From contig JAIDDJ010000032.1 of assembly GCA_029055345.1 (NCBI GenBank), positions 62,001-126,000 on the forward strand: 64,000 bases of DNA, in the 5' to 3' direction. This DNA comes from Muribaculaceae bacterium. GTDB lineage: Bacteria > Bacteroidota > Bacteroidia > Bacteroidales > Muribaculaceae. Of this stretch, positions 1 through 64,000 are shown in pieces. Every line of letters begins with the position of its first letter. Within the stretch, counting starts at the first letter, position 1. The translations under genes and the position numbers were made by a program. A model generated the notes under the pieces. That model saw nothing but the letters and a program-made list of their open reading frames with translations, did not search any database and was not told where the DNA came from.

Positions 1-690
1 TTTATGGAAACATATAACGCTTCTGAAGGCTTCTTTGCAGTGCAAAATAATCTTGACGACACATCGATGCTCTTGATAATCGACAATGATGTATTCTATG
101 AGTTCATCGATATTTTTGATGAGACCGAACGCCCGTTACCGATATGGGAAATTAAACCGGGACATACATATGAGTTGCTAATCACCTCCAGCAATGGTTT
201 ATGGCGATATCGGATAGGAGACACTGTAAGGATTGAATCAATAAATCCTGTAAAAATCCGCATCGCCGGCAGAACAAAGACATTCATTAACGCATTTGGT
301 GAAGAATTGATGGAAGACAATGCAGAGCGGGCAATGGCAGAAGCTTGCAGGCTTACGGGCGCTGAAATAAAAAATTATACCGGTGCGCCTATATTCGCTA
401 CCGGTAATAAACGGGGCAAGCATCAATGGCTTATGGAATGGGCCAAAGAGCCCGACGATTTGAATTTATTCGCAACAGCCCTTGACAATGAGTTACGCAA
501 ACTCAATTCTGATTACGACGCCAAACGGGCACACACAATTTTTCTGGATCCGCCAGAGATTATAACTTTACCATCAGGGACTTTCGACAAATGGCTTAAA
601 ACTGTCGGAAGCGGAAAACTTGGCGGCCAGCGAAAAATCCCGAGGCTTTCCAACGACCGCCACATTGCCGATGCCATTCTCAAGCTCTGA
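1..690 (+). CDS. GH3 auxin-responsive promoter family protein (acyl-acid-amido synthetase-like), C-terminal part, truncated by window start
   Basis: ORF open at window start; motifs YNASEGFFAVQ, GLWRYRIGDTVRI, GRTKTFINAFGEELM typical of GH3 family. Confidence 0.85.
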   Translation, partial: FMETYNASEGFFAVQNNLDDTSMLLIIDNDVFYEFIDIFDETERPLPIWEIKPGHTYELLITSSNGLWRYRIGDTVRIESINPVKIRIAGRTKTFINAFGEELMEDNAERAMAEACRLTGAEIKNYTGAPIFATGNKRGKHQWLMEWAKEPDDLNLFATALDNELRKLNSDYDAKRAHTIFLDPPEIITLPSGTFDKWLKTVGSGKLGGQRKIPRLSNDRHIADAILKL

Positions 691-740
691 CTCGGAATTG
701 CACGATATAGATAAGACTATAATGGATAATCCGATGGTTT

Positions 741-788
741 CATCCACGAAAATTTCTAAGGCTCCATCCACTGAAATTTCTTAATGCC
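741..788. repeat. two tandem ~24-bp imperfect units (CATCCACgaAAATTTCTAAGGCTC / CATCCACtGAAATTTCTTAATGCC)
   Basis: direct reading; 21-mer ATTTCTAAGGCTCCATCCACT at 752-772 recurs exactly at 60375-60395. Confidence 0.7.
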
Positions 789-851
789 AGGGTCGCAGAT
801 GCGCCTCGGATTTCGCTTTCAGATGCTGTCACATAGCTCGCTACGTGACTG
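777..851 (+). repeat. possible diverged copy (C) of the structured 3'-end repeat seen at 29998-30148
   Basis: TTTCTTAATGCCAGGGTCGCAGATGCGCC aligns with TTTGTTAATGCTGAGGACGCATATCGCC; hairpin GTCACATAGC-TC-GCTACGTGAC at 828-849 followed by TG as in copy A. Confidence 0.45.
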
Positions 852-865
852 TATCAATTTATCTG

Positions 866-2275
866 TTATCTGAGTTTGACAATCTTTACCGTCTGCCCGG
901 CCTTGACTTTTATTACCAGAATATCGGATGAGGGCAGATTATTTACAGTTATCATTTCCGAGGAGGGCGTATTCTCATACAAACATGTTCCATCCATAGA
1001 ATAAATTCCCATGAAATCGATGTCGGTCGAAGCCGAGACATAAATGGTCGGGCCATCTCTGTTGACAATAATTTCCACATCTGAAGAATCCGACATTATA
1101 TCCACTCCGGTTTCGTACTGACCGATTTTAAAAAGGCTCCAGACGGGATGGGCTTTCCATGCCGGCTCACTGCCTTTTGCCACATTAAGCTCTATTTCAT
1201 AGGTTCCGGTGTCCGTAAGCAGTCCTGAGAATGCTTCCTCATCAACTTCCGGAACATTTGATTTCAATCTGCAAGCATCAACAAGCTTTAGCCCTTTCAG
1301 ATTCCTGAATGCATTCTTGTTGATTATGCGGACTTCAGGGCCAAGTGTAATAGTATCTATATTAGGATTGTTAGCATAAGCAGCCTCGCCGATACGGGAG
1401 GACCGAATCACAACCTGGCTTTTACCTATATTCTGGGCAAGAGCCAATTTCGGCAATTCTGACATAAATGCCGGCAGACTCTCCAATCCCTTATCGTTAA
1501 AGAAAGCTCCAACACCCAGATTAATGGCTCCCGCTTCTGAAAATGTCACCGAAGAAAGTTCCGGCATATCGGCAAATGCATATTCCCCTATTGAAGAAAT
1601 ATTGGAAAGATTCAGGCTTTTCAAAGCCGTCTTTCTAAAAGCATAATCATCTACAGTCTTAACAGAAGAGGGAATTTTTTCGGAATATATCACACACCCA
1701 TCGAACATCCCGACCGGTATATAGGTGACCGGGAATTCGAACCTTACCGCTTTTAACTTGCGGCAATCCTTAAACATTCCGATACCAAGCTGAGCTTCAG
1801 ATGATAAGGATGCGTTAGCCAATTCCGGACAAGATGCAAAAGCATAATTCCCTATTTTATTTACCGTTGGAGGGACATTGACAGACCGGAGGCCTGACGA
1901 TGAAAAAGTTCCTTCCCCGATTATTTTCACATTCTTGGGAAACATCACATTCTTGACTGCCGAACCCGCGAGCATATAAGCCGGCAACTCTCCTTCCGCA
2001 TAGATTTTCTGACCGGTGGTTGATTCATCCGGAAATGAGGATGCCTCCACAATGAGTTCCGACATATCGAGGGTTTCAATTGATCCGGACATTTTCCTAA
2101 GCATCAGAAGGTCGGCGGCATTGGCACTTCCTCGTAGCTCCAGCAGATCATCCGAAGTATTTTCAATAGCAGGCATTTGTTCATATAATTTCCCGGTATT
2201 AACTTGAACCCGAAGAGCATCGGCAGAGCCATATACCATTAAACAAACAAGGAGAGTATAAATAATGCGTTTCAT
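866..2275 (-). CDS. BspA-like leucine-rich repeat (LRR_5) exported protein with possible C-terminal secretion domain
   Basis: signal peptide; repeats such as IGNYAFASCPEL, IGEYAFADMPEL, INKNAFRNLKGL; C-terminal beta-rich tail VDIMSDSSDVEIIVNRDG...VKIVKLR. Confidence 0.8.
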   Translation of the reverse strand: MKRIIYTLLVCLMVYGSADALRVQVNTGKLYEQMPAIENTSDDLLELRGSANAADLLMLRKMSGSIETLDMSELIVEASSFPDESTTGQKIYAEGELPAYMLAGSAVKNVMFPKNVKIIGEGTFSSSGLRSVNVPPTVNKIGNYAFASCPELANASLSSEAQLGIGMFKDCRKLKAVRFEFPVTYIPVGMFDGCVIYSEKIPSSVKTVDDYAFRKTALKSLNLSNISSIGEYAFADMPELSSVTFSEAGAINLGVGAFFNDKGLESLPAFMSELPKLALAQNIGKSQVVIRSSRIGEAAYANNPNIDTITLGPEVRIINKNAFRNLKGLKLVDACRLKSNVPEVDEEAFSGLLTDTGTYEIELNVAKGSEPAWKAHPVWSLFKIGQYETGVDIMSDSSDVEIIVNRDGPTIYVSASTDIDFMGIYSMDGTCLYENTPSSEMITVNNLPSSDILVIKVKAGQTVKIVKLR

Positions 2276-2302
2276 ATGTTCTGAAAGTGTTCTGCAAATT
2301 TA

Positions 2303-5300
2303 TTATTCAACCACAAGAATTTTCCCGACTTTATTATAACTGTCGGAAGATGGACCTGCTCCGGCCATCACAAAATAGACACCACCTGGAACACGCCGGG
2401 AATAAATATCAGTAATATTCCAGGTTATTGAACCGGCTGTGGCCTGTCCGCATTCCTTGATTAGATTTCCGGCCGTATCAACAATTTTCACCATAGCATC
2501 ATCAGCCAGACCATCTATTGTCACAAGCCCATAATAGTCCGGGCGAACGGGATTCGGGAAACAGCGGATATCTCCTTCTTCAGAAGACGCACTACCTGAA
2601 GATATGAACAATTCACACAATCCATTGTCGGTCGAAACCATCATTGAGTTTGAAGATGGATTATATTCTACTGCAAAAACCAGATTTCCGGGCATTTGAG
2701 AGTTATCCGTCGTATAGGTGTTATAAATGGTTTTACCATCAGCAGATGTGCATACAAGACCCGCGCCCTGAGTTCCGAACCATTTCCTTCCGGAGCCATC
2801 CGTAGTAATGCTATTCACTTTGACACCTGACAGAAGATAGTCCGCAAGATTCGTACCGTCATTACGGGGGACCTTGATTCGACGCACCGCAGAGGGATTT
2901 TCAAAAGCCTCCTTCGGATCGAAAGTAAAGATTCCATCATTGTATCCTACCCAGACCAAGCCGGTCGACAAATCTTCATGCCAGCTGTAAATAATATTCA
3001 AAGTGAGCATCTCCCCATCCTGATCATAAATATTCTTCATTTTTACGACGCGGTCATCAGATGTGTTATCCAAGGTCCCTCGGTGGTCAACCAACAGAAG
3101 GGGAGAAGCATTGATATTTCCATATGCCAACACTATATTCTTAGAGGCAGAAGATTTTAAGGGAAGAACTATTGAATTATTTCCTACAGGCACATCGCGG
3201 ATTTCAATCTTTTTCCAAGGCTGGAAAGTTTCTGCAGAGCGGGTAGCTGTGCGGGCTTCAGGCGTCCACGCACATAATATGATTCTATCGCTCACGCCCT
3301 CTTTTAATGATGGTTTGGGATCGACATAAATAGTCCAGAGATTGGAAGAATTGTCAAAGGAGGGCGCTGCAAAAACGCATTGATCCTGCCATGTGCCCTG
3401 CGGGTTAGCCGGCACAACCTCAATGTATCCTTTTTTCTTTTCATTCCCATAAAGATCGGCAGGTTTTGAAAATTGCAATGAGTTTTCCGGATTTTTCAAA
3501 TCAAGTCTAAAAAGACCGGAGCGCACGGAACCGCTATATATATGGTCCTTATTTACGGGGTCAATAGCTACTCCCCAGGGATTGTCAATCAACAGGCCAT
3601 CTTTAACGCGGTAAGTGGTTGACAATGGAGTCCAGGAAAGATTCTTTTCCCCGCAAATCACATCATAGGAATTGAATATGTGATCTGCAAAGGGGAACTC
3701 ATACCCGTGGTTGCGGACAAGCATTCCGTAATCGGGGTGATAAGCCATTGACATACTCATGAACACATTGGAAGCATCCGGGAACCAACGGTCGGACTTG
3801 ACTGTCCAATTGCCGGTTTCGGAGGAGGGGGCTTTCAGGCAAGAGATCCCTTGTCTTCCCGAGGAAAACCAAAAATCGGAACCATTGAATGTAGCTGCCA
3901 GAGATCCTGTATAGCCGGAAGGTAAAGGCAAAGCCCTTGATTCAAGCTTACTATTGACGACTGTCACTCCCTTCTCGGATGTGGCAACAAAATAATCCTT
4001 CGAGCACGTTGACCCATAAATCGGGTTCAATGCCAATGACCAAAAAACCGGCGAACTGCCGGCCTCCCGGATTGCTGCATATCTTAGATTCCAACTGTCG
4101 CCATACTCCACAATCATGGATTCTTCACCCGGAATATGAATCTTGTTGATAAATGCCGATTTCGGAACTGAAGAAAAATCCGTGAAGGTATATGCGTCCG
4201 GAGTCCCGTAATATAGGCCGCTTTTATTACCGAGCCATATTCTATCCTTAAAACGAGCGCACGTCAATATTTCCTTATTCAGGATTCGGGACGACTTTAT
4301 TTCTTTAAGTTTATCATCAATTACTATATACCCGAAATTTGTAGCGGCATATATTTCATGTCGGTCAGGAGAGAACGTAATATCATTGATGGTCTTGTCA
4401 AGCGAGGCGTCTGCTATACTTAACCCCGGTATATATGCTCTGTCGCCATTGTCATAAAGAAGGTTAATCACCCCATCATCAAGCGCTACTGCCAGATAGC
4501 GCGATTGATAATTATATCCAATTGCCTTGACGATATTGCCGGTCAGTAAATTCTGACTGTTCAGATAATTCAATTCCCCTGAAGCAATATCATATCTGAA
4601 CAAATTTCCATACAGAATTCCGGAATTGCTGCTATTGCGATTATATTCCTGAGCTGCTCCAAGAAAATAGACATAATCAGGAGACACCACAATATTCACC
4701 ATCTGACCATCGTAGGAAGGGACAAGCCTCCATTCTTCGGCTGTCGCGACTGATGTGTATCCTAATAAAGACCATATCATCAACATTATAATGCCAAGAA
4801 ATTCCGATAACTTTCGTAATGCGCGTCCACGGTGAGAAACAGCATTTTTCTCAGCAGAAGTCATCTCCGCGAACGTTTTACCGGATTCTTTCTCAATAAA
4901 GACCGGATCATATCCGAATCCATCCTTTCCGGAAGGGTGCCGGGCTATGCGTCCCTCTACCCTTCCCTCGAAAGTATGGGGCTTCCCGTCAAGAATCAAT
5001 GCCACCACGGTGCTGAAGTGCGCCTCGCGATTGACCTGACCATTCATTTCTTCAAGCAACTTGGCCACGTTATCAGCCGGAGTGCAGTTTTCTCCGGCGT
5101 ATCTCGCACTATATACTCCGGGGGCTCCATTCAGAGAATCAACCATCAAACCGGTATCATCGGCGAAGCAGTCGCATCCATATCGGTCGTGTATGTATCG
5201 AGCCTTTATCAATGCGTTACCTTCAAGTGTTTCTGAGGTTTCTTCTATATCGTCATGACAACCAATCTCTCCTAATGATATTATTTCGTATTTATCGGAG

Positions 5301-5371
5301 AGTATTTGTCGCGCTTCCTCTAATTTATGGGGATTATTTGTTGCAAAAACAAGTCTACTTATAGTTTTCAT
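2303..5371 (-). CDS. Fused ORF: N-terminal XTP/dITP diphosphatase (RdgB/HAM1) + C-terminal PorZ-like double beta-propeller protein with T9SS-type C-terminal domain
   Basis: residues 1-~193 RdgB (FATNNPHKLEEAR, FADDTGLMVDSLNGAPGVYSARYAG, SGKDGFGYDPVF, SHRGRALRKLSEFL); residues ~196-1022 start with a signal-peptide-like stretch and end with FPNPVRPDYYGLVTIDGL...GKILVVE. Confidence 0.85.
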   Translation of the reverse strand: MKTISRLVFATNNPHKLEEARQILSDKYEIISLGEIGCHDDIEETSETLEGNALIKARYIHDRYGCDCFADDTGLMVDSLNGAPGVYSARYAGENCTPADNVAKLLEEMNGQVNREAHFSTVVALILDGKPHTFEGRVEGRIARHPSGKDGFGYDPVFIEKESGKTFAEMTSAEKNAVSHRGRALRKLSEFLGIIMLMIWSLLGYTSVATAEEWRLVPSYDGQMVNIVVSPDYVYFLGAAQEYNRNSSNSGILYGNLFRYDIASGELNYLNSQNLLTGNIVKAIGYNYQSRYLAVALDDGVINLLYDNGDRAYIPGLSIADASLDKTINDITFSPDRHEIYAATNFGYIVIDDKLKEIKSSRILNKEILTCARFKDRIWLGNKSGLYYGTPDAYTFTDFSSVPKSAFINKIHIPGEESMIVEYGDSWNLRYAAIREAGSSPVFWSLALNPIYGSTCSKDYFVATSEKGVTVVNSKLESRALPLPSGYTGSLAATFNGSDFWFSSGRQGISCLKAPSSETGNWTVKSDRWFPDASNVFMSMSMAYHPDYGMLVRNHGYEFPFADHIFNSYDVICGEKNLSWTPLSTTYRVKDGLLIDNPWGVAIDPVNKDHIYSGSVRSGLFRLDLKNPENSLQFSKPADLYGNEKKKGYIEVVPANPQGTWQDQCVFAAPSFDNSSNLWTIYVDPKPSLKEGVSDRIILCAWTPEARTATRSAETFQPWKKIEIRDVPVGNNSIVLPLKSSASKNIVLAYGNINASPLLLVDHRGTLDNTSDDRVVKMKNIYDQDGEMLTLNIIYSWHEDLSTGLVWVGYNDGIFTFDPKEAFENPSAVRRIKVPRNDGTNLADYLLSGVKVNSITTDGSGRKWFGTQGAGLVCTSADGKTIYNTYTTDNSQMPGNLVFAVEYNPSSNSMMVSTDNGLCELFISSGSASSEEGDIRCFPNPVRPDYYGLVTIDGLADDAMVKIVDTAGNLIKECGQATAGSITWNITDIYSRRVPGGVYFVMAGAGPSSDSYNKVGKILVVE

Positions 5372-5476
5372 CTAATTTATAACGATTCACAGGCGCTCCA
5401 TATTGCATAGGCACGCCTGCACGATATATGCCCTGAAGCATAAGAGTGCGTTACTTAATAATATGTGAAAATCGGA

Positions 5477-6529
5477 TTACAGATTATAATATTCCCTGAA
5501 CCATTTGACAGTCTCGACAATGCCATCGTTAAGATCGACTTCCGGGCAGAATCCGGTCAGAGCTGCCAGATCGGAACTGTCTGCCCATGTGCGGTACACA
5601 TCTCCTGGCTGCATAGGCATCAATTGCTTATCAACTGATTTTCCTATCGTTTTCTCAATGCATGAAATATAATCGAGTAGATTTACAGGTGATTGATGAC
5701 CTATATTGAATACTCTGTAAGGTGCGGAAGAAGAGGCCGGATCAGGCGCGTTCTTATCCCATACAGGACTGCTTACCGGAGCAAAACGAATAGTCCGTAC
5801 GATTCCTTCAACTACATCATCAATATATGTGAAATCACGCCACATATCCCCGTTATTGAATACTTTGATGGACTTATCCCGAAGGATTGCATCCATAAAC
5901 AGAAATGGAGACATATCGGGGCGTCCCCATGGCCCATAGACCGTAAAGAAACGTAGTCCGGTGGTCGGCAGATTATAGAGATAGCTGTAAACATGGGCCA
6001 TAAGCTCATCAGACTTCTTGGTGGCGGCATATATGCTTACCGGATGAGCTATAGAATCATGCTCGGAAAACGGCACCTTCGAATTTAACCCATAAACGCT
6101 CGATGACGACGCATATATTAAATGCTTTACCCCTGAATGACGGCAGCCTTCGAGAACATTGATAAAACCCATTACATTGCTCTTTACGTAGCTCCGGGGA
6201 TTTTCGATAGAATACCTTACTCCCGCCTGGGCAGCGAGATTTATCACAACTTCAAATTTATTATCCGAAAAAAGTCTGTCTACCTTTTCTTCCTCCTCAA
6301 GATTCAAACGGATAAATGTGAAGCGTCCTGTCTGGTTATCCGTAACAGGGCGATCCCATTCCTCTGCTTCACGCCCGATTCCAAGCGACCTGAGACGCGC
6401 AAGCTTTAACTCCGGATCATAATAAGTATTTATATTGTCTATACCGGTCACTGTATTACCATCCTTGAGCAAACGCCCTACGAGTGCAGCTCCTATAAAG
6501 CCTGCGGCACCGGTAACGAGTATATTCAT
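5477..6529 (-). CDS. NAD-dependent epimerase, UDP-glucuronate 4-epimerase-like
   Basis: MNILVTGAAGFIGAALVGRLL Rossmann start at 6529; YAATKKSDELMAHVYSYLYNLPTTGLRFFTVYGPWGRPDMSPFLF. Confidence 0.9.
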   Translation of the reverse strand: MNILVTGAAGFIGAALVGRLLKDGNTVTGIDNINTYYDPELKLARLRSLGIGREAEEWDRPVTDNQTGRFTFIRLNLEEEEKVDRLFSDNKFEVVINLAAQAGVRYSIENPRSYVKSNVMGFINVLEGCRHSGVKHLIYASSSSVYGLNSKVPFSEHDSIAHPVSIYAATKKSDELMAHVYSYLYNLPTTGLRFFTVYGPWGRPDMSPFLFMDAILRDKSIKVFNNGDMWRDFTYIDDVVEGIVRTIRFAPVSSPVWDKNAPDPASSSAPYRVFNIGHQSPVNLLDYISCIEKTIGKSVDKQLMPMQPGDVYRTWADSSDLAALTGFCPEVDLNDGIVETVKWFREYYNL

Positions 6530-6617
6530 TCTGAATATGTTGTTTTTACGATTTTTTAAAATTAAATGCAAAGATAAACATTTTGGCAAAATTCTGAAAG
6601 CAACTCGCCGTTTTTTT

Positions 6618-7706
6618 CTAATTTACGACATATGTCAGTAGGCGGTTAGCCTCTATGTGCTGATAGACCACGAGAGCTATCGGTACAATCCACCATAAAT
6701 AGTAATGTTTTTTGCTTATCAATGGGAACATCGCTAATGCGAAAATATCGAATGCCGCAAACATTTCTCCGAATCGCCCCTGAAGGACAGGGATATCGCT
6801 CAAGAGCAAATATGACATCTGTGAACACATATAAAATATGAGCACCGGAATGGTATATGGGTAACTCCTAAGTATCGATTTCTGATTGAAAAGCATGATA
6901 ATGGCGCAAAATATTTTGAAAAGACGCGCAGGCCCGATTTCCGAAGCTATGTACGTTTTACTCCCCATGTAATTCTCCAGATATGTCTGGACGACTCCTA
7001 CCGGGAGAAATTTGGCCACATATCCGAGCTGTGTATTTAATAATCCTGCTATCGTACACAATATCAGAATGGCCGACCATATCCATTTATTCAGATGCTT
7101 AGTCGGGATAAAATAGAAAAAAACAAAAATAAGTGCCGAGTAATGAAAGGTATATGCAAGAGCGACAAATAAAAAATAAACAATCCATTTTCTTTCACGA
7201 ATGAACCTCACTGCTATCAGCAACAGACCGATTGCCACACCGGCCCGCATCTGAATCATGTCGTGAAGGATAAAAGTATACGACAGATATATTAACAAAG
7301 AGAGCCATATATTCGGAGAGTTACTGAAGATCGCCACTATGTGCCCACTTACCGAAAGTACTGCATACAGACCCAGAAGCACCATAAAAGACGGCGCCAT
7401 TCTGACAAGAATTGTAAAGGTGGGTTCAAGCTCCCTGTTCATCTTATCGCCACCTCCCATATCATAATATTGCTCATACATTGCTCTGTCGGGCAATGTT
7501 TCAGGCTTAAAAATACAGATGACAATTAAACCGATGGATATAAGCACGGCACCTACAATGGCGGCTTTGTGAGCTGATCCCGACATCCCGTTTAACGGGC
7601 TGTAACCCCTAACTTCGGGTGAAGCGGAATATACCAGCTTGCGCGACCCGAGGGGTAACGTAAGTGCTAATATCAGTAGTACTATTGCATAATAGGCTTC
7701 AACCAT
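6618..7706 (-). CDS. EpsG-family polysaccharide polymerase-like membrane protein
   Basis: multiple TM segments; D...YEQYYDMGG...EPTF and IYLSYTFILHDMIQMRAGVAIGL, FHYSALIF pattern of EpsG/Wzy-like proteins. Confidence 0.75.
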   Translation of the reverse strand: MVEAYYAIVLLILALTLPLGSRKLVYSASPEVRGYSPLNGMSGSAHKAAIVGAVLISIGLIVICIFKPETLPDRAMYEQYYDMGGGDKMNRELEPTFTILVRMAPSFMVLLGLYAVLSVSGHIVAIFSNSPNIWLSLLIYLSYTFILHDMIQMRAGVAIGLLLIAVRFIRERKWIVYFLFVALAYTFHYSALIFVFFYFIPTKHLNKWIWSAILILCTIAGLLNTQLGYVAKFLPVGVVQTYLENYMGSKTYIASEIGPARLFKIFCAIIMLFNQKSILRSYPYTIPVLIFYMCSQMSYLLLSDIPVLQGRFGEMFAAFDIFALAMFPLISKKHYYLWWIVPIALVVYQHIEANRLLTYVVN

Positions 7707-7756
7707 GAATTATCTTTATTTTCAAGATGCAGGTTACTTTATCTTTCCGGCGACTG

Positions 7757-7785
7757 CAAAATTAATCATTTTTTTTGTAATTTTG
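7757..7785. promoter_or_regulatory. closely spaced divergent -7 boxes (TAATTTTG on - at 7764-7757 and on + at 7778-7785)
   Basis: CAAAATTA...TAATTTTG between epsG-like gene and leuS; matches Bacteroidetes TAnnTTTG; no TTTG found at the expected upstream spacing on either strand. Confidence 0.45.
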
Positions 7786-7856
7786 CATAAATATAGTGTA
7801 AATCAGAATACACATCGCTCCCCGCATTACGCAAGTAAATAAATTTCAATAAGATA

Positions 7857-10613
7857 ATGGAATACAATCATCTTGAACTCGAGAAGCGCTGGCAGAAGTT
7901 CTGGCGCGACAATAATATCTATAAAGTCGCTGAAGATCCGACAAGAAAGAAATTCTATGTTCTGGATATGTTCCCTTACCCATCGGGAGCCGGACTTCAT
8001 GTAGGCCACCCTCTCGGTTATATAGCCAGTGATATTTACGCCCGATATAAACGCCAGCAGGGATTCAATGTGCTTCATCCGATGGGATATGACGCATATG
8101 GCCTTCCCGCCGAGCAATATGCAATTCAGACAGGTCAGCATCCTGAAAAAACCACTAATGACAATATCGCCCGCTACAGGGAGCAACTTGACAAAATCGG
8201 GTTTTCTTTCGACTGGAGCCGCGAGGTCCGCACATGCGACCCCGACTATTACAAATGGACTCAATGGGCATTCATGCAGATGTTTAACTCGTATTACGAC
8301 CTTGATGCAGACAAAGCCCTTCCCATCTCCGAATTGGTCAGCCGCTTCTCCAAAACAGGCACTGAGGGTGTCAACGCTGCTTGCGGGAAGACTTTGTCAT
8401 TTACCGCTGAAGAATGGAATGCCATGAGCGAGCGTGAACAACGCGACATCCTCATGAATTACCGTATTGCATATCAAGGCGAAACAATGGTCAACTGGTG
8501 CCCGGCCCTCGGAACTGTTCTTGCCAATGATGAAGTTAGCGAGGGCCTAAGCGTAAGAGGCGGCCACCCGGTGGAGCAAAAATTGATGAACCAGTGGTGT
8601 CTCCGGGTTTCTGCCTACGCACCTCGCCTCCTCTCTGACCTTGACTCTCTGAAATGGAGCGATTCTCTAAAGGAAACTCAACGGAACTGGATCGGGAAGT
8701 CGGAAGGGGCTGAGATGCGTTTCGATATCGCCGATTCAGATATTTTTCTTGAAATCTTCACGACCCGTGCCGATACTGTGTTCGGCGTTACTTTTATGGT
8801 GCTTGCTCCCGAATCGAAATATGTCGGGATGCTTACTACTCCGGAGCATAAGGCAGAAGTCGAAAATTATCTCAATGAAGTCAAGCACAAGACCGAACGT
8901 GAGCGACAGATTGAGAAAAAGGTATCCGGAGTCTTTACCGGCAGTTATGCCGTCAATCCGCTAACCGGTGAAAAAATCCCCGTGTGGGTGAGTGATTATG
9001 TGCTCGCCGGATATGGAACCGGGGCTATTATGGCCGTCCCTGCTCATGATTCACGAGACTACGCTTTCGCCCGCCACTTCAACTTACCTGTCATTCCTCT
9101 GATTGATGGGGCGGATGTGTCAGAGCAGAGTTTTGATGCCAAGGAAGGCAAAATGATTAATTCCCAAGGGCCTAACCTGAATCTGAACGGGCTTGAGGTA
9201 AAGGAGGCAATCGCGCGCACCAAAAAGTATATAGAAGAAAGCGGGCTTGGAAAAGTGAAGACAAATTATCGTCTTCGCGATGCAATATTCTCTCGTCAGA
9301 GATATTGGGGCGAACCTTTCCCTGTTTATTATAAAGATGGCATTGCGTATCTCATGGATGAAAGCAAACTCCCGCTTCGTCTGCCCGCAGTCTCATCTTA
9401 CCTGCCTACCGAAAGCGGCCAACCACCTTTAGCACGTGCAGAAGGATGGACCACTTCAGAAGGATATCCCATTGAAGTATGCACAATGCCGGGATTCGCG
9501 GGTTCATCGGCATATTATCTCCGATATATGGATCCTCATAACGACAAGGCCCTCGTGAGCAGGGAAGCTGACAATTATTGGAGAGATGTCGACCTTTATG
9601 TTGGAGGCGCGGAACACGCCACAGGCCATTTAATCTATTCCCGCTTTTGGAATAAATTCCTATATGACCTGGGACTCGTTGTGGAACCGGAACCCTTCCG
9701 CAAACTGGTCAATCAGGGCATGATCCAGGGACGCAGCAATTTCGTCTATAGGATTAAAAACACCAACACCTTTGTAAGTCATGGTCTGCGCGACCAATAT
9801 GATACCACTCCAATACGTGTGGATATATCTTTGGTCAGCAATGATGTGCTCGATACAGAGGGCTTCCGTAAATGGCGCCCTGAATACTCCGATGCGGAAT
9901 TTATTCTTGAAGATGGCAAGTACATTTGCGGTTGGGCCGTGGAAAAGATGTCGAAGTCAATGTTCAATGTGGTAAATCCTGACGATATCGTGGAACGCTA
10001 CGGTGCTGACACCCTTCGGTTATACGAGATGTTCCTCGGTCCGGTAGAGCAATCCAAGCCATGGGATACCAATGGTATCGATGGAGTAAACCGGTTCCTC
10101 AAAAAACTATGGGGCCTATTTGAAAAATGCGACAGCGATGCTGAAATGTCGAAGGAGGAAAAGAAGTGCGTCCACAAACTCATTAAGAAGGTCACGCATG
10201 ATATTGAGAACTTCTCTTTCAACACTTCTGTTTCCGCATTCATGATAGCGGTCAACGAGCTTTCCTCCATGAAATCACGCAGCCGGAAGGCTATGGACAT
10301 TATCACCCGTCTGATAGCACCTTTTGCCCCGCATATAGCTGAAGATTTCTGGCATAGGCTCGGACATAGCGGCAGTGTGGTGGATGCTTCTTGGCCCGAA
10401 TATGATGAAAGTGCGCTGACTGAAGATACTAAGAAATATCCCGTATCATTCAACGGCAAGACCCGCTATATGGTGGAAGCACCTTCCAATGCCACGAAAG
10501 AAGAAGTGGAGAAGTTGGCTCTTTCTGACCCGAATGCAGAAAAATGGCTTGGGGGCAAGCAACCCAAGAAGGTCATCGTGGTGCCGGGAAGGATAGTTAA
10601 TATTGTAATCTAA
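7857..10613 (+). CDS. leuS: leucyl-tRNA synthetase
   Basis: [34 protein letters not shown], full length 918 aa. Confidence 0.98.
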
Positions 10614-10627
10614 TAATATATAAACCT

Positions 10628-12034
10628 ATGGAAATTAGAAGATTAATAGCCTTAATGATAGCTGGAGCATTGTTGTTGCCCTTGTGCGCCAAGAAGCAAC
10701 AGGATTTCTGCTTGGTGAAAGCGGACTCCCCTTCTCCGGAATGGCTTGAGAGCGCAGTGATATATGAAGCCAACCTTCGTCAGGGCACGACTTCACGCGA
10801 TTTAAAAGGATTGCAGAGAGAGCTGCCCCGACTCAAAGATCTCGGAGTGGATGTAATTTGGCTCATGCCAATTCATCCAATCAGCCAAGAGCAAAGAAAA
10901 GGTACGTTCGGCTCATACTATGCAGTTCAGGATTACAAGGCCGTAAACCCTGAATTCGGCACGATGGAAGACCTTAAGGAATTCGTCAGGACAGCTCATG
11001 CACATGGTATGAAGGTCATTCTCGATGAGGTCTGCAATCATACCGGAGCAGATCACAAATGGGTAACCGAGCATCCCGAGTATTATGCCCTCAACGAAAA
11101 GGGGGAGAAATATGGGCCTTACGATTGGACAGACGTCTACAAACTCGATTACTCCAATCCGGCGACACGCGCGGCGATGACAGACGCTCTGAAATTCTGG
11201 ATTGAAGAAGCCGATATTGATGGATACCGCTGTGATGTGGCAGGAGAAGTGCCTACTGATTACTGGGAAGAAGCCCGCCCGCAGCTTCAGGCCATCAAGC
11301 CCATTCTTATGCTTGCGGAATCTTCCACGCCCTCACTGCTCGTAAAGGCTTTTGATGTGGACTACGCATGGCCGATGAAAGATGTATTTAACGCCATTGC
11401 GGCCACCAAGGGCATTAATAAATGGGCTGCCGAGCATAAGGAGAACCGACCGAAAATGTCGGCCTCTGACATTCCCGCTCTTATTGAGCGGCAGAAAAAA
11501 GAATTTCCTGCCGACTCGCGACATATGAATATGGTGACTAATCATGACCTGAATTCATGGGAAGGCACGGAATTCGACCGTTTTGGCCCTGCTACGGGCG
11601 CCTTTGCCACCCTCAGCTATACTCTCCCTGGCGTCCCGATGATGTACACGGGGCAAGAAGTTGGATTCAATCATCCTTTCGAATTCTTCGAACAGGATTC
11701 TATTCAACCCGTCTATGAAGCCAACGAATTCACAGCCTTCTATGAGAGGCTCAACTCGCTCAAGCACAACAATCGCGCACTTGATGCCAGCGTTCCCGCT
11801 GATTTCTATTCAGCGACCAATCCTGACATTCTATGCTTCGTTCGTGAAGTTGCGAATCCAGATGGCACAGACAATAAGGTCATGGTCATCGCTAATCTTT
11901 CCAATGAGAAAACTCCTTTGATTTTTAAGGCAAAAGGTATTGACGTCAATGATTTGACCAATATTTTTTCAGGCGAGAAGGCCGTATTACCCGCTGAACT
12001 TGAGCCTTGGCAATACATTGTGTTAGCAAAATAA
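10628..12034 (+). CDS. exported GH13 alpha-amylase family protein
   Basis: signal peptide; [43 protein letters not shown]. Confidence 0.9.
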
Positions 12035-12050
12035 AGTGACTCTTAGAAAT

Positions 12051-12998
12051 ATGACAGAAACACTGACACGCACCGATTTCGATTTCAAAGGTCAGGAATC
12101 GGTATATCACGGAAAGGTCCGTGACGTTTATGACATCAACAACAGATACATGGTGATGGTAGCAACAGACCGAATTTCTGCATTTGACGTTGTCCTGCCA
12201 AAAGGGATACCTTTCAAAGGTCAGGTCCTCAATCAGATTGCCGCCTATTTTCTTGATGCCACTGCCGATATCGTACCAAATTGGAAAATTTGTGTGCCCG
12301 ACCCGATGGTCACCATCGGCCATAAATGCGAACCTCTGAAGATCGAAATGATTGTCAGAGGCTATCTCGCAGGTTCGGCATGGAGGGATTATAAATCCGG
12401 TTGCCGGGAGATATGCGGTGTGAAGCTGCCTGACGGCATGAAAGAAAATCAAAAATTTGATTCGCCCATTCTGACTCCCACCACCAAGGCTGATGCCGGT
12501 CATGATGAAAATATCTCGCGTGAAGAGATTATCGCGCGCGGAATAGTTCCTGAGGATATATACAGCCAAGTTGAGAAATATGCTTTGGCCCTATTCAAAA
12601 GGGGCTCAGAAATGGCGGCAGAAAGAGGCCTTATCCTTGTCGACACTAAGTATGAATTCGGATTAAAGGATGGCAAAGTAATTCTAATTGACGAAATTCA
12701 TACTCCCGATTCTTCTCGATATTTCTATGCCGACGGATATCAGGAAAGATTTGAAAAGGGAGAAGAACAGCGCCAGCTATCTAAGGAATTTGTTCGCCAA
12801 TGGCTCATTTCCAACGGGTTCATGGGGAAAGCAGGACAAAAGGTGCCGGAGATGACTGATGAATATTGTGAGGAAGTCAGCAAGCGGTATATTGAGCTGT
12901 ATGAGCACATCACCGGAAAGACTTTCGTTCGTGCTGATGAATCCAATCTAACTCATCGTATTGAGGAAAATGTATCGAATGCGCTTGAGAAACTTTGA
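12051..12998 (+). CDS. purC: phosphoribosylaminoimidazole-succinocarboxamide synthase
   Basis: [43 protein letters not shown]-type LVDTKYEFG; start chosen at [10 protein letters not shown]. Confidence 0.97.
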
Positions 12999-13020
12999 TT
13001 AATACAAATTAATTCATACA

Positions 13021-13058
13021 AAAAATGCGTCACATCGTAATTGGTGCGACGCATTTTT
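13021..13058. terminator. intrinsic bidirectional terminator between purC and the convergent cpsB-like gene
   Basis: AAAAATGCGTC...GACGCATTTTT inverted repeat with T-run. Confidence 0.85.
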
Positions 13059-13087
13059 GTATGCTATTTTGTATAACAAAGACTACT

Positions 13088-13813
13088 TTAATTGACTTTC
13101 GGATTATTGGCCACTTCTACCAATAAACGAAGTGGCTCGGAATGCTTAGGGCTCTTCTCAATGACATGGTCAAACACGAACTTACGATGAACATCCGAAC
13201 CGGTCAGATCAATCATTCCCTCTTTCAGAAGCCATTCGAGTTTTTTTCTTGCTGTTTCGCCATATCCACCGGTAAGTGATATATAATTTGCTTGAAATAA
13301 AAGCCCCCTTTCTTTCCAACGCCTATAGTCATCTTCATTCATATATCGGTATCTCTCCGGATGAGCCAGAATTGGCGTGAAGCCGGCCTTGAAGACGCCT
13401 TCTATCATTGACTCCATGCCGAAAGGAGGATTTACATAGGAAGTCTCGATCAGGAGATGATCGCCATCTTCTCCAATGGGCAGGAAGTCCTTATTTTGCA
13501 AGCGCTCTTCAAAAAGAGAATCAAGCATATTTTCGGATGCAAGCCTAAGCTCCAGACCTCCTTTATATTCATTTTTAAGCTCGGCGAATCGTTCACGCAG
13601 CTTCTCCGTGGGGTTCGGGCAGTCTTCCATCACATGTGGGGTCAGCCACACCTTCTTTATACCGGCAGCCTCGAAAGCAGCCAATGTGTCGAGAGACTCA
13701 TGCATGGTGCGAATGCCATCATCTACACCGGGAAGAATATGCGAATGCCAGTCTGTGAAACCTCCGAGAAGCCCGGACTTACTTAATTTTGATACAGTTT
13801 TAAAAGGCCACAT
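13088..13813 (-). CDS. CpsB/CapC-type PHP-domain tyrosine-protein phosphatase
   Basis: DWHSHILPGVDDGIRTMHESL, LTPHVMEDCPNP, ILAHPERYRYM, LTGSDVH; start at MWPFKTVSKL. Confidence 0.9.
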   Translation of the reverse strand: MWPFKTVSKLSKSGLLGGFTDWHSHILPGVDDGIRTMHESLDTLAAFEAAGIKKVWLTPHVMEDCPNPTEKLRERFAELKNEYKGGLELRLASENMLDSLFEERLQNKDFLPIGEDGDHLLIETSYVNPPFGMESMIEGVFKAGFTPILAHPERYRYMNEDDYRRWKERGLLFQANYISLTGGYGETARKKLEWLLKEGMIDLTGSDVHRKFVFDHVIEKSPKHSEPLRLLVEVANNPKVN

Positions 13814-13835
13814 AAAAATCAGCTTAACCTTTGAA

Positions 13836-16265
13836 TTACTCTTGCACAGCGTATGCCGAATGGTAATAACCATAACCATCCGCTCCGTAACGGCTGTGGG
13901 CTTTCTCTGTTCCATTGAGAAGGACCGACATCTGCTTGAACCGATAAGATTTGTAAAGCTCGTCGATATCTTTGATTGACTTCTTTTCCAGAAGGCCGGC
14001 ACGAACTATGAAGATGGTTCTGTCGGCTAACGGGGCCAGAACTTGAGTATCAACCACTATATCCACCGGCGGACAGTCGAGAATTATATAGTCATATTCT
14101 TTTCGCGCCTCTTCAATAAGCGTCTTCATATTCGAAGTTTCGAGCAACTCAGCCGGATTAGGGGGCCTGTGTCCGATAGGTAGAACAAATAGATTGGGCT
14201 CTTCTTGATCTGCCACTACGAGATGTTTCCAATCGGATGTGTTCCCGGTGAGATATGCTGAAATACCTTTCGGTGGCATGCCTACAAACTGTGATGAAGA
14301 ACCATGTCGAAGGTCACAGTCAATTATAAGCACCTTCTTGCCCTTGATGGCAAACGAACAACCGAGATTGTAAGTCACAAACGATTTCCCGCTTCCAGGA
14401 TTGAAAGATGTCACCATCAGCACCGATGAACCCGAGCCATGATTCATGAAGTCAATATTGCCTCGCACGATTCTGAACGATTCGTTAATTACATCACGGC
14501 TGCCGGCGGTAACTCGTGCCGGAAGTGTCTCGAGTTCCTTCGTGGTCTTTGATTTGAATAATCCGCGCAGTTTTGCGAATCTCTTTCTTCGACCTCCGAG
14601 TGGAATTTCTCCCATGAATGGCGTTGCCATGCGGTCAAGATCTCTCCGCGACCTCACTGTAGTGTTAGAGGATTCAATCACATATACGAGGCCGGCCGGA
14701 AGTCCGAGACCAATAAGGAAGGCGATGCTTATAAGAAGCAATTTTTTGGGAGCTACAGGCTTTAAAGGTCCGTAAGGAGGTGTGATTACTCTCGTATTGT
14801 CGGCTGTAAAAGTCTGGGTCAGTTCATTTTCCTCACGCTTCTGGAGAAGATAAAGATAAAGTTGCTCCTTAACTTTCTGCTGCCTTTCCACACTGAGCAA
14901 GTACTTGGCCTGATTAGGCGCAGATGCGAGTTGACCTTTAATGCCTCCCTCTGCACGCTGTAGACTCTTCAATTGATTTTCGTAACCTATGACATTGGTT
15001 TTTAACGCTCGCTCTATAGCTTCGCGCATTCCGGCAAGCTGAGTGTCATAATCTTTAACTATCGGGTTTGTCGCAGAAGATGTAGCGGCAAGATTATTCC
15101 TTGTAAGAAGCGTTGTATTGTAAGTGCTTATCTGGCTCTCTATCGGAAGCGATACGCCGCCGGTATTGACAGGTATCACATTGTTCTTGTTTGCAGGATT
15201 CTGGACATAGTCATACACATAACGCGCCATGCTCAGCTGTGTGCTCGCTGTCAGCATTTCCTGCTGAAGGTCGTGCGTGGTCTTCATATTAAGCTTCGCA
15301 GCCTCTTCAAGATCCGGAACAAGCGTCTGCGCCTTATATTTCATTATGTCTGAATCTACAGAACCAAGTTCTTTCTCAATCACTGCCAGACGGTCATCGA
15401 TAAACTGCGATGTGGCCGTAGATATCCTGTTCTTGTCAGATATCCATTTTGAGGTGTACACGTCAAGCACGGTGTTTAGGATATCATCGGCGCGCTCCAC
15501 GGATGTATCTTCTATGTTAAGATCAAGGACATCCGCATCCTTATCGACCAGGTCCCCCTTAAGCTTTGTGGTATATTTTTCAACAGTCGGCAGAAATGAA
15601 CTGCGGACAATATTGATTGTAACAGGCTCCGTAATTCCGGGACCGGCATAGCGCTGATTCGGTGTAATTTGAAGCGTGCCGATAGGTGTCTTTACCGCTG
15701 TGGCCCCGGCCGGCATTTTCACTTCCTTATCGAATTTGATTTTTTGTCCCGGCACCAGTTTTACAAATTTATAAAGCCGAGCCGAGCCATCAGGATTCAA
15801 ATCCATGCGGAATGAACCTGCCTCATTCGCCGGCAAATCCGGAATGACAATATTAAACGGCAGATTCGTGCCGTACAGTGTCTTATTATAGGGTAAAGCC
15901 CGTTCGGTATATTCAACATCCAGATTAAGTCGTTGCACCACTTCTGCCATGACTGCCGGAGACATCAGGGATATCAGTTCATTATACACATTCGTATTCG
16001 TAGATACAAGTCCCAATGATGAAAACGAACTGGCTATATCACCTACTCCGCCTCCGCCATCCTGATCCTTAATCAGAACCTGCATACTCCGTTTGTAACG
16101 CGGAGGCGTGCGGTAGGCATAATAGACTCCTGCACATGTAAAAAAGAGTATCGATATTAAGAACCATTTCCATTTCGCCCCGCAGGCCTTAAGGAAGTTC
16201 TTTAACGAAAAACTTGATTCCGCATCGGCGGTTGTGGTCTCGGCCAATTGTTTATTCTGACTCAT
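13836..16265 (-). CDS. Wzc-type polysaccharide co-polymerase / BY-kinase
   Basis: Wzz domain, MVTSFNPGSGKSFVTYNLGCSFAIKGKKVLIIDCDLRHGSSS, DYIILDCPPVD, Tyr-rich tail RYGADGYGYYHSAYAVQE. Confidence 0.95.
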   Translation of the reverse strand: MSQNKQLAETTTADAESSFSLKNFLKACGAKWKWFLISILFFTCAGVYYAYRTPPRYKRSMQVLIKDQDGGGGVGDIASSFSSLGLVSTNTNVYNELISLMSPAVMAEVVQRLNLDVEYTERALPYNKTLYGTNLPFNIVIPDLPANEAGSFRMDLNPDGSARLYKFVKLVPGQKIKFDKEVKMPAGATAVKTPIGTLQITPNQRYAGPGITEPVTINIVRSSFLPTVEKYTTKLKGDLVDKDADVLDLNIEDTSVERADDILNTVLDVYTSKWISDKNRISTATSQFIDDRLAVIEKELGSVDSDIMKYKAQTLVPDLEEAAKLNMKTTHDLQQEMLTASTQLSMARYVYDYVQNPANKNNVIPVNTGGVSLPIESQISTYNTTLLTRNNLAATSSATNPIVKDYDTQLAGMREAIERALKTNVIGYENQLKSLQRAEGGIKGQLASAPNQAKYLLSVERQQKVKEQLYLYLLQKREENELTQTFTADNTRVITPPYGPLKPVAPKKLLLISIAFLIGLGLPAGLVYVIESSNTTVRSRRDLDRMATPFMGEIPLGGRRKRFAKLRGLFKSKTTKELETLPARVTAGSRDVINESFRIVRGNIDFMNHGSGSSVLMVTSFNPGSGKSFVTYNLGCSFAIKGKKVLIIDCDLRHGSSSQFVGMPPKGISAYLTGNTSDWKHLVVADQEEPNLFVLPIGHRPPNPAELLETSNMKTLIEEARKEYDYIILDCPPVDIVVDTQVLAPLADRTIFIVRAGLLEKKSIKDIDELYKSYRFKQMSVLLNGTEKAHSRYGADGYGYYHSAYAVQE

Positions 16266-16294
16266 TTGAGTATCAAGCGCATTAATTAAATTTA

Positions 16295-17137
16295 TTATTT
16301 CACGAACACTCCGATGGTGGTGACGGCTGTCGTGACAAGCGATGCTACCGATATCCAGAACGATGTGCTGAGCGCGTTGTTTCCGTTGATCGTGGATGAC
16401 CGCTTCATCATATCATTAGGCTCTACATAAACCACATCGTTGGGTCGCAGATAGAAAGCCGGAGACCCGGCAGCCTTTTTAAGGTCGGTTATATCGATTG
16501 TATATACGCGAATCGAGCCATCCTCTTCGCGAAGCACCTTTATATTTTCTCGCTGACCGCCTATCTGGAGGTCTCCTGCAACTGCCAACGCTTCAAGAAG
16601 GGTATAGGAGTCGGCATTCACCTCATACCGCCCGGGAGTATTTACCGCTCCAAGCACATTGATACCTGTATTAAGGAACTCTACTATTACCGTAGGATCC
16701 TTGACAAGATCGCGTCCCACAAGTTCTCCCTTGATAAAACCGGCAAGTTCCGCACGTGTCATCCCTGCCACTTTAAGCATGCCGAGAACCGGAAAGTCTA
16801 TCATACCTTGCGGAGTTACTGTATATGAACTTACGCCATCAGCCATAGCCCCTCTGTATACCTGAGAGGTAGCGCCGGATGCCGAACTCGTCGATGACGA
16901 AGCGCCTAACCTTTGAGAATATGTCGGAAGGTTAAACAGTTCAGAGACCATCGGGTCCTTAGCCTTCACTATTATATTGAGCTTGTCGCCCGGCTGAAGC
17001 TTGAATTGTTCTTGCTGGGCGATGGGAAATATCATTTCCTCATTTTGAAAATATGCTATGTTTTGCGGTGCTTTGCAAGAGGAAAGCATCAACAAAGCTG
17101 TCCCTGCACACACGAGAAGTATTCTTGAAAGTTTCAT
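16295..17137 (-). CDS. polysaccharide biosynthesis/export lipoprotein (Wza/BexD-like)
   Basis: lipobox LMLSSC; FKLQPGDKLNIIVKAKDP; TVTPQGMIDFPVLGMLKVAGMT; SLBB-like C-terminus. Confidence 0.93.
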   Translation of the reverse strand: MKLSRILLVCAGTALLMLSSCKAPQNIAYFQNEEMIFPIAQQEQFKLQPGDKLNIIVKAKDPMVSELFNLPTYSQRLGASSSTSSASGATSQVYRGAMADGVSSYTVTPQGMIDFPVLGMLKVAGMTRAELAGFIKGELVGRDLVKDPTVIVEFLNTGINVLGAVNTPGRYEVNADSYTLLEALAVAGDLQIGGQRENIKVLREEDGSIRVYTIDITDLKKAAGSPAFYLRPNDVVYVEPNDMMKRSSTINGNNALSTSFWISVASLVTTAVTTIGVFVK

Positions 17138-17232
17138 TATAGGTTGGTCAAGTGGTCTTTTCCGAATATAATTGCAAAATTATAAAAAAATAATCATTCG
17201 ACAAAAAAGTTGACTATTTCCTTTTAAAACTC

Positions 17233-17292
17233 AATTTGACGGAGGGATATTGCCCTTAATTTTGCCCATTTGGATTTTATTGAGTAATTTTG
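17233..17292 (+). promoter_or_regulatory. tandem candidate promoters upstream of panB
   Basis: TTTG (17261-17264)-N20-TAATTTTG (17285-17292); a second TAATTTTG at 17257-17264 with TTTG at 17235-17238. Confidence 0.6.
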
Positions 17293-17375
17293 CAGCGCAA
17301 ATGAGGTTAATCCCGATTATTGTCGCCTCGTTAAGGCACAATTTTTTATTCAATTACCCCAAAATAAGAAACGCA

Positions 17376-18197
17376 ATGTCAACCAACACAATCGACGACA
17401 AGCGTAAGGTCACAACCCGCCGACTTGTTGAAATGAAACAACGCGGTGAGAAAATTTCCATGTTGACCGCCTATGATTATTCATCAGCTAAAATTATAGA
17501 TGGCGCAGGCATTGATGTGATTCTTGTGGGCGATTCTGCATCAAATGTGATGGCTGGAAATGTAACCACACTTCCTATCACGCTTGATCAGATGATCTAT
17601 CATGCCAAATCCGTGATGAAGGGCACAAAGCGGGCTCTTGTAGTAGTAGATCTTCCGTTTGGCTCATATCAGGGAAATTCCAAGGAAGCACTCGCATCGG
17701 CCATAAGAATCATGAAGGAGAGCCATGCCGAAGCTGTCAAGCTCGAAGGAGGCGCCGAAATCAAGGAATCCGTGGAGAGAATTCTTTCGGCAGGCATACC
17801 GGTGATGGGACATCTCGGCCTCACTCCACAGAGCATCAATAAATTCGGCACTTATAATGTGAGAGCCCGCGAGAAGGAAGAAGCCGACAAACTGATTGCC
17901 GATGCAAAACTTCTTGAGGAGCTGGGCTGCTTCGCTATAGTATTGGAGAAAATTCCCGCCGAACTTGCTGAAAAAGTTGCAAGTGAGCTAACTATCCCCA
18001 TCATAGGAATAGGAGCCGGCGGAGGGACAGACGGCCAAGTGCTCGTGATGCATGATATGCTCGGTATAAATCAGGGGTTTTCTCCTCGTTTTCTGCGAAG
18101 ATATGCCGACCTCGCCACTATTATGCACGATGCCGTGGGGAGATATGTCGAAGATGTAAAAAGCGGAGATTTCCCCTCACCTGACGAATCTTACTGA
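17376..18197 (+). CDS. panB: 3-methyl-2-oxobutanoate hydroxymethyltransferase
   Basis: [72 protein letters not shown]. Confidence 0.97.
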
Positions 18198-18202
18198 TAT
18201 TG

Positions 18203-18248
18203 AAAAGCGCTAAACCTTTGATTGTTCATCGAGTTCAGGCGCTTTTTT
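18203..18248 (+). terminator. intrinsic terminator after panB
   Basis: AAAAGCGC ... GCGCTTTTTT. Confidence 0.6.
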
Positions 18249-18268
18249 AATAGCTTGAAGAAGCAATA

Positions 18269-18300
18269 TTTGAGAGATTGACATTTTTTTAGTAATTTTG
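18269..18300 (+). promoter_or_regulatory. Bacteroidetes-type promoter for purF-carAB-pyr gene string
   Basis: TTTG-N20-TAATTTTG ending 17 bp before the ATG. Confidence 0.7.
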
Positions 18301-18317
18301 CGAAGCAAAACCGGAAT

Positions 18318-20204
18318 ATGGAACCACTGAAACATGAGTGCGGCGTCGCGATGGTGCGTCTGCTCAAGCCCCTTGCCTATTACCAGGAGAAATACGGCTC
18401 ATGGATGTATGGGCTTAACAAGCTTTATCTCCTCATGGAAAAGCAGCATAACAGGGGCCAGGAAGGGGCCGGCCTCGCTTGTGTAAAGATGAGGGCCGCT
18501 CCGGGCGAAGAATTCATGTTTCGTGAACGAGCGGAAGGCTCGAATGCCATTCAGGAAATATTTAATGCAGTCCATCTTCAGCTTGACAAATTCTCTCACG
18601 CCGAGCTTAATGATGCCGACTTTGCAAGCCGCTTTATTCCCTTTGCCGGAGAACTTTACATGGGCCATCTCCGCTATTCCACAACAGGGAAAAGCGGCAT
18701 TTCTTTTGTCCACCCTTTCCTGCGCCGCAATAATTGGCGCGCACGAAATCTTTGCATTTGCGCCAATTTCAATCTCACCAATGTGGATGAAATCTTCGAC
18801 AGCATTGCAGTCAAGGGTCAACACCCCAGAATGGTATCCGATACCTATCTGCTTCTCGAGCAACTCGGCCATCGCCTTGACCGCGAAAGCGAACGATGCT
18901 TTAATGAAGCTATATCCGACGGGCTCAAAGATAAGCAGATCACAGACTATATTGAAGAACACATCGATGTTTCCACACTTCTCCGTGACTGCGCCCCTAT
19001 TTGGGACGGAGGATACGTGCTTTGCGGCGTAACCGGGTCAGGAGAGATGCTCGCTATGCGCGATCCATGGGGAATCCGCCCGGCATTCTGGTATATGGAT
19101 GATGAGGTTTTCGTGCTTACTTCCGAGCGTCCGGTCATCCAGACATCATTCAATGTTGAGACAGACCGCATACACGAACTCGCACCCGGCCAGGCTGTAA
19201 TCGTGTCGCGCGACGGGAATCTGCGTCTCAGCACTATTCTCGCTCCGGCCAGATACGCTCCATGCTCTTTCGAGCGTGTCTATTTCAGTCGCGGTTCCGA
19301 CCGTGACATCTACAAGGAACGTAAAGAACTCGGACGGACACTTGTCGAGCCTATCCTGAAAGCTATCGATAACGACATCGACAATACCGTATTTTCATAT
19401 ATTCCTAACACAGCCGAGGCCGCATTCTATGGCATGGTCCAGGGCTTCAATGAATACCTGAACGGACAGAAAGTGGAGGAAATGGCCCGATGGGGAAGCT
19501 ATCTTCCCGCAGAGAGAATAAGGGAAATACTTTCTCGGAGAATAAGAACCGAGAAAGTAGCGATAAAGGATATAAAACTGCGCACATTCATTTCCGATGA
19601 TTCAAGCCGCAATGACCTGGCAGCTCATGTATATGACGTGACTTACGGAAGTATTCGGCCAGGCCAGGACAACCTCGTGATAATTGATGACAGCATCGTG
19701 AGGGGAACGACTCTGCGGGAAAGCATCATCCGGATTCTCGACAGGCTTCACCCCCGCAGGATCGTAATAGTCAGTTCAAGTCCGCAGGTAAGATATCCGG
19801 ATTATTACGGCATAGATATGTCGCGCATGGACGAATTTATCGCCTTTAGGGCCGCAATTGCACTCGCCGAGGAACGCGGCAAAAAAAATGTAATACTCGA
19901 CATTTACAGAAAATGTCTCGAACAGAGGAATCTGCCTAAAGAACAGATGGCCAACTATGTGACCGAGCTATATGACCTGTTTACGGACGATGAGATATCT
20001 GATAAGATAGTCGAAATGCTCAAGCCTGGAGACATTGAGGCTGATGTAAAAATCGTATATCAAAGCATCGATGGCCTTCACCACTCTTGTCCAAATCATC
20101 CGGGTGACTGGTATTTCTCAGGAAACTATCCCACCCCCGGCGGAATTAAAAGAATCAACGAAGCATATATTAATTATATCGAAGAAATATATAATCAGAA
20201 ATGA
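18318..20204 (+). CDS. amidophosphoribosyltransferase family protein, long (628 aa) variant
   Basis: Ntn Cys after MEPLKHE (CGVAMVRLL), MEKQHNRGQEGAG, PRT motif VIIDDSIVRGTTLRESI; overlaps carA by 4 bp. Confidence 0.85.
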   Translation: MEPLKHECGVAMVRLLKPLAYYQEKYGSWMYGLNKLYLLMEKQHNRGQEGAGLACVKMRAAPGEEFMFRERAEGSNAIQEIFNAVHLQLDKFSHAELNDADFASRFIPFAGELYMGHLRYSTTGKSGISFVHPFLRRNNWRARNLCICANFNLTNVDEIFDSIAVKGQHPRMVSDTYLLLEQLGHRLDRESERCFNEAISDGLKDKQITDYIEEHIDVSTLLRDCAPIWDGGYVLCGVTGSGEMLAMRDPWGIRPAFWYMDDEVFVLTSERPVIQTSFNVETDRIHELAPGQAVIVSRDGNLRLSTILAPARYAPCSFERVYFSRGSDRDIYKERKELGRTLVEPILKAIDNDIDNTVFSYIPNTAEAAFYGMVQGFNEYLNGQKVEEMARWGSYLPAERIREILSRRIRTEKVAIKDIKLRTFISDDSSRNDLAAHVYDVTYGSIRPGQDNLVIIDDSIVRGTTLRESIIRILDRLHPRRIVIVSSSPQVRYPDYYGIDMSRMDEFIAFRAAIALAEERGKKNVILDIYRKCLEQRNLPKEQMANYVTELYDLFTDDEISDKIVEMLKPGDIEADVKIVYQSIDGLHHSCPNHPGDWYFSGNYPTPGGIKRINEAYINYIEEIYNQK

Positions 20205-21280
20205 AAAAAGCCACACTGATACTTGACGACGGCACGCGGTTCGAAGGCGAATCGTTCGGCTATGAAGGTAATGTAGCCGGTGAAGTCGTATTCAACACAG
20301 CAATGACCGGCTATCCGGAAAGCCTGACCGACCCCTCTTATGCCGGTCAGCTGATGGTGTTGACCTACCCTCTGATAGGCAACTATGGAGTGCCATCGAC
20401 TGAGGATACCGAAGATGGCCTTGAAAGATTCATGGAAAGCGACCGTATCTATGCGTCCGGTATCATAGTGAGCGATTATTCCGAGTGCTACAGCCATTGG
20501 AACGCCCACGAAAGCCTATCTGACTGGTTGAAGCGTGAAAAGGTGCCCGGTATCACCGGCGTTGACACCCGTTGGCTCACCCAGATTCTTAGAGAACATG
20601 GCGTAATGATGGGTAGAATCATCGTTGAAGGCGATTCATCAGTGCCGGCAATGCCTGACTATAACGATATCAATTATGTTGATATAGTTTCTACTCCTGG
20701 AATCAAAGTTTACAATGAAGGCGCTCCGAAACGCGTCGTCCTCGTGGATTGCGGAGCAAAAAATAATATTATCCGTTGTCTTACCCGCCGCGGAGTCGAA
20801 GTGGTCCGCGTGCCTTGGAATCATGATTTCAATGACATGGAATTCGACGGGCTATTTATCTCAAATGGGCCCGGCAACCCGGAAGCTTGCGATGCCGCGG
20901 TAAATAATATCCGCAAATTTATTTCAAATCCGGATGAAAAGCGCCCACTGATGGGTATATGCATGGGCAATCAACTCCTCTCGAAGGCTGCGGGAGCCAC
21001 GATTTACAAGTTGAAATATGGCCATCGTTCCCATAATCAGCCGGTCCGTATGGAAGGCTCCGACCGTTGTTTCATCACAAGCCAGAACCATGGCTTCGCC
21101 GTTGACCCTTCGACACTTAAAGAGGGCTGGAAGCCATATTTTACAAATATGAACGATGGCTCAAACGAAGGTATCAGGCACGAAAGCCGGCCATGGTTCT
21201 CTTCACAATTCCACCCGGAAGCTTCCGGAGGGCCGGTAGACACCGAGTTCCTCTTTGACGACTTCATCAATCTACTCTGA
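20201..21280 (+). CDS. carA: carbamoyl-phosphate synthase small subunit
   Basis: GEVVFNTAMTGYPESLTDPSYAGQ; GICMGNQLL; SQFHPEASGGP. Confidence 0.97.
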   Translation: MKKATLILDDGTRFEGESFGYEGNVAGEVVFNTAMTGYPESLTDPSYAGQLMVLTYPLIGNYGVPSTEDTEDGLERFMESDRIYASGIIVSDYSECYSHWNAHESLSDWLKREKVPGITGVDTRWLTQILREHGVMMGRIIVEGDSSVPAMPDYNDINYVDIVSTPGIKVYNEGAPKRVVLVDCGAKNNIIRCLTRRGVEVVRVPWNHDFNDMEFDGLFISNGPGNPEACDAAVNNIRKFISNPDEKRPLMGICMGNQLLSKAAGATIYKLKYGHRSHNQPVRMEGSDRCFITSQNHGFAVDPSTLKEGWKPYFTNMNDGSNEGIRHESRPWFSSQFHPEASGGPVDTEFLFDDFINLL

Positions 21281-21305
21281 GACCACCCCAAACAAAAGAA
21301 TAAAA

Positions 21306-24300
21306 ATGTTAAAGGACAAGGAAATAAAGAAAGTACTCGTGCTCGGTTCGGGAGCACTCAAGATCGGCGAGGCCGGCGAATTCGACTATTCCGGAAGCCA
21401 AGCCTTGAAAGCACTTCGTGAAGAAGGGATCGAGACTGTGCTTATCAACCCTAATATAGCCACTGTCCAGACATCGGAAGGGGTGGCAGATCATATATAT
21501 TTCTTGCCGGTTACTCCTGAATTTGTCGAAAAGGTAATCGCCCGGGAAAGGCCGCAAGGAATCATGCTCGCGTTCGGGGGCCAGACAGCCCTTAACTGCG
21601 GAGTCGAACTGTTCCATCGCGGGGTGCTCGACAAATATGGTGTCAAGGTGCTCGGAACCCCCGTGCAGGCAATCATCAACACTGAAGACCGCGAGATTTT
21701 CGTAGAGAAACTTAACGAAATCGATGTCCGGACCATCAGTTCGGTCGCTTGCGATAATAAAGAGCAGGCCCTCAAGGCTGCCGATGAACTCGGATATCCG
21801 GTGATTCTAAGAGCAGCATACGCGCTTGGCGGCCTCGGTTCCGGATTCTGCGACAATGCTGAGGAATTAGCTTCTCTGGCTGAAAAAGCTTTCTCTTTTT
21901 CTCCTCAGGTGCTCGTGGAGAAAAGTCTCAAAGGCTGGAAGGAGGTAGAATATGAGGTGGTACGGGATGCATTTGACAACTGCATTACGGTCTGCAATAT
22001 GGAGAACTTCGATCCTCTGGGAATTCATACCGGAGAGAGTATTGTGGTGGCTCCTTCCCAAACGCTTTCAAATTCTGAATACCATAAGCTTCGTGAACTG
22101 TCAATCCGCATCGCACGCCATATAGGTATCATTGGAGAATGCAATGTGCAGTTTGCACTTTGCCCCGATTCAGAAGACTATAGGGTGATTGAGGTTAATG
22201 CTCGCTTGTCGCGTTCTTCAGCTCTGGCATCCAAAGCTACAGGCTATCCGCTCGCTTTCGTTGCCGCGAAATTGGGACTCGGGTATGGTCTGTTTGACCT
22301 TAACAACTCCGTTACTAAAACCACCTCCGCTTTCTTTGAGCCCGCCCTTGACTATTGCGTTTGCAAAATACCGCGGTGGGACCTCGGTAAATTCCATCGT
22401 GTCAACCGCGAACTTGAGTCATCTATGAAATCCGTGGGCGAAGTGATGGCTATCGGGCGCTCTTTTGAAGAGGCTATTCAAAAGGGTCTGCGTATGATAG
22501 GTCAGGGCATGCATGGATTCGTGGAGAACAAGGAACTGGAAATTCCCGACATTGATGGCGCGCTCCACGCTCCAACCGACAAACGAATTTTCGTTATCGA
22601 GAAAGCCTTCGACAAGGGATATACCGTTGAGCAAATTCACGAGCTCACAAAAATTGACCCCTGGTTCCTCGAAAAACTTAAAAAAATCCATGATATCGAC
22701 AGCGAGCTTCGCTCCACTCCCGGATTGGAAGCGCTCCCCCATCGACTTTTCCGTAAAGCCAAGAAAGCCGGATTTTCTGATTTTCAGATCGCAAGGGCCA
22801 TCGGTATGGAGAAGGAGATGGATATCGAGAAAGCTTGTATTCGTGTCCGCGATCGAAGGAAAGCCCTCGGCATAATCCCCGCCGTGAAGCAGATCGACAC
22901 TCTTGCCGGAGAATTCCCCGCGGCAACCAATTACTTGTATCTCACATATGGCGGAGAACATAATGATATCACCTATGAGCATGATCACAGATCAGTCATT
23001 GTGCTTGGATCGGGAGCTTACAGAATTGGGTCTTCGGTAGAATTCGACTGGTGTGGAGTGCAGGCCCTGAACACTATTCGTAAGGAAGGATACAGATCGG
23101 TTATGATAAATTATAATCCTGAAACTGTGTCGACTGATTACGATGTGTGCGACCGACTCTATTTTGACGAACTGACTTTTGAGCGTGTTCTTGATATAAT
23201 CGATTTCGAAACGCCTCATGGCGTGATTGTCTCGACCGGAGGTCAGATTCCTAACAATCTCGCATTAAAGCTTGATGAACAAGGAGTCCCTCTTCTTGGC
23301 ACTTCGGCCCAGAGCATCGACAATGCAGAAGACCGGGAGAAATTCTCCGCCATGCTGGGCCGAATCGGAGTTGACCAGCCTGAATGGAGCGCTCTGTCAT
23401 CGATGGAAGACATCAATGCCTTCGTCGACAAAGTTGGATTCCCGGTTTTGGTGCGTCCGTCTTACGTACTGTCAGGCGCAGCTATGAATGTATGCTATGA
23501 CCGCGACCAGCTCGAACGGTTCCTTACTCTTGCCGCCAACGTATCTAAACGCCACCCGGTGGTGGTCAGTCAATTCCTCGAGCATGCCAAGGAGGTGGAA
23601 ATGGATGCGGTGGCCCGTAACGGAGAGATTATCGCTTATGCAATATCTGAACACGTCGAGTTCGCCGGAGTCCATTCGGGTGATGCCACAATTCAGTTCC
23701 CGCCTCAGAAATTATATGTGGAAACGGCGCGCAGAATCAAAAAAATTTCGAAAAAAATCGCACGGCAGCTTAATATAAGCGGTCCGTTTAATATCCAGTT
23801 CCTTGCAAGGGATAATGATATAAAGGTGATTGAATGTAACCTGAGAGCCTCCCGTAGTTTCCCGTTTGTAAGCAAGGTATTGAAGATTAATTTTATAGAA
23901 TTGGCCACACGCATCATGCTCGGCCTCCCTGTGAGCAAGCCTGACAAGAGTGTGTTTGATCTCGACTACGTGGGGGTCAAGGCAAGCCAGTTCTCTTTCA
24001 ACCGGCTGCAGAAAGCCGACCCTAAACTCGGTGTCGATATGGTCTCTACCGGCGAAGTCGGCTGTCTGGGTGAAGATGCCCGCTCCGCACTCCTGAATGC
24101 CATGTTGTCGGTCGGTCAACGTGTTCCGAAAAAAAATATCCTTCTCTCCACCGGCGATGGCAAGCAGAAAGGAGATCTCCTCGGCGCGGCTAAACTTCTC
24201 GTTCAAAATGGGTATACTCTGTATGCAACCGAGGGAACGAGCCGCCATCTTACGGAAAACAACATACCTAATGTCCGTGTGTATTGGCCGGATGAGCAGG

Positions 24301-24530
24301 GAAAGCCTCAGGCTATCGATATGCTGAATGATCATGAGATTGACCTCGTGATCAATATCCCTCGCAACCATTCGGTGAAAGAGGTGACCAACGGATACCG
24401 GATTCGGCGCACAGCTATCGACAGAAATATACCTTTGATTACCAATGCCCGACTCGCATCCGCTTTCATCAAGGCTTTCTGCGCGATGAGTCCTGACGAA
24501 CTTGAAATCAAATCCTGGCAAGAATTCTAA
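21306..24530 (+). CDS. carB: carbamoyl-phosphate synthase large subunit
   Basis: duplicated ATP-grasp halves; VLGSGALKIGEAGEFDYSGSQALKAL; VLGSGAYRIGSSVEFDWCGVQAL; start at MLKDKEIKKV. Confidence 0.97.
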   Translation: MLKDKEIKKVLVLGSGALKIGEAGEFDYSGSQALKALREEGIETVLINPNIATVQTSEGVADHIYFLPVTPEFVEKVIARERPQGIMLAFGGQTALNCGVELFHRGVLDKYGVKVLGTPVQAIINTEDREIFVEKLNEIDVRTISSVACDNKEQALKAADELGYPVILRAAYALGGLGSGFCDNAEELASLAEKAFSFSPQVLVEKSLKGWKEVEYEVVRDAFDNCITVCNMENFDPLGIHTGESIVVAPSQTLSNSEYHKLRELSIRIARHIGIIGECNVQFALCPDSEDYRVIEVNARLSRSSALASKATGYPLAFVAAKLGLGYGLFDLNNSVTKTTSAFFEPALDYCVCKIPRWDLGKFHRVNRELESSMKSVGEVMAIGRSFEEAIQKGLRMIGQGMHGFVENKELEIPDIDGALHAPTDKRIFVIEKAFDKGYTVEQIHELTKIDPWFLEKLKKIHDIDSELRSTPGLEALPHRLFRKAKKAGFSDFQIARAIGMEKEMDIEKACIRVRDRRKALGIIPAVKQIDTLAGEFPAATNYLYLTYGGEHNDITYEHDHRSVIVLGSGAYRIGSSVEFDWCGVQALNTIRKEGYRSVMINYNPETVSTDYDVCDRLYFDELTFERVLDIIDFETPHGVIVSTGGQIPNNLALKLDEQGVPLLGTSAQSIDNAEDREKFSAMLGRIGVDQPEWSALSSMEDINAFVDKVGFPVLVRPSYVLSGAAMNVCYDRDQLERFLTLAANVSKRHPVVVSQFLEHAKEVEMDAVARNGEIIAYAISEHVEFAGVHSGDATIQFPPQKLYVETARRIKKISKKIARQLNISGPFNIQFLARDNDIKVIECNLRASRSFPFVSKVLKINFIELATRIMLGLPVSKPDKSVFDLDYVGVKASQFSFNRLQKADPKLGVDMVSTGEVGCLGEDARSALLNAMLSVGQRVPKKNILLSTGDGKQKGDLLGAAKLLVQNGYTLYATEGTSRHLTENNIPNVRVYWPDEQGKPQAIDMLNDHEIDLVINIPRNHSVKEVTNGYRIRRTAIDRNIPLITNARLASAFIKAFCAMSPDELEIKSWQEF

Positions 24531-24534
24531 TCTT

Positions 24535-25809
24535 ATGGAAATTCTGATAGAAAACGGCCGCATCTGGAACGGAACTGACTTTACGGAAGGTAACGTTCTC
24601 ATTATTGATGGGTTGATAAGTGCTGTAGGTGCCGATGTTGATTGTGCTCCCGGTTGCCGGCATATAAATGCGGGAGGCGCTTCCGTGCTGCCGGGCCTGG
24701 TTGATGTTCACGTTCATTTTCGTGAACCCGGTTTTAGCTATAAGGAGACTATTGAAGCCGGATCGAAGGCTGCCGCCCACGGCGGTTTCACTACGGTTTG
24801 CACGATGCCGAATTTAAAACCAGCCCCCGATTCCCTTGAAAATCTGGAAGAACAGACACGCATCATCCGGAGGGACGCATGTATAGAAGTTAAGCCATAT
24901 GCTACCATCACTCGCAGTCGTCTGGGTGGAGAACTGATTGATTATGAGGCACTCGCACCGCTCGTTGCCGGATTTTCCGATGACGGCTCCGGAGTGCAGT
25001 CAGAAGACATTATGCGTCGCGCGATGATGGGTATAGCTCCGACAGGCAAAGTGCTGGCAGCTCATTGTGAAGTTGAAGCCCTTCTTAATAAAGGCTATAT
25101 CCATGATGGTGAATATGCACGTGAACATGGCCATCGGGGAATTTCTTCGGAAAGCGAATGGAAAGAAGTGGAACGCGATATACGCCTTTGCGAAGAGACC
25201 GGATGCCCTCTCCATATATGCCATGTCTCAACAAGTCAAAGCGTTGAACTCGTAAGGCAGGCAAAAGCCGAAGGTCTTCCCGTGACCTGCGAGACGGCTG
25301 CCCACTATCTTGCATTTTGCGAATCAGACCTTCAGGAAGACGGACGCTTCAAGATGAATCCACCCCTCCGTTCCGCTTCCGACAGGGATGCCTTGCTTAA
25401 AGGTATCGCTGACGGGACCATCGACTGCATTGCTTCCGACCATGCACCTCATTCTTGCGAAGAAAAAAGTCGCGGACTTGAAAAAAGCGCCATGGGTGTG
25501 ACAGGGATAGAACTTTCGCTTCCTGCTGTTTACACTTATGCGGTTCTCCCCGGACATATATCATTCGGGCAGATGATTCGGCTTATGGCTGATAATCCCC
25601 GCAGAATTTTCGGTATAGAAGGTGGAATAATGCCCGGATGCCGGGCGGATATCACCGTGGTTGATTTCAACGCGGAGTTCATGGTGAGCCGTTCGTGCTT
25701 CTTATCAAAAGGGAAAGTGTCTCCTTTTGAAGGACATAATCTTAAGGGAGTTGTAATTGCCACTATAGCCGCCGGAGTCCCGGCATATTTGAAAGATGAA
25801 ACGAAATAA
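24535..25809 (+). CDS. pyrC: dihydroorotase
   Basis: GLVDVHVHFREPGFSYKETI; HICHVST; ASDHAPHS; start at MEILIENGRIWNG. Confidence 0.95.
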   Translation: MEILIENGRIWNGTDFTEGNVLIIDGLISAVGADVDCAPGCRHINAGGASVLPGLVDVHVHFREPGFSYKETIEAGSKAAAHGGFTTVCTMPNLKPAPDSLENLEEQTRIIRRDACIEVKPYATITRSRLGGELIDYEALAPLVAGFSDDGSGVQSEDIMRRAMMGIAPTGKVLAAHCEVEALLNKGYIHDGEYAREHGHRGISSESEWKEVERDIRLCEETGCPLHICHVSTSQSVELVRQAKAEGLPVTCETAAHYLAFCESDLQEDGRFKMNPPLRSASDRDALLKGIADGTIDCIASDHAPHSCEEKSRGLEKSAMGVTGIELSLPAVYTYAVLPGHISFGQMIRLMADNPRRIFGIEGGIMPGCRADITVVDFNAEFMVSRSCFLSKGKVSPFEGHNLKGVVIATIAAGVPAYLKDETK

Positions 25810-26545
25810 CGATACAAATTATACCATTGTCGACAACCGCTGGATAGGTACGAACACGATGCTGATGGTTCTGGAAGGCCCCACGGATGAATTCACAATG
25901 CCCGGGCAGTTTATCAATATCGCAATTCCGGGATTCACGCTTAGACGCCCGATTTCAGTGTGCGACATTGAGGGAGACCTGCTGACTATAGTATATGATG
26001 TGGTAGGGCATGGCACTGAGGCATTATCTATTATGAAACCCGGAACGCGTCTTGATATCCTCCCTGCTCTCGGAAGGGGGTTTGATATCTCTAAATGCGG
26101 TGACCGGCCTGTACTTCTCGGTGGCGGTGTCGGATGTCCGCCGATTTATAGTCTCGCCAAAAATATGATATCACGGGAAATCCTCCCTACTGTCATTCTG
26201 GGGTTCAATTCGGATGAACGGATGATAATGATTGAACAATTCGAGAATCTCGATATTCCTTTCTATGTGGCTACAGTTGACGGGTCGTATGGCACGAAAG
26301 GATTCGTCACTGACGTTATTAAGGAAGAAGGGCTCAATCCGGATTATTTTTACGCATGTGGCCCGTTGCCGATGCTTCGGGCATTATGCTTGGGGCTGAC
26401 AATTCCCGGCCAGGTAAGTCTGGAAGCCCGCATGGCATGTGGCTTCGGTGCATGTATGTGCTGTTCGCTCGAAACAAAATCCGGGCCTAAACGAATCTGC
26501 AAGGAAGGCCCTGTATTCGACAAAGAGGAGTTAATATGGAAATAG
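25796..26545 (+). CDS. pyrK: dihydroorotate dehydrogenase electron transfer subunit
   Basis: GGGVGCPPIYSLAK; 2Fe-2S cysteines CGFGACMCCSLETKSGPKRICKEGPVF; overlaps pyrC and pyrD. Confidence 0.95.
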   Translation: MKRNNDTNYTIVDNRWIGTNTMLMVLEGPTDEFTMPGQFINIAIPGFTLRRPISVCDIEGDLLTIVYDVVGHGTEALSIMKPGTRLDILPALGRGFDISKCGDRPVLLGGGVGCPPIYSLAKNMISREILPTVILGFNSDERMIMIEQFENLDIPFYVATVDGSYGTKGFVTDVIKEEGLNPDYFYACGPLPMLRALCLGLTIPGQVSLEARMACGFGACMCCSLETKSGPKRICKEGPVFDKEELIWK

Positions 26546-27456
26546 AAGGAAAAGAATTCGACCTCAGTGTCCGATTGAATGATGTCCGGCTTAAGAATCC
26601 CGTGATTCCGGCAAGCGGCTGCTTTGGCTATGGCTACGGCATGACCGATTACTACGATATAGACATTCTCGGATCGATATCTTTCAAAGGCACGACACTA
26701 AATCCTCGTTATGGCAATCCTCTTCCACGAGTCGCGGAATGCACTTCGGGAATGATAAATTCCGTCGGACTTCAGAATCCCGGAATTGATGCGGTTATCA
26801 GCGACGAACTTCCTAAGATGCGCGAAGCATTCCATGGCCCGATAATAGCCAACATCAGCGGTTTCTCTGTGGATGAATACCGTGAATGCTGTCATCGTAT
26901 AGACGGTCAGCCGCAGGTGGAGATAATTGAACTTAACGTGAGCTGTCCAAACGTGCATGGAGGAGGGATGAGCTTTGGCACATGTCCGGAATCAGTGGCT
27001 GAAGTTGTGAAGGCTGTGAAAGGGGTGACTTCAATTCCGGTCTTCGTGAAGCTATCACCCAACGTGACAGATATAGTCACGATAGCCCTCGCTGCCGAAC
27101 ATGCGGGGGCCGATGGTCTGTGCCTAATAAATACTCTCTTGGGAATGCGCATTGATTTGCGGACCCGAAAACCGGTAGTAGCCAACGTTATGGGCGGATT
27201 TTCCGGTCCTGCGGTATTCCCTGTAGCACTCAGGATGATTTATCAGGTCGCAAACGCCTGTTCAATCCCTGTTATCGGCTGCGGAGGAGTTTCTACAGCC
27301 GAAGACGTTCTTGAGATGATGATGGCCGGCGCTAAGGCCGTGGAAGTTGGAACCGCCAATCTTATAAATCCATGGGCTTGTCGCGATATCATAGATAACC
27401 TCCCGGACGCCATGGACCGATATGGAATTTCAAGTCTGGACAGCATTTGCAAATAG
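26536..27456 (+). CDS. pyrD: dihydroorotate dehydrogenase (class 1B catalytic subunit)
   Basis: KNPVIPASGCFGYG; ELNVSCPNVHGGGMSFG; VFVKLSPNVTDI; CGGVSTAEDVLEMMMAGAKAVEVGTA. Confidence 0.96.
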   Translation: MEIEGKEFDLSVRLNDVRLKNPVIPASGCFGYGYGMTDYYDIDILGSISFKGTTLNPRYGNPLPRVAECTSGMINSVGLQNPGIDAVISDELPKMREAFHGPIIANISGFSVDEYRECCHRIDGQPQVEIIELNVSCPNVHGGGMSFGTCPESVAEVVKAVKGVTSIPVFVKLSPNVTDIVTIALAAEHAGADGLCLINTLLGMRIDLRTRKPVVANVMGGFSGPAVFPVALRMIYQVANACSIPVIGCGGVSTAEDVLEMMMAGAKAVEVGTANLINPWACRDIIDNLPDAMDRYGISSLDSICK

Positions 27457-27510
27457 ATTAAGAAAATAAACATATAAAATATCTTCAATGCCCTCTAACC
27501 AATTGCAATC

Positions 27511-28218
27511 ATGAATAAAGACGTAATTATTGCCTGCGACTTCGCAACCCCTGAAGCCACAATAAAGTTCCTCGACCTTTTCAAGGATGAAAAGCCTTTT
27601 GTCAAAATCGGAATGGAACTTTTTTATGCCGGAGGGCCGGAGATAGTTCGTGAATTGCGTAAACGCGGCCATAAAATTTTTCTCGACCTCAAGCTCCATG
27701 ACATTCCCAACACTGTGAAGAAGGCTATGAAAGTGCTTGCCTCTCTTGATGTGGATATGGTCAATGTCCATGCGGGGGGCACCGTAGAAATGATGCGTGC
27801 GGCTCTTGAAGGGCTTCAGGATGGACGTCCGGATGGCAACCGCCCCCTGATTATCGCAGTAACACAACTTACCAGCACATCGGAAAAAGCACTGCACGAA
27901 CAGCTCCTCATACCCGCAAGCATCAACGACACAATCATCAAATATGCTCAGAATGCAAAAGAAGCGGGACTTGATGGCGTTGTTTGCTCACCTCTGGAGG
28001 CTGCAATAGTAAAGGATGCCTGCGGCCAAGACTTTATAACCGTTACTCCGGGAATACGATATCCCGATGCAGCAAAAGATGATCAAAGCCGGATTACATC
28101 TCCTGAACGTGCACGCGAAATTGGCTCCGACTTCATTGTGGTGGGACGTCCGATCACCGCAGCTCCTGATCCTGTTGCCGCATATCGCCGTTGCTGCAAG
28201 GATTTCCTGGGTAAATAA
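27511..28218 (+). CDS. pyrF: orotidine-5'-phosphate decarboxylase (type 1, ~235 aa)
   Basis: [54 protein letters not shown]. Confidence 0.95.
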
Positions 28219-28245
28219 TTCTACAAATACTTCTCAGTGCCTATT

Positions 28246-28878
28246 ATGGAAAAAGAAATTGCAAAAGAACTTCTCGGTATTAAAGCCGTGTTCCTTAGCC
28301 CCGATGAGCCATTCACCTGGGCGAGCGGTATCAAAAGCCCTATCTATTGTGACAATCGTCTTATTCTTACCTCGCCGGAAGTTCGCGACAAAGTGGAAAA
28401 GGCAATAGCGGCTTCTGTAAAGAAATATTACCCTGAGGCGGAAGTGCTTATGGGTACAAGTACGGCAGGAATTGCCCATGCAGCAATCGCCGCCCATCTT
28501 CTGGGAATGCCCATGGGATACGTTAGAGGCTCAGCTAAAGATCATGGCAGAAACAACCGTATCGAAGGCCGGCTTGAACCTGGCCAGAAAGTGGTAGTCA
28601 TCGAAGATCTTATTTCTACCGGTGGAAGTTGTATAGAAGTGGTCGAAGCTCTCCGTGAAGCCGGCGCTGACGTGCTCGGAGTGATTTCAATCTTTACTTA
28701 CGGGATGAAAAAGGGGCTCGAACGCCTCGATGCAGCAAAGGTGGAGAATCACTCGTTATCGAATTTCGACACTCTCGTTGAGGTGGCAGCTGATGAAAAT
28801 TATATTGCACCCGAAGATGTGAAACGTCTCCGAAAATTTATGTCTAACCCCTCCGATGAATCCTGGATGAATGCCTGA
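28246..28878 (+). CDS. pyrE: orotate phosphoribosyltransferase
   Basis: FTWASGIKSPIYCDNRL; VVVIEDLISTGGSCIEVVEALREAGADV. Confidence 0.96.
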   Translation: MEKEIAKELLGIKAVFLSPDEPFTWASGIKSPIYCDNRLILTSPEVRDKVEKAIAASVKKYYPEAEVLMGTSTAGIAHAAIAAHLLGMPMGYVRGSAKDHGRNNRIEGRLEPGQKVVVIEDLISTGGSCIEVVEALREAGADVLGVISIFTYGMKKGLERLDAAKVENHSLSNFDTLVEVAADENYIAPEDVKRLRKFMSNPSDESWMNA

Positions 28879-28906
28879 TTCTCTCCGGAAGCCAATAACT
28901 ATTATT

Positions 28907-29998
28907 ATGCGACATCTAATTGATCCCACAGATCTTTCGAAAGAAGAAATCAAAGAGATAATTGCCCTCGCTGAAGATATTATTGCTGACCGCAAAAAAT
29001 ATTCCGAAGTATGCAAGGGAAAGAAACTTGCAACTCTATTCTACGAACCATCCACACGGACAAGACTGAGCTTTACAGCAGCCATGATGGAACTTGGAGG
29101 CAACGTGCTCGGTTTCTCTGATGCAATGAGTTCATCTGTGAGTAAAGGAGAGACCGTGGCCGATACTACCAGAGTCATAAATTGCTTTGCCGATATAATC
29201 GCCATGCGTCATTCGGTGGAGGGCGCTCCGCTTGTTTCTGCTATGAATTCTCGCACCCCAGTGATAAATGCAGGGGATGGCTCGCACGCTCACCCGACTC
29301 AGACTCTGACGGACCTGCTCACAATCAAGCGCGAGATAGGACGCTTCGATAATATCACGATTGGTTTCTGCGGCGACCTTAAATTCGGCAGAACCGTCCA
29401 TTCCCTCATCAAGGCTCTTTCTAAATTCCAAGGTGTCAACGTGGTGCTTATCGCTCCCGAGGAATTGAAACTGCCCGGTTACATGAAGCATGAAGTCTGC
29501 GACAAACTCGGAATACCATATCGCGAGGTAGAATCGCTCGAAGAGGTGATCGGCGACCTGGATGTGTTGTATATGACACGTGTCCAGAAAGAGCGTTTCC
29601 TCGATGAAGAGGAATATGACCGTGTAAAGGATTGCTTTGTACTCACAGCCGACAAGCTAAAAGACGCCAAACCGGAAATGCGCATCCTTCATCCGCTTCC
29701 GCGAGTAAACGAAATTTCTGTAGATGTTGATAATGACCCGAGGGCGGCATACTTCCGTCAGGTTGAAAATGGAAAATTTGTGAGAATGGCGCTTATTCTC
29801 AAGTTGCTTGAATGGGCTGACAAACCATCTCACCATCGCGAACTGATTTCCAAAGACGTAATCAAAGGAGAGCATAGATGCTCGAATCCCAAATGTATTT
29901 CCAACACGGAAGCCCATGCGGTAGAGCCGATGTTCCGGCCTTCGGCCGATGGAAATGGCCTTCGCTGCGTATACTGCGAACACCGCCCCGTAAAATAA
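28907..29998 (+). CDS. pyrB: aspartate carbamoyltransferase catalytic domain fused to PyrI-like zinc ribbon
   Basis: FYEPSTRTRLSFTAAM; GDGSHAHPTQTLTDL; HPLPRVNEI; C-terminal CSNPKCISNTEAHAVEPMFRPSADGNGLRCVYCEHRPVK (29879-29995) resembles the PyrI CX4C...CX2C module. Confidence 0.95.
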   Translation: MRHLIDPTDLSKEEIKEIIALAEDIIADRKKYSEVCKGKKLATLFYEPSTRTRLSFTAAMMELGGNVLGFSDAMSSSVSKGETVADTTRVINCFADIIAMRHSVEGAPLVSAMNSRTPVINAGDGSHAHPTQTLTDLLTIKREIGRFDNITIGFCGDLKFGRTVHSLIKALSKFQGVNVVLIAPEELKLPGYMKHEVCDKLGIPYREVESLEEVIGDLDVLYMTRVQKERFLDEEEYDRVKDCFVLTADKLKDAKPEMRILHPLPRVNEISVDVDNDPRAAYFRQVENGKFVRMALILKLLEWADKPSHHRELISKDVIKGEHRCSNPKCISNTEAHAVEPMFRPSADGNGLRCVYCEHRPVK

Positions 29999-30148
29999 GA
30001 CCCGATTCCCCAATATTTGTTAATGCTGAGGACGCATATCGCCGAGAGATTTTGGGTTTGTGATGAAGGAGCGTAGCCGTAGCTACGTGACTGAAGAACA
30101 AGCCAAAAAGCGCCGGTGAGATGCGGTGGTAAGGTAACTTTATGCCAC
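29998..30148 (+). repeat. ~151-bp structured element, copy A, starting at the pyrB stop codon
   Basis: AGACCCGATTCCCCAATATTTGTTAATGCTGAGG at 5' end, hairpin CGTAGC-CGTA-GCTACG (30072-30087), 3' GGTAACTTTATGCCAC. Confidence 0.75.
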
Positions 30149-30314
30149 AGTACACAATTACAAGTTCCAAAATTCGGTTATATGATTTTAATCATTTATA
30201 ACATCTTAGGATAAATTGGGATATAAGACATTGGGCCGTTGATTCAAATGGATTTCCGTTGATTACTGTCAGCTCGGCAGCAAATGTCCATGATAGTAAG
30301 AACGAACATTTTCG

Positions 30315-30465
30315 TGGCATAAGTTACCATTGCCACGGCCAATCATCATGCATCTGCGCCCGCTTGTTTCGGTCACAATGCAACCGCATTGCTCTCTCAC
30401 TGCGCGAACACATCCGCATAACGCTTGACCGCCTCAGCATTAACAAATATTGGGGAACCGGGTCT
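30315..30465 (-). repeat. ~151-bp structured element, copy B, inverted relative to A, starting 5 nt after the DcaP-like gene stop codon
   Basis: read on - strand: AGACCCGGTTCCCCAATATTTGTTAATGCTGAGG, hairpin CAATGC-GGTT-GCATTG (30376-30391), 3' GGTAACTTATGCCAC. Confidence 0.75.
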
Positions 30466-30469
30466 AAGA

Positions 30470-31810
30470 TCAGAAACTGAACTGGGCCATGGCGCCGATG
30501 CGCTGGGCCCAGCGCGTTTCTCCCGAAACGTTCTGCCGCCGCCCCAAATCATATTCGGCTCCGACCTGTATCCGCGGTGTGAGATTCCAGAATACATTCA
30601 CATCTGTGAAAAGTCCGTTTTTATATTCGGTCGGCAATGCGCCTGACCGCGGCATGTAATGACTCATACTTGCACTTGCGCTCACAAAAAGATTCGGACG
30701 GATATTATACTGAAGTCCCACACACCATCCCAATGATGCAGGAGCATAAAGTCTACCGGCAGTTTCCGGATCTGCCACAAGGTCATATTTCCCAATTTGC
30801 AAGTCTCCTCCCAATGAAGCCTCTCCGTGACCATAGGAGATATTCGCATAAGTAGTCCAATCATATGCCGGATGAGCTACCGAACTCAATTGTATGCCCC
30901 ATCCTACCGGATTGTAATTTTTCTGAGCCACCAAATCCCGGTAAGATAGGGTTCTTACTATTCCGGACAGTCTGACGTGCTGTCCGGGAGCCCATTGGTA
31001 TTCTGCAAAGGCTGCAAAATCGGGCAACCAGGACGTCACGACTTTAGTATCTGTGCCGTCCGCTCCTATGGCTGTGGCGGGTGTCTCAGCAGACAATGCG
31101 AATATCCATTTTTCTTTTACCACCGGCATCCATCTCACCAACACGGAAGTAGGTGATATCTTGTTCGACGGGCCCTGCGCATCTACTGTCGGAGGAGTGG
31201 CGGCAGGATCAGAAAATGTAGAAGCTGCATAACCGATAGTCCAGTCATTTACTATAGCGTAGGCTTTCTTCAAATGAAAGTCGCGGCCATTATAACCATT
31301 GAAATTTCCTTCTATATAGAGCTGATACTGGCCGATATGTTTGTAACGACCGATTACTCGGAAAAACAAAGAAGTACCCGCCGGCGTCGTACCGAATGCC
31401 CGGTCATTGGCCGGATCCGGCGTCATGGGTATAAGATAAGGCGCAAAACCCGATGCAGGAATCGCCCCTCCCCAATCATAATATCCTCTCATACGGACAC
31501 AGCCGCCTATACCCATCGCAAGCTTCGCGTCTTTACTCATAAACAGGAAATAAGGCGCATCCGGATCCTGAGAATGTCTGAACTGGTCATAATAAAACGT
31601 AAGTATCAGCCTCCTGACCGAATCAAGATCCTGCTGCATCTTTTCTGATTCCGCCGGTTTTCCGTCAATGTGAATCACCTTTGTGTTTTCGATTACATCC
31701 GATAGATGTTGATCCACAGCACTTCCGGATTGGGCACATATCCGGGAATTGAAGCAATTAAAACAAATCACTGCGATCAAGGCGAGCCCTGCACAAAATT
31801 TCCGTTTCAT
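30470..31810 (-). CDS. DcaP-like outer-membrane porin
   Basis: signal peptide; PYFLFMSKDAKLAMGIGGCVRMRGYYDW; beta-barrel ending in aromatic AQFSF. Confidence 0.75.
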   Translation of the reverse strand: MKRKFCAGLALIAVICFNCFNSRICAQSGSAVDQHLSDVIENTKVIHIDGKPAESEKMQQDLDSVRRLILTFYYDQFRHSQDPDAPYFLFMSKDAKLAMGIGGCVRMRGYYDWGGAIPASGFAPYLIPMTPDPANDRAFGTTPAGTSLFFRVIGRYKHIGQYQLYIEGNFNGYNGRDFHLKKAYAIVNDWTIGYAASTFSDPAATPPTVDAQGPSNKISPTSVLVRWMPVVKEKWIFALSAETPATAIGADGTDTKVVTSWLPDFAAFAEYQWAPGQHVRLSGIVRTLSYRDLVAQKNYNPVGWGIQLSSVAHPAYDWTTYANISYGHGEASLGGDLQIGKYDLVADPETAGRLYAPASLGWCVGLQYNIRPNLFVSASASMSHYMPRSGALPTEYKNGLFTDVNVFWNLTPRIQVGAEYDLGRRQNVSGETRWAQRIGAMAQFSF

Positions 31811-31814
31811 GCTT

Positions 31815-31846
31815 CAAATTTAATAACAAATCCCAATTCCTCCAAA
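31815..31846 (-). promoter_or_regulatory. candidate promoter of DcaP-like gene
   Basis: on - strand TTTG-N20-TAAATTTG ending 4 nt before the annotated ATG. Confidence 0.5.
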
Positions 31847-31870
31847 TAAAGCGCAATGAGAGCCGGGAAT

Positions 31871-31901
31871 TTTGCCAATTGAAAAAAAATTCGTAATTTT
31901 G
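31871..31901 (+). promoter_or_regulatory. candidate purine-operon promoter
   Basis: TTTG (31871-31874)-N19-TAATTTTG (31894-31901). Confidence 0.65.
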
Positions 31902-31907
31902 CACATG

Positions 31908-32106
31908 GAAATGAAAGAAGCGATTTCACGTAGTCATAAATTTCCCATACGCTGCGGCAACAGGTCACATTCGGCCTCAAGTCGGACGCATATTCAGGCG
32001 CACACTCTTATGTAAAGGAGCGTGCGCCTGCGGCGTTTTTTACACTCGCTGTCTTCCTTATGTATTACCTTGTTTAAGACCTCATTATTAATATCTTATT
32101 AGAATT
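31908..32106 (+). promoter_or_regulatory. ~200-nt purE leader with terminator-like hairpin (candidate attenuator/riboswitch or sRNA)
   Basis: stem CAGGCGCACaCTC (31995-32007) / GAGcGTGCGCCTG (32018-32030), then CGGCG and TTTTTT (32036-32041), 65 nt before the purE ATG. Confidence 0.5.
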
Positions 32107-32580
32107 ATGAATATGAAAGTTGGAGTTGTGATGGGCTCTGCAAGCGACCTCGAAGTGATGAAAGGCACCTTCGAAGTCCTTGATCAGTTTGGAATTGAAT
32201 ATGAGAAAAAAGTGCTGAGCGCTCATCGCACCCCGGCCGCCCTCGAAGCCTGGGTAAAAGATGGTCGGGAACGCGGCATCGCAGCCTTTATCGCCGCTGC
32301 GGGAGGCGCTGCCCATCTTGCCGGTGTGGTGGCTGCACTGACCACGCTCCCCGTAATTGGAGTGCCGATAATGTCGAAGGCTCTACGGGGACTTGACTCG
32401 CTTCTGGCTATGGTCCAGATGCCTTCCGGAATTCCCGTGGCCACTGTCGCTATCGACGGAAGTAAAAACGCGGCTCTTCTCGCCATTGAAATTATGGCCG
32501 TAACTGACCGTAATTTACAAGAAAAACTCCGTGCGTTCCGCGATGAGCAGGCGCGTAAAATACTTGACACTGAGATATGA
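32107..32580 (+). CDS. purE: N5-carboxyaminoimidazole ribonucleotide mutase (class I-like PurE)
   Basis: VGVVMGSASDLEVM; SAHRTP; AAAGGAAHLAGVVAALTTLPVIGVP; VQMPSGIPVATVAI. Confidence 0.96.
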   Translation: MNMKVGVVMGSASDLEVMKGTFEVLDQFGIEYEKKVLSAHRTPAALEAWVKDGRERGIAAFIAAAGGAAHLAGVVAALTTLPVIGVPIMSKALRGLDSLLAMVQMPSGIPVATVAIDGSKNAALLAIEIMAVTDRNLQEKLRAFRDEQARKILDTEI

Positions 32581-35500
32581 CATCCAAAAGAATTTTCGCC
32601 GAGAAACGCCCCGAATTCAGGGTGGAGGCAGAAAGCCTCAGGCGTGAGCTTAACTCCGCACTCGGCCTCGATATAACTTCTCTCCGTCTGGTTTGCGTTT
32701 ACGACCTGTTCGGATTTTCCGACGAACTTCTCGATAAAACCCGTTATGGAGTTTTCGGAGAGACCGTGACCGACACCGTAACCGACACTCTTGACTACGC
32801 CGGCCACCCGTATCTGGCCATTGAAGCTCTACCCGGTCAATTCGACCAGCGCGCCTCCGCGGCCCGAGAGTGTGTTCGGCTCGTTGACCCGGAAGCCGAT
32901 GTCGAGATTCTTTCTGCGAAACTGTATGTTTTTGATGATAGCGTGACTCCGGAGCAAATGGAACGTATTGCCCGCTATCTCATCAATGCTGTGGAGTCGA
33001 GAGAAAAAAACATGGATATCCTCGCTTTGCCCGAAAGAGCCCATGCCCTTCCTGTGGAAACACTTGCCGGGTTTCGCGATATAACTGCTCTTGACGCTCC
33101 TGAATTTGTGAAAAACATGGGCCTGGCGATGAATGCCGATGACTTAATGGAAGTGGTCAGATATTTTACCGCCGAGGGCAGGGACCCCAATGAGACGGAA
33201 CTCCGCATACTTGATACATATTGGAGCGACCATTGCCGACACACCACGTTCACTTCACGAATCACGGATATTGATGTGGAGGAATCCTTCATTGCCCCCG
33301 ACATTCGCGAGACCCTTGGCCTTTGGAATAAGATGCGTGCCGAATTAGGACGCGGTGAAAAGCCTTTGTGCCTTATGGATCTCGCCACTATCGGCGCCCG
33401 ATGGCTTCGCGCCAACGGAAAACTCGATGACCTCGAGCAAAGTGAGGAGAACAATGCATGCAGTATTTATGTAGATGTAGATGTGGATGGAAAGCCTGAA
33501 AAATGGCTGCTTCAATTCAAGAATGAGACTCATAATCATCCTACTGAAATCGAGCCTTTCGGAGGCGCATCCACATGTCTGGGAGGAGCCATCCGCGACC
33601 CGCTGAGCGGGCGCAGCTATGTATACCAGGCAATGCGCGTGACCGGTGCCGGTGATATATATAAACCTGTCAGCGAAACATTACCCGGGAAACTGCCACA
33701 GCGAGTTATTTCGCGTGGAGCGGCCCAAGGTTATTCTTCGTATGGAAACCAGATAGGTCTGGCTACAACCCATGTACGGGAGATTTATCATCCCGGATAC
33801 GTAGCAAAACGCCTTGAAGTCGGCGCCGTGGCCGGTGCTGTCCGCGCTGCTGATGTCCGCCGTGAGCGACCCGTTCCCGGAGACGTAGTCCTTATGTTCG
33901 GAGGTCGAACAGGACGCGATGGTATCGGCGGAGCAACCGGATCGTCGAAGGAACATACCGAAACATCGCTCGAAATGTGCGGCTCGGAGGTCCAGAAAGG
34001 TAACGCCCCCGAGGAAAGGAAACTTTCCCGCCTTTTCCGACGCCCGGAAGTAACCCGCTTGATTAAAAAATCCAACGATTTTGGAGCCGGAGGTGTCAGC
34101 GTCGCTATTGGAGAACTGACTGACGGCCTTGACATATATCTTGACCGCGTCACTACCAAATATGACGGTCTGAATGCAACTGAACTCGCAATTTCCGAGA
34201 GTCAGGAACGCATGTCGGCTGTTGTTGAGGCTAAGGATATGACGGAATTCATGAAATACTGCCACGAAGAGAACATCGAAGTGCGCCACGTTGCCGATGT
34301 TACCGATTCGGGCCGCATGCGTCTTTTCCGTAACGGTCAACTTGTCGCTGATCTTAAACGAGAATTCATTGATTCCGCCGGGGCTCCCCATTTCGCAAAG
34401 GTAAGGGTGCAGGCGGTTGAAGAGAAAAATCCTTTTGAACGTGAAATCTCCGGTGAAAGCTTCGACGAAAAGTTCATCAATAATCTGCTTGATCCGAATG
34501 TCACATCCCAGCGTGGACTTATCGAGATGTTCGACTCTACAATAGGCGCATCAACGGTGCTGATGCCGTTTGGAGGGGCTACGAACGGAACCGAGACTCA
34601 GGTCAGCGTTCAGAAATTCCCTGTTGGCCCGCACTTCACCAACACCGCGAGCATGATGGCTTGGGGTTTCAATCCTTTCATCTCAAGCTGGAGCCCTTAT
34701 CACGGAGCGGCATATGCGGTTGTAGACGCGATAGCAAAATCAGTGGCGGCCGGCGCCGATTTTAACCGCCTCCGTTTCTCTTATCAGGAATACTTCGAAC
34801 GTATGAGTTCGGACAAGGCATGGGGTAAACCCATGGCGGCTCTCCTCGGCACTCTTAGAATGCAGAAAGAATTCGGTCTGGGCTCGATCGGCGGTAAGGA
34901 CTCCATGAGCGGCACATTCGGAGAATATAATGTTCCTCCGACATTGATAGCCTTCAGCGCAGGTCCGGTTGACGCACGCGACGTAATCAGCCCCGAATTC
35001 AAGACTGCCGGCCATGGTCTGTTCATGATTCACCATACTCCTCTGCCCACACATATGCCGGATAGCGCCTCGCTGATGGATTCCTACAATGCCCTCCACC
35101 GGGAAATTAAGGATGGGAACGTGGTCAGCGCTTATGCCATTGGTTTGGGAGGCCTGGCGGAAGCCCTCGTGAAAATGTCGCTCGGCAACCTCATCGGCGC
35201 AGATGTGTCTTATGATGAGAAGAAAATTTTTGACTCCGCATATGGCTCCATAATAATTGAAGCCAAGACTCCGGTGGAAATCCCGGGCGCAGAGTTCATA
35301 GGCTCAACAGTCTCTGAGCCCAAAATCATGATAAATCATCATTCTTTCCCGATTGAATTGCTTGCGGATAAAGTTCGCGAACGCTTCATAGAGATTTATC
35401 CGGACGCAACCGCTATTACAGGAGAAGTTCCGGATGCCGACTGCACGCGGAAGGCTCCCGTATATCCGGGCGAGCCGGTGGAGACGCCGGTCGTATACTT

Positions 35501-36284
35501 ACCGGTATTCCCGGGGACCAACTGTGATTACGATATGGAGGCGGCCTTCACGGCTGCCGGTGCCGAAGTGCGTATGAGCGTGCTCCGGAATCTTTCAGCT
35601 GTTGACATCAACGACTCTTGCCGAGAAATGGCAGATAATATCGATGCCTGTCATATCTTCGCCATCAGTGGAGGATTTTCCGCAGCGGATGAACCAGACG
35701 GTTCGGGAAAATTCATTGCCACCGTACTGCTCAACGCCGATGTGCGTGCAGCTATTGAACGACTACAGGCTCGTGGCGGCTTGATTCTCGGTATATGCAA
35801 TGGTTTCCAAGCACTTGTGAAGTCTGGTCTGCTGCCATTCGGTAAAATCGGCGAAGTCACCCCCGATTCCCCGACTCTTTTCCGCAACGATATCAACCGC
35901 CACATATCGCAGATAGCCGTCACCCGCGTAGGCACCACTGCCTCCCCGTGGCTTGACTCTTTCCAAGTCGGCGAACTCCATTCGATCGCCATGTCTCATG
36001 GCGAAGGAAAGTTTGTGGCTGATGCCGATATGGCGGCTCGGTTAATGGAGAATGGTCAGATCGCATTCCAATATGCCGACCCCGTCTCAGGACATGCCAC
36101 TATGGATTCTCCTGCCAATCCCAACGGTTCAACTCTGGCTATTGAAGGCATCATTTCTCCCGATGGCCTTATACTCGGCAAAATGGGACATTCCGAACGC
36201 TTCCGCGAAGGCCTGCTCAAAAATGTGGCCGGGAATAAGCAACAGGATATTTTCGGAAATGCTGTCAGATACTTCCGCAAATAA
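32577..36284 (+). CDS. purL: phosphoribosylformylglycinamidine synthase (large single-chain type)
   Basis: 1235 aa; KNETHNHPTEIEPFGGASTCLGGAIRD; C-terminal glutaminase VYLPVFPGTNCDYDMEAAF, GICNGFQAL. Confidence 0.97.
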   Translation: MTSKRIFAEKRPEFRVEAESLRRELNSALGLDITSLRLVCVYDLFGFSDELLDKTRYGVFGETVTDTVTDTLDYAGHPYLAIEALPGQFDQRASAARECVRLVDPEADVEILSAKLYVFDDSVTPEQMERIARYLINAVESREKNMDILALPERAHALPVETLAGFRDITALDAPEFVKNMGLAMNADDLMEVVRYFTAEGRDPNETELRILDTYWSDHCRHTTFTSRITDIDVEESFIAPDIRETLGLWNKMRAELGRGEKPLCLMDLATIGARWLRANGKLDDLEQSEENNACSIYVDVDVDGKPEKWLLQFKNETHNHPTEIEPFGGASTCLGGAIRDPLSGRSYVYQAMRVTGAGDIYKPVSETLPGKLPQRVISRGAAQGYSSYGNQIGLATTHVREIYHPGYVAKRLEVGAVAGAVRAADVRRERPVPGDVVLMFGGRTGRDGIGGATGSSKEHTETSLEMCGSEVQKGNAPEERKLSRLFRRPEVTRLIKKSNDFGAGGVSVAIGELTDGLDIYLDRVTTKYDGLNATELAISESQERMSAVVEAKDMTEFMKYCHEENIEVRHVADVTDSGRMRLFRNGQLVADLKREFIDSAGAPHFAKVRVQAVEEKNPFEREISGESFDEKFINNLLDPNVTSQRGLIEMFDSTIGASTVLMPFGGATNGTETQVSVQKFPVGPHFTNTASMMAWGFNPFISSWSPYHGAAYAVVDAIAKSVAAGADFNRLRFSYQEYFERMSSDKAWGKPMAALLGTLRMQKEFGLGSIGGKDSMSGTFGEYNVPPTLIAFSAGPVDARDVISPEFKTAGHGLFMIHHTPLPTHMPDSASLMDSYNALHREIKDGNVVSAYAIGLGGLAEALVKMSLGNLIGADVSYDEKKIFDSAYGSIIIEAKTPVEIPGAEFIGSTVSEPKIMINHHSFPIELLADKVRERFIEIYPDATAITGEVPDADCTRKAPVYPGEPVETPVVYLPVFPGTNCDYDMEAAFTAAGAEVRMSVLRNLSAVDINDSCREMADNIDACHIFAISGGFSAADEPDGSGKFIATVLLNADVRAAIERLQARGGLILGICNGFQALVKSGLLPFGKIGEVTPDSPTLFRNDINRHISQIAVTRVGTTASPWLDSFQVGELHSIAMSHGEGKFVADADMAARLMENGQIAFQYADPVSGHATMDSPANPNGSTLAIEGIISPDGLILGKMGHSERFREGLLKNVAGNKQQDIFGNAVRYFRK

Positions 36285-36389
36285 TTCATCTTCGCCTTCA
36301 TTGAATGTTGAACGTGAGTTATTCAACGAGAAGAAAATATATAAATTGCGAATTTTTAATTGCTTAGAAAAAATTAACGTCATAAAGCA

Positions 36390-37415
36390 ATGGCAAAAAG
36401 TTATGAGGCTTCCGGGGTGAACCTTGAAGCAGGATATGAAGTAGTAAGCCGCATTAAAAAGCATGTGACATCGACAAAACGCCCCGGTTGCATGGGAGGC
36501 ATAGGAGCCTTCGGCGGTATGTTTGACCTTGGCTCCCTTGGTTATCGTCACCCGATATTGGTGAGCGGGACCGATGGTGTGGGCACCAAGCTCAAGATTG
36601 CATTCGAGCTTGACAAGCACGATACTATCGGTATCGATGCAGTTGCAATGTGCGTCAACGATGTTCTGGCACAAGGCGCCGAACCGCTCCTCTTCCTCGA
36701 CTATGTGGCCGTCGGCCATAACCGTCCGGAAATAGTGGAAGCGATAGTATCGGGCGTGGCCGAAGGCTGCCGCCAGGCAGGCTGCGCCCTTGTCGGTGGC
36801 GAAACCGCCGAGATGCCAGGCATGTATGCTCCCGAGGATTATGACATCGCCGGATTTACGGTCGGCGCAGTGGAAAGGGATAATCTTATCGATGGCTCGA
36901 AGGTTGCGGCCGGAGATGTTCTTATAGGGTTGCCCTCTACCGGTGTCCATTCCAACGGCTTCTCGCTCGTCAGGAAAATTGTGAAGGATGCAGGACTTGA
37001 CCTCAATAAGAAATATCCGGAGACCGGAGACTCTACTCTCGGAGAGATGCTGCTTACTCCGACCAAGATATATGTCCGCCCCGTACTCGAACTTATGAAG
37101 AAAGTGGATGTCCATGGTGTGGCACACATTACCGGAGGCGGTTTCGATGAAAACATACCGCGCATTCTGGGTGAAGGTTTGGGAGTCGAGATCAAAGATG
37201 GCTCATGGAAGATTCTTCCCGTGTTTGAACTCCTTCGCAAATATGGTAATCTGCCACGCCGCGAAATGTTCAATATCTTCAACATGGGTATCGGCATGGT
37301 TATAGCCGTGGCTCCTGAGAACGCCGCAGCGACTATCGAGTCTCTGCGTGGATCCGGAATTGAGGCTGTAGAGATTGGAAAAGTAGTTAATGGTGACGGT
37401 GTGAAATTAATCTGA
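36390..37415 (+). CDS. purM: phosphoribosylformylglycinamidine cyclo-ligase
   Basis: [59 protein letters not shown]. Confidence 0.97.
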
Positions 37416-37457
37416 CCGTGAGCCACCAAATAATAAAAGTAGAATCAAATCCATATA

Positions 37458-38987
37458 ATGAAGGCATTAATAAGCGTAAGCGATAAAAACGGCGTGGTGG
37501 AATTCGCCAAAGCATTGAAAGAATTAGGGTGGGAAATCATCGCTACCGGTGGCACGAAAAAACTCCTGATAGAGAGTGGCCTTGAAGTGACCGGTATCAG
37601 TGAAATCACAGGATTCCCTGAAATATGCGGGGGACGTGTCAAGACGTTACACCCCAAAGTTCATGGAGCGCTGCTGGGGCGTCGTGACGTGGAGAGCGAT
37701 ATGGCCCAGCTCGCCGAGAACGGAATCGGACTCATCGACCTCGTTTGTGTCAACCTTTATCCTTTTGAAGCCACTGTGGCAAAACCAGACGTGACACTCG
37801 AGGACGCTATCGAACATATCGATATAGGGGGACCTTCAATGCTCCGGTCTGCGGCTAAAAACTGTAAAAGCGTAACCGTGGTGTGCGAACCTCAGGACTA
37901 TGCTAAAGTCATTGATGAAATTCGCGCTCATGGCAATACCACGGAGCAGACTCGTCTTCGTCTTTCAGCAAAAGCATACACCCACACCGCGCTTTATGAC
38001 AGCCACATCGCCGAATATATGCGTCGGGTTGCAGGGTTGCCGGAGAAATTGTTTCTCGCTTTCGATGAAGTTCAGGCCCTCAGGTACGGGGAGAATCCGC
38101 ACCAGCAGGCAAAATTCTATCGCACCGATAAGGAGTATTCCTATAGCGTCGCTACTGCACGCCAACTTCAGGGAAAAGAGCTCTCCTACAATAATATCCA
38201 GGATGCCAATGCGGCTTTGGAGATTGTCAGCGAATTTGAGGCTCCTTTCTGTGTAGGTCTCAAGCATATGAATCCTTGCGGAGCTGCCGTTGGAGCGGAT
38301 GTGCTCGATGCCTGGACTCGCGCTTATGAAGCCGACAAGGTAAGCATTTACGGCGGTATCGTGGCGTTCAATCGCCCTGTTACAGGTGAGGTTGCGCTGC
38401 AGATGAAGCCTATTTTCCTTGAAATAGTAATGGCTCCGGAATTCACTCCTGAAGCTATGGAAGTGTTTTCGAAGAAAAAGAATCTGCGCGTGCTTGAAGT
38501 TAAAATGGACGTGCGCGGAGAAAAGCGTCCGGCATATGTCGGCGTAACCGGAGGTATGCTCGTGCAGGATGCAGACACTGAATGCGTTGAAATCACGGAA
38601 GCTATGTGTGTCACCGAACGCAAGCCGGATGCTCGCGAACTCGCTGATATGGACTTCGGCTGGAAAATAGTGAAACACGTTAAATCTAATGCCATTGTCG
38701 TGGTCAAGGACGGCGCTACACTCGGAGTCGGTGCCGGACAGATGAATCGTGTGGGCTCGGCCACTATCGCCCTTGAGGAAGCTAAGGCGGCCGGAGCAAC
38801 AGAAGGGCTCGTGCTTTGCTCAGATGGATTCCTGCCTTTTGACGATACTGTGGAGCAGGCTTCACGCTATGGAGTCTCTGCAATTGTGCAGCCGGGCGGA
38901 AGTATCCGCGATGAGGATTCGATTAAGAAAGCAAATGAAAAGGGCATCACGATGCTCTTCACCGGAATGCGTCATTTCAAACACTAA
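37458..38987 (+). CDS. purH: bifunctional AICAR transformylase/IMP cyclohydrolase
   Basis: ALISVSDKNGVVEFAKALKELGWEIIATGGT; GGRVKTLHPKVHGALLGRR; RYGENPHQQAKFY. Confidence 0.97.
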   Translation: MKALISVSDKNGVVEFAKALKELGWEIIATGGTKKLLIESGLEVTGISEITGFPEICGGRVKTLHPKVHGALLGRRDVESDMAQLAENGIGLIDLVCVNLYPFEATVAKPDVTLEDAIEHIDIGGPSMLRSAAKNCKSVTVVCEPQDYAKVIDEIRAHGNTTEQTRLRLSAKAYTHTALYDSHIAEYMRRVAGLPEKLFLAFDEVQALRYGENPHQQAKFYRTDKEYSYSVATARQLQGKELSYNNIQDANAALEIVSEFEAPFCVGLKHMNPCGAAVGADVLDAWTRAYEADKVSIYGGIVAFNRPVTGEVALQMKPIFLEIVMAPEFTPEAMEVFSKKKNLRVLEVKMDVRGEKRPAYVGVTGGMLVQDADTECVEITEAMCVTERKPDARELADMDFGWKIVKHVKSNAIVVVKDGATLGVGAGQMNRVGSATIALEEAKAAGATEGLVLCSDGFLPFDDTVEQASRYGVSAIVQPGGSIRDEDSIKKANEKGITMLFTGMRHFKH

Positions 38988-40234
38988 TGAAGATGTCAAA
39001 GAAAGTTCTTGTAATCGGTGGCGGGGGCCGTTGTCATGCTATGGTCGACAGCCTGTCGCGCTCGCCCCACGTTTCAAAAATATTTTGTGCTCCCGGGAAT
39101 GGAGGAATTTCCGCACAGGCTGAATGCGTGCCTATTCCCGTATCAGACATTGACGGCCTTCTTGAATTTGCTAAATCAGAGGGCATAGATCTGACCATTG
39201 TCGGCCCGGAGGCATCTTTGGCTCTCGGAATCGTGGATACTTTCCGCAAAGCCGGATTGAAGATTTTCGGCCCTACGAAAGCCGCTGCTAAAATCGAAAG
39301 CTCCAAGGAATATGCAAAAGACCTGATGGCGCGCCATGGCGTGCCTACAGCCGCTTACCGCACTTTTGACAATTTCGATGAGGCACTTGCATACGTTAAG
39401 GCAGGTCCCATTCCGGTAGTAATCAAATATGACGGTCTGGCAGCCGGAAAAGGCGTTGTAGTGGCCCTTACACTTAAGGAAGCCGAGGATGCGCTCAAGG
39501 ATATGCTGCTTAACGAAGCGTTCGGCAAAGGACGTGTGGTTATCGAGGAATTCCTTGACGGACCCGAATTTTCTTTCATGTGTCTGGTCAACGGTCGCAA
39601 ACTCTATCCTCTGGCCATCGCGCGCGACCACAAGCGGGCATATAACCATGATATGGGCCCCAATACCGGTGGTATGGGAGCCTTTTCGCCTGTGCCTTTT
39701 GTTACTGAGGAAATAAAGAATCGCGCCCTGGAAACTATCCTGCAGCCCGTGGCGGATGCCATGGTCGATGAAGGAGTGCCCTTCACTGGCGTCCTTTATG
39801 GTGGCCTTATTCTTCATAAAGGCGAACCTAAAGTTATTGAATTCAATGCCCGGTTCGGCGACCCTGAAACGGAAGTGGTGCTTCCACGACTCAAAAGTGA
39901 CCTCTACGAACTCATTGATGCCGCTGTGGAGGGGAAGGAGTTTAACCCCGAATGGCGTCCGGAGACTGTGCTCGGAGTGGTGATGGCTGCAAAGGGATAT
40001 CCCGGCAAATATGAGAAGGGACACGTGATTCATGGTCTCGACAAAGTGTCTAATAAAGTCTATCATATGGGCACTTCCATCCGTGATGGAAAGACACTCA
40101 GTGTCGGAGGTCGCGTGCTGATGGTTCTTGGTGAAGGGAATGACCTTGCCGAGGCTCAGAAATCAGCCTATACTGATGTGATAAAAATCGATTGTGACGG
40201 ACTTTTCAACCGTAACGATATCGGCAACCTTTAA
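38987..40234 (+). CDS. purD: phosphoribosylamine-glycine ligase
   Basis: VIGGGGRCHAMVDSL; GPEASLALGIVD; VIKYDGLAAGKGVVVA; EFNARFGDPETEVVLPRL. Confidence 0.97.
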   Translation: MKMSKKVLVIGGGGRCHAMVDSLSRSPHVSKIFCAPGNGGISAQAECVPIPVSDIDGLLEFAKSEGIDLTIVGPEASLALGIVDTFRKAGLKIFGPTKAAAKIESSKEYAKDLMARHGVPTAAYRTFDNFDEALAYVKAGPIPVVIKYDGLAAGKGVVVALTLKEAEDALKDMLLNEAFGKGRVVIEEFLDGPEFSFMCLVNGRKLYPLAIARDHKRAYNHDMGPNTGGMGAFSPVPFVTEEIKNRALETILQPVADAMVDEGVPFTGVLYGGLILHKGEPKVIEFNARFGDPETEVVLPRLKSDLYELIDAAVEGKEFNPEWRPETVLGVVMAAKGYPGKYEKGHVIHGLDKVSNKVYHMGTSIRDGKTLSVGGRVLMVLGEGNDLAEAQKSAYTDVIKIDCDGLFNRNDIGNL

Positions 40235-40257
40235 AACCGGTGTGAAAACTATTTCTT

Positions 40258-41127
40258 ATGGCAGAAGCAACAATAATCAGTGGCAAAGATCTCGCCCGTA
40301 AAATCAAGGAAGATATTGCGGCTCGCGTTCCGGCTCTCGTGGAAAAATATGGACGCGCCCCTCATCTGGCAGTAATACTCGTAGGAGAGGATCCGGCCAG
40401 TCAGTCATATGTAAAATCCAAAGGCAAGGATGCCGAGCAGGTCGGCTTCAAGAGCACGACCATCCGGCTTCCCGAAGAGACAAGCGAAGAGAAACTTCTC
40501 GATATAATAGCCGGCCTTAACGCTGATGATGATGTAGACGGCATTCTCGTGCAGCTCCCGGTGCCCGCGCATATTGATGAAGACCGCGTGATTGAGGCTA
40601 TTTCTCATGAAAAGGATGTCGATGGCTTCCATCCGGCCAATGTGGCCGCTCTTTGGCAGAAAAGACCTTGCGCGTATCCCTGCACGCCCAAGGGTGTTAT
40701 CAGGATGCTCGATGAGGCCGGCGTGGATATCCAGGGTAAACGCGCCGTGGTGATTGGCCGCAGCAATATTGTCGGTCTTCCCATGGCAAAGATGCTTCTG
40801 GACCGCAATGCAACTGTGACAGTAGCTCATAGCCGCACGAAAAATCTCCCCGAAGTGACACGCGAGGCGGATATTCTTGTGGCCGCTGTAGGGAAGCTGA
40901 GAATGGTGACCGCAGATATGGTCGCCCCAGGTGCTGTCGTGATTGATGTCGGTGTAAACAGAGACCCTGAAACCGGTAAACTCGCCGGCGATGTCGATTA
41001 TGAGCCCGTGAGCCGCATTGCATCAGTGATTACTCCGGTTCCGGGCGGTGTCGGTCCTATGACGCGCGCTTGCCTGATGGAGAACACCCTCGAGTGCTAC
41101 CTTAAGGCTATGGAAAAGCATTCTTAA
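40258..41127 (+). CDS. folD: bifunctional methylenetetrahydrofolate dehydrogenase/cyclohydrolase
   Basis: VGEDPASQSYVKSKGKDAEQVGF; VQLPVPAHIDE; KDVDGFHPANVAAL; TPVPGGVGPMTRACLMENT. Confidence 0.97.
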   Translation: MAEATIISGKDLARKIKEDIAARVPALVEKYGRAPHLAVILVGEDPASQSYVKSKGKDAEQVGFKSTTIRLPEETSEEKLLDIIAGLNADDDVDGILVQLPVPAHIDEDRVIEAISHEKDVDGFHPANVAALWQKRPCAYPCTPKGVIRMLDEAGVDIQGKRAVVIGRSNIVGLPMAKMLLDRNATVTVAHSRTKNLPEVTREADILVAAVGKLRMVTADMVAPGAVVIDVGVNRDPETGKLAGDVDYEPVSRIASVITPVPGGVGPMTRACLMENTLECYLKAMEKHS

Positions 41128-41160
41128 TTAGTTTATATCAGTTACCTTCAAATATTTATT

Positions 41161-42456
41161 ATGATTGATAGATATTCCCGCCCGCAGATGCGAGCCATCT
41201 GGACAGAGGAAAATAAATTCAACGCTTATCTCAAGGTAGAGATTCTCGCCGCCGAGGCATGGCGTGAACTGGGAGTGGTTCCCCCCGAAGATATTGAAAA
41301 GCTATGGGCCAACGCCACTTTCAATATCGACAGGATAAAGGAAATAGAGCTGCAGACCCGCCATGACATTGTGGCATTCACCCGCGCCGTCAGCGAATCG
41401 CTCGGAGAAGAACGCAAATGGGTGCATTACGGTCTCACTTCGACCGATGTTGTCGATACGGCCAACGGCTATCTGCTCAAGCAGGCAAATGACATTCTAC
41501 GCGCCGATCTCTTGGAATTCACTGAAATGCTTCGGAGGCAAGCGCTTAAATATAAATATACACCCTGCATAGGCCGCACGCATGGCATTCACGCCGATAT
41601 CACTTCTTTCGGATTGAAATGGGTGCTCTGGCTCGCCGAGATGCTGCGCAACATCAAGCGTTTCGATGAAGCTGCAAGAGGCGTGGAAGTCGGCAAGATT
41701 TCGGGAGCGGTCGGCAACTTCGCAAACATTCCTCCTTTCGTACAGGATTATGTGTGTGAGAAACTCGGTATTTCGAGTGCCGATGTCTCTACACAGGTTA
41801 TCCAGCGCGACCGACATGCTTATTATCTCGCCACAATCGCTCTGATAGGCGCATCAATCGAACAGATGGCCACTGAAATCAGAGGTCTGCAACGGACCGA
41901 GGTCCATGAAGTGGAAGAAGCCTTCGGTAAAGGACAGAAGGGCTCGAGCGCAATGCCTCACAAGCGTAATCCTATTGGCTCGGAAAATATGTGCGGCTGC
42001 GCCCGCGTGCTGCGCGGATACATGGCTACTGCTTATGAGAACGTGGCTCTATGGCACGAACGCGACATTTCGCATTCCGCAACCGAGAGGATAATCCTGC
42101 CCGATGCGACCATGCTGCTCGACTATATGCTCAACCGAATGGGCAATATCCTTGGAAACCTAACTGTGTTCGAGGATAAAATGAAAGCTGACATCTATCT
42201 GACCAATGGAGTAATCTTCGCTCAGCGTGTAATGAACGCTCTGATAGCCAAAGGTTTCGCCCGTGAAAAAGCTTATGATACGGTGCAGCCGGTTGCTATG
42301 GCGGCAATGGCTCAGGGGCTTCCTTATATCGATCTGCTGCGTGAAAACCCAGTGATTAAGGAGAATCTTTCCGAAAAGGAACTCGAAGACTGCTTCACTC
42401 TCGACTATTATATGAAGAACGTGGATTACATCTTCGACCGCAACGGAATTAAATAA
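41161..42456 (+). CDS. purB: adenylosuccinate lyase
   Basis: MIDRYSRPQMRAIWTEENKF; VHYGLTSTDVVDTA; GSSAMPHKRNPIGSENM. Confidence 0.96.
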   Translation: MIDRYSRPQMRAIWTEENKFNAYLKVEILAAEAWRELGVVPPEDIEKLWANATFNIDRIKEIELQTRHDIVAFTRAVSESLGEERKWVHYGLTSTDVVDTANGYLLKQANDILRADLLEFTEMLRRQALKYKYTPCIGRTHGIHADITSFGLKWVLWLAEMLRNIKRFDEAARGVEVGKISGAVGNFANIPPFVQDYVCEKLGISSADVSTQVIQRDRHAYYLATIALIGASIEQMATEIRGLQRTEVHEVEEAFGKGQKGSSAMPHKRNPIGSENMCGCARVLRGYMATAYENVALWHERDISHSATERIILPDATMLLDYMLNRMGNILGNLTVFEDKMKADIYLTNGVIFAQRVMNALIAKGFAREKAYDTVQPVAMAAMAQGLPYIDLLRENPVIKENLSEKELEDCFTLDYYMKNVDYIFDRNGIK

Positions 42457-42483
42457 TTAAGAAACAACATCATACGATTCAAT

Positions 42484-45271
<2,788 letters not shown>

Positions 45272-45278
45272 GACTCTA

Positions 45279-46805
45279 ATGGAAAAAATTCTTATTCTGG
45301 ATTTCGGGTCGCAATATACTCAGCTTATTGCCCGTCGCGTGCGTGAACTGAATGTCTATTGCGAAATTCATCCTTTCAACAAAATGCCTGAGATTGACCC
45401 GGATGTCAAGGGCGTGATTCTTTCAGGAAGTCCTGCTTCAGTGCGCGATGAAGAGGCTCCCAAGCCGGACCTTTCTGCAATTAAGGGAAACCTTCCGCTT
45501 CTCGGCGTATGCTATGGCGCGCAGTATTTAGCAATGGCATATGGAGGCGAGGTGGAAGGCGCTCCCAGTCGTGAGTACGGCAGAGCCATGCTTACTGTAA
45601 CTGCACCGGAAGACCCACTGATGAAAGGGCTTCCCTCCCCTACTCAAGTATGGATGTCGCATGGTGACACTATCACCCGCGTACCGGCCAACTACGAGAT
45701 TATCGGCTCTACATCGAATGTGCGTGTGGCTGCATATCATATCGGTGGCGAATTGACCTGGGGCATTCAGTTCCACCCAGAAGTGTTCCATTCGACCGAT
45801 GGCCCGAAACTGCTCTCTAATTTTGTGCTCGACATCTGCGGATGCTCCGGCACATGGAGTCCGGCCTCTTTTATCGACTCAACCGTGGCTGAACTCAAAG
45901 CCAAAATCGGTGACGACAAGGTGATTCTCGGACTCTCCGGCGGAGTTGACTCCACAGTTGCAGCCGTTCTGCTCAATAAAGCTATCGGGAAAAATCTATA
46001 CTGCATTTTCGTAAATAACGGTCTTCTCCGCGCAAATGAATTTGAAGACGTTCTCGCCTCTTACAAAGGAATGGGATTAAATGTCAGAGGCGTCGATGCA
46101 AGTGAACGTTTCTATGCCGACCTCAAGGGCGTGACCGACCCGGAGAAAAAACGTAAGATTATCGGACGCGACTTCGTGGAGGTGTTCAATGAGGAAGCCC
46201 GGAAGGTGGAAGGTGCTCGTTGGTTGGGCCAGGGCACTATATATCCGGATGTGATAGAAAGCTGCTCGGTAAAGGGCCCGTCGGCTACTATTAAATCGCA
46301 CCATAACGTCGGAGGACTACCCGAGGAGATGAACCTTAAGGTGGTCGAGCCCCTGCGTTTGCTTTTCAAAGATGAAGTGCGCCGCGTAGGCCGGGCTCTC
46401 GGAATCGATCAGAATCTTCTTGGACGTCATCCTTTCCCGGGGCCCGGTCTGGGAATCCGTATTCTCGGTGAAGTCACCGGTGAGAAGGTTAGGATTCTTC
46501 AACAGGCCGACAAGATTTTCATTGACAACTTGCGCGAATCCGGATGGTATGATAAAGTGTGGCAGGCCGGCGTAATGCTCCTTCCTGTGCAGAGTGTCGG
46601 AGTAATGGGCGATGAACGGACCTACGAAAGCTGTTGCGCGCTGCGCGCTGTAATTTCCACCGATGGCATGACCGCCGATTGGGTTCACCTGCCTTACGAA
46701 CTGCTCGCTAAAGTAAGCAACGAAATCATCAACAAGGTTCGTGGAATCAACCGCGTTGTCTACGACATTTCCTCCAAACCACCGGCCACAATCGAGTGGG
46801 AATAA
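45279..46805 (+). CDS. guaA: GMP synthase (glutamine-hydrolysing)
   Basis: [62 protein letters not shown]. Confidence 0.98.
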
Positions 46806-46837
46806 AAGCGAATTTCTATAATAAGCTTTCTCTACAA

Positions 46838-46884
46838 TTTCTGTCCGCCAAAGTATTTATATTTTTGACGGACAGAAAATTTTT
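46838..46884. terminator. intrinsic terminator after guaA
   Basis: TTTCTGTCCG (46838-46847) / CGGACAGAAA (46869-46878) followed by ATTTTT. Confidence 0.8.
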
Positions 46885-47041
46885 ACGGATATCAGCAATA
46901 TTCAATTAATATTATCGGTCTTAATGATTAGAATTTCAAAATTTTAGTTAATTTTGCACTTTGTTGCGAATTTCATTAATAAATTGCATAACAAAATTTT
47001 CCTATTTTCAGAAAATACTATTTCTAACTTATACCACGCGT

Positions 47042-48772
47042 ATGAAAAAATCTACTCTTTTGCTTGGCTGTGTTGCAGCAGTCGCTTTGGTGACGGGGTG
47101 TACGGATTCGGCTTATGACCTGTCGGATATCGATTCTACCACCGAAATCAAAATTAATAATCTCGCCATTCCAATTAATATGGAGGCTATTACTCTTGAC
47201 CAGATAATTGATGTCAAGGAAGGCGAGAGTCTTAAGGTTGTCAATGGGAAATATGCAGTGTCTGTGGATGGCTCTTTCTCTTCTGACCCCATAAAGATAA
47301 AAAACATCCATATCGCATCACCATCTATCGCCCCGACGATCACAACCCTGAATCAGGCCGGAGCACAATCTTCGATGCTGAAGGCTCCATCCGTGAATTT
47401 CGCTGTCCCTGAAGTCACCACCTCTTTCTCTTATTACGATGACGAGGTAGACCCGGCAGTTGTAGACATTACTTCCGCCAAAGTCTCAGATATGGTGCTG
47501 GCTATCAAGCTTTCGCTTCCGGAGCTCACATCTGTGATTGATGAAGTGATTATAAATCATCTTACTTTCGACCTGCCAAAAGGTCTTTCCGGTACCCCCT
47601 CCATGGGCTCCTACGATTCTTCCAAGGGCCTTCTTACAATCAATAATGTTAAGACTTCACCCGCCGGTCTCAATATCTCCCTCCCCATTTCGGAGATTGA
47701 TCTTGACGCAGCCGGGGCGATTTTTGATTCCGAAACACATACTTTCGACTTTCAGGGCGAAATTAAAATCACAGATGGTGAAATTGGAGTAGACCCGACC
47801 CGATTGTCAAATCCGACTTCTGTGCCAACCACAATCGATTTACGCGTTGACTATAACATGAGCGCTCTCGATGTCAATTCAATCTGCGGGCGCCTTCAGT
47901 ATGATGTCCCCGATTTTGTAATTCCTGATGTCGACTTGACGAATCTGCCTGATTTCCTGCGTCAGAAGGGTACGAACATCATCCTGAATAATCCTCAGAT
48001 ATATCTCTCACTCGATAATCCGTTATACGCGACTCATCTCTCGGCATCAACCGGGCTCACACTTACTGCAATCCGTGACGGACGTCCCACGAACGTATGC
48101 TCACTTTCCGAGCCGGTCAAAGTGGGGTCGGATAAAGGTGTCGGACCCTACAACTTCTGTCTCTCGCCTTATAAACCTGATTTCCTTGCAGGATTTGAAA
48201 ATGCTGAATATGTGAATTTCAAGACATTGGGGCACATTGTTGAAGGTGATGGTCTCCCCGAGGCAATCCATATCATCGCTGACGATCCTTCTTTCCCCGC
48301 GCAGGATGTCACCGACCTCAAAATCGGGTATGACTACGGCAGTATCAGCGGAAAATATAATTTCTACGCTCCGCTTGCCCTCGATGCCGGCTCAACAATT
48401 ACTTACAGCGACTCAGACACCGGCTGGGCGTCCGATGACCTCGATGACCTGACTATCGAGAATATCAGGATTACCGCTAACGTCACCACCGATGTCAATG
48501 CAGAGGTAATAGCCTCAGGCTCGCCCCTTGACAAGCAGGAATTGCCTATGGCCAACGTTAATGTATCTTCTGTCACGGTTCCGGCTAATGCTAAGGATTA
48601 CCCGATAGAAATAAATGTCACCGGAGATATAAAGGGAATCGACGGATTCCTTTATACGGTCAGGATTGCTGCCCCGGATGGTGAAAATGCCGACGCACTC
48701 GGCCCGGACCAGCAAATCAAACTGACTAACATTCGAGCTTATGCAACCGGCAAATATGTCACTAAACCGTAA
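47042..48772 (+). CDS. exported lipoprotein of unknown function
   Basis: signal peptide with lipobox ALVTGC; start at MKKSTLLLG; beta-rich repetitive body. Confidence 0.75.
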   Translation: MKKSTLLLGCVAAVALVTGCTDSAYDLSDIDSTTEIKINNLAIPINMEAITLDQIIDVKEGESLKVVNGKYAVSVDGSFSSDPIKIKNIHIASPSIAPTITTLNQAGAQSSMLKAPSVNFAVPEVTTSFSYYDDEVDPAVVDITSAKVSDMVLAIKLSLPELTSVIDEVIINHLTFDLPKGLSGTPSMGSYDSSKGLLTINNVKTSPAGLNISLPISEIDLDAAGAIFDSETHTFDFQGEIKITDGEIGVDPTRLSNPTSVPTTIDLRVDYNMSALDVNSICGRLQYDVPDFVIPDVDLTNLPDFLRQKGTNIILNNPQIYLSLDNPLYATHLSASTGLTLTAIRDGRPTNVCSLSEPVKVGSDKGVGPYNFCLSPYKPDFLAGFENAEYVNFKTLGHIVEGDGLPEAIHIIADDPSFPAQDVTDLKIGYDYGSISGKYNFYAPLALDAGSTITYSDSDTGWASDDLDDLTIENIRITANVTTDVNAEVIASGSPLDKQELPMANVNVSSVTVPANAKDYPIEINVTGDIKGIDGFLYTVRIAAPDGENADALGPDQQIKLTNIRAYATGKYVTKP

Positions 48773-48779
48773 TTGATCA

Positions 48780-50159
48780 ATGAAAACTTATATAAAATAT
48801 ACCGGCGCTGCCCTTCTCGCGGCATGCGCTTTCTGCGGAGCTTCCGCTCAGAACACTTATTCCGGCTATTTCCTCGAGGGTTATGACTATCGTTACCAGA
48901 TGAACCCGGCCTTCGCCAACGAAAATAATTTCGTGGCTCTTCCGGCTCTCGGAAATCTCAATATCGGCGTTCAGGGAAATCTCCATCTCACCACCCTGCT
49001 TTACAATGTGGATGGAAAGACCTGTCTGTTCACAAATCCGGATGTGTCGGTAGGTAGCGTGATGGACAACGTAAGCTCCCACAATAAACTCGGATTCGAC
49101 ACAAAAATCGGAGTATTGTCAGGTGGCTTCAAAGCCTGGGGCGGATATAACACCGTCTCTATTAATGCGGTAGCCTCCGCTCATGTGGACCTTCCGGGCA
49201 GTCTGTTCAGCCTTCTGAAAGAGGGAATAAGCAATAAGACATATGATATATCCGACCTGCGTGCAAGTGCAAGAGGTTACGTTGAAATGGCTTTCGGCCA
49301 CTCCCGCGACCTCAGCAAATGGGTGCCCGGTCTGCGCGCCGGCGCTACCCTGAAGTTCCTTCTCGGTATGGGAAGCCTCGATGCCCGTTTCAATAAAGCT
49401 CATCTTACTCTCGGCGAAGATGGATGGACGGCTGTCACTAACGCAGATATATATGCCTCGGTGCCAGATCTGAAATTTAAGACAGAATATTCCGACAAGA
49501 CCGGTCGCGACTATGTCAGCGGTATCGATATGAACAGCTTCGGAGTGAACGGCTTCGGCCTCGGACTCGACCTCGGAGCAAGCTATAAGCTAAACGATGA
49601 CTGGGAGTTCTCTGCTGCAATCCTCGATATCGGCTTTATCAGCTATGGCGACACCCAGCTCGCTTCAACTCAGGGCGACCGCATTGTGGAGACCAATAAA
49701 TATATCTTCAATCCAAATGATGACGCCGACAACTCATTCTCTAAGGAATGGAAGAAAATGCGCGATGATATGCTCGAGCTCTATCAGCTTGACAATGTCG
49801 GCAAAGTGGGTGCTCAGACCTATTCACTCCGCACTACCCTCAACTTCGCGGCGCAATACACTTTCCCGCTTTACCGCAACCTCAAGTTCGGTCTCGTCAA
49901 TTCAACACGAATTGCCGGCCCCTTCACCTGCACTCAGTTCCGCCTGTCGGCCAACGTTGCTCCGGTGAAAGTCTTCTCCGCTAATGCGAATTTCGCTCTC
50001 GGAACTTATGGAGCCTCTTTCGGCTGGATGCTGAGCGTACATCCCAAATACTTCAGCCTGTTCCTCGGAATGGACCACACGCCCGGCAAGCTCGCCAAGC
50101 AGGGTGTCCCTCTGAACAGCAATCTTGAGGTGAATTTCGGTATAAATTTCCCCTTCTGA
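48780..50159 (+). CDS. DUF5723-like outer-membrane barrel protein
   Basis: signal peptide ACAFCGASAQ; GYDYRYQMNPAFANENNFVALPALGNLNIGVQGNL; terminal aromatic FPF. Confidence 0.7.
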   Translation: MKTYIKYTGAALLAACAFCGASAQNTYSGYFLEGYDYRYQMNPAFANENNFVALPALGNLNIGVQGNLHLTTLLYNVDGKTCLFTNPDVSVGSVMDNVSSHNKLGFDTKIGVLSGGFKAWGGYNTVSINAVASAHVDLPGSLFSLLKEGISNKTYDISDLRASARGYVEMAFGHSRDLSKWVPGLRAGATLKFLLGMGSLDARFNKAHLTLGEDGWTAVTNADIYASVPDLKFKTEYSDKTGRDYVSGIDMNSFGVNGFGLGLDLGASYKLNDDWEFSAAILDIGFISYGDTQLASTQGDRIVETNKYIFNPNDDADNSFSKEWKKMRDDMLELYQLDNVGKVGAQTYSLRTTLNFAAQYTFPLYRNLKFGLVNSTRIAGPFTCTQFRLSANVAPVKVFSANANFALGTYGASFGWMLSVHPKYFSLFLGMDHTPGKLAKQGVPLNSNLEVNFGINFPF

Positions 50160-50202
50160 CAATAGCCGGGAATCTTCAGGCAGAAAAATCAGGAAGAGCC
50201 GA

Positions 50203-51423
50203 ATGGAAGAACACTCAAGGCCACACACAGAAACCGTCAAAACAGGGACGCCGGTCAATCCGGACAATGGCGTCCCTGAAAATACCGGACCTCGAAGACA
50301 ACGAGTGTTCCTCTTATTGAAGGCTTCAGGCATTACAGCCCTCGCTTTTCTGCTGTCTTACCTGCTGACATCTCCTTTCACGGCTACCCTATCCGCCCTC
50401 TTCTCCTCGCCGGAGAAAAATGACTTTAAAATGTCAGATCTCCTATGCCAGATTGCCGACGACAGGCCGGTGCGCGACTTCGATGATCGCATAGTAATTC
50501 TTGACATAGGGAATCTCGACCGTCCCGGGATTGCCGAAGTGTTCTCGATTCTCGCACTTTGCGAGCCTGCTGCAGTAGCCATAGATATTAACTTTGAAGT
50601 CCCTTCCGACAACGATTCCACGCTCCTCGCTGCCTTATCGGCTCTCCCAAACGTGATTTTACCTTTGGGCTTGCGGCAGAAAGGCAATAAATTTGAAATA
50701 TCAGAGAAGCCATTTTTCTACGGGAAATTTAATAACGTGAAATATGGGGCGGCAAATTTCCCTACTTCGCGAGTGGGTGCCACAGTAAGGGAGTATGCTG
50801 AATCTTTTCCACTGACCGATGGCTCTGTCCTTCCCTCTTTCCCGAAAGCCACGGCTTTGGCATCCGGATTAAAAACTGATTTGAAAGAGAACCCTGATAA
50901 TGTGGAGACAGGCTTCATCCGATATCATTCAAAAGAAATACCCTTGATTCATTACGAAGAACTCGAAGAGCGGGCAGAACAAATTTTTAATAAAACAGTG
51001 CTCGTCGGCACCACTACAGATGCCGGGGATGTGTATCCCACTCCTATTCATAGCTCTCTGTCAGGTCTTGAGATACACTCTTATGCATTGAGCACCATAC
51101 TTGATGGCTCACGGATAGAACGGCTTCCGAAAATAATTGCAGACCTGATTGCAGTCCTGTCGTGCTTCCTGATTGTCTGGGGGGCGGTCGGAATCAAATG
51201 GGGCACACGGGGCCTTCTGCTCAGATTCGCCCAGGTGGTGATTCTTTACCTCTTAGTGTGGATAGGATATTCATTGCTCGTCGACTATGAAATTGTAAGT
51301 GACTTCTCTCAAGCAATACTGATGGTGACTTTCGGGCTTTTCGCCTTTGATTTATGGACCGGTTCGGAGGTCATAGTCAAATGGTCAAAGAAAAAAATTA
51401 ATAACTATAGAACCAAACATTAA
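50203..51423 (+). CDS. CHASE2-domain membrane protein without cytoplasmic output domain
   Basis: N-terminal TM, CHASE2 motifs DDRIVILDIGNLDRPG, EPAAVAIDINFEVPSDNDSTLLAAL, VLVGTTTDAGDVYPTPIHSSLSGLEIHSYAL; three C-terminal TM helices, then stop. Confidence 0.8.
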   Translation: MEEHSRPHTETVKTGTPVNPDNGVPENTGPRRQRVFLLLKASGITALAFLLSYLLTSPFTATLSALFSSPEKNDFKMSDLLCQIADDRPVRDFDDRIVILDIGNLDRPGIAEVFSILALCEPAAVAIDINFEVPSDNDSTLLAALSALPNVILPLGLRQKGNKFEISEKPFFYGKFNNVKYGAANFPTSRVGATVREYAESFPLTDGSVLPSFPKATALASGLKTDLKENPDNVETGFIRYHSKEIPLIHYEELEERAEQIFNKTVLVGTTTDAGDVYPTPIHSSLSGLEIHSYALSTILDGSRIERLPKIIADLIAVLSCFLIVWGAVGIKWGTRGLLLRFAQVVILYLLVWIGYSLLVDYEIVSDFSQAILMVTFGLFAFDLWTGSEVIVKWSKKKINNYRTKH

Positions 51424-51437
51424 GATCTAATATAGAA

Positions 51438-52286
51438 ATGAAACAAAGACTTCTATTTTTCTTTTGTCTATTGACACTTTCACTCTCGGTCAGTGCCCAT
51501 TACACCATTCACTCGGTGAGCGGTGATGTCAAGGTGGAGAGCGGAGGGAAAACTCTTCCCGCAACAAAAGGTATGACAGTCAATGCCATTGACTATATCG
51601 TGATTGCAAAGGGAGCCAAGGTTGAAATCCTTAATGACCTGGACAAGAGAATTTACACTTGCATCACGCCGGGACGCACCTCCGTTACAAAACTGATGAT
51701 AGCTGCCCGCGGTTCTGCTGCCGACAACACCTCCAGTGTAGCATCACGGATGACTCTGGGGCGCAAAGGGGGTGCCGACAACAAGAACGTGTATGTGGAA
51801 AAAGGTATGGTTCGTCGTTCACTTGCCGTATATGACCCCGATGGCGACACTATGGAGTTGGATGCAGAGACTCTGGGCCGTTTCCTGGCGGCACGGATAC
51901 TCGCTGACCCTCACGACTTCTCTGAAGAATCTCCGGTAAAATTCAATTGTGGTCGTTTAGAGAACGGAGGTATAGGATTTAAACTTGAGAACACGATGCA
52001 ATTCCCGATATATTTAAACGTGTTGCGTGTTTCGGGTGGTCAATCTCCGGTTGTGGAAATATCACAGGTCGGTCAGCCGACCGGAACCTACGTTGTGCTT
52101 CCACAGCAGTCCTTAGTAAGGGAGCACTTCCCGCCGGTGCCCAAAGATGAGTCGCATTTTATCGTAATGACTAACTGCCAGTTTGATGTCGATAAGGTGA
52201 TTGAGGTAATAAATAAAAATATGAAGGATTCATCTGAATCCGACAGCATTGACAAAGACCTCCCTGTATATGTAGCTTCTTTCTGA
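51438..52286 (+). CDS. exported FecR-like domain protein
   Basis: signal peptide; HYTIHSVSGDVKVESGGKTLPATKGMTVNAIDYIVIAKGAKVEIL. Confidence 0.55.
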   Translation: MKQRLLFFFCLLTLSLSVSAHYTIHSVSGDVKVESGGKTLPATKGMTVNAIDYIVIAKGAKVEILNDLDKRIYTCITPGRTSVTKLMIAARGSAADNTSSVASRMTLGRKGGADNKNVYVEKGMVRRSLAVYDPDGDTMELDAETLGRFLAARILADPHDFSEESPVKFNCGRLENGGIGFKLENTMQFPIYLNVLRVSGGQSPVVEISQVGQPTGTYVVLPQQSLVREHFPPVPKDESHFIVMTNCQFDVDKVIEVINKNMKDSSESDSIDKDLPVYVASF

Positions 52287-52334
52287 TGTATTCTATAATC
52301 AAACCTGCCTATCCAATAATATTCTCATTTTATC

Positions 52335-54485
52335 ATGAAATTTAATCAGCTTTCGGTTTTTGCTTTGGTGTTCGCAGTCATTTCCGGTATGCCCTCGGAT
52401 GCTATTGCAAAGAAAAAGAAAAAAGAGGATTCCACTCCGAAAACAGAACAAAAGACCTCATATTATTTCAAGCGCCAGATGCCAACGGAGATAATCGATC
52501 CATATGGGGTCACTATCTATTCGGCAGATAAATTCAATGTTCATACTATGAGTGGGGATCGTCTTCATCATGACAAGGATACGATACTGACCATGCGGGT
52601 TAACCCTTCCGGTGTTAATTACGGAATTATTACTAAGAATAAGAAGGGCCTACGCGCAGCCGATGTCTATCACACCATTCAAGGAGTTTTTTCTAAGAAT
52701 GAATTCCAGACCAAGCATCTAAACAAATTCGATTCAAAGCATTATGGCTACCCTACGGCTATAGGTTATACTCCTGACGCCCGTATGATCGTTGTGGCAG
52801 CCAACAGTCCTGTTCTCGGGAATAATATTTTTTTCCTTGAACCTCGTAAATTCCAGCCGGTCGCTAAGATCCAGAGCGTCCCCTTTGAGGTACAGAAAAT
52901 GATCCTCAGTCCCAACGGATACTATCTGGCCGCCGTCAACGGAGATAAAATCATAGTCTATAATCTCGAAGAGAAAAAGATTCGTAAACAAATGGATGTT
53001 GGTGAGAAAGTAAACGATTTGGCGTTCAGCCCTGATAACAGTGACTTCGCTGTCCTGACCGATGACGGGTTGCTTTCCCTGTATAACACACGATCTTTCG
53101 AACTGCGTAAGATGATTGACGATCTTGGAGATGCCCGCGCCATGGCTTATAATTTAGATGGCAAATACATGGCGGTTGTCAGTGGCGACAATACCGTGAC
53201 TCTTGTCAATCTGCTTCGTGATTCCGACCGCGAGAATTACGTAGCCGAGACCGGTTCACTAAAAGATGTCGGTTTTGTCAGCGATGCTTACGGCAATACG
53301 CTTCTGATCATACCTGAGGCCGATTTCATCGTAGCCAAGCGATTGCCACATCTTAAACCTTTCTATAATAAGCTGATAGCTGATGAGGTTGAACGTAAGA
53401 TGGATGAGTGGCTTAAGATGATGCCCGGAGAGACGATGGAGCAATATCGCGCTCGTGTCACTGATGAGAGCCGTATGCGTCAGCGCCGCCTTTTTGAAGA
53501 CCAAATCGCTACCGGTTTCGCCGGCGACCTGCTCGCAGGTGCCACAATGAGCCTCGGGTCTTACGACAGAGCAAACGGTGTTCTGGCTCTGAACTTCGAT
53601 ACGATGCCCACAATTTTTCTGCCGGTGCCGGAAGCGGATGTAACATCATTTCATAATGCAGGAGATCTGTCGCTATCAGACGTGATGTATGGTATACTAC
53701 CGGATGACAGCTTTGAAATCGTTTACGCGAAAGTTACAAACAAAGCTGATGGGAAAAGTTATGTTTATGACAACCTTATGCGTGCCGATCTCCAATATAT
53801 GGCTGCCGATGACGCCATTTCTATCGAAATGCTCCAGCAGCAACAGATGGAAGAACTCAAACTGCAGGAACTCCGCCGGAAAGTCGTTGACGAAGCGAAA
53901 AAGATGAATGTCATTTCAGACCATACCCAAATATCTGTCGACTCAAAAGTTGTGCCGGAATATGATGCAAATGGCAATAAGATTCTAAATTATAATGTCT
54001 GCGTGACCTATACGGTAGATCCTGAATTCTCTGTTTCCGAAGACTTCGGCCCGGGTAAATACCGCATTGAGGAATCAGGTGCTGCATCTTCTATGCTCAA
54101 CATAGTCAAGGAAGCGTTCGAAGGCGACTTCAAGCAATATCTCGTTCCGGGGAAGAAGATTAAAGTGCGACTGCTTGGGACCGCCGATGCTACTCCAATA
54201 GTCCACGGTATCGCTTACGACAATGCATACGGGGAGTTCGAGGAGGAACCTGTCTACATTGACGACATACTCAAGACTATATCTATAAATGCAAAGGAAG
54301 GAATCAAGGAAAACGAACAACTCGCTTTCCTCCGCGCTCTGGGCGTTAAGGATTTCCTCAACCGCAACGTGCATGGATTCAAGGATATGGAAACTGACTA
54401 CCGCTATGAGGTCAACGTCAGCAAGGATAAAGGTAGCGAGCATCGCCGAATCACTCTTGACCTCACTTTTATCAATGCTTATTGA
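52335..54485 (+). CDS. exported WD40-type beta-propeller protein with possible OmpA-like C-terminal domain
   Basis: repeats GEKVNDLAFSPDNSDFAVLTDDGLLSLYNTRSFELRK, GDARAMAYNLDGKYMAVVSGDNTVTLVNL; C-terminus KIKVRLLGTADATP...ENEQLAFLRALGVKDFL. Confidence 0.7.
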   Translation: MKFNQLSVFALVFAVISGMPSDAIAKKKKKEDSTPKTEQKTSYYFKRQMPTEIIDPYGVTIYSADKFNVHTMSGDRLHHDKDTILTMRVNPSGVNYGIITKNKKGLRAADVYHTIQGVFSKNEFQTKHLNKFDSKHYGYPTAIGYTPDARMIVVAANSPVLGNNIFFLEPRKFQPVAKIQSVPFEVQKMILSPNGYYLAAVNGDKIIVYNLEEKKIRKQMDVGEKVNDLAFSPDNSDFAVLTDDGLLSLYNTRSFELRKMIDDLGDARAMAYNLDGKYMAVVSGDNTVTLVNLLRDSDRENYVAETGSLKDVGFVSDAYGNTLLIIPEADFIVAKRLPHLKPFYNKLIADEVERKMDEWLKMMPGETMEQYRARVTDESRMRQRRLFEDQIATGFAGDLLAGATMSLGSYDRANGVLALNFDTMPTIFLPVPEADVTSFHNAGDLSLSDVMYGILPDDSFEIVYAKVTNKADGKSYVYDNLMRADLQYMAADDAISIEMLQQQQMEELKLQELRRKVVDEAKKMNVISDHTQISVDSKVVPEYDANGNKILNYNVCVTYTVDPEFSVSEDFGPGKYRIEESGAASSMLNIVKEAFEGDFKQYLVPGKKIKVRLLGTADATPIVHGIAYDNAYGEFEEEPVYIDDILKTISINAKEGIKENEQLAFLRALGVKDFLNRNVHGFKDMETDYRYEVNVSKDKGSEHRRITLDLTFINAY

Positions 54486-54526
54486 ACCTTTTGGCTGATA
54501 TGTACTCTTATTGAACGCCATTAATC

Positions 54527-57148
54527 ATGACCAGAAATAAAAGAAATAAGTTTTTAATGGGAATGGTTATGCTTTCGGCAGCCTGGCTGCCCTTTTCCAT
54601 AGCCTCTTCTTTCCCTTCATCTCAGATTGATGCAGCCCCCGCTGAGGCCCCTGTAGCTGATCTAAATGCACTCAATCTTGATTCATTACAACTCGTTGAA
54701 ACAGCTCGACTCGTTGAGGAAGCATCCGAGGGTTATAAGAACCTTAAATTTATTCAATACGATGGGGTTACTGAAGCCGAACTTTATCCTACTGTTATGG
54801 ATACTTACGGCAAGGTTTGCGCAGCCATGAAGGCTCCACGACTTTCGAATGAAGACAAAACGAGATTCAAAGGTATCTTGCTTGATATAAGCGACTTGTT
54901 GAAAAGAGGTTCAATTTATTACTCCAACCAGGGACTTACGGCGGATATGTCGCGATTCGCTCAGGCTTATGTTGATATGCGACTTAATCCTGAAATGGCA
55001 GATATTAATTTCGGGCCTAAGACCGATCTTTATCCGGCTCTCGTGTACTGCGCCGCTTCTTCTGCTTACAATGGTGGAGAATTTGGGAAGGCCGTTGACT
55101 ACCTTGAGGAATATCTCACTACAGGAGATGCTGACCGCGCCGAACAAGTGAGCCTTTTCCTCGGTCAGGCTGCAATCAATGCCAAGTGTCCCGATAGAGC
55201 CGTGAATCGCATGATTATGGCCAGCGAGCGCTATCCCGCCAATTTCAATATACTTATGCTCGCGTTGCAGAACTGTATTGAGGCCGGTCAGACCGACCGC
55301 ATTCAGCCTCTTCTGACGAAGGCCCTTGCTATGAAGCCAGATGATGAACAGCTTATCTTAGCCCAGGCTAAGCTCTTTGAAAATGAAGGGAATTATTCCT
55401 CCGCAATTGATCTTTTTCAAAAGTTATATGAGCTCAAGCCTAATAGTCTTCAGGTAAACCAGCATTTGGCCCTATGTTACTATAATCTTGGTGCTGATTA
55501 CTATAACAAAGCATTAATGGAAAGTGAGGAGAAGACCGCCAAACGCTACTCCCGGCAAGCTCAAGCATACTTCAGCAGTGCCGTCGGGAAACTGGAAACC
55601 ATTGTTGAAAATGATCCGACCAACACCAAATATCTTCGCGCTCTTGCCATCACTTACGGCTGCCTTGGCAATAAGACTCGACTCGATGAAGTGAATGTAA
55701 GGTTGCAGGCGCTGGGGCTAAAGCCCATGCCCATGAATGGTATGCCGGAATCAATAGCTTTCAGCGAACAGACGTCAAACCTTGCATCTTCAGCTGCCGT
55801 AGTGCCCGATTTTCAGGAATTTGCCCGTGGTTTTGTAGAAAAGGAACTCGCTCAATGGTCTAAACGAGGTGAATTCGAGAAAACCGAAGATTATGAGAAG
55901 CGTGTAAATCAAGAAAAGGTATATCAGAAATATCAAGCACTCTGCAAGAAAGCCGAAGCTGACTATCTTCAGAAGTATGCCGGCCGCCTACGCATCTCCG
56001 ACCTCTCTCTTGAGCCTTATGACGTGGATAATGAAAGCTATAAGATCAATTCCGCAATGGGTCCTATCATTGTGAATGTTCCTCTGAAGAATAAGGAGGC
56101 CGAAGCATTCAAGGCTTCTTGGAACTCGATTCAGCTACGCAACCCTAAATATTTTATAAAGGATAACCGCGTGGCCATTGCTTCGGTGGAATTGGTAACT
56201 TCGGGAGGAAAGAGCTATCGCTATGATTCGAGTCAGGCTGCTGATTATGACTTCACGGATGTTAGTTTGGATATGAATTCGTTCATTGCCCAAGGTAATT
56301 CAAAGCGCGACCGCACCGATAAAGGACTCTCCGCTTCTTCCAGACCGAAAGTGATTCGCGCAAAGAGCGATGTTGACGAGAATATTCCGCTTACGAACCG
56401 GAAAGCAGAAAAAACAGTCGCGCTTATTATGGCCAATGAGAACTATAAGCAGGTGACAAATGTGGAATCTGCTCTCAATGATGGAGAGACAATGGCTCGC
56501 TACTGCACTATGACCCTCGGAATCCCTGCCAATCAGGTGCTGTCTTATGAAAATATGACGTATGCCGAAATGCTCGGAGCAGTAAGAAAACTAAAGCAGC
56601 TTGTTGGAGCTCTTGGTGACGGTGTGGATGTAGTGGTTTACTACGCCGGTCATGGTTTTCCTGACGAGAGCAATAAGGATGCCTACCTCCTTCCGGTGGA
56701 TGGCGACGGATTCACTACCGCCACTTCATATCCTCTTAAGAAACTTTACCACGACCTTTCGGCCACAGGTGCCGATAACGTGATGGTATTCCTTGACGCT
56801 TGCTTTAGTGGTGCAACCCGTGACGGAGGTATGCTTGCAGAAGCAAGAGGTGTCGCCCTCAAGCCACGAATCGCTGACCCCGAGGGAAGTATGTTCGTGC
56901 TCAGTGCCGCAAGTGATCAGGAAACCGCGCTTCCTTATAAAGAGAAAAATCATGGCCTTTTCACTTATTTTCTACTCAAAAAACTTCAGGAAAGCAAGGG
57001 AAATGTGTCTCTTAAGGACCTCAGTAAATATGTGGAAGAGAACGTGAAGAAAAATTCTGTAACAGTCAATGGTAAACTCCAGAATCCGCGCACAAGCGTT
57101 TCCGGACGAATGCGCGACTCATGGGAAAGCAAGCGCCTGCGCCCATAA
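54527..57148 (+). CDS. exported TPR + caspase-family (C14) protease
   Basis: signal peptide; TPR-like region; caspase core KTVALIMANENYKQVTNVESALNDGE, VVYYAGHGF (His), VFLDACFSGATRDGG (Cys). Confidence 0.88.
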   Translation: MTRNKRNKFLMGMVMLSAAWLPFSIASSFPSSQIDAAPAEAPVADLNALNLDSLQLVETARLVEEASEGYKNLKFIQYDGVTEAELYPTVMDTYGKVCAAMKAPRLSNEDKTRFKGILLDISDLLKRGSIYYSNQGLTADMSRFAQAYVDMRLNPEMADINFGPKTDLYPALVYCAASSAYNGGEFGKAVDYLEEYLTTGDADRAEQVSLFLGQAAINAKCPDRAVNRMIMASERYPANFNILMLALQNCIEAGQTDRIQPLLTKALAMKPDDEQLILAQAKLFENEGNYSSAIDLFQKLYELKPNSLQVNQHLALCYYNLGADYYNKALMESEEKTAKRYSRQAQAYFSSAVGKLETIVENDPTNTKYLRALAITYGCLGNKTRLDEVNVRLQALGLKPMPMNGMPESIAFSEQTSNLASSAAVVPDFQEFARGFVEKELAQWSKRGEFEKTEDYEKRVNQEKVYQKYQALCKKAEADYLQKYAGRLRISDLSLEPYDVDNESYKINSAMGPIIVNVPLKNKEAEAFKASWNSIQLRNPKYFIKDNRVAIASVELVTSGGKSYRYDSSQAADYDFTDVSLDMNSFIAQGNSKRDRTDKGLSASSRPKVIRAKSDVDENIPLTNRKAEKTVALIMANENYKQVTNVESALNDGETMARYCTMTLGIPANQVLSYENMTYAEMLGAVRKLKQLVGALGDGVDVVVYYAGHGFPDESNKDAYLLPVDGDGFTTATSYPLKKLYHDLSATGADNVMVFLDACFSGATRDGGMLAEARGVALKPRIADPEGSMFVLSAASDQETALPYKEKNHGLFTYFLLKKLQESKGNVSLKDLSKYVEENVKKNSVTVNGKLQNPRTSVSGRMRDSWESKRLRP

Positions 57149-57151
57149 ACT

Positions 57152-58021
57152 ATGAATTGTATGAAACGACTGATAAGCCTTTTTTTATTAGTTCATGCAC
57201 TCATGTGCTCGGCCTCGGATATAGTAAGTGTCTCCGGAGAATCAACGTATTACGATGACGGCACTAAATCAAAATCAGAATGCATGCGGCTCGCTGCCGA
57301 ACAGGCCAGAATTGATGCCCTCGCCCGAAAATTCGGAACTATTGTTTCGCAAGACATTCTCCAGACTGACCGCATTGCAGGTAACCGCGAGCAGAATGAT
57401 TTCCTCGCCCTTACTTCGTCGGAAGTCCGTGGCGAATGGATTGCCGATGTGGGTGAACCTGAATATGAATTCAGCCACGACTCTAAATCCAATTTGATTG
57501 TCCATTGCAAAATAAGCGGGAAAGCAACGGAAATCACCAATTCCGCTACCCCTTTTGAGGCAAACGTGCTTCGCAACGGCACTGACCTGCGTAATGCGGA
57601 TAACATATTCCGCGATGGCGATGATATGTTTCTCCACTTCCGGGCGTCTGCTGATGGATATCTTGCAGTTTTTCTGGAGGACGAAGCCAAAGACGTTTAC
57701 CTGCTATTGCCTTATCCACGCGACCCGAAGTCCCGATTGCCTGTCATTAAAGACAAGGACTATGTTTTCTTCAGTCGAGACAGAGATAAGGAGAATGGGG
57801 CTATGGTTGAAGAAATGGTCATGACGGCACCTGACAATCTTGAATATAACAGGGTCTATGTCGTATTCTCTCCTGAGCAATTCTCTCGTCCGGTCATGGA
57901 TTCGGCTGCCGGATTACCTGTGATGAAGAGTGCGGAGTTCAATAAATGGCTTATCAAGAACCGACGCAATGACTCCCGGATGGGCGTCAAAGCTATGAAT
58001 CTTCAAATTTCTCCCCGCTGA
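57152..58021 (+). CDS. exported DUF4384-like protein
   Basis: signal peptide; GDDMFLHFRASADGYLAVFLEDEAKDVYLLLPYPRD; 3 nt after caspase gene. Confidence 0.65.
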   Translation: MNCMKRLISLFLLVHALMCSASDIVSVSGESTYYDDGTKSKSECMRLAAEQARIDALARKFGTIVSQDILQTDRIAGNREQNDFLALTSSEVRGEWIADVGEPEYEFSHDSKSNLIVHCKISGKATEITNSATPFEANVLRNGTDLRNADNIFRDGDDMFLHFRASADGYLAVFLEDEAKDVYLLLPYPRDPKSRLPVIKDKDYVFFSRDRDKENGAMVEEMVMTAPDNLEYNRVYVVFSPEQFSRPVMDSAAGLPVMKSAEFNKWLIKNRRNDSRMGVKAMNLQISPR

Positions 58022-58155
58022 TTTTATTCGGATCTTCAGACCCGTCATTATGGGATATTGCTTTCCTGCTACTGACAGACGGGCCACATGCAATCCGGAA
58101 ATAAAATATAAATTTGGATAGTAATAATGAAAACAATAAATTAAACTCAGAACAG

Positions 58156-58782
58156 ATGAAAAAGATTCTTTTTGGGCTTCTGGCCCTGGTCCTTCTTCTT
58201 CCTGCATACGGAGAAGCCGCTAACAAGCAACTCGAAAAAGCTCGCAAACAGGAATTGAGCAAGAAACTCAAGGAGTACAAGAAAGGCAAATGGGAAATTA
58301 TGGGTAGCCATACTCTCGAATTTGCGCTTGCCAAGCATTTCGACCGCCTTAACACTCTTGGAGAAGACGGACATGAAGTGGAGGGAATTTCAACAAAAAC
58401 AAAATCCAAGAACACAGGCAAGCAGGCCGCAATCAACAATGCCGTAGTTACATATGCGCAGGAAGCGGGCAGCACGCTTCAGGGGCGGATCGTAAGCGAT
58501 ATGAATGCCAATGGAGCGGACCCCGCCGGTGAGTTCGACAATTTCTATGGAGCTTACGAACGTCTCGTGGAAAAGGAAATAAGAAGCGAGATGGAACCAT
58601 CATATTCCATAATCCGCACCAATCCCGACGGCACTTATGAAATTCGAACTTATTTTATAATAGCCGAAAGCGCAGCAAGCAAAGCGCGAATGCGTGCCCT
58701 TGAGGAAGCCCTGAAGAATTCGGAAGCAGCCCAGAAATACGGTGACAAAATCACTGAATTCGTAAAGCAGGGATTTGAATAA
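58156..58782 (+). CDS. small exported protein of unknown function
   Basis: signal peptide MKKILFGLLALVLLLPAYGEA; start at 58156. Confidence 0.6.
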   Translation: MKKILFGLLALVLLLPAYGEAANKQLEKARKQELSKKLKEYKKGKWEIMGSHTLEFALAKHFDRLNTLGEDGHEVEGISTKTKSKNTGKQAAINNAVVTYAQEAGSTLQGRIVSDMNANGADPAGEFDNFYGAYERLVEKEIRSEMEPSYSIIRTNPDGTYEIRTYFIIAESAASKARMRALEEALKNSEAAQKYGDKITEFVKQGFE

Positions 58783-58809
58783 TTTTTAAGTCAGTTTAAT
58801 ATTTAATAT

Positions 58810-60306
58810 ATGAAGAGAGGAAGATTCCTGATTGGGATGCTGGTGGCTGCTTTGACAGCATCATCTATGATGGCACAGGATAAAAAGAAATCGTTTGAGG
58901 AATTCAGAAAGGGAATTTTAAACAGTTATTCGGATTTCCGAAAAACTATCCTTGACCATTATGCTGACTTTCTCAACGGTGAGTGGCACGAGTATGAAAG
59001 CCTTAACGGTGAACGTCGTGACCGCACCCCGAAGCCCTCAAAAGCACCTCAAGCTGACTCTCAAGAGGACTCTTCTCCCTCCCATAAAAAACCGATAAGA
59101 GAGACTCCGGCGACCCCAAAAACCGACCGGAGTCCTCTCCCTACTACTCCCTCCTCTAAAAGAAACACAACCCCACGGGCCGATTCTCACCCGGGCACAC
59201 CAACCGATGATTTCTATTTCTTCGGTATTCCGGTCAGCCTCCCCGGTATTGAATACAACATTACTTACCGACTGACAGCTCCAGCCGACTATGCCACCCA
59301 GTGGAAAGAACTTGACCGCGCAAAAGTTGCCCGGTATTTGGTCCCCGTGATTAAGACCACGGCTCAGGATATGGGGCTGAACGACTATCTCATCTATGAA
59401 TTGCTTAAGGCGTATGTGGATGCAAAATTCCCGCAGGCAGATGTCACTTCCCGATTCTCTGCGCTCCATTATCTTCTTGCAAATCTCGGTTACGATGCCC
59501 GAATCGCAGTGGCCGGCTCTGGAACGCCTTTGCTGCTCCTTCCTTTTAAGCAGACAATATATGCCCGCAATTACATGATGATGGCCGATGGAAAATATTA
59601 TGTATTCGCTCCCGAAGGTTATGACTATTCCAGACTCACTAAGGAAAGACTCCGCACCTGCACTCTGCCTAAAGATGCCGACTTGGGTGAGAAATTCGAC
59701 CTCGTGCTCGGCCAACTTAATATTCCTTTCAAACCCAAAAGTTTTAATCTGGCATATGGTCCTCTCAAGCTTACCGGAGAGGTGAATGAAAACCTGATGC
59801 CTATCCTCTATCATTACCCTCAGATGCCAATAGCAGATTATGCTATCTCGCAGCCTGACCCGATATTACGGCAAAAGCTTGTGAACCAAGTGAAATCGCA
59901 ACTTGGACACCTCGATGGAGATGAAGCTGTGGAGCAGCTTCTCGGTTTTATGCACCACGTTTTCGATTATGCCACCGATGAAGAATTCCATGGATTCGAA
60001 AAACCATATTTCCTCGAAGAAACTTTATATTACCCGAAAAACGACTGCGAAGACAGGGCTATCTTCTATACATATCTACTATGGAACGCACTTGGAAAGG
60101 AAGCGCAACTCATAACTTTCCCGGGTCATGAAGCGGCCACTGTCAAGCTTGATAGACCGGTTGACGGCACTTCATATAATTTCTCCGGAAAGACATTCTA
60201 TATATCCGATCCGACATTTATTGGCTCCCGCACCGGAATGGTTATGCCGATCTATAAAAACAACGAGCCCAAAGTAGATTATACTTTCACTTCCAAATCA
60301 AAGTGA
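58810..60306 (+). CDS. exported transglutaminase-like protein with low-complexity linker
   Basis: signal peptide; KNDCEDRAIFYTYLLWNALG (Cys), FPGHEAATVKL (His), YISDPTFIGSRTG (Asp); Pro/Ser/Thr-rich linker after ~70 aa. Confidence 0.65.
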   Translation: MKRGRFLIGMLVAALTASSMMAQDKKKSFEEFRKGILNSYSDFRKTILDHYADFLNGEWHEYESLNGERRDRTPKPSKAPQADSQEDSSPSHKKPIRETPATPKTDRSPLPTTPSSKRNTTPRADSHPGTPTDDFYFFGIPVSLPGIEYNITYRLTAPADYATQWKELDRAKVARYLVPVIKTTAQDMGLNDYLIYELLKAYVDAKFPQADVTSRFSALHYLLANLGYDARIAVAGSGTPLLLLPFKQTIYARNYMMMADGKYYVFAPEGYDYSRLTKERLRTCTLPKDADLGEKFDLVLGQLNIPFKPKSFNLAYGPLKLTGEVNENLMPILYHYPQMPIADYAISQPDPILRQKLVNQVKSQLGHLDGDEAVEQLLGFMHHVFDYATDEEFHGFEKPYFLEETLYYPKNDCEDRAIFYTYLLWNALGKEAQLITFPGHEAATVKLDRPVDGTSYNFSGKTFYISDPTFIGSRTGMVMPIYKNNEPKVDYTFTSKSK

Positions 60307-60380
60307 CCATTGAATCTACAGTCAGTCTATTCTCTTATTCCCCCCACGAGCCTAATTTCCTTCAGCCCCTCCATATTTCT

Positions 60381-60430
60381 AAGGCTCCATCCACTAATAT
60401 TTATAAGCGGATGAAGCCTTAAATATTTTT
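60381..60430 (+). terminator. intrinsic terminator after transglutaminase-like gene
   Basis: AAGGCTCCATCC / GGATGAAGCCTT stem (one mismatch) then AAATATTTTTT. Confidence 0.75.
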
Positions 60431-60530
60431 TCTATATTGCTTGCATATATGGGGGAGATTAATTAATTTTGAGCCGGAATCGGAGGATTCCATTTAAACC
60501 TTCAAACCAAAAAATCTAAACCATATATCC

Positions 60531-61907
60531 ATGAAACTTCCATTTGCTGAATCCTGGAAAATCAAGATGGTCGAGCCTATCCATAAGAGCACGCGGGAAG
60601 AACGCGAACGCTGGCTCAAGGAGGCTCACTACAATGTTTTTATGCTCAAGTCTGACATGGTCTATATCGACTGTCTGACTGATTCCGGCACCGGAGCAAT
60701 GTCCGACCGCCAATGGGCCGCAATGATGACCGGTGATGAATCCTATGCCGGAGCGCGCTCTTTCTACGAACTTAAGGATACTATCGAACGTATTACCGGT
60801 TTCCAATATGTCATTCCCACCCATCAGGGACGTGCGGCGGAAAACGTGCTGTTTTCTCATCTCGTGAAAGCCGGGGATATCGTGCCGGGCAACTCCCATT
60901 TCGATACCACAAAAGGGCACATCGAGGCACGAAAGGCTTTCGCTGTCGACTGCACCGTGGATGAAGCCAAGGACACTCAGCTTGAAGTCCCGTTCAAAGG
61001 CAACGTTGACCTTGAGAAACTTGAAAAGTGTCTTGCCGAGAATGCCGACAAGGTGCCTTTCATCATCGTCACAATCACCAACAATACTGCCGGCGGACAA
61101 CCTGTTTCTATGGAAAATCTCAGGGGCGTGCGCCGCATTGCCGACAAATATGGCAAACGCGTCATATTCGACTCGGCCCGCTTCGCTGAAAACGCTTATT
61201 TTATTAAGGTCCGCGAACCGGAATTCAAGGATAAGACAATCAAGGAGATTTGCCGCGAGATGTTCGACCTCGCCGATGCCATGACGATGTCATCAAAAAA
61301 GGATGGTCTCGTGAATATGGGCGGCTTTATCGCAACCCGCTGGGAAGATATTTATGAGGGAGCCAAGAAATATGAAATCCCATTCGAAGGATTTCTCACA
61401 TATGGCGGTATGAATGGCCGTGATATGGCCGCCCTCGCTGTCGGTCTTGATGAGAACACTGAGTTCGATATGCTCCAGACCCGTATCCATCAGGTGGAGT
61501 ATCTGGCAAAGAAACTTGATGAATATGGCATACCGTATCAGCGCCCGGTAGGCGGGCATGCGCTCTTTATTGATGCTGACCGTGTGCTCGACCGAGTTCC
61601 TAAAGAGGAATTTCCCGCGCAGCGTCTTACTATCGAACTTTACCTCGAAGCAGGCGTTCGAGGCTGCGAAATCGGTTACCTTCTCGCCGACCGCGACCCC
61701 GTAACCCGGGAGAACCGCTTCGGCGGAAACGACTTCCTCCGCCTCTGCATCTGCCGTCGCACTTATACTGACAATCATATGGACGTCATCGCAGCGGCTC
61801 TCAAGAACGTCTACGACCGCCGTCATGAAATCACTCGCGGTGTTGAAATCACCTGGGAAGCCGAGCTTATGCGCCACTTCACGGTTCAGCTCAAACCCCT
61901 CGATTGA
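60531..61907 (+). CDS. tnaA: tryptophanase
   Basis: beta-eliminating PLP lyase; SSKKDGLVNMGG; CEIG (TnaA I396 position) and MRHFT (TnaA H463 position) favour tryptophanase over tyrosine phenol-lyase. Confidence 0.85.
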   Translation: MKLPFAESWKIKMVEPIHKSTREERERWLKEAHYNVFMLKSDMVYIDCLTDSGTGAMSDRQWAAMMTGDESYAGARSFYELKDTIERITGFQYVIPTHQGRAAENVLFSHLVKAGDIVPGNSHFDTTKGHIEARKAFAVDCTVDEAKDTQLEVPFKGNVDLEKLEKCLAENADKVPFIIVTITNNTAGGQPVSMENLRGVRRIADKYGKRVIFDSARFAENAYFIKVREPEFKDKTIKEICREMFDLADAMTMSSKKDGLVNMGGFIATRWEDIYEGAKKYEIPFEGFLTYGGMNGRDMAALAVGLDENTEFDMLQTRIHQVEYLAKKLDEYGIPYQRPVGGHALFIDADRVLDRVPKEEFPAQRLTIELYLEAGVRGCEIGYLLADRDPVTRENRFGGNDFLRLCICRRTYTDNHMDVIAAALKNVYDRRHEITRGVEITWEAELMRHFTVQLKPLD

Positions 61908-61938
61908 TATTCCGATTCCGCTTCACAATACCCCATAA

Positions 61939-61974
61939 AATAGCCTCAGCGCGTCTATCACCGCTGAGGCTATT
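61939..61974. terminator. bidirectional intrinsic terminator between tnaA and purT
   Basis: AATAGCCTCAGCG / CGCTGAGGCTATT. Confidence 0.85.
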
Positions 61975-62051
61975 GTATTTCTTCTCGAAAGATGTAAAAC
62001 CTGTGGTCTTGAAATCAGTACTTCCCGTATGAAGCTCCGGTAAGCCGGAGA

Positions 62052-63269
62052 CTATCTTACGTCAATTCGGATAAGGGAAGCTGCCTTTTCTACTTTATCG
62101 CAGGCATTTTCAACAGTATCAGCCGTTGCAAGCATCACTCCCATGCGACGGTGCCCTTTTACTTCCGGTTTTCCGAAAATTCGCATATCCGTGCCCGGGA
62201 GTGCCAAGGCATCCTCCAGACCCGAGAAGGCTATATCTCTGGAGTCACCCTCGGCAAGAAGTGCGCGGCTCGCTGAAGGACCATAGAATCTAATTTCAGG
62301 GATGGGCAGACCGAGAAGTGCGCGCACATGAAGCGCAAACTCTGAAAGATGCTGTGAGATAAGTGTCACCATACCCGTGTCATGTGGACGGGGAGATAAC
62401 TCCGAGAAAATCACATCGTCTCCCTTAATAAAGAACTCCACTCCGAAAATACCGCGTCCACCGAGTGCACCCGTAACCTTGCGGGCAATTTCCTGGGCCT
62501 TTTCAAGAGCAGCTGTTGACATAGCCTGGGGCTGCCAGCTCCGCTGGTAGTCTCCGTTCTTCTGATAATGGCCTATAGGCTGACAGAAGGATGTTCCGCC
62601 AATGTGGCGAATGGTAAGAAGTGTGATTTCATAATCGAAATCCACGAAACCCTCGACTATTACGGCGCCGCCACCGGCTCTTCCGCCCTCCTGCGCCTCC
62701 CTCCACGCATCCTCTATTTCTTCCGGATTGCTAACGAGACTCTGGCCATGACCCGATGAACTCATCACGGGTTTAACCACACATGGAAGTCCGATTCTCT
62801 CCACGGCAGCCAGAAACTCCTCCTTCGTATCTGCAAATTCGAAAGGCGATGTCGGAACCCCTAATACGTTGGCTGCCAATGAGCGAATCTCTCGCCGGTT
62901 CATAGTGATGAACGTGGCCCGGGCTGTCGGCACCACATTCCATCCCTCATTTTCAAGTTCTATGAGCGTGCCGGTAGCTATCGCTTCAATTTCGGGGATA
63001 ATATAATCCGGCTTCTCCTCCTCCACTATACGGCGTATGGCCTCACCATCGAGCATCGATACTACTATCGAACGATTGGCAACATGCATGGCCGGGGCAT
63101 CCGCATATTTATCAAGCGCCACGACTTCAACTCCGTAACGCTGCAATTCTATCGTCACTTCCTTTCCTAACTCTCCGCTGCCGAGCAAAAGCGCTTTCTT
63201 GCCTCTCGGCGCGTAAGGGGACCCAATTTCAAGCATGTCCGTATTATTTTTAATTTTTTTCGACTGCAA
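62052..63269 (-). CDS. purT: formate-dependent phosphoribosylglycinamide formyltransferase
   Basis: [70 protein letters not shown]. Confidence 0.96.
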
Positions 63270-63480
63270 AATTACAAAAATTCGCCGGACTATACAATTT
63301 TGACCTTACGCCACCTATTCTTACCTTTATTTTGATTTTTGTGGGATTGGGTCTTATCCTTATCCACTCCCGCTCTCCTGCACACTCTTCAAAAACTGAA
63401 GTCATAATTACCGGACATTATAGAATTTCAGCTATAAGAATTCGTTATGAAATTAGGAAAACAACATTGCATACTAAAAT

Positions 63481-64000
63481 GGGACTTAAGAAAAAAGCAG
63501 ATAAATATCACGGCATACTGTTCATGGCTCTGTTCGCTTGCGCCGCATTTTTCATTGGACAGGCGCAAATTATGCGGGAGCTTTCATTTTCTCCTCTGAT
63601 CATCGGTATCGTTCTGGGTATGGCCTATGCCAACACTCTGCGCTCACACCTTCCGTCGGAATGGACTCCGGGAATCCAATACTGCTCGAAGCGAATCTTG
63701 CGTCTCGGTATCATCCTCTACGGTTTCCGGCTCACTTTTCAGGATGTTATGGCCGTCGGTATGGCAGCGATAGTGGTCGATCTGATAATTGTGACTGTTA
63801 CAATCATAGGGGGCTATTGGCTTGGACGAGCCATGAAGATGGACCGGGATATAGCGATGCTTACTTCGGTCGGCAGCGGTATATGCGGAGCGGCGGCGGT
63901 GCTCGGAGCTGAGGCTACTCTCTCGACCAAACCTTACAAGACGGCTGTGGCTGTAGCCACTGTAGTTATTTTCGGCACTATAGCGATGTTTATTTATCCC
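63481..64000 (+). CDS. YeiH/UPF0324-family putative transporter, truncated by window end
   Basis: translated by hand from ATG at 63481: SPLIIGIVLGMAYANTLR, KRILRLGIILYGFRLTFQDV, SVGSGICGAAAVLGAEATLSTKPYKTAVAVATVVIFGTIAMFIYP. Confidence 0.85.

Follow-up and report, generated by a model that had tools for sequence, protein, structure and literature searches.

The region studied (positions 47042–60306) lies in a window of 64,000 nucleotides from contig JAIDDJ010000032.1 of an uncultured, gut-type Muribaculaceae bacterium. It contains nine open reading frames, all on the + strand and with successive gaps of 7, 43, 14, 48, 41, 3, 134 and 27 nt (Table 1); the gap of 134 nt holds for the ATG at 58156 as the start of gene 8, for which a TTG at 58114 is an alternative upstream start. 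Genes are numbered in + strand order, i.e., gene 1 (lipoprotein), gene 2 (DUF5723) and genes 3–9, which form the cassette. An earlier note on this DNA had described nine co-directional genes between two terminators, and the reading frames as well as both strong hairpins were confirmed. Its view that the nine genes are one system had to be given up: the region consists of two units, a core pair (47042–50159) and a seven-gene accessory cassette (50203–60306).

Table 1. Features of the region, with positions in the window and the evidence for their assignment.
Feature	Position	Strand	Evidence
Terminator hairpin of guaA	46838..46878	+	fold -17.6 kcal/mol, z -4.9
Lipoprotein, 576 aa, outside the conserved cassette (gene 1)	47042..48772	+	weak DUF4621 match only
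DUF5723 protein, outside the conserved cassette (gene 2)	48780..50159	+	Pfam PF18990 1.8e-85
CHASE2 membrane protein (gene 3)	50203..51423	+	PF05226 1.5e-16, residues 105-330
Exported CHASE2-partner (gene 4)	51438..52286	+	profile similarity to CHASE2-adjacent proteins
Exported WD40 propeller, middle domain, OmpA-like C-terminus (gene 5)	52335..54485	+	AF2 model and PDB matches
Exported TPR - shared domain - caspase protein (gene 6)	54527..57148	+	PF00656 (Peptidase_C14) 3.2e-22
Exported DUF4384 protein (gene 7)	57152..58021	+	PF14326 9.9e-5, below gathering cut-off
Small exported protein of 208 aa, counted from its ATG (gene 8)	58156..58782	+	conservation across orthologues
Exported transglutaminase/LapG-like Cys protease (gene 9)	58810..60306	+	AF2 model and invariant residues
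Terminator hairpin 3' of gene 9 and the cassette	60380..60421	+	fold -17.8 kcal/mol, z -4.9

The lipoprotein gene was detected in 38/41 genomes of the same genus and adjoined the DUF5723 gene in 6/6 loci inspected. In two close relatives (G431 and G069) the genes for the lipoprotein, DUF5723 and a lyase follow each other uninterrupted, i.e., the site downstream of DUF5723 is empty, and both genomes have their own copy of genes 3–9 elsewhere. The intergenic DNA around the insertion site was not alignable, and the exact junctions are not readable. That the lipoprotein and the DUF5723 protein belong to a single nine-gene envelope system could be argued from the common strand of genes 2 and 3, their gap of 43 nt and the lack of any terminator-like site called between these two genes in the window; yet the lipoprotein is near-universal in the genus, two close relatives have the site uninterrupted and every relative inspected has the pair without the cassette beside it, and this appears very improbable. 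Bacteroides-type -7 boxes (TAnnTTTG; consensus matches only) were present in the window upstream of the lipoprotein gene and of gene 8, and by the same consensus matching none was found upstream of CHASE2.

Among 79 homologous Bacteroidales loci, 26 contained genes 3–9 complete and in the same order, and the WD40 and caspase genes were adjacent, with short gaps, in 78 of them. The seven-gene order was also recovered by plain BLAST; its recurrence across Bacteroidales, with median identities of 34–59%, goes beyond chance, and the seven proteins have correlated distance matrices (r 0.75–0.95). The earlier note had made its proposal depend on a gene order conserved outside this strain; such conservation was found for genes 3–9, in several Bacteroidales families, and genes 1 and 2 did not take part in it. 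Carriers amount to about 17 of the 41 genomes of the genus; in an order-wide sample they were 7 of 394 genomes. Genes 3–9 are an accessory, relocatable and repeatedly conserved kit. All seven genes are present in Barnesiella sp. WM24, which may be culturable and whose record bears no MAG label; Odoribacter lunatus DSM 112344 carries genes 5–9. Six of the seven proteins possess an N-terminal hydrophobic stretch of the export type (23–25 of 25 orthologues each, as judged from hydrophobicity) and gene 3 encodes a membrane protein. A described defence system was considered and rejected, since PADLOC gave only a generic caspase match, phage records held no copy of the cassette and plasmid matches were limited to generic WD40 proteins.

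Hydrophobic segments of the gene 3 product lie around residue 35 and at residues 307–365, and no cytoplasmic output domain was recognisable; therefore, its most likely mode of action is sideways, on proteins of the periplasm. Gene 4 had been regarded as FecR-like, an identity which was not supported: FecR (PF04773) did not match in any of 24 orthologues, and comparison with Bacteroidales FecR domains by hhalign gave a probability of 0.5% and no profile match. Instead, the gene 4 profile matched proteins whose genes adjoin that of CHASE2 in other Bacteroidota (P 3e-5; seven of fourteen partner proteins were included). The closest, weak match of gene 4 was the LapA retention module (NCBIfam retention_LapA, sub-threshold in 9/24 orthologues, best value 3.3e-4); the [T/A/P]AAG cleavage motif was not seen in gene 4.

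For gene 5 an AF2 model with pLDDT 85 was obtained, which matched propellers in the PDB. Its middle domain is common to the caspase protein (hhalign prob 99, E 2.9e-18). The C-terminus resembles OmpA-like domains (hhalign prob 83%, P 9.4e-6) and is modelled with the element order beta-alpha-beta-alpha-beta-beta, as in the OmpA-like fold; D618 and R667, which would correspond to the Asp and Arg positions of OmpA-type peptidoglycan contact, are invariant in 95/95 sequences. OmpA was absent among the Pfam families listed. In gene 6, residues H709, C759, D652 and D757 are invariant in 90/90 sequences; H709 and C759 are the catalytic pair of its caspase domain, by which peptidases C14/orthocaspases are defined. 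The nearest PDB sequence is the MALT1 paracaspase; D652 is aligned to a MALT1 Asp, and D757 is located two residues before the catalytic Cys. An acidic S1 pocket confers specificity for Arg/Lys in caspase-type proteases, a role which D652 and D757 may fill in gene 6, and cleavage after Arg or Lys is predicted from its sequence.

Gene 7 is conserved beside the caspase gene, with a median gap of 2 nt. Gene 8 is the best-conserved member of the cassette (pairwise identity 43–100% across 25 orthologues) and gave no family match above any cut-off; the two as paralogues were indicated only weakly (prob 12%, P 0.0024). The AF2 model of gene 9 (pLDDT 85) had its best PDB folds in LapG (4u65_E, 4fgq and 4fgp; E 3.6e-4), with moderate likeness (TM about 0.48 of target, rmsd about 7 over 164 columns). 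Residues D412-C413-E414-D415, H440 and D467 are invariant in 71/71 sequences and include the C-H-D triad of the transglutaminase fold (C413/H440/D467) and the LapG-type D-C-E at the active Cys. The D-C-E motif occurs in other bacterial transglutaminase folds too. In DvhG, a protease of the LapG family, the matching residues are required for calcium-dependent cleavage (PMC13090378). Among 31 gene 9 orthologues there was no match to the Peptidase_C93/BTLCP profile at E<=1 and only two weak matches to the transglutaminase-like DUF553, and PDB sequence searches gave nothing useful; the lack of a Peptidase_C93/BTLCP match and the moderate fold likeness count against the favoured reading of the cassette given below. 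With respect to the earlier assignments, WD40-type propeller, TPR and Peptidase_C14 were all found in Pfam; DUF4384 rests on a match below the curated cut-off; and the transglutaminase-like nature of gene 9 is supported by the modelled structure and the invariance of the triad, and essentially not by Pfam.

Related loci contained several fusions. In a distant relative (L169), a gene 4-like part, the caspase and an outer-membrane beta-barrel are joined in one protein, which is encoded beside CHASE2. At another locus (L164) a single protein combines WD40 and caspase, with CHASE2 and two OmpA proteins encoded nearby, and a third (L162) has CHASE2, a partner, a papain-fold peptidase with DUF4384 and an Ig-caspase in a single run. 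In operons of the Bacteroidaceae type, the slot following the caspase holds CarboxypepD_reg (18/41 genes) and fimbrillin-like (13/41) proteins, and Lcl_C domains are present in 7 of these 41. Fimbrillin-like lipoproteins are encoded inside the operon in eight related loci, and those operons are devoid of the CHASE2–gene 4 pair; most Muribaculaceae versions carry CHASE2 and gene 4 and no obvious cargo gene. Bacteroides timonensis has an operon of the fimbrillin type. The operon in the window has no gene for fimbrillin or another adhesin. In the source genome (83% complete), three fimbrillin-like genes are located on other contigs, a clostripain is encoded, and no GGDEF domain was found. The adhesin-free operon, the restriction of the fimbrillin slot to operons lacking CHASE2 and gene 4, and the clostripain likewise count against the favoured reading. 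Cyanobacterial neighbourhoods with CHASE2, FecR and CHAT, as mentioned in the earlier note, were borne out in part: on a plasmid of Aulosira laxa NIES-50, a CHASE2-kinase-like protein, an exported TPR-CHAT-like protein (CHAT assigned by motif only) and a filamentous haemagglutinin outer-membrane protein are encoded within 10 kb; this is one example, in which FecR was not seen.

With a likelihood somewhat short of even, genes 3–9 would appear to be an extracytoplasmic, signal-gated module of two proteases which trims surface proteins, probably of adhesin type. The CHASE2 protein in the inner membrane and the exported gene 4 product would sense a periplasmic signal, and the WD40 protein, held on peptidoglycan via its OmpA-like tail, could scaffold the exported TPR-caspase, its shared-domain partner. 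We infer that the proteins form a complex in which both proteases are active and gated by CHASE2 and gene 4; the caspase and the LapG-like gene 9 product, aided by the products of genes 7 and 8, may then subject envelope or surface proteins to limited proteolysis. The most likely targets would be adhesin or fimbrillin-type proteins, perhaps matured or released on signal. By analogy, the module would work like the Lap system or the pilin maturation by gingipains and clostripain, as a member of neither. The periplasmic sensing/effector pathway with a caspase, as originally suggested, thus fits the export-type N-termini, the membrane-located CHASE2 and the L169 fusion; a FecR-like part and the inclusion of genes 1 and 2 are not supported. 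More specifically, and rather doubtfully, a caspase pathway could operate entirely outside the cytoplasm, where CHASE2 without output passes a lateral signal to the peptidoglycan-anchored WD40/TPR-caspase, which in a cascade with a calcium-dependent LapG-like protease remodels the surface.

An exported module of this kind could also serve envelope stress or quality control, i.e., degrade or trim damaged periplasmic and outer-membrane proteins generally, and not dedicated adhesins. The export-type N-termini, the OmpA-like anchor, the membrane sensor, the adhesin-free operon of the window and the Muribaculaceae versions without obvious cargo would suit such a role; a patchy, accessory spread is, however, unlike that of a housekeeping protease, and fimbrillin-like genes do sit within the operon elsewhere, so that we regard it as unlikely. 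The same eight loci with fimbrillin-like lipoproteins, together with the predicted basic specificity, would point to a dedicated protease for type V pilin maturation, with fimbrillin-like prepilins cut after Arg by the caspase. Caspases and gingipains/clostripain belong to the same protease clan, CD, and prepilin cleavage by the latter is known. A recent review ascribes pilin processing to the clostripain class of proteases (PMC12632263). Nevertheless, operons of the CHASE2 type, including that of the window, are without fimbrillin, the genome has off-contig fimbrillin-like genes and a clostripain, and several variable operon genes carry Lcl_C-type domains, nearer to tip adhesins than to stalks; this explanation is improbable.

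Also to be weighed is an effector system for programmed death of the orthocaspase type or against phages. A caspase with WD40 and TPR, as in many prokaryotic metacaspases (PMC3501461), the accessory distribution and the match of gene 6 to the PADLOC 'caspase' profile (2.4e-10, a generic model) are in line with it. Every enzymatic part has an export-type N-terminus, however, and NTPase, NACHT or nucleic-acid sensor domains were not found among the cassette proteins; no other part matches PADLOC meaningfully, no PADLOC system was called and no phage copy was found, and the nearest fusion joins the caspase to an outer-membrane barrel. Such a function is decidedly improbable.

Compared with the Lap system (LapD-LapG-LapA) and Dvh of Desulfovibrio, the cassette shares an inner-membrane receptor with a periplasmic domain, a periplasmic Cys protease of transglutaminase fold with C-H-D triad and, here, a putative calcium motif D-C-E, a retention-module-like protein (sub-threshold) and, in some operons, adhesin-type proteins. 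It differs by having CHASE2 in place of a LapD-like c-di-GMP receptor (with no GGDEF in the 83% complete genome), by the lack of secretion genes or a large adhesin in the operon and of a [T/A/P]AAG motif in gene 4, and by the additional caspase, WD40 and DUF4384 parts. Gingipains and clostripain are likewise caspase-clan Cys proteases outside the cytoplasm (predicted here) with basic specificity (also predicted), and fimbrillin-like lipoproteins occur in some cassette operons; gene 6, however, belongs to family C14, not C25 or C11, and has TPR, WD40 and CHASE2 partners. CHASE2 is linked to a caspase-clan protein also in a Trichodesmium fusion, whose fused caspase is predicted to be cytoplasmic and whose partners are different. 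In Aulosira laxa CHASE2 has two neighbours, an outer-membrane protein of adhesin type and an exported protein resembling TPR-CHAT, but CHAT, by motif only, replaces C14 and the other partners differ. The BiofilmReg operon of Burkholderia, which is implicated in biofilm, consists of a response regulator, LysM-FecR, a CHASE2 histidine kinase and DUF4136 (PMC5192318); it resembles the cassette by a CHASE2 sensor gene beside an exported peptidoglycan-linked partner, and differs by two-component output, absence of a protease and FecR in the partner, which was not detected in gene 4. With prokaryotic metacaspases/orthocaspases the catalytic His/Cys and the frequent WD40 and TPR are shared, whereas the cassette, a seven-gene envelope operon, encodes the WD40 propeller and the caspase as two exported proteins. 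The searchable literature, which left out most subscription papers, yielded no description of an exported caspase that is joined by a second protease and a membrane sensor, no combination of CHASE2, caspase and FecR, and no paper on peptidase C14 in Bacteroidales, including a periplasmic or outer-membrane caspase.

Little is known of the ligands and outputs of CHASE2, and discussion of caspases in prokaryotes centres on death effectors of the cytoplasm; a conserved operon in which a bare CHASE2 sensor goes with a LapG-like protease and an exported caspase would be a testable setting for both. If the entirely extracytoplasmic pathway were true, it would be modular, and input (CHASE2 and partner) or cargo (fimbrillin-like adhesins) would be swapped between lineages. 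The cassette would be a candidate for c-di-GMP-independent, signal-controlled surface proteolysis in gut Bacteroidales.

All nine ORFs were confirmed on the + strand, with successive gaps of 7, 43, 14, 48, 41, 3, 134 and 27 nt when the ATG at 58156 is taken as the start of gene 8, and strong hairpins were present 3' of guaA and 3' of gene 9. The surrounding genome comprises 2.03 Mb in 78 contigs and is 83% complete. The co-directional layout, short gaps and terminator-like hairpins at both ends were thus as described in the earlier note, but its reading of the nine genes as one unit was not upheld, due to relatives with an uninterrupted lipoprotein-DUF5723-lyase order. In genome G431 nothing is inserted in guaA-lipoprotein-DUF5723-lyase, and in G069 nothing in lipoprotein-DUF5723-lyase as far as the contig end; the lyases are 96-97% identical to that of the window, and the seven-gene block (genes 3-9) sits on a different contig in both genomes. 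The pair without the block was found in four more relatives; thus, genes 3-9 are an accessory cassette able to relocate. Among 41 same-genus genomes, the lipoprotein was present in 38 and the WD40 gene in 17. Locus L078, with TG-CHASE2-[252 aa] divergent from WD40-caspase-DUF4384 and lipoprotein and DUF5723 homologues a few kb away, is the only other locus seen with both units near each other.

Features of the nine-gene region and its surroundings
Feature	Coordinates	Strand	Remarks
purH-purD-folD-purB-purA-guaB-guaA	37458-46805		purine/folate run directly upstream; compact, ordinary metabolism, completeness unusual
Lipoprotein (gene 1)	47042-48772	+	
DUF5723 (gene 2)	48780-50159	+	
Genes 3-9	50203-60306	+	CHASE2, gene 4, WD40, TPR-caspase, DUF4384, small exported protein, TG (transglutaminase/LapG-like cysteine protease)
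WD40 (gene 5)	52335-54485	+	
TPR-caspase (gene 6)	54527-57148	+	
TAnnTTTG box, Bacteroides-type	58109-58116		within the 134-nt gap 5' of gene 8; possible internal promoter

By plain BLAST of same-family loci, the order CHASE2-gene4-WD40-caspase-DUF4384-small-TG was found in about nine genomes, nearly all of different genera, besides additional partial or rearranged copies. When 85,462 species genomes were searched with a WD40 alignment, 79 loci were obtained, every one with a title from within Bacteroidales; carriers beyond Muribaculaceae included Bacteroides timonensis, Phocaeicola, Odoribacter lunatus, Rikenellaceae, Paludibacteraceae and Prevotellaceae. WD40 and caspase genes were adjacent in 78 of the 79 loci and all seven genes were in order in 26, contig ends cutting many of the others; since the profiles were partly trained on the same loci, these counts describe arrangement and not independent detection. 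Gene-order conservation beyond this strain, without which the earlier note's reading would be refuted, therefore holds for genes 3-9 but fails for genes 1-2. Median pairwise identities were 34-59% across the full cassette set, and the distance matrices of the seven proteins correlated (r 0.75-0.95). The WD40 protein occurred in only 7 of 394 genomes sampled across the order (E <= 1e-60). Among loci L236, L237 and L234, a second, divergently transcribed caspase-family gene adjoins the WD40-caspase pair in G414 and G432, and L234 contains a second small-protein/TG/caspase set, which suggests module duplication.

In the predicted structure of gene 5, a propeller is followed by a middle and a C-terminal domain. 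The middle domain recurs in gene 6 between TPR and caspase (WD40 residues ~340-485, caspase residues ~427-575; hhalign E 2.9e-18) and was covered by no Pfam match; the two neighbours may therefore dimerise or bind a common ligand. The tail of gene 5 aligns with OmpA-like domains, including their Asp and Arg, which bind peptidoglycan; both are invariant. The caspase His, Cys and two acids were invariant in 90 sequences (the independent number is somewhat lower, some genomes having been fetched twice), and the acids would be expected to form a basic-specific pocket.

No output domain was recognised in CHASE2 by domain search. Gene 4 has an export-type N-terminus; the former label "FecR-like" was not supported, every FecR test being negative. 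Sub-threshold similarity to the LapA retention module was obtained for 9 of 24 orthologues, and homologous exported proteins lie directly 3' of CHASE2 in many distant Bacteroidota, e.g., on a Bernardetia plasmid. One operon (L070, L128) encodes an additional exported protein of 499 aa that bears a histidine-kinase-like ATPase domain; its gene is inserted 3' of gene 4 and 5' of the WD40 gene, and it might serve as the output of the CHASE2 side.

The cassette parts are linked in three distant loci: L169, with a single ORF of gene4-like, caspase and outer-membrane barrel parts beside CHASE2; L164, where the run that contains a WD40-caspase ORF also includes CHASE2, partner, one T9SS-tailed protein and two OmpA proteins; and L162, with CHASE2, partner, a papain-fold peptidase with DUF4384, small protein and Ig-caspase. 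The cyanobacterial CHASE2/CHAT neighbourhoods of the earlier note were borne out by the one plasmid inspected, on which CHASE2 lies close to both a filamentous haemagglutinin protein and an exported TPR-CHAT-like protein. Bacteroidaceae-type operons are without the CHASE2-gene4 pair; their slot 3' of the caspase (41 genes) contained CarboxypepD_reg proteins (18) and fimbrillin-like lipoproteins (13, eight loci); Lcl_C domains were present in 7 of the 41. Two or three consecutive fimbrillin-like lipoproteins in the WD40-caspase operons L142, L138 and L147 look like adhesin sets linked to the caspase module. Three fimbrillin-like (Mfa_like_1) genes (L239, L240, L241; contigs C32, C34, C54) occur elsewhere in the window's genome, unlinked to the window; each has an OmpA-domain match within ~6 kb, an arrangement typical of fimbrial loci.

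For gene 9, the model was confident, LapG proteases were the best PDB matches, and neither the C-H-D triad nor the D-C-E-D motif varies; DvhG, a protease of the LapG type, cannot function without the equivalent D/E and C residues (PMC13090378). In its logic the cassette is similar to Lap, in which a periplasmic protease that trims an adhesin is retained or released by a membrane receptor. A Lap system was ruled out, however, since no GGDEF was found in the 83% complete genome, the operon has no secretion genes and gene 9 gave no C93 profile match. Nor does the cassette correspond to a described pilin-maturation system, because the window operon lacks fimbrillin and the genome encodes a clostripain. 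CHASE2, WD40, TPR or DUF4384 are already known with prokaryotic caspases as separate domain facts; no description of the operon was found in the literature searched. The analysis established composition, gene order, export-type N-termini, catalytic residues and predicted folds; sensing, cascade, specificity and substrates are inferred. Taken together, exported proteases, a bare periplasmic sensor, a scaffold putatively anchored to peptidoglycan and the repeated presence of adhesin-type neighbours suggest that the cassette probably performs limited proteolysis at the cell surface, gated by a signal.
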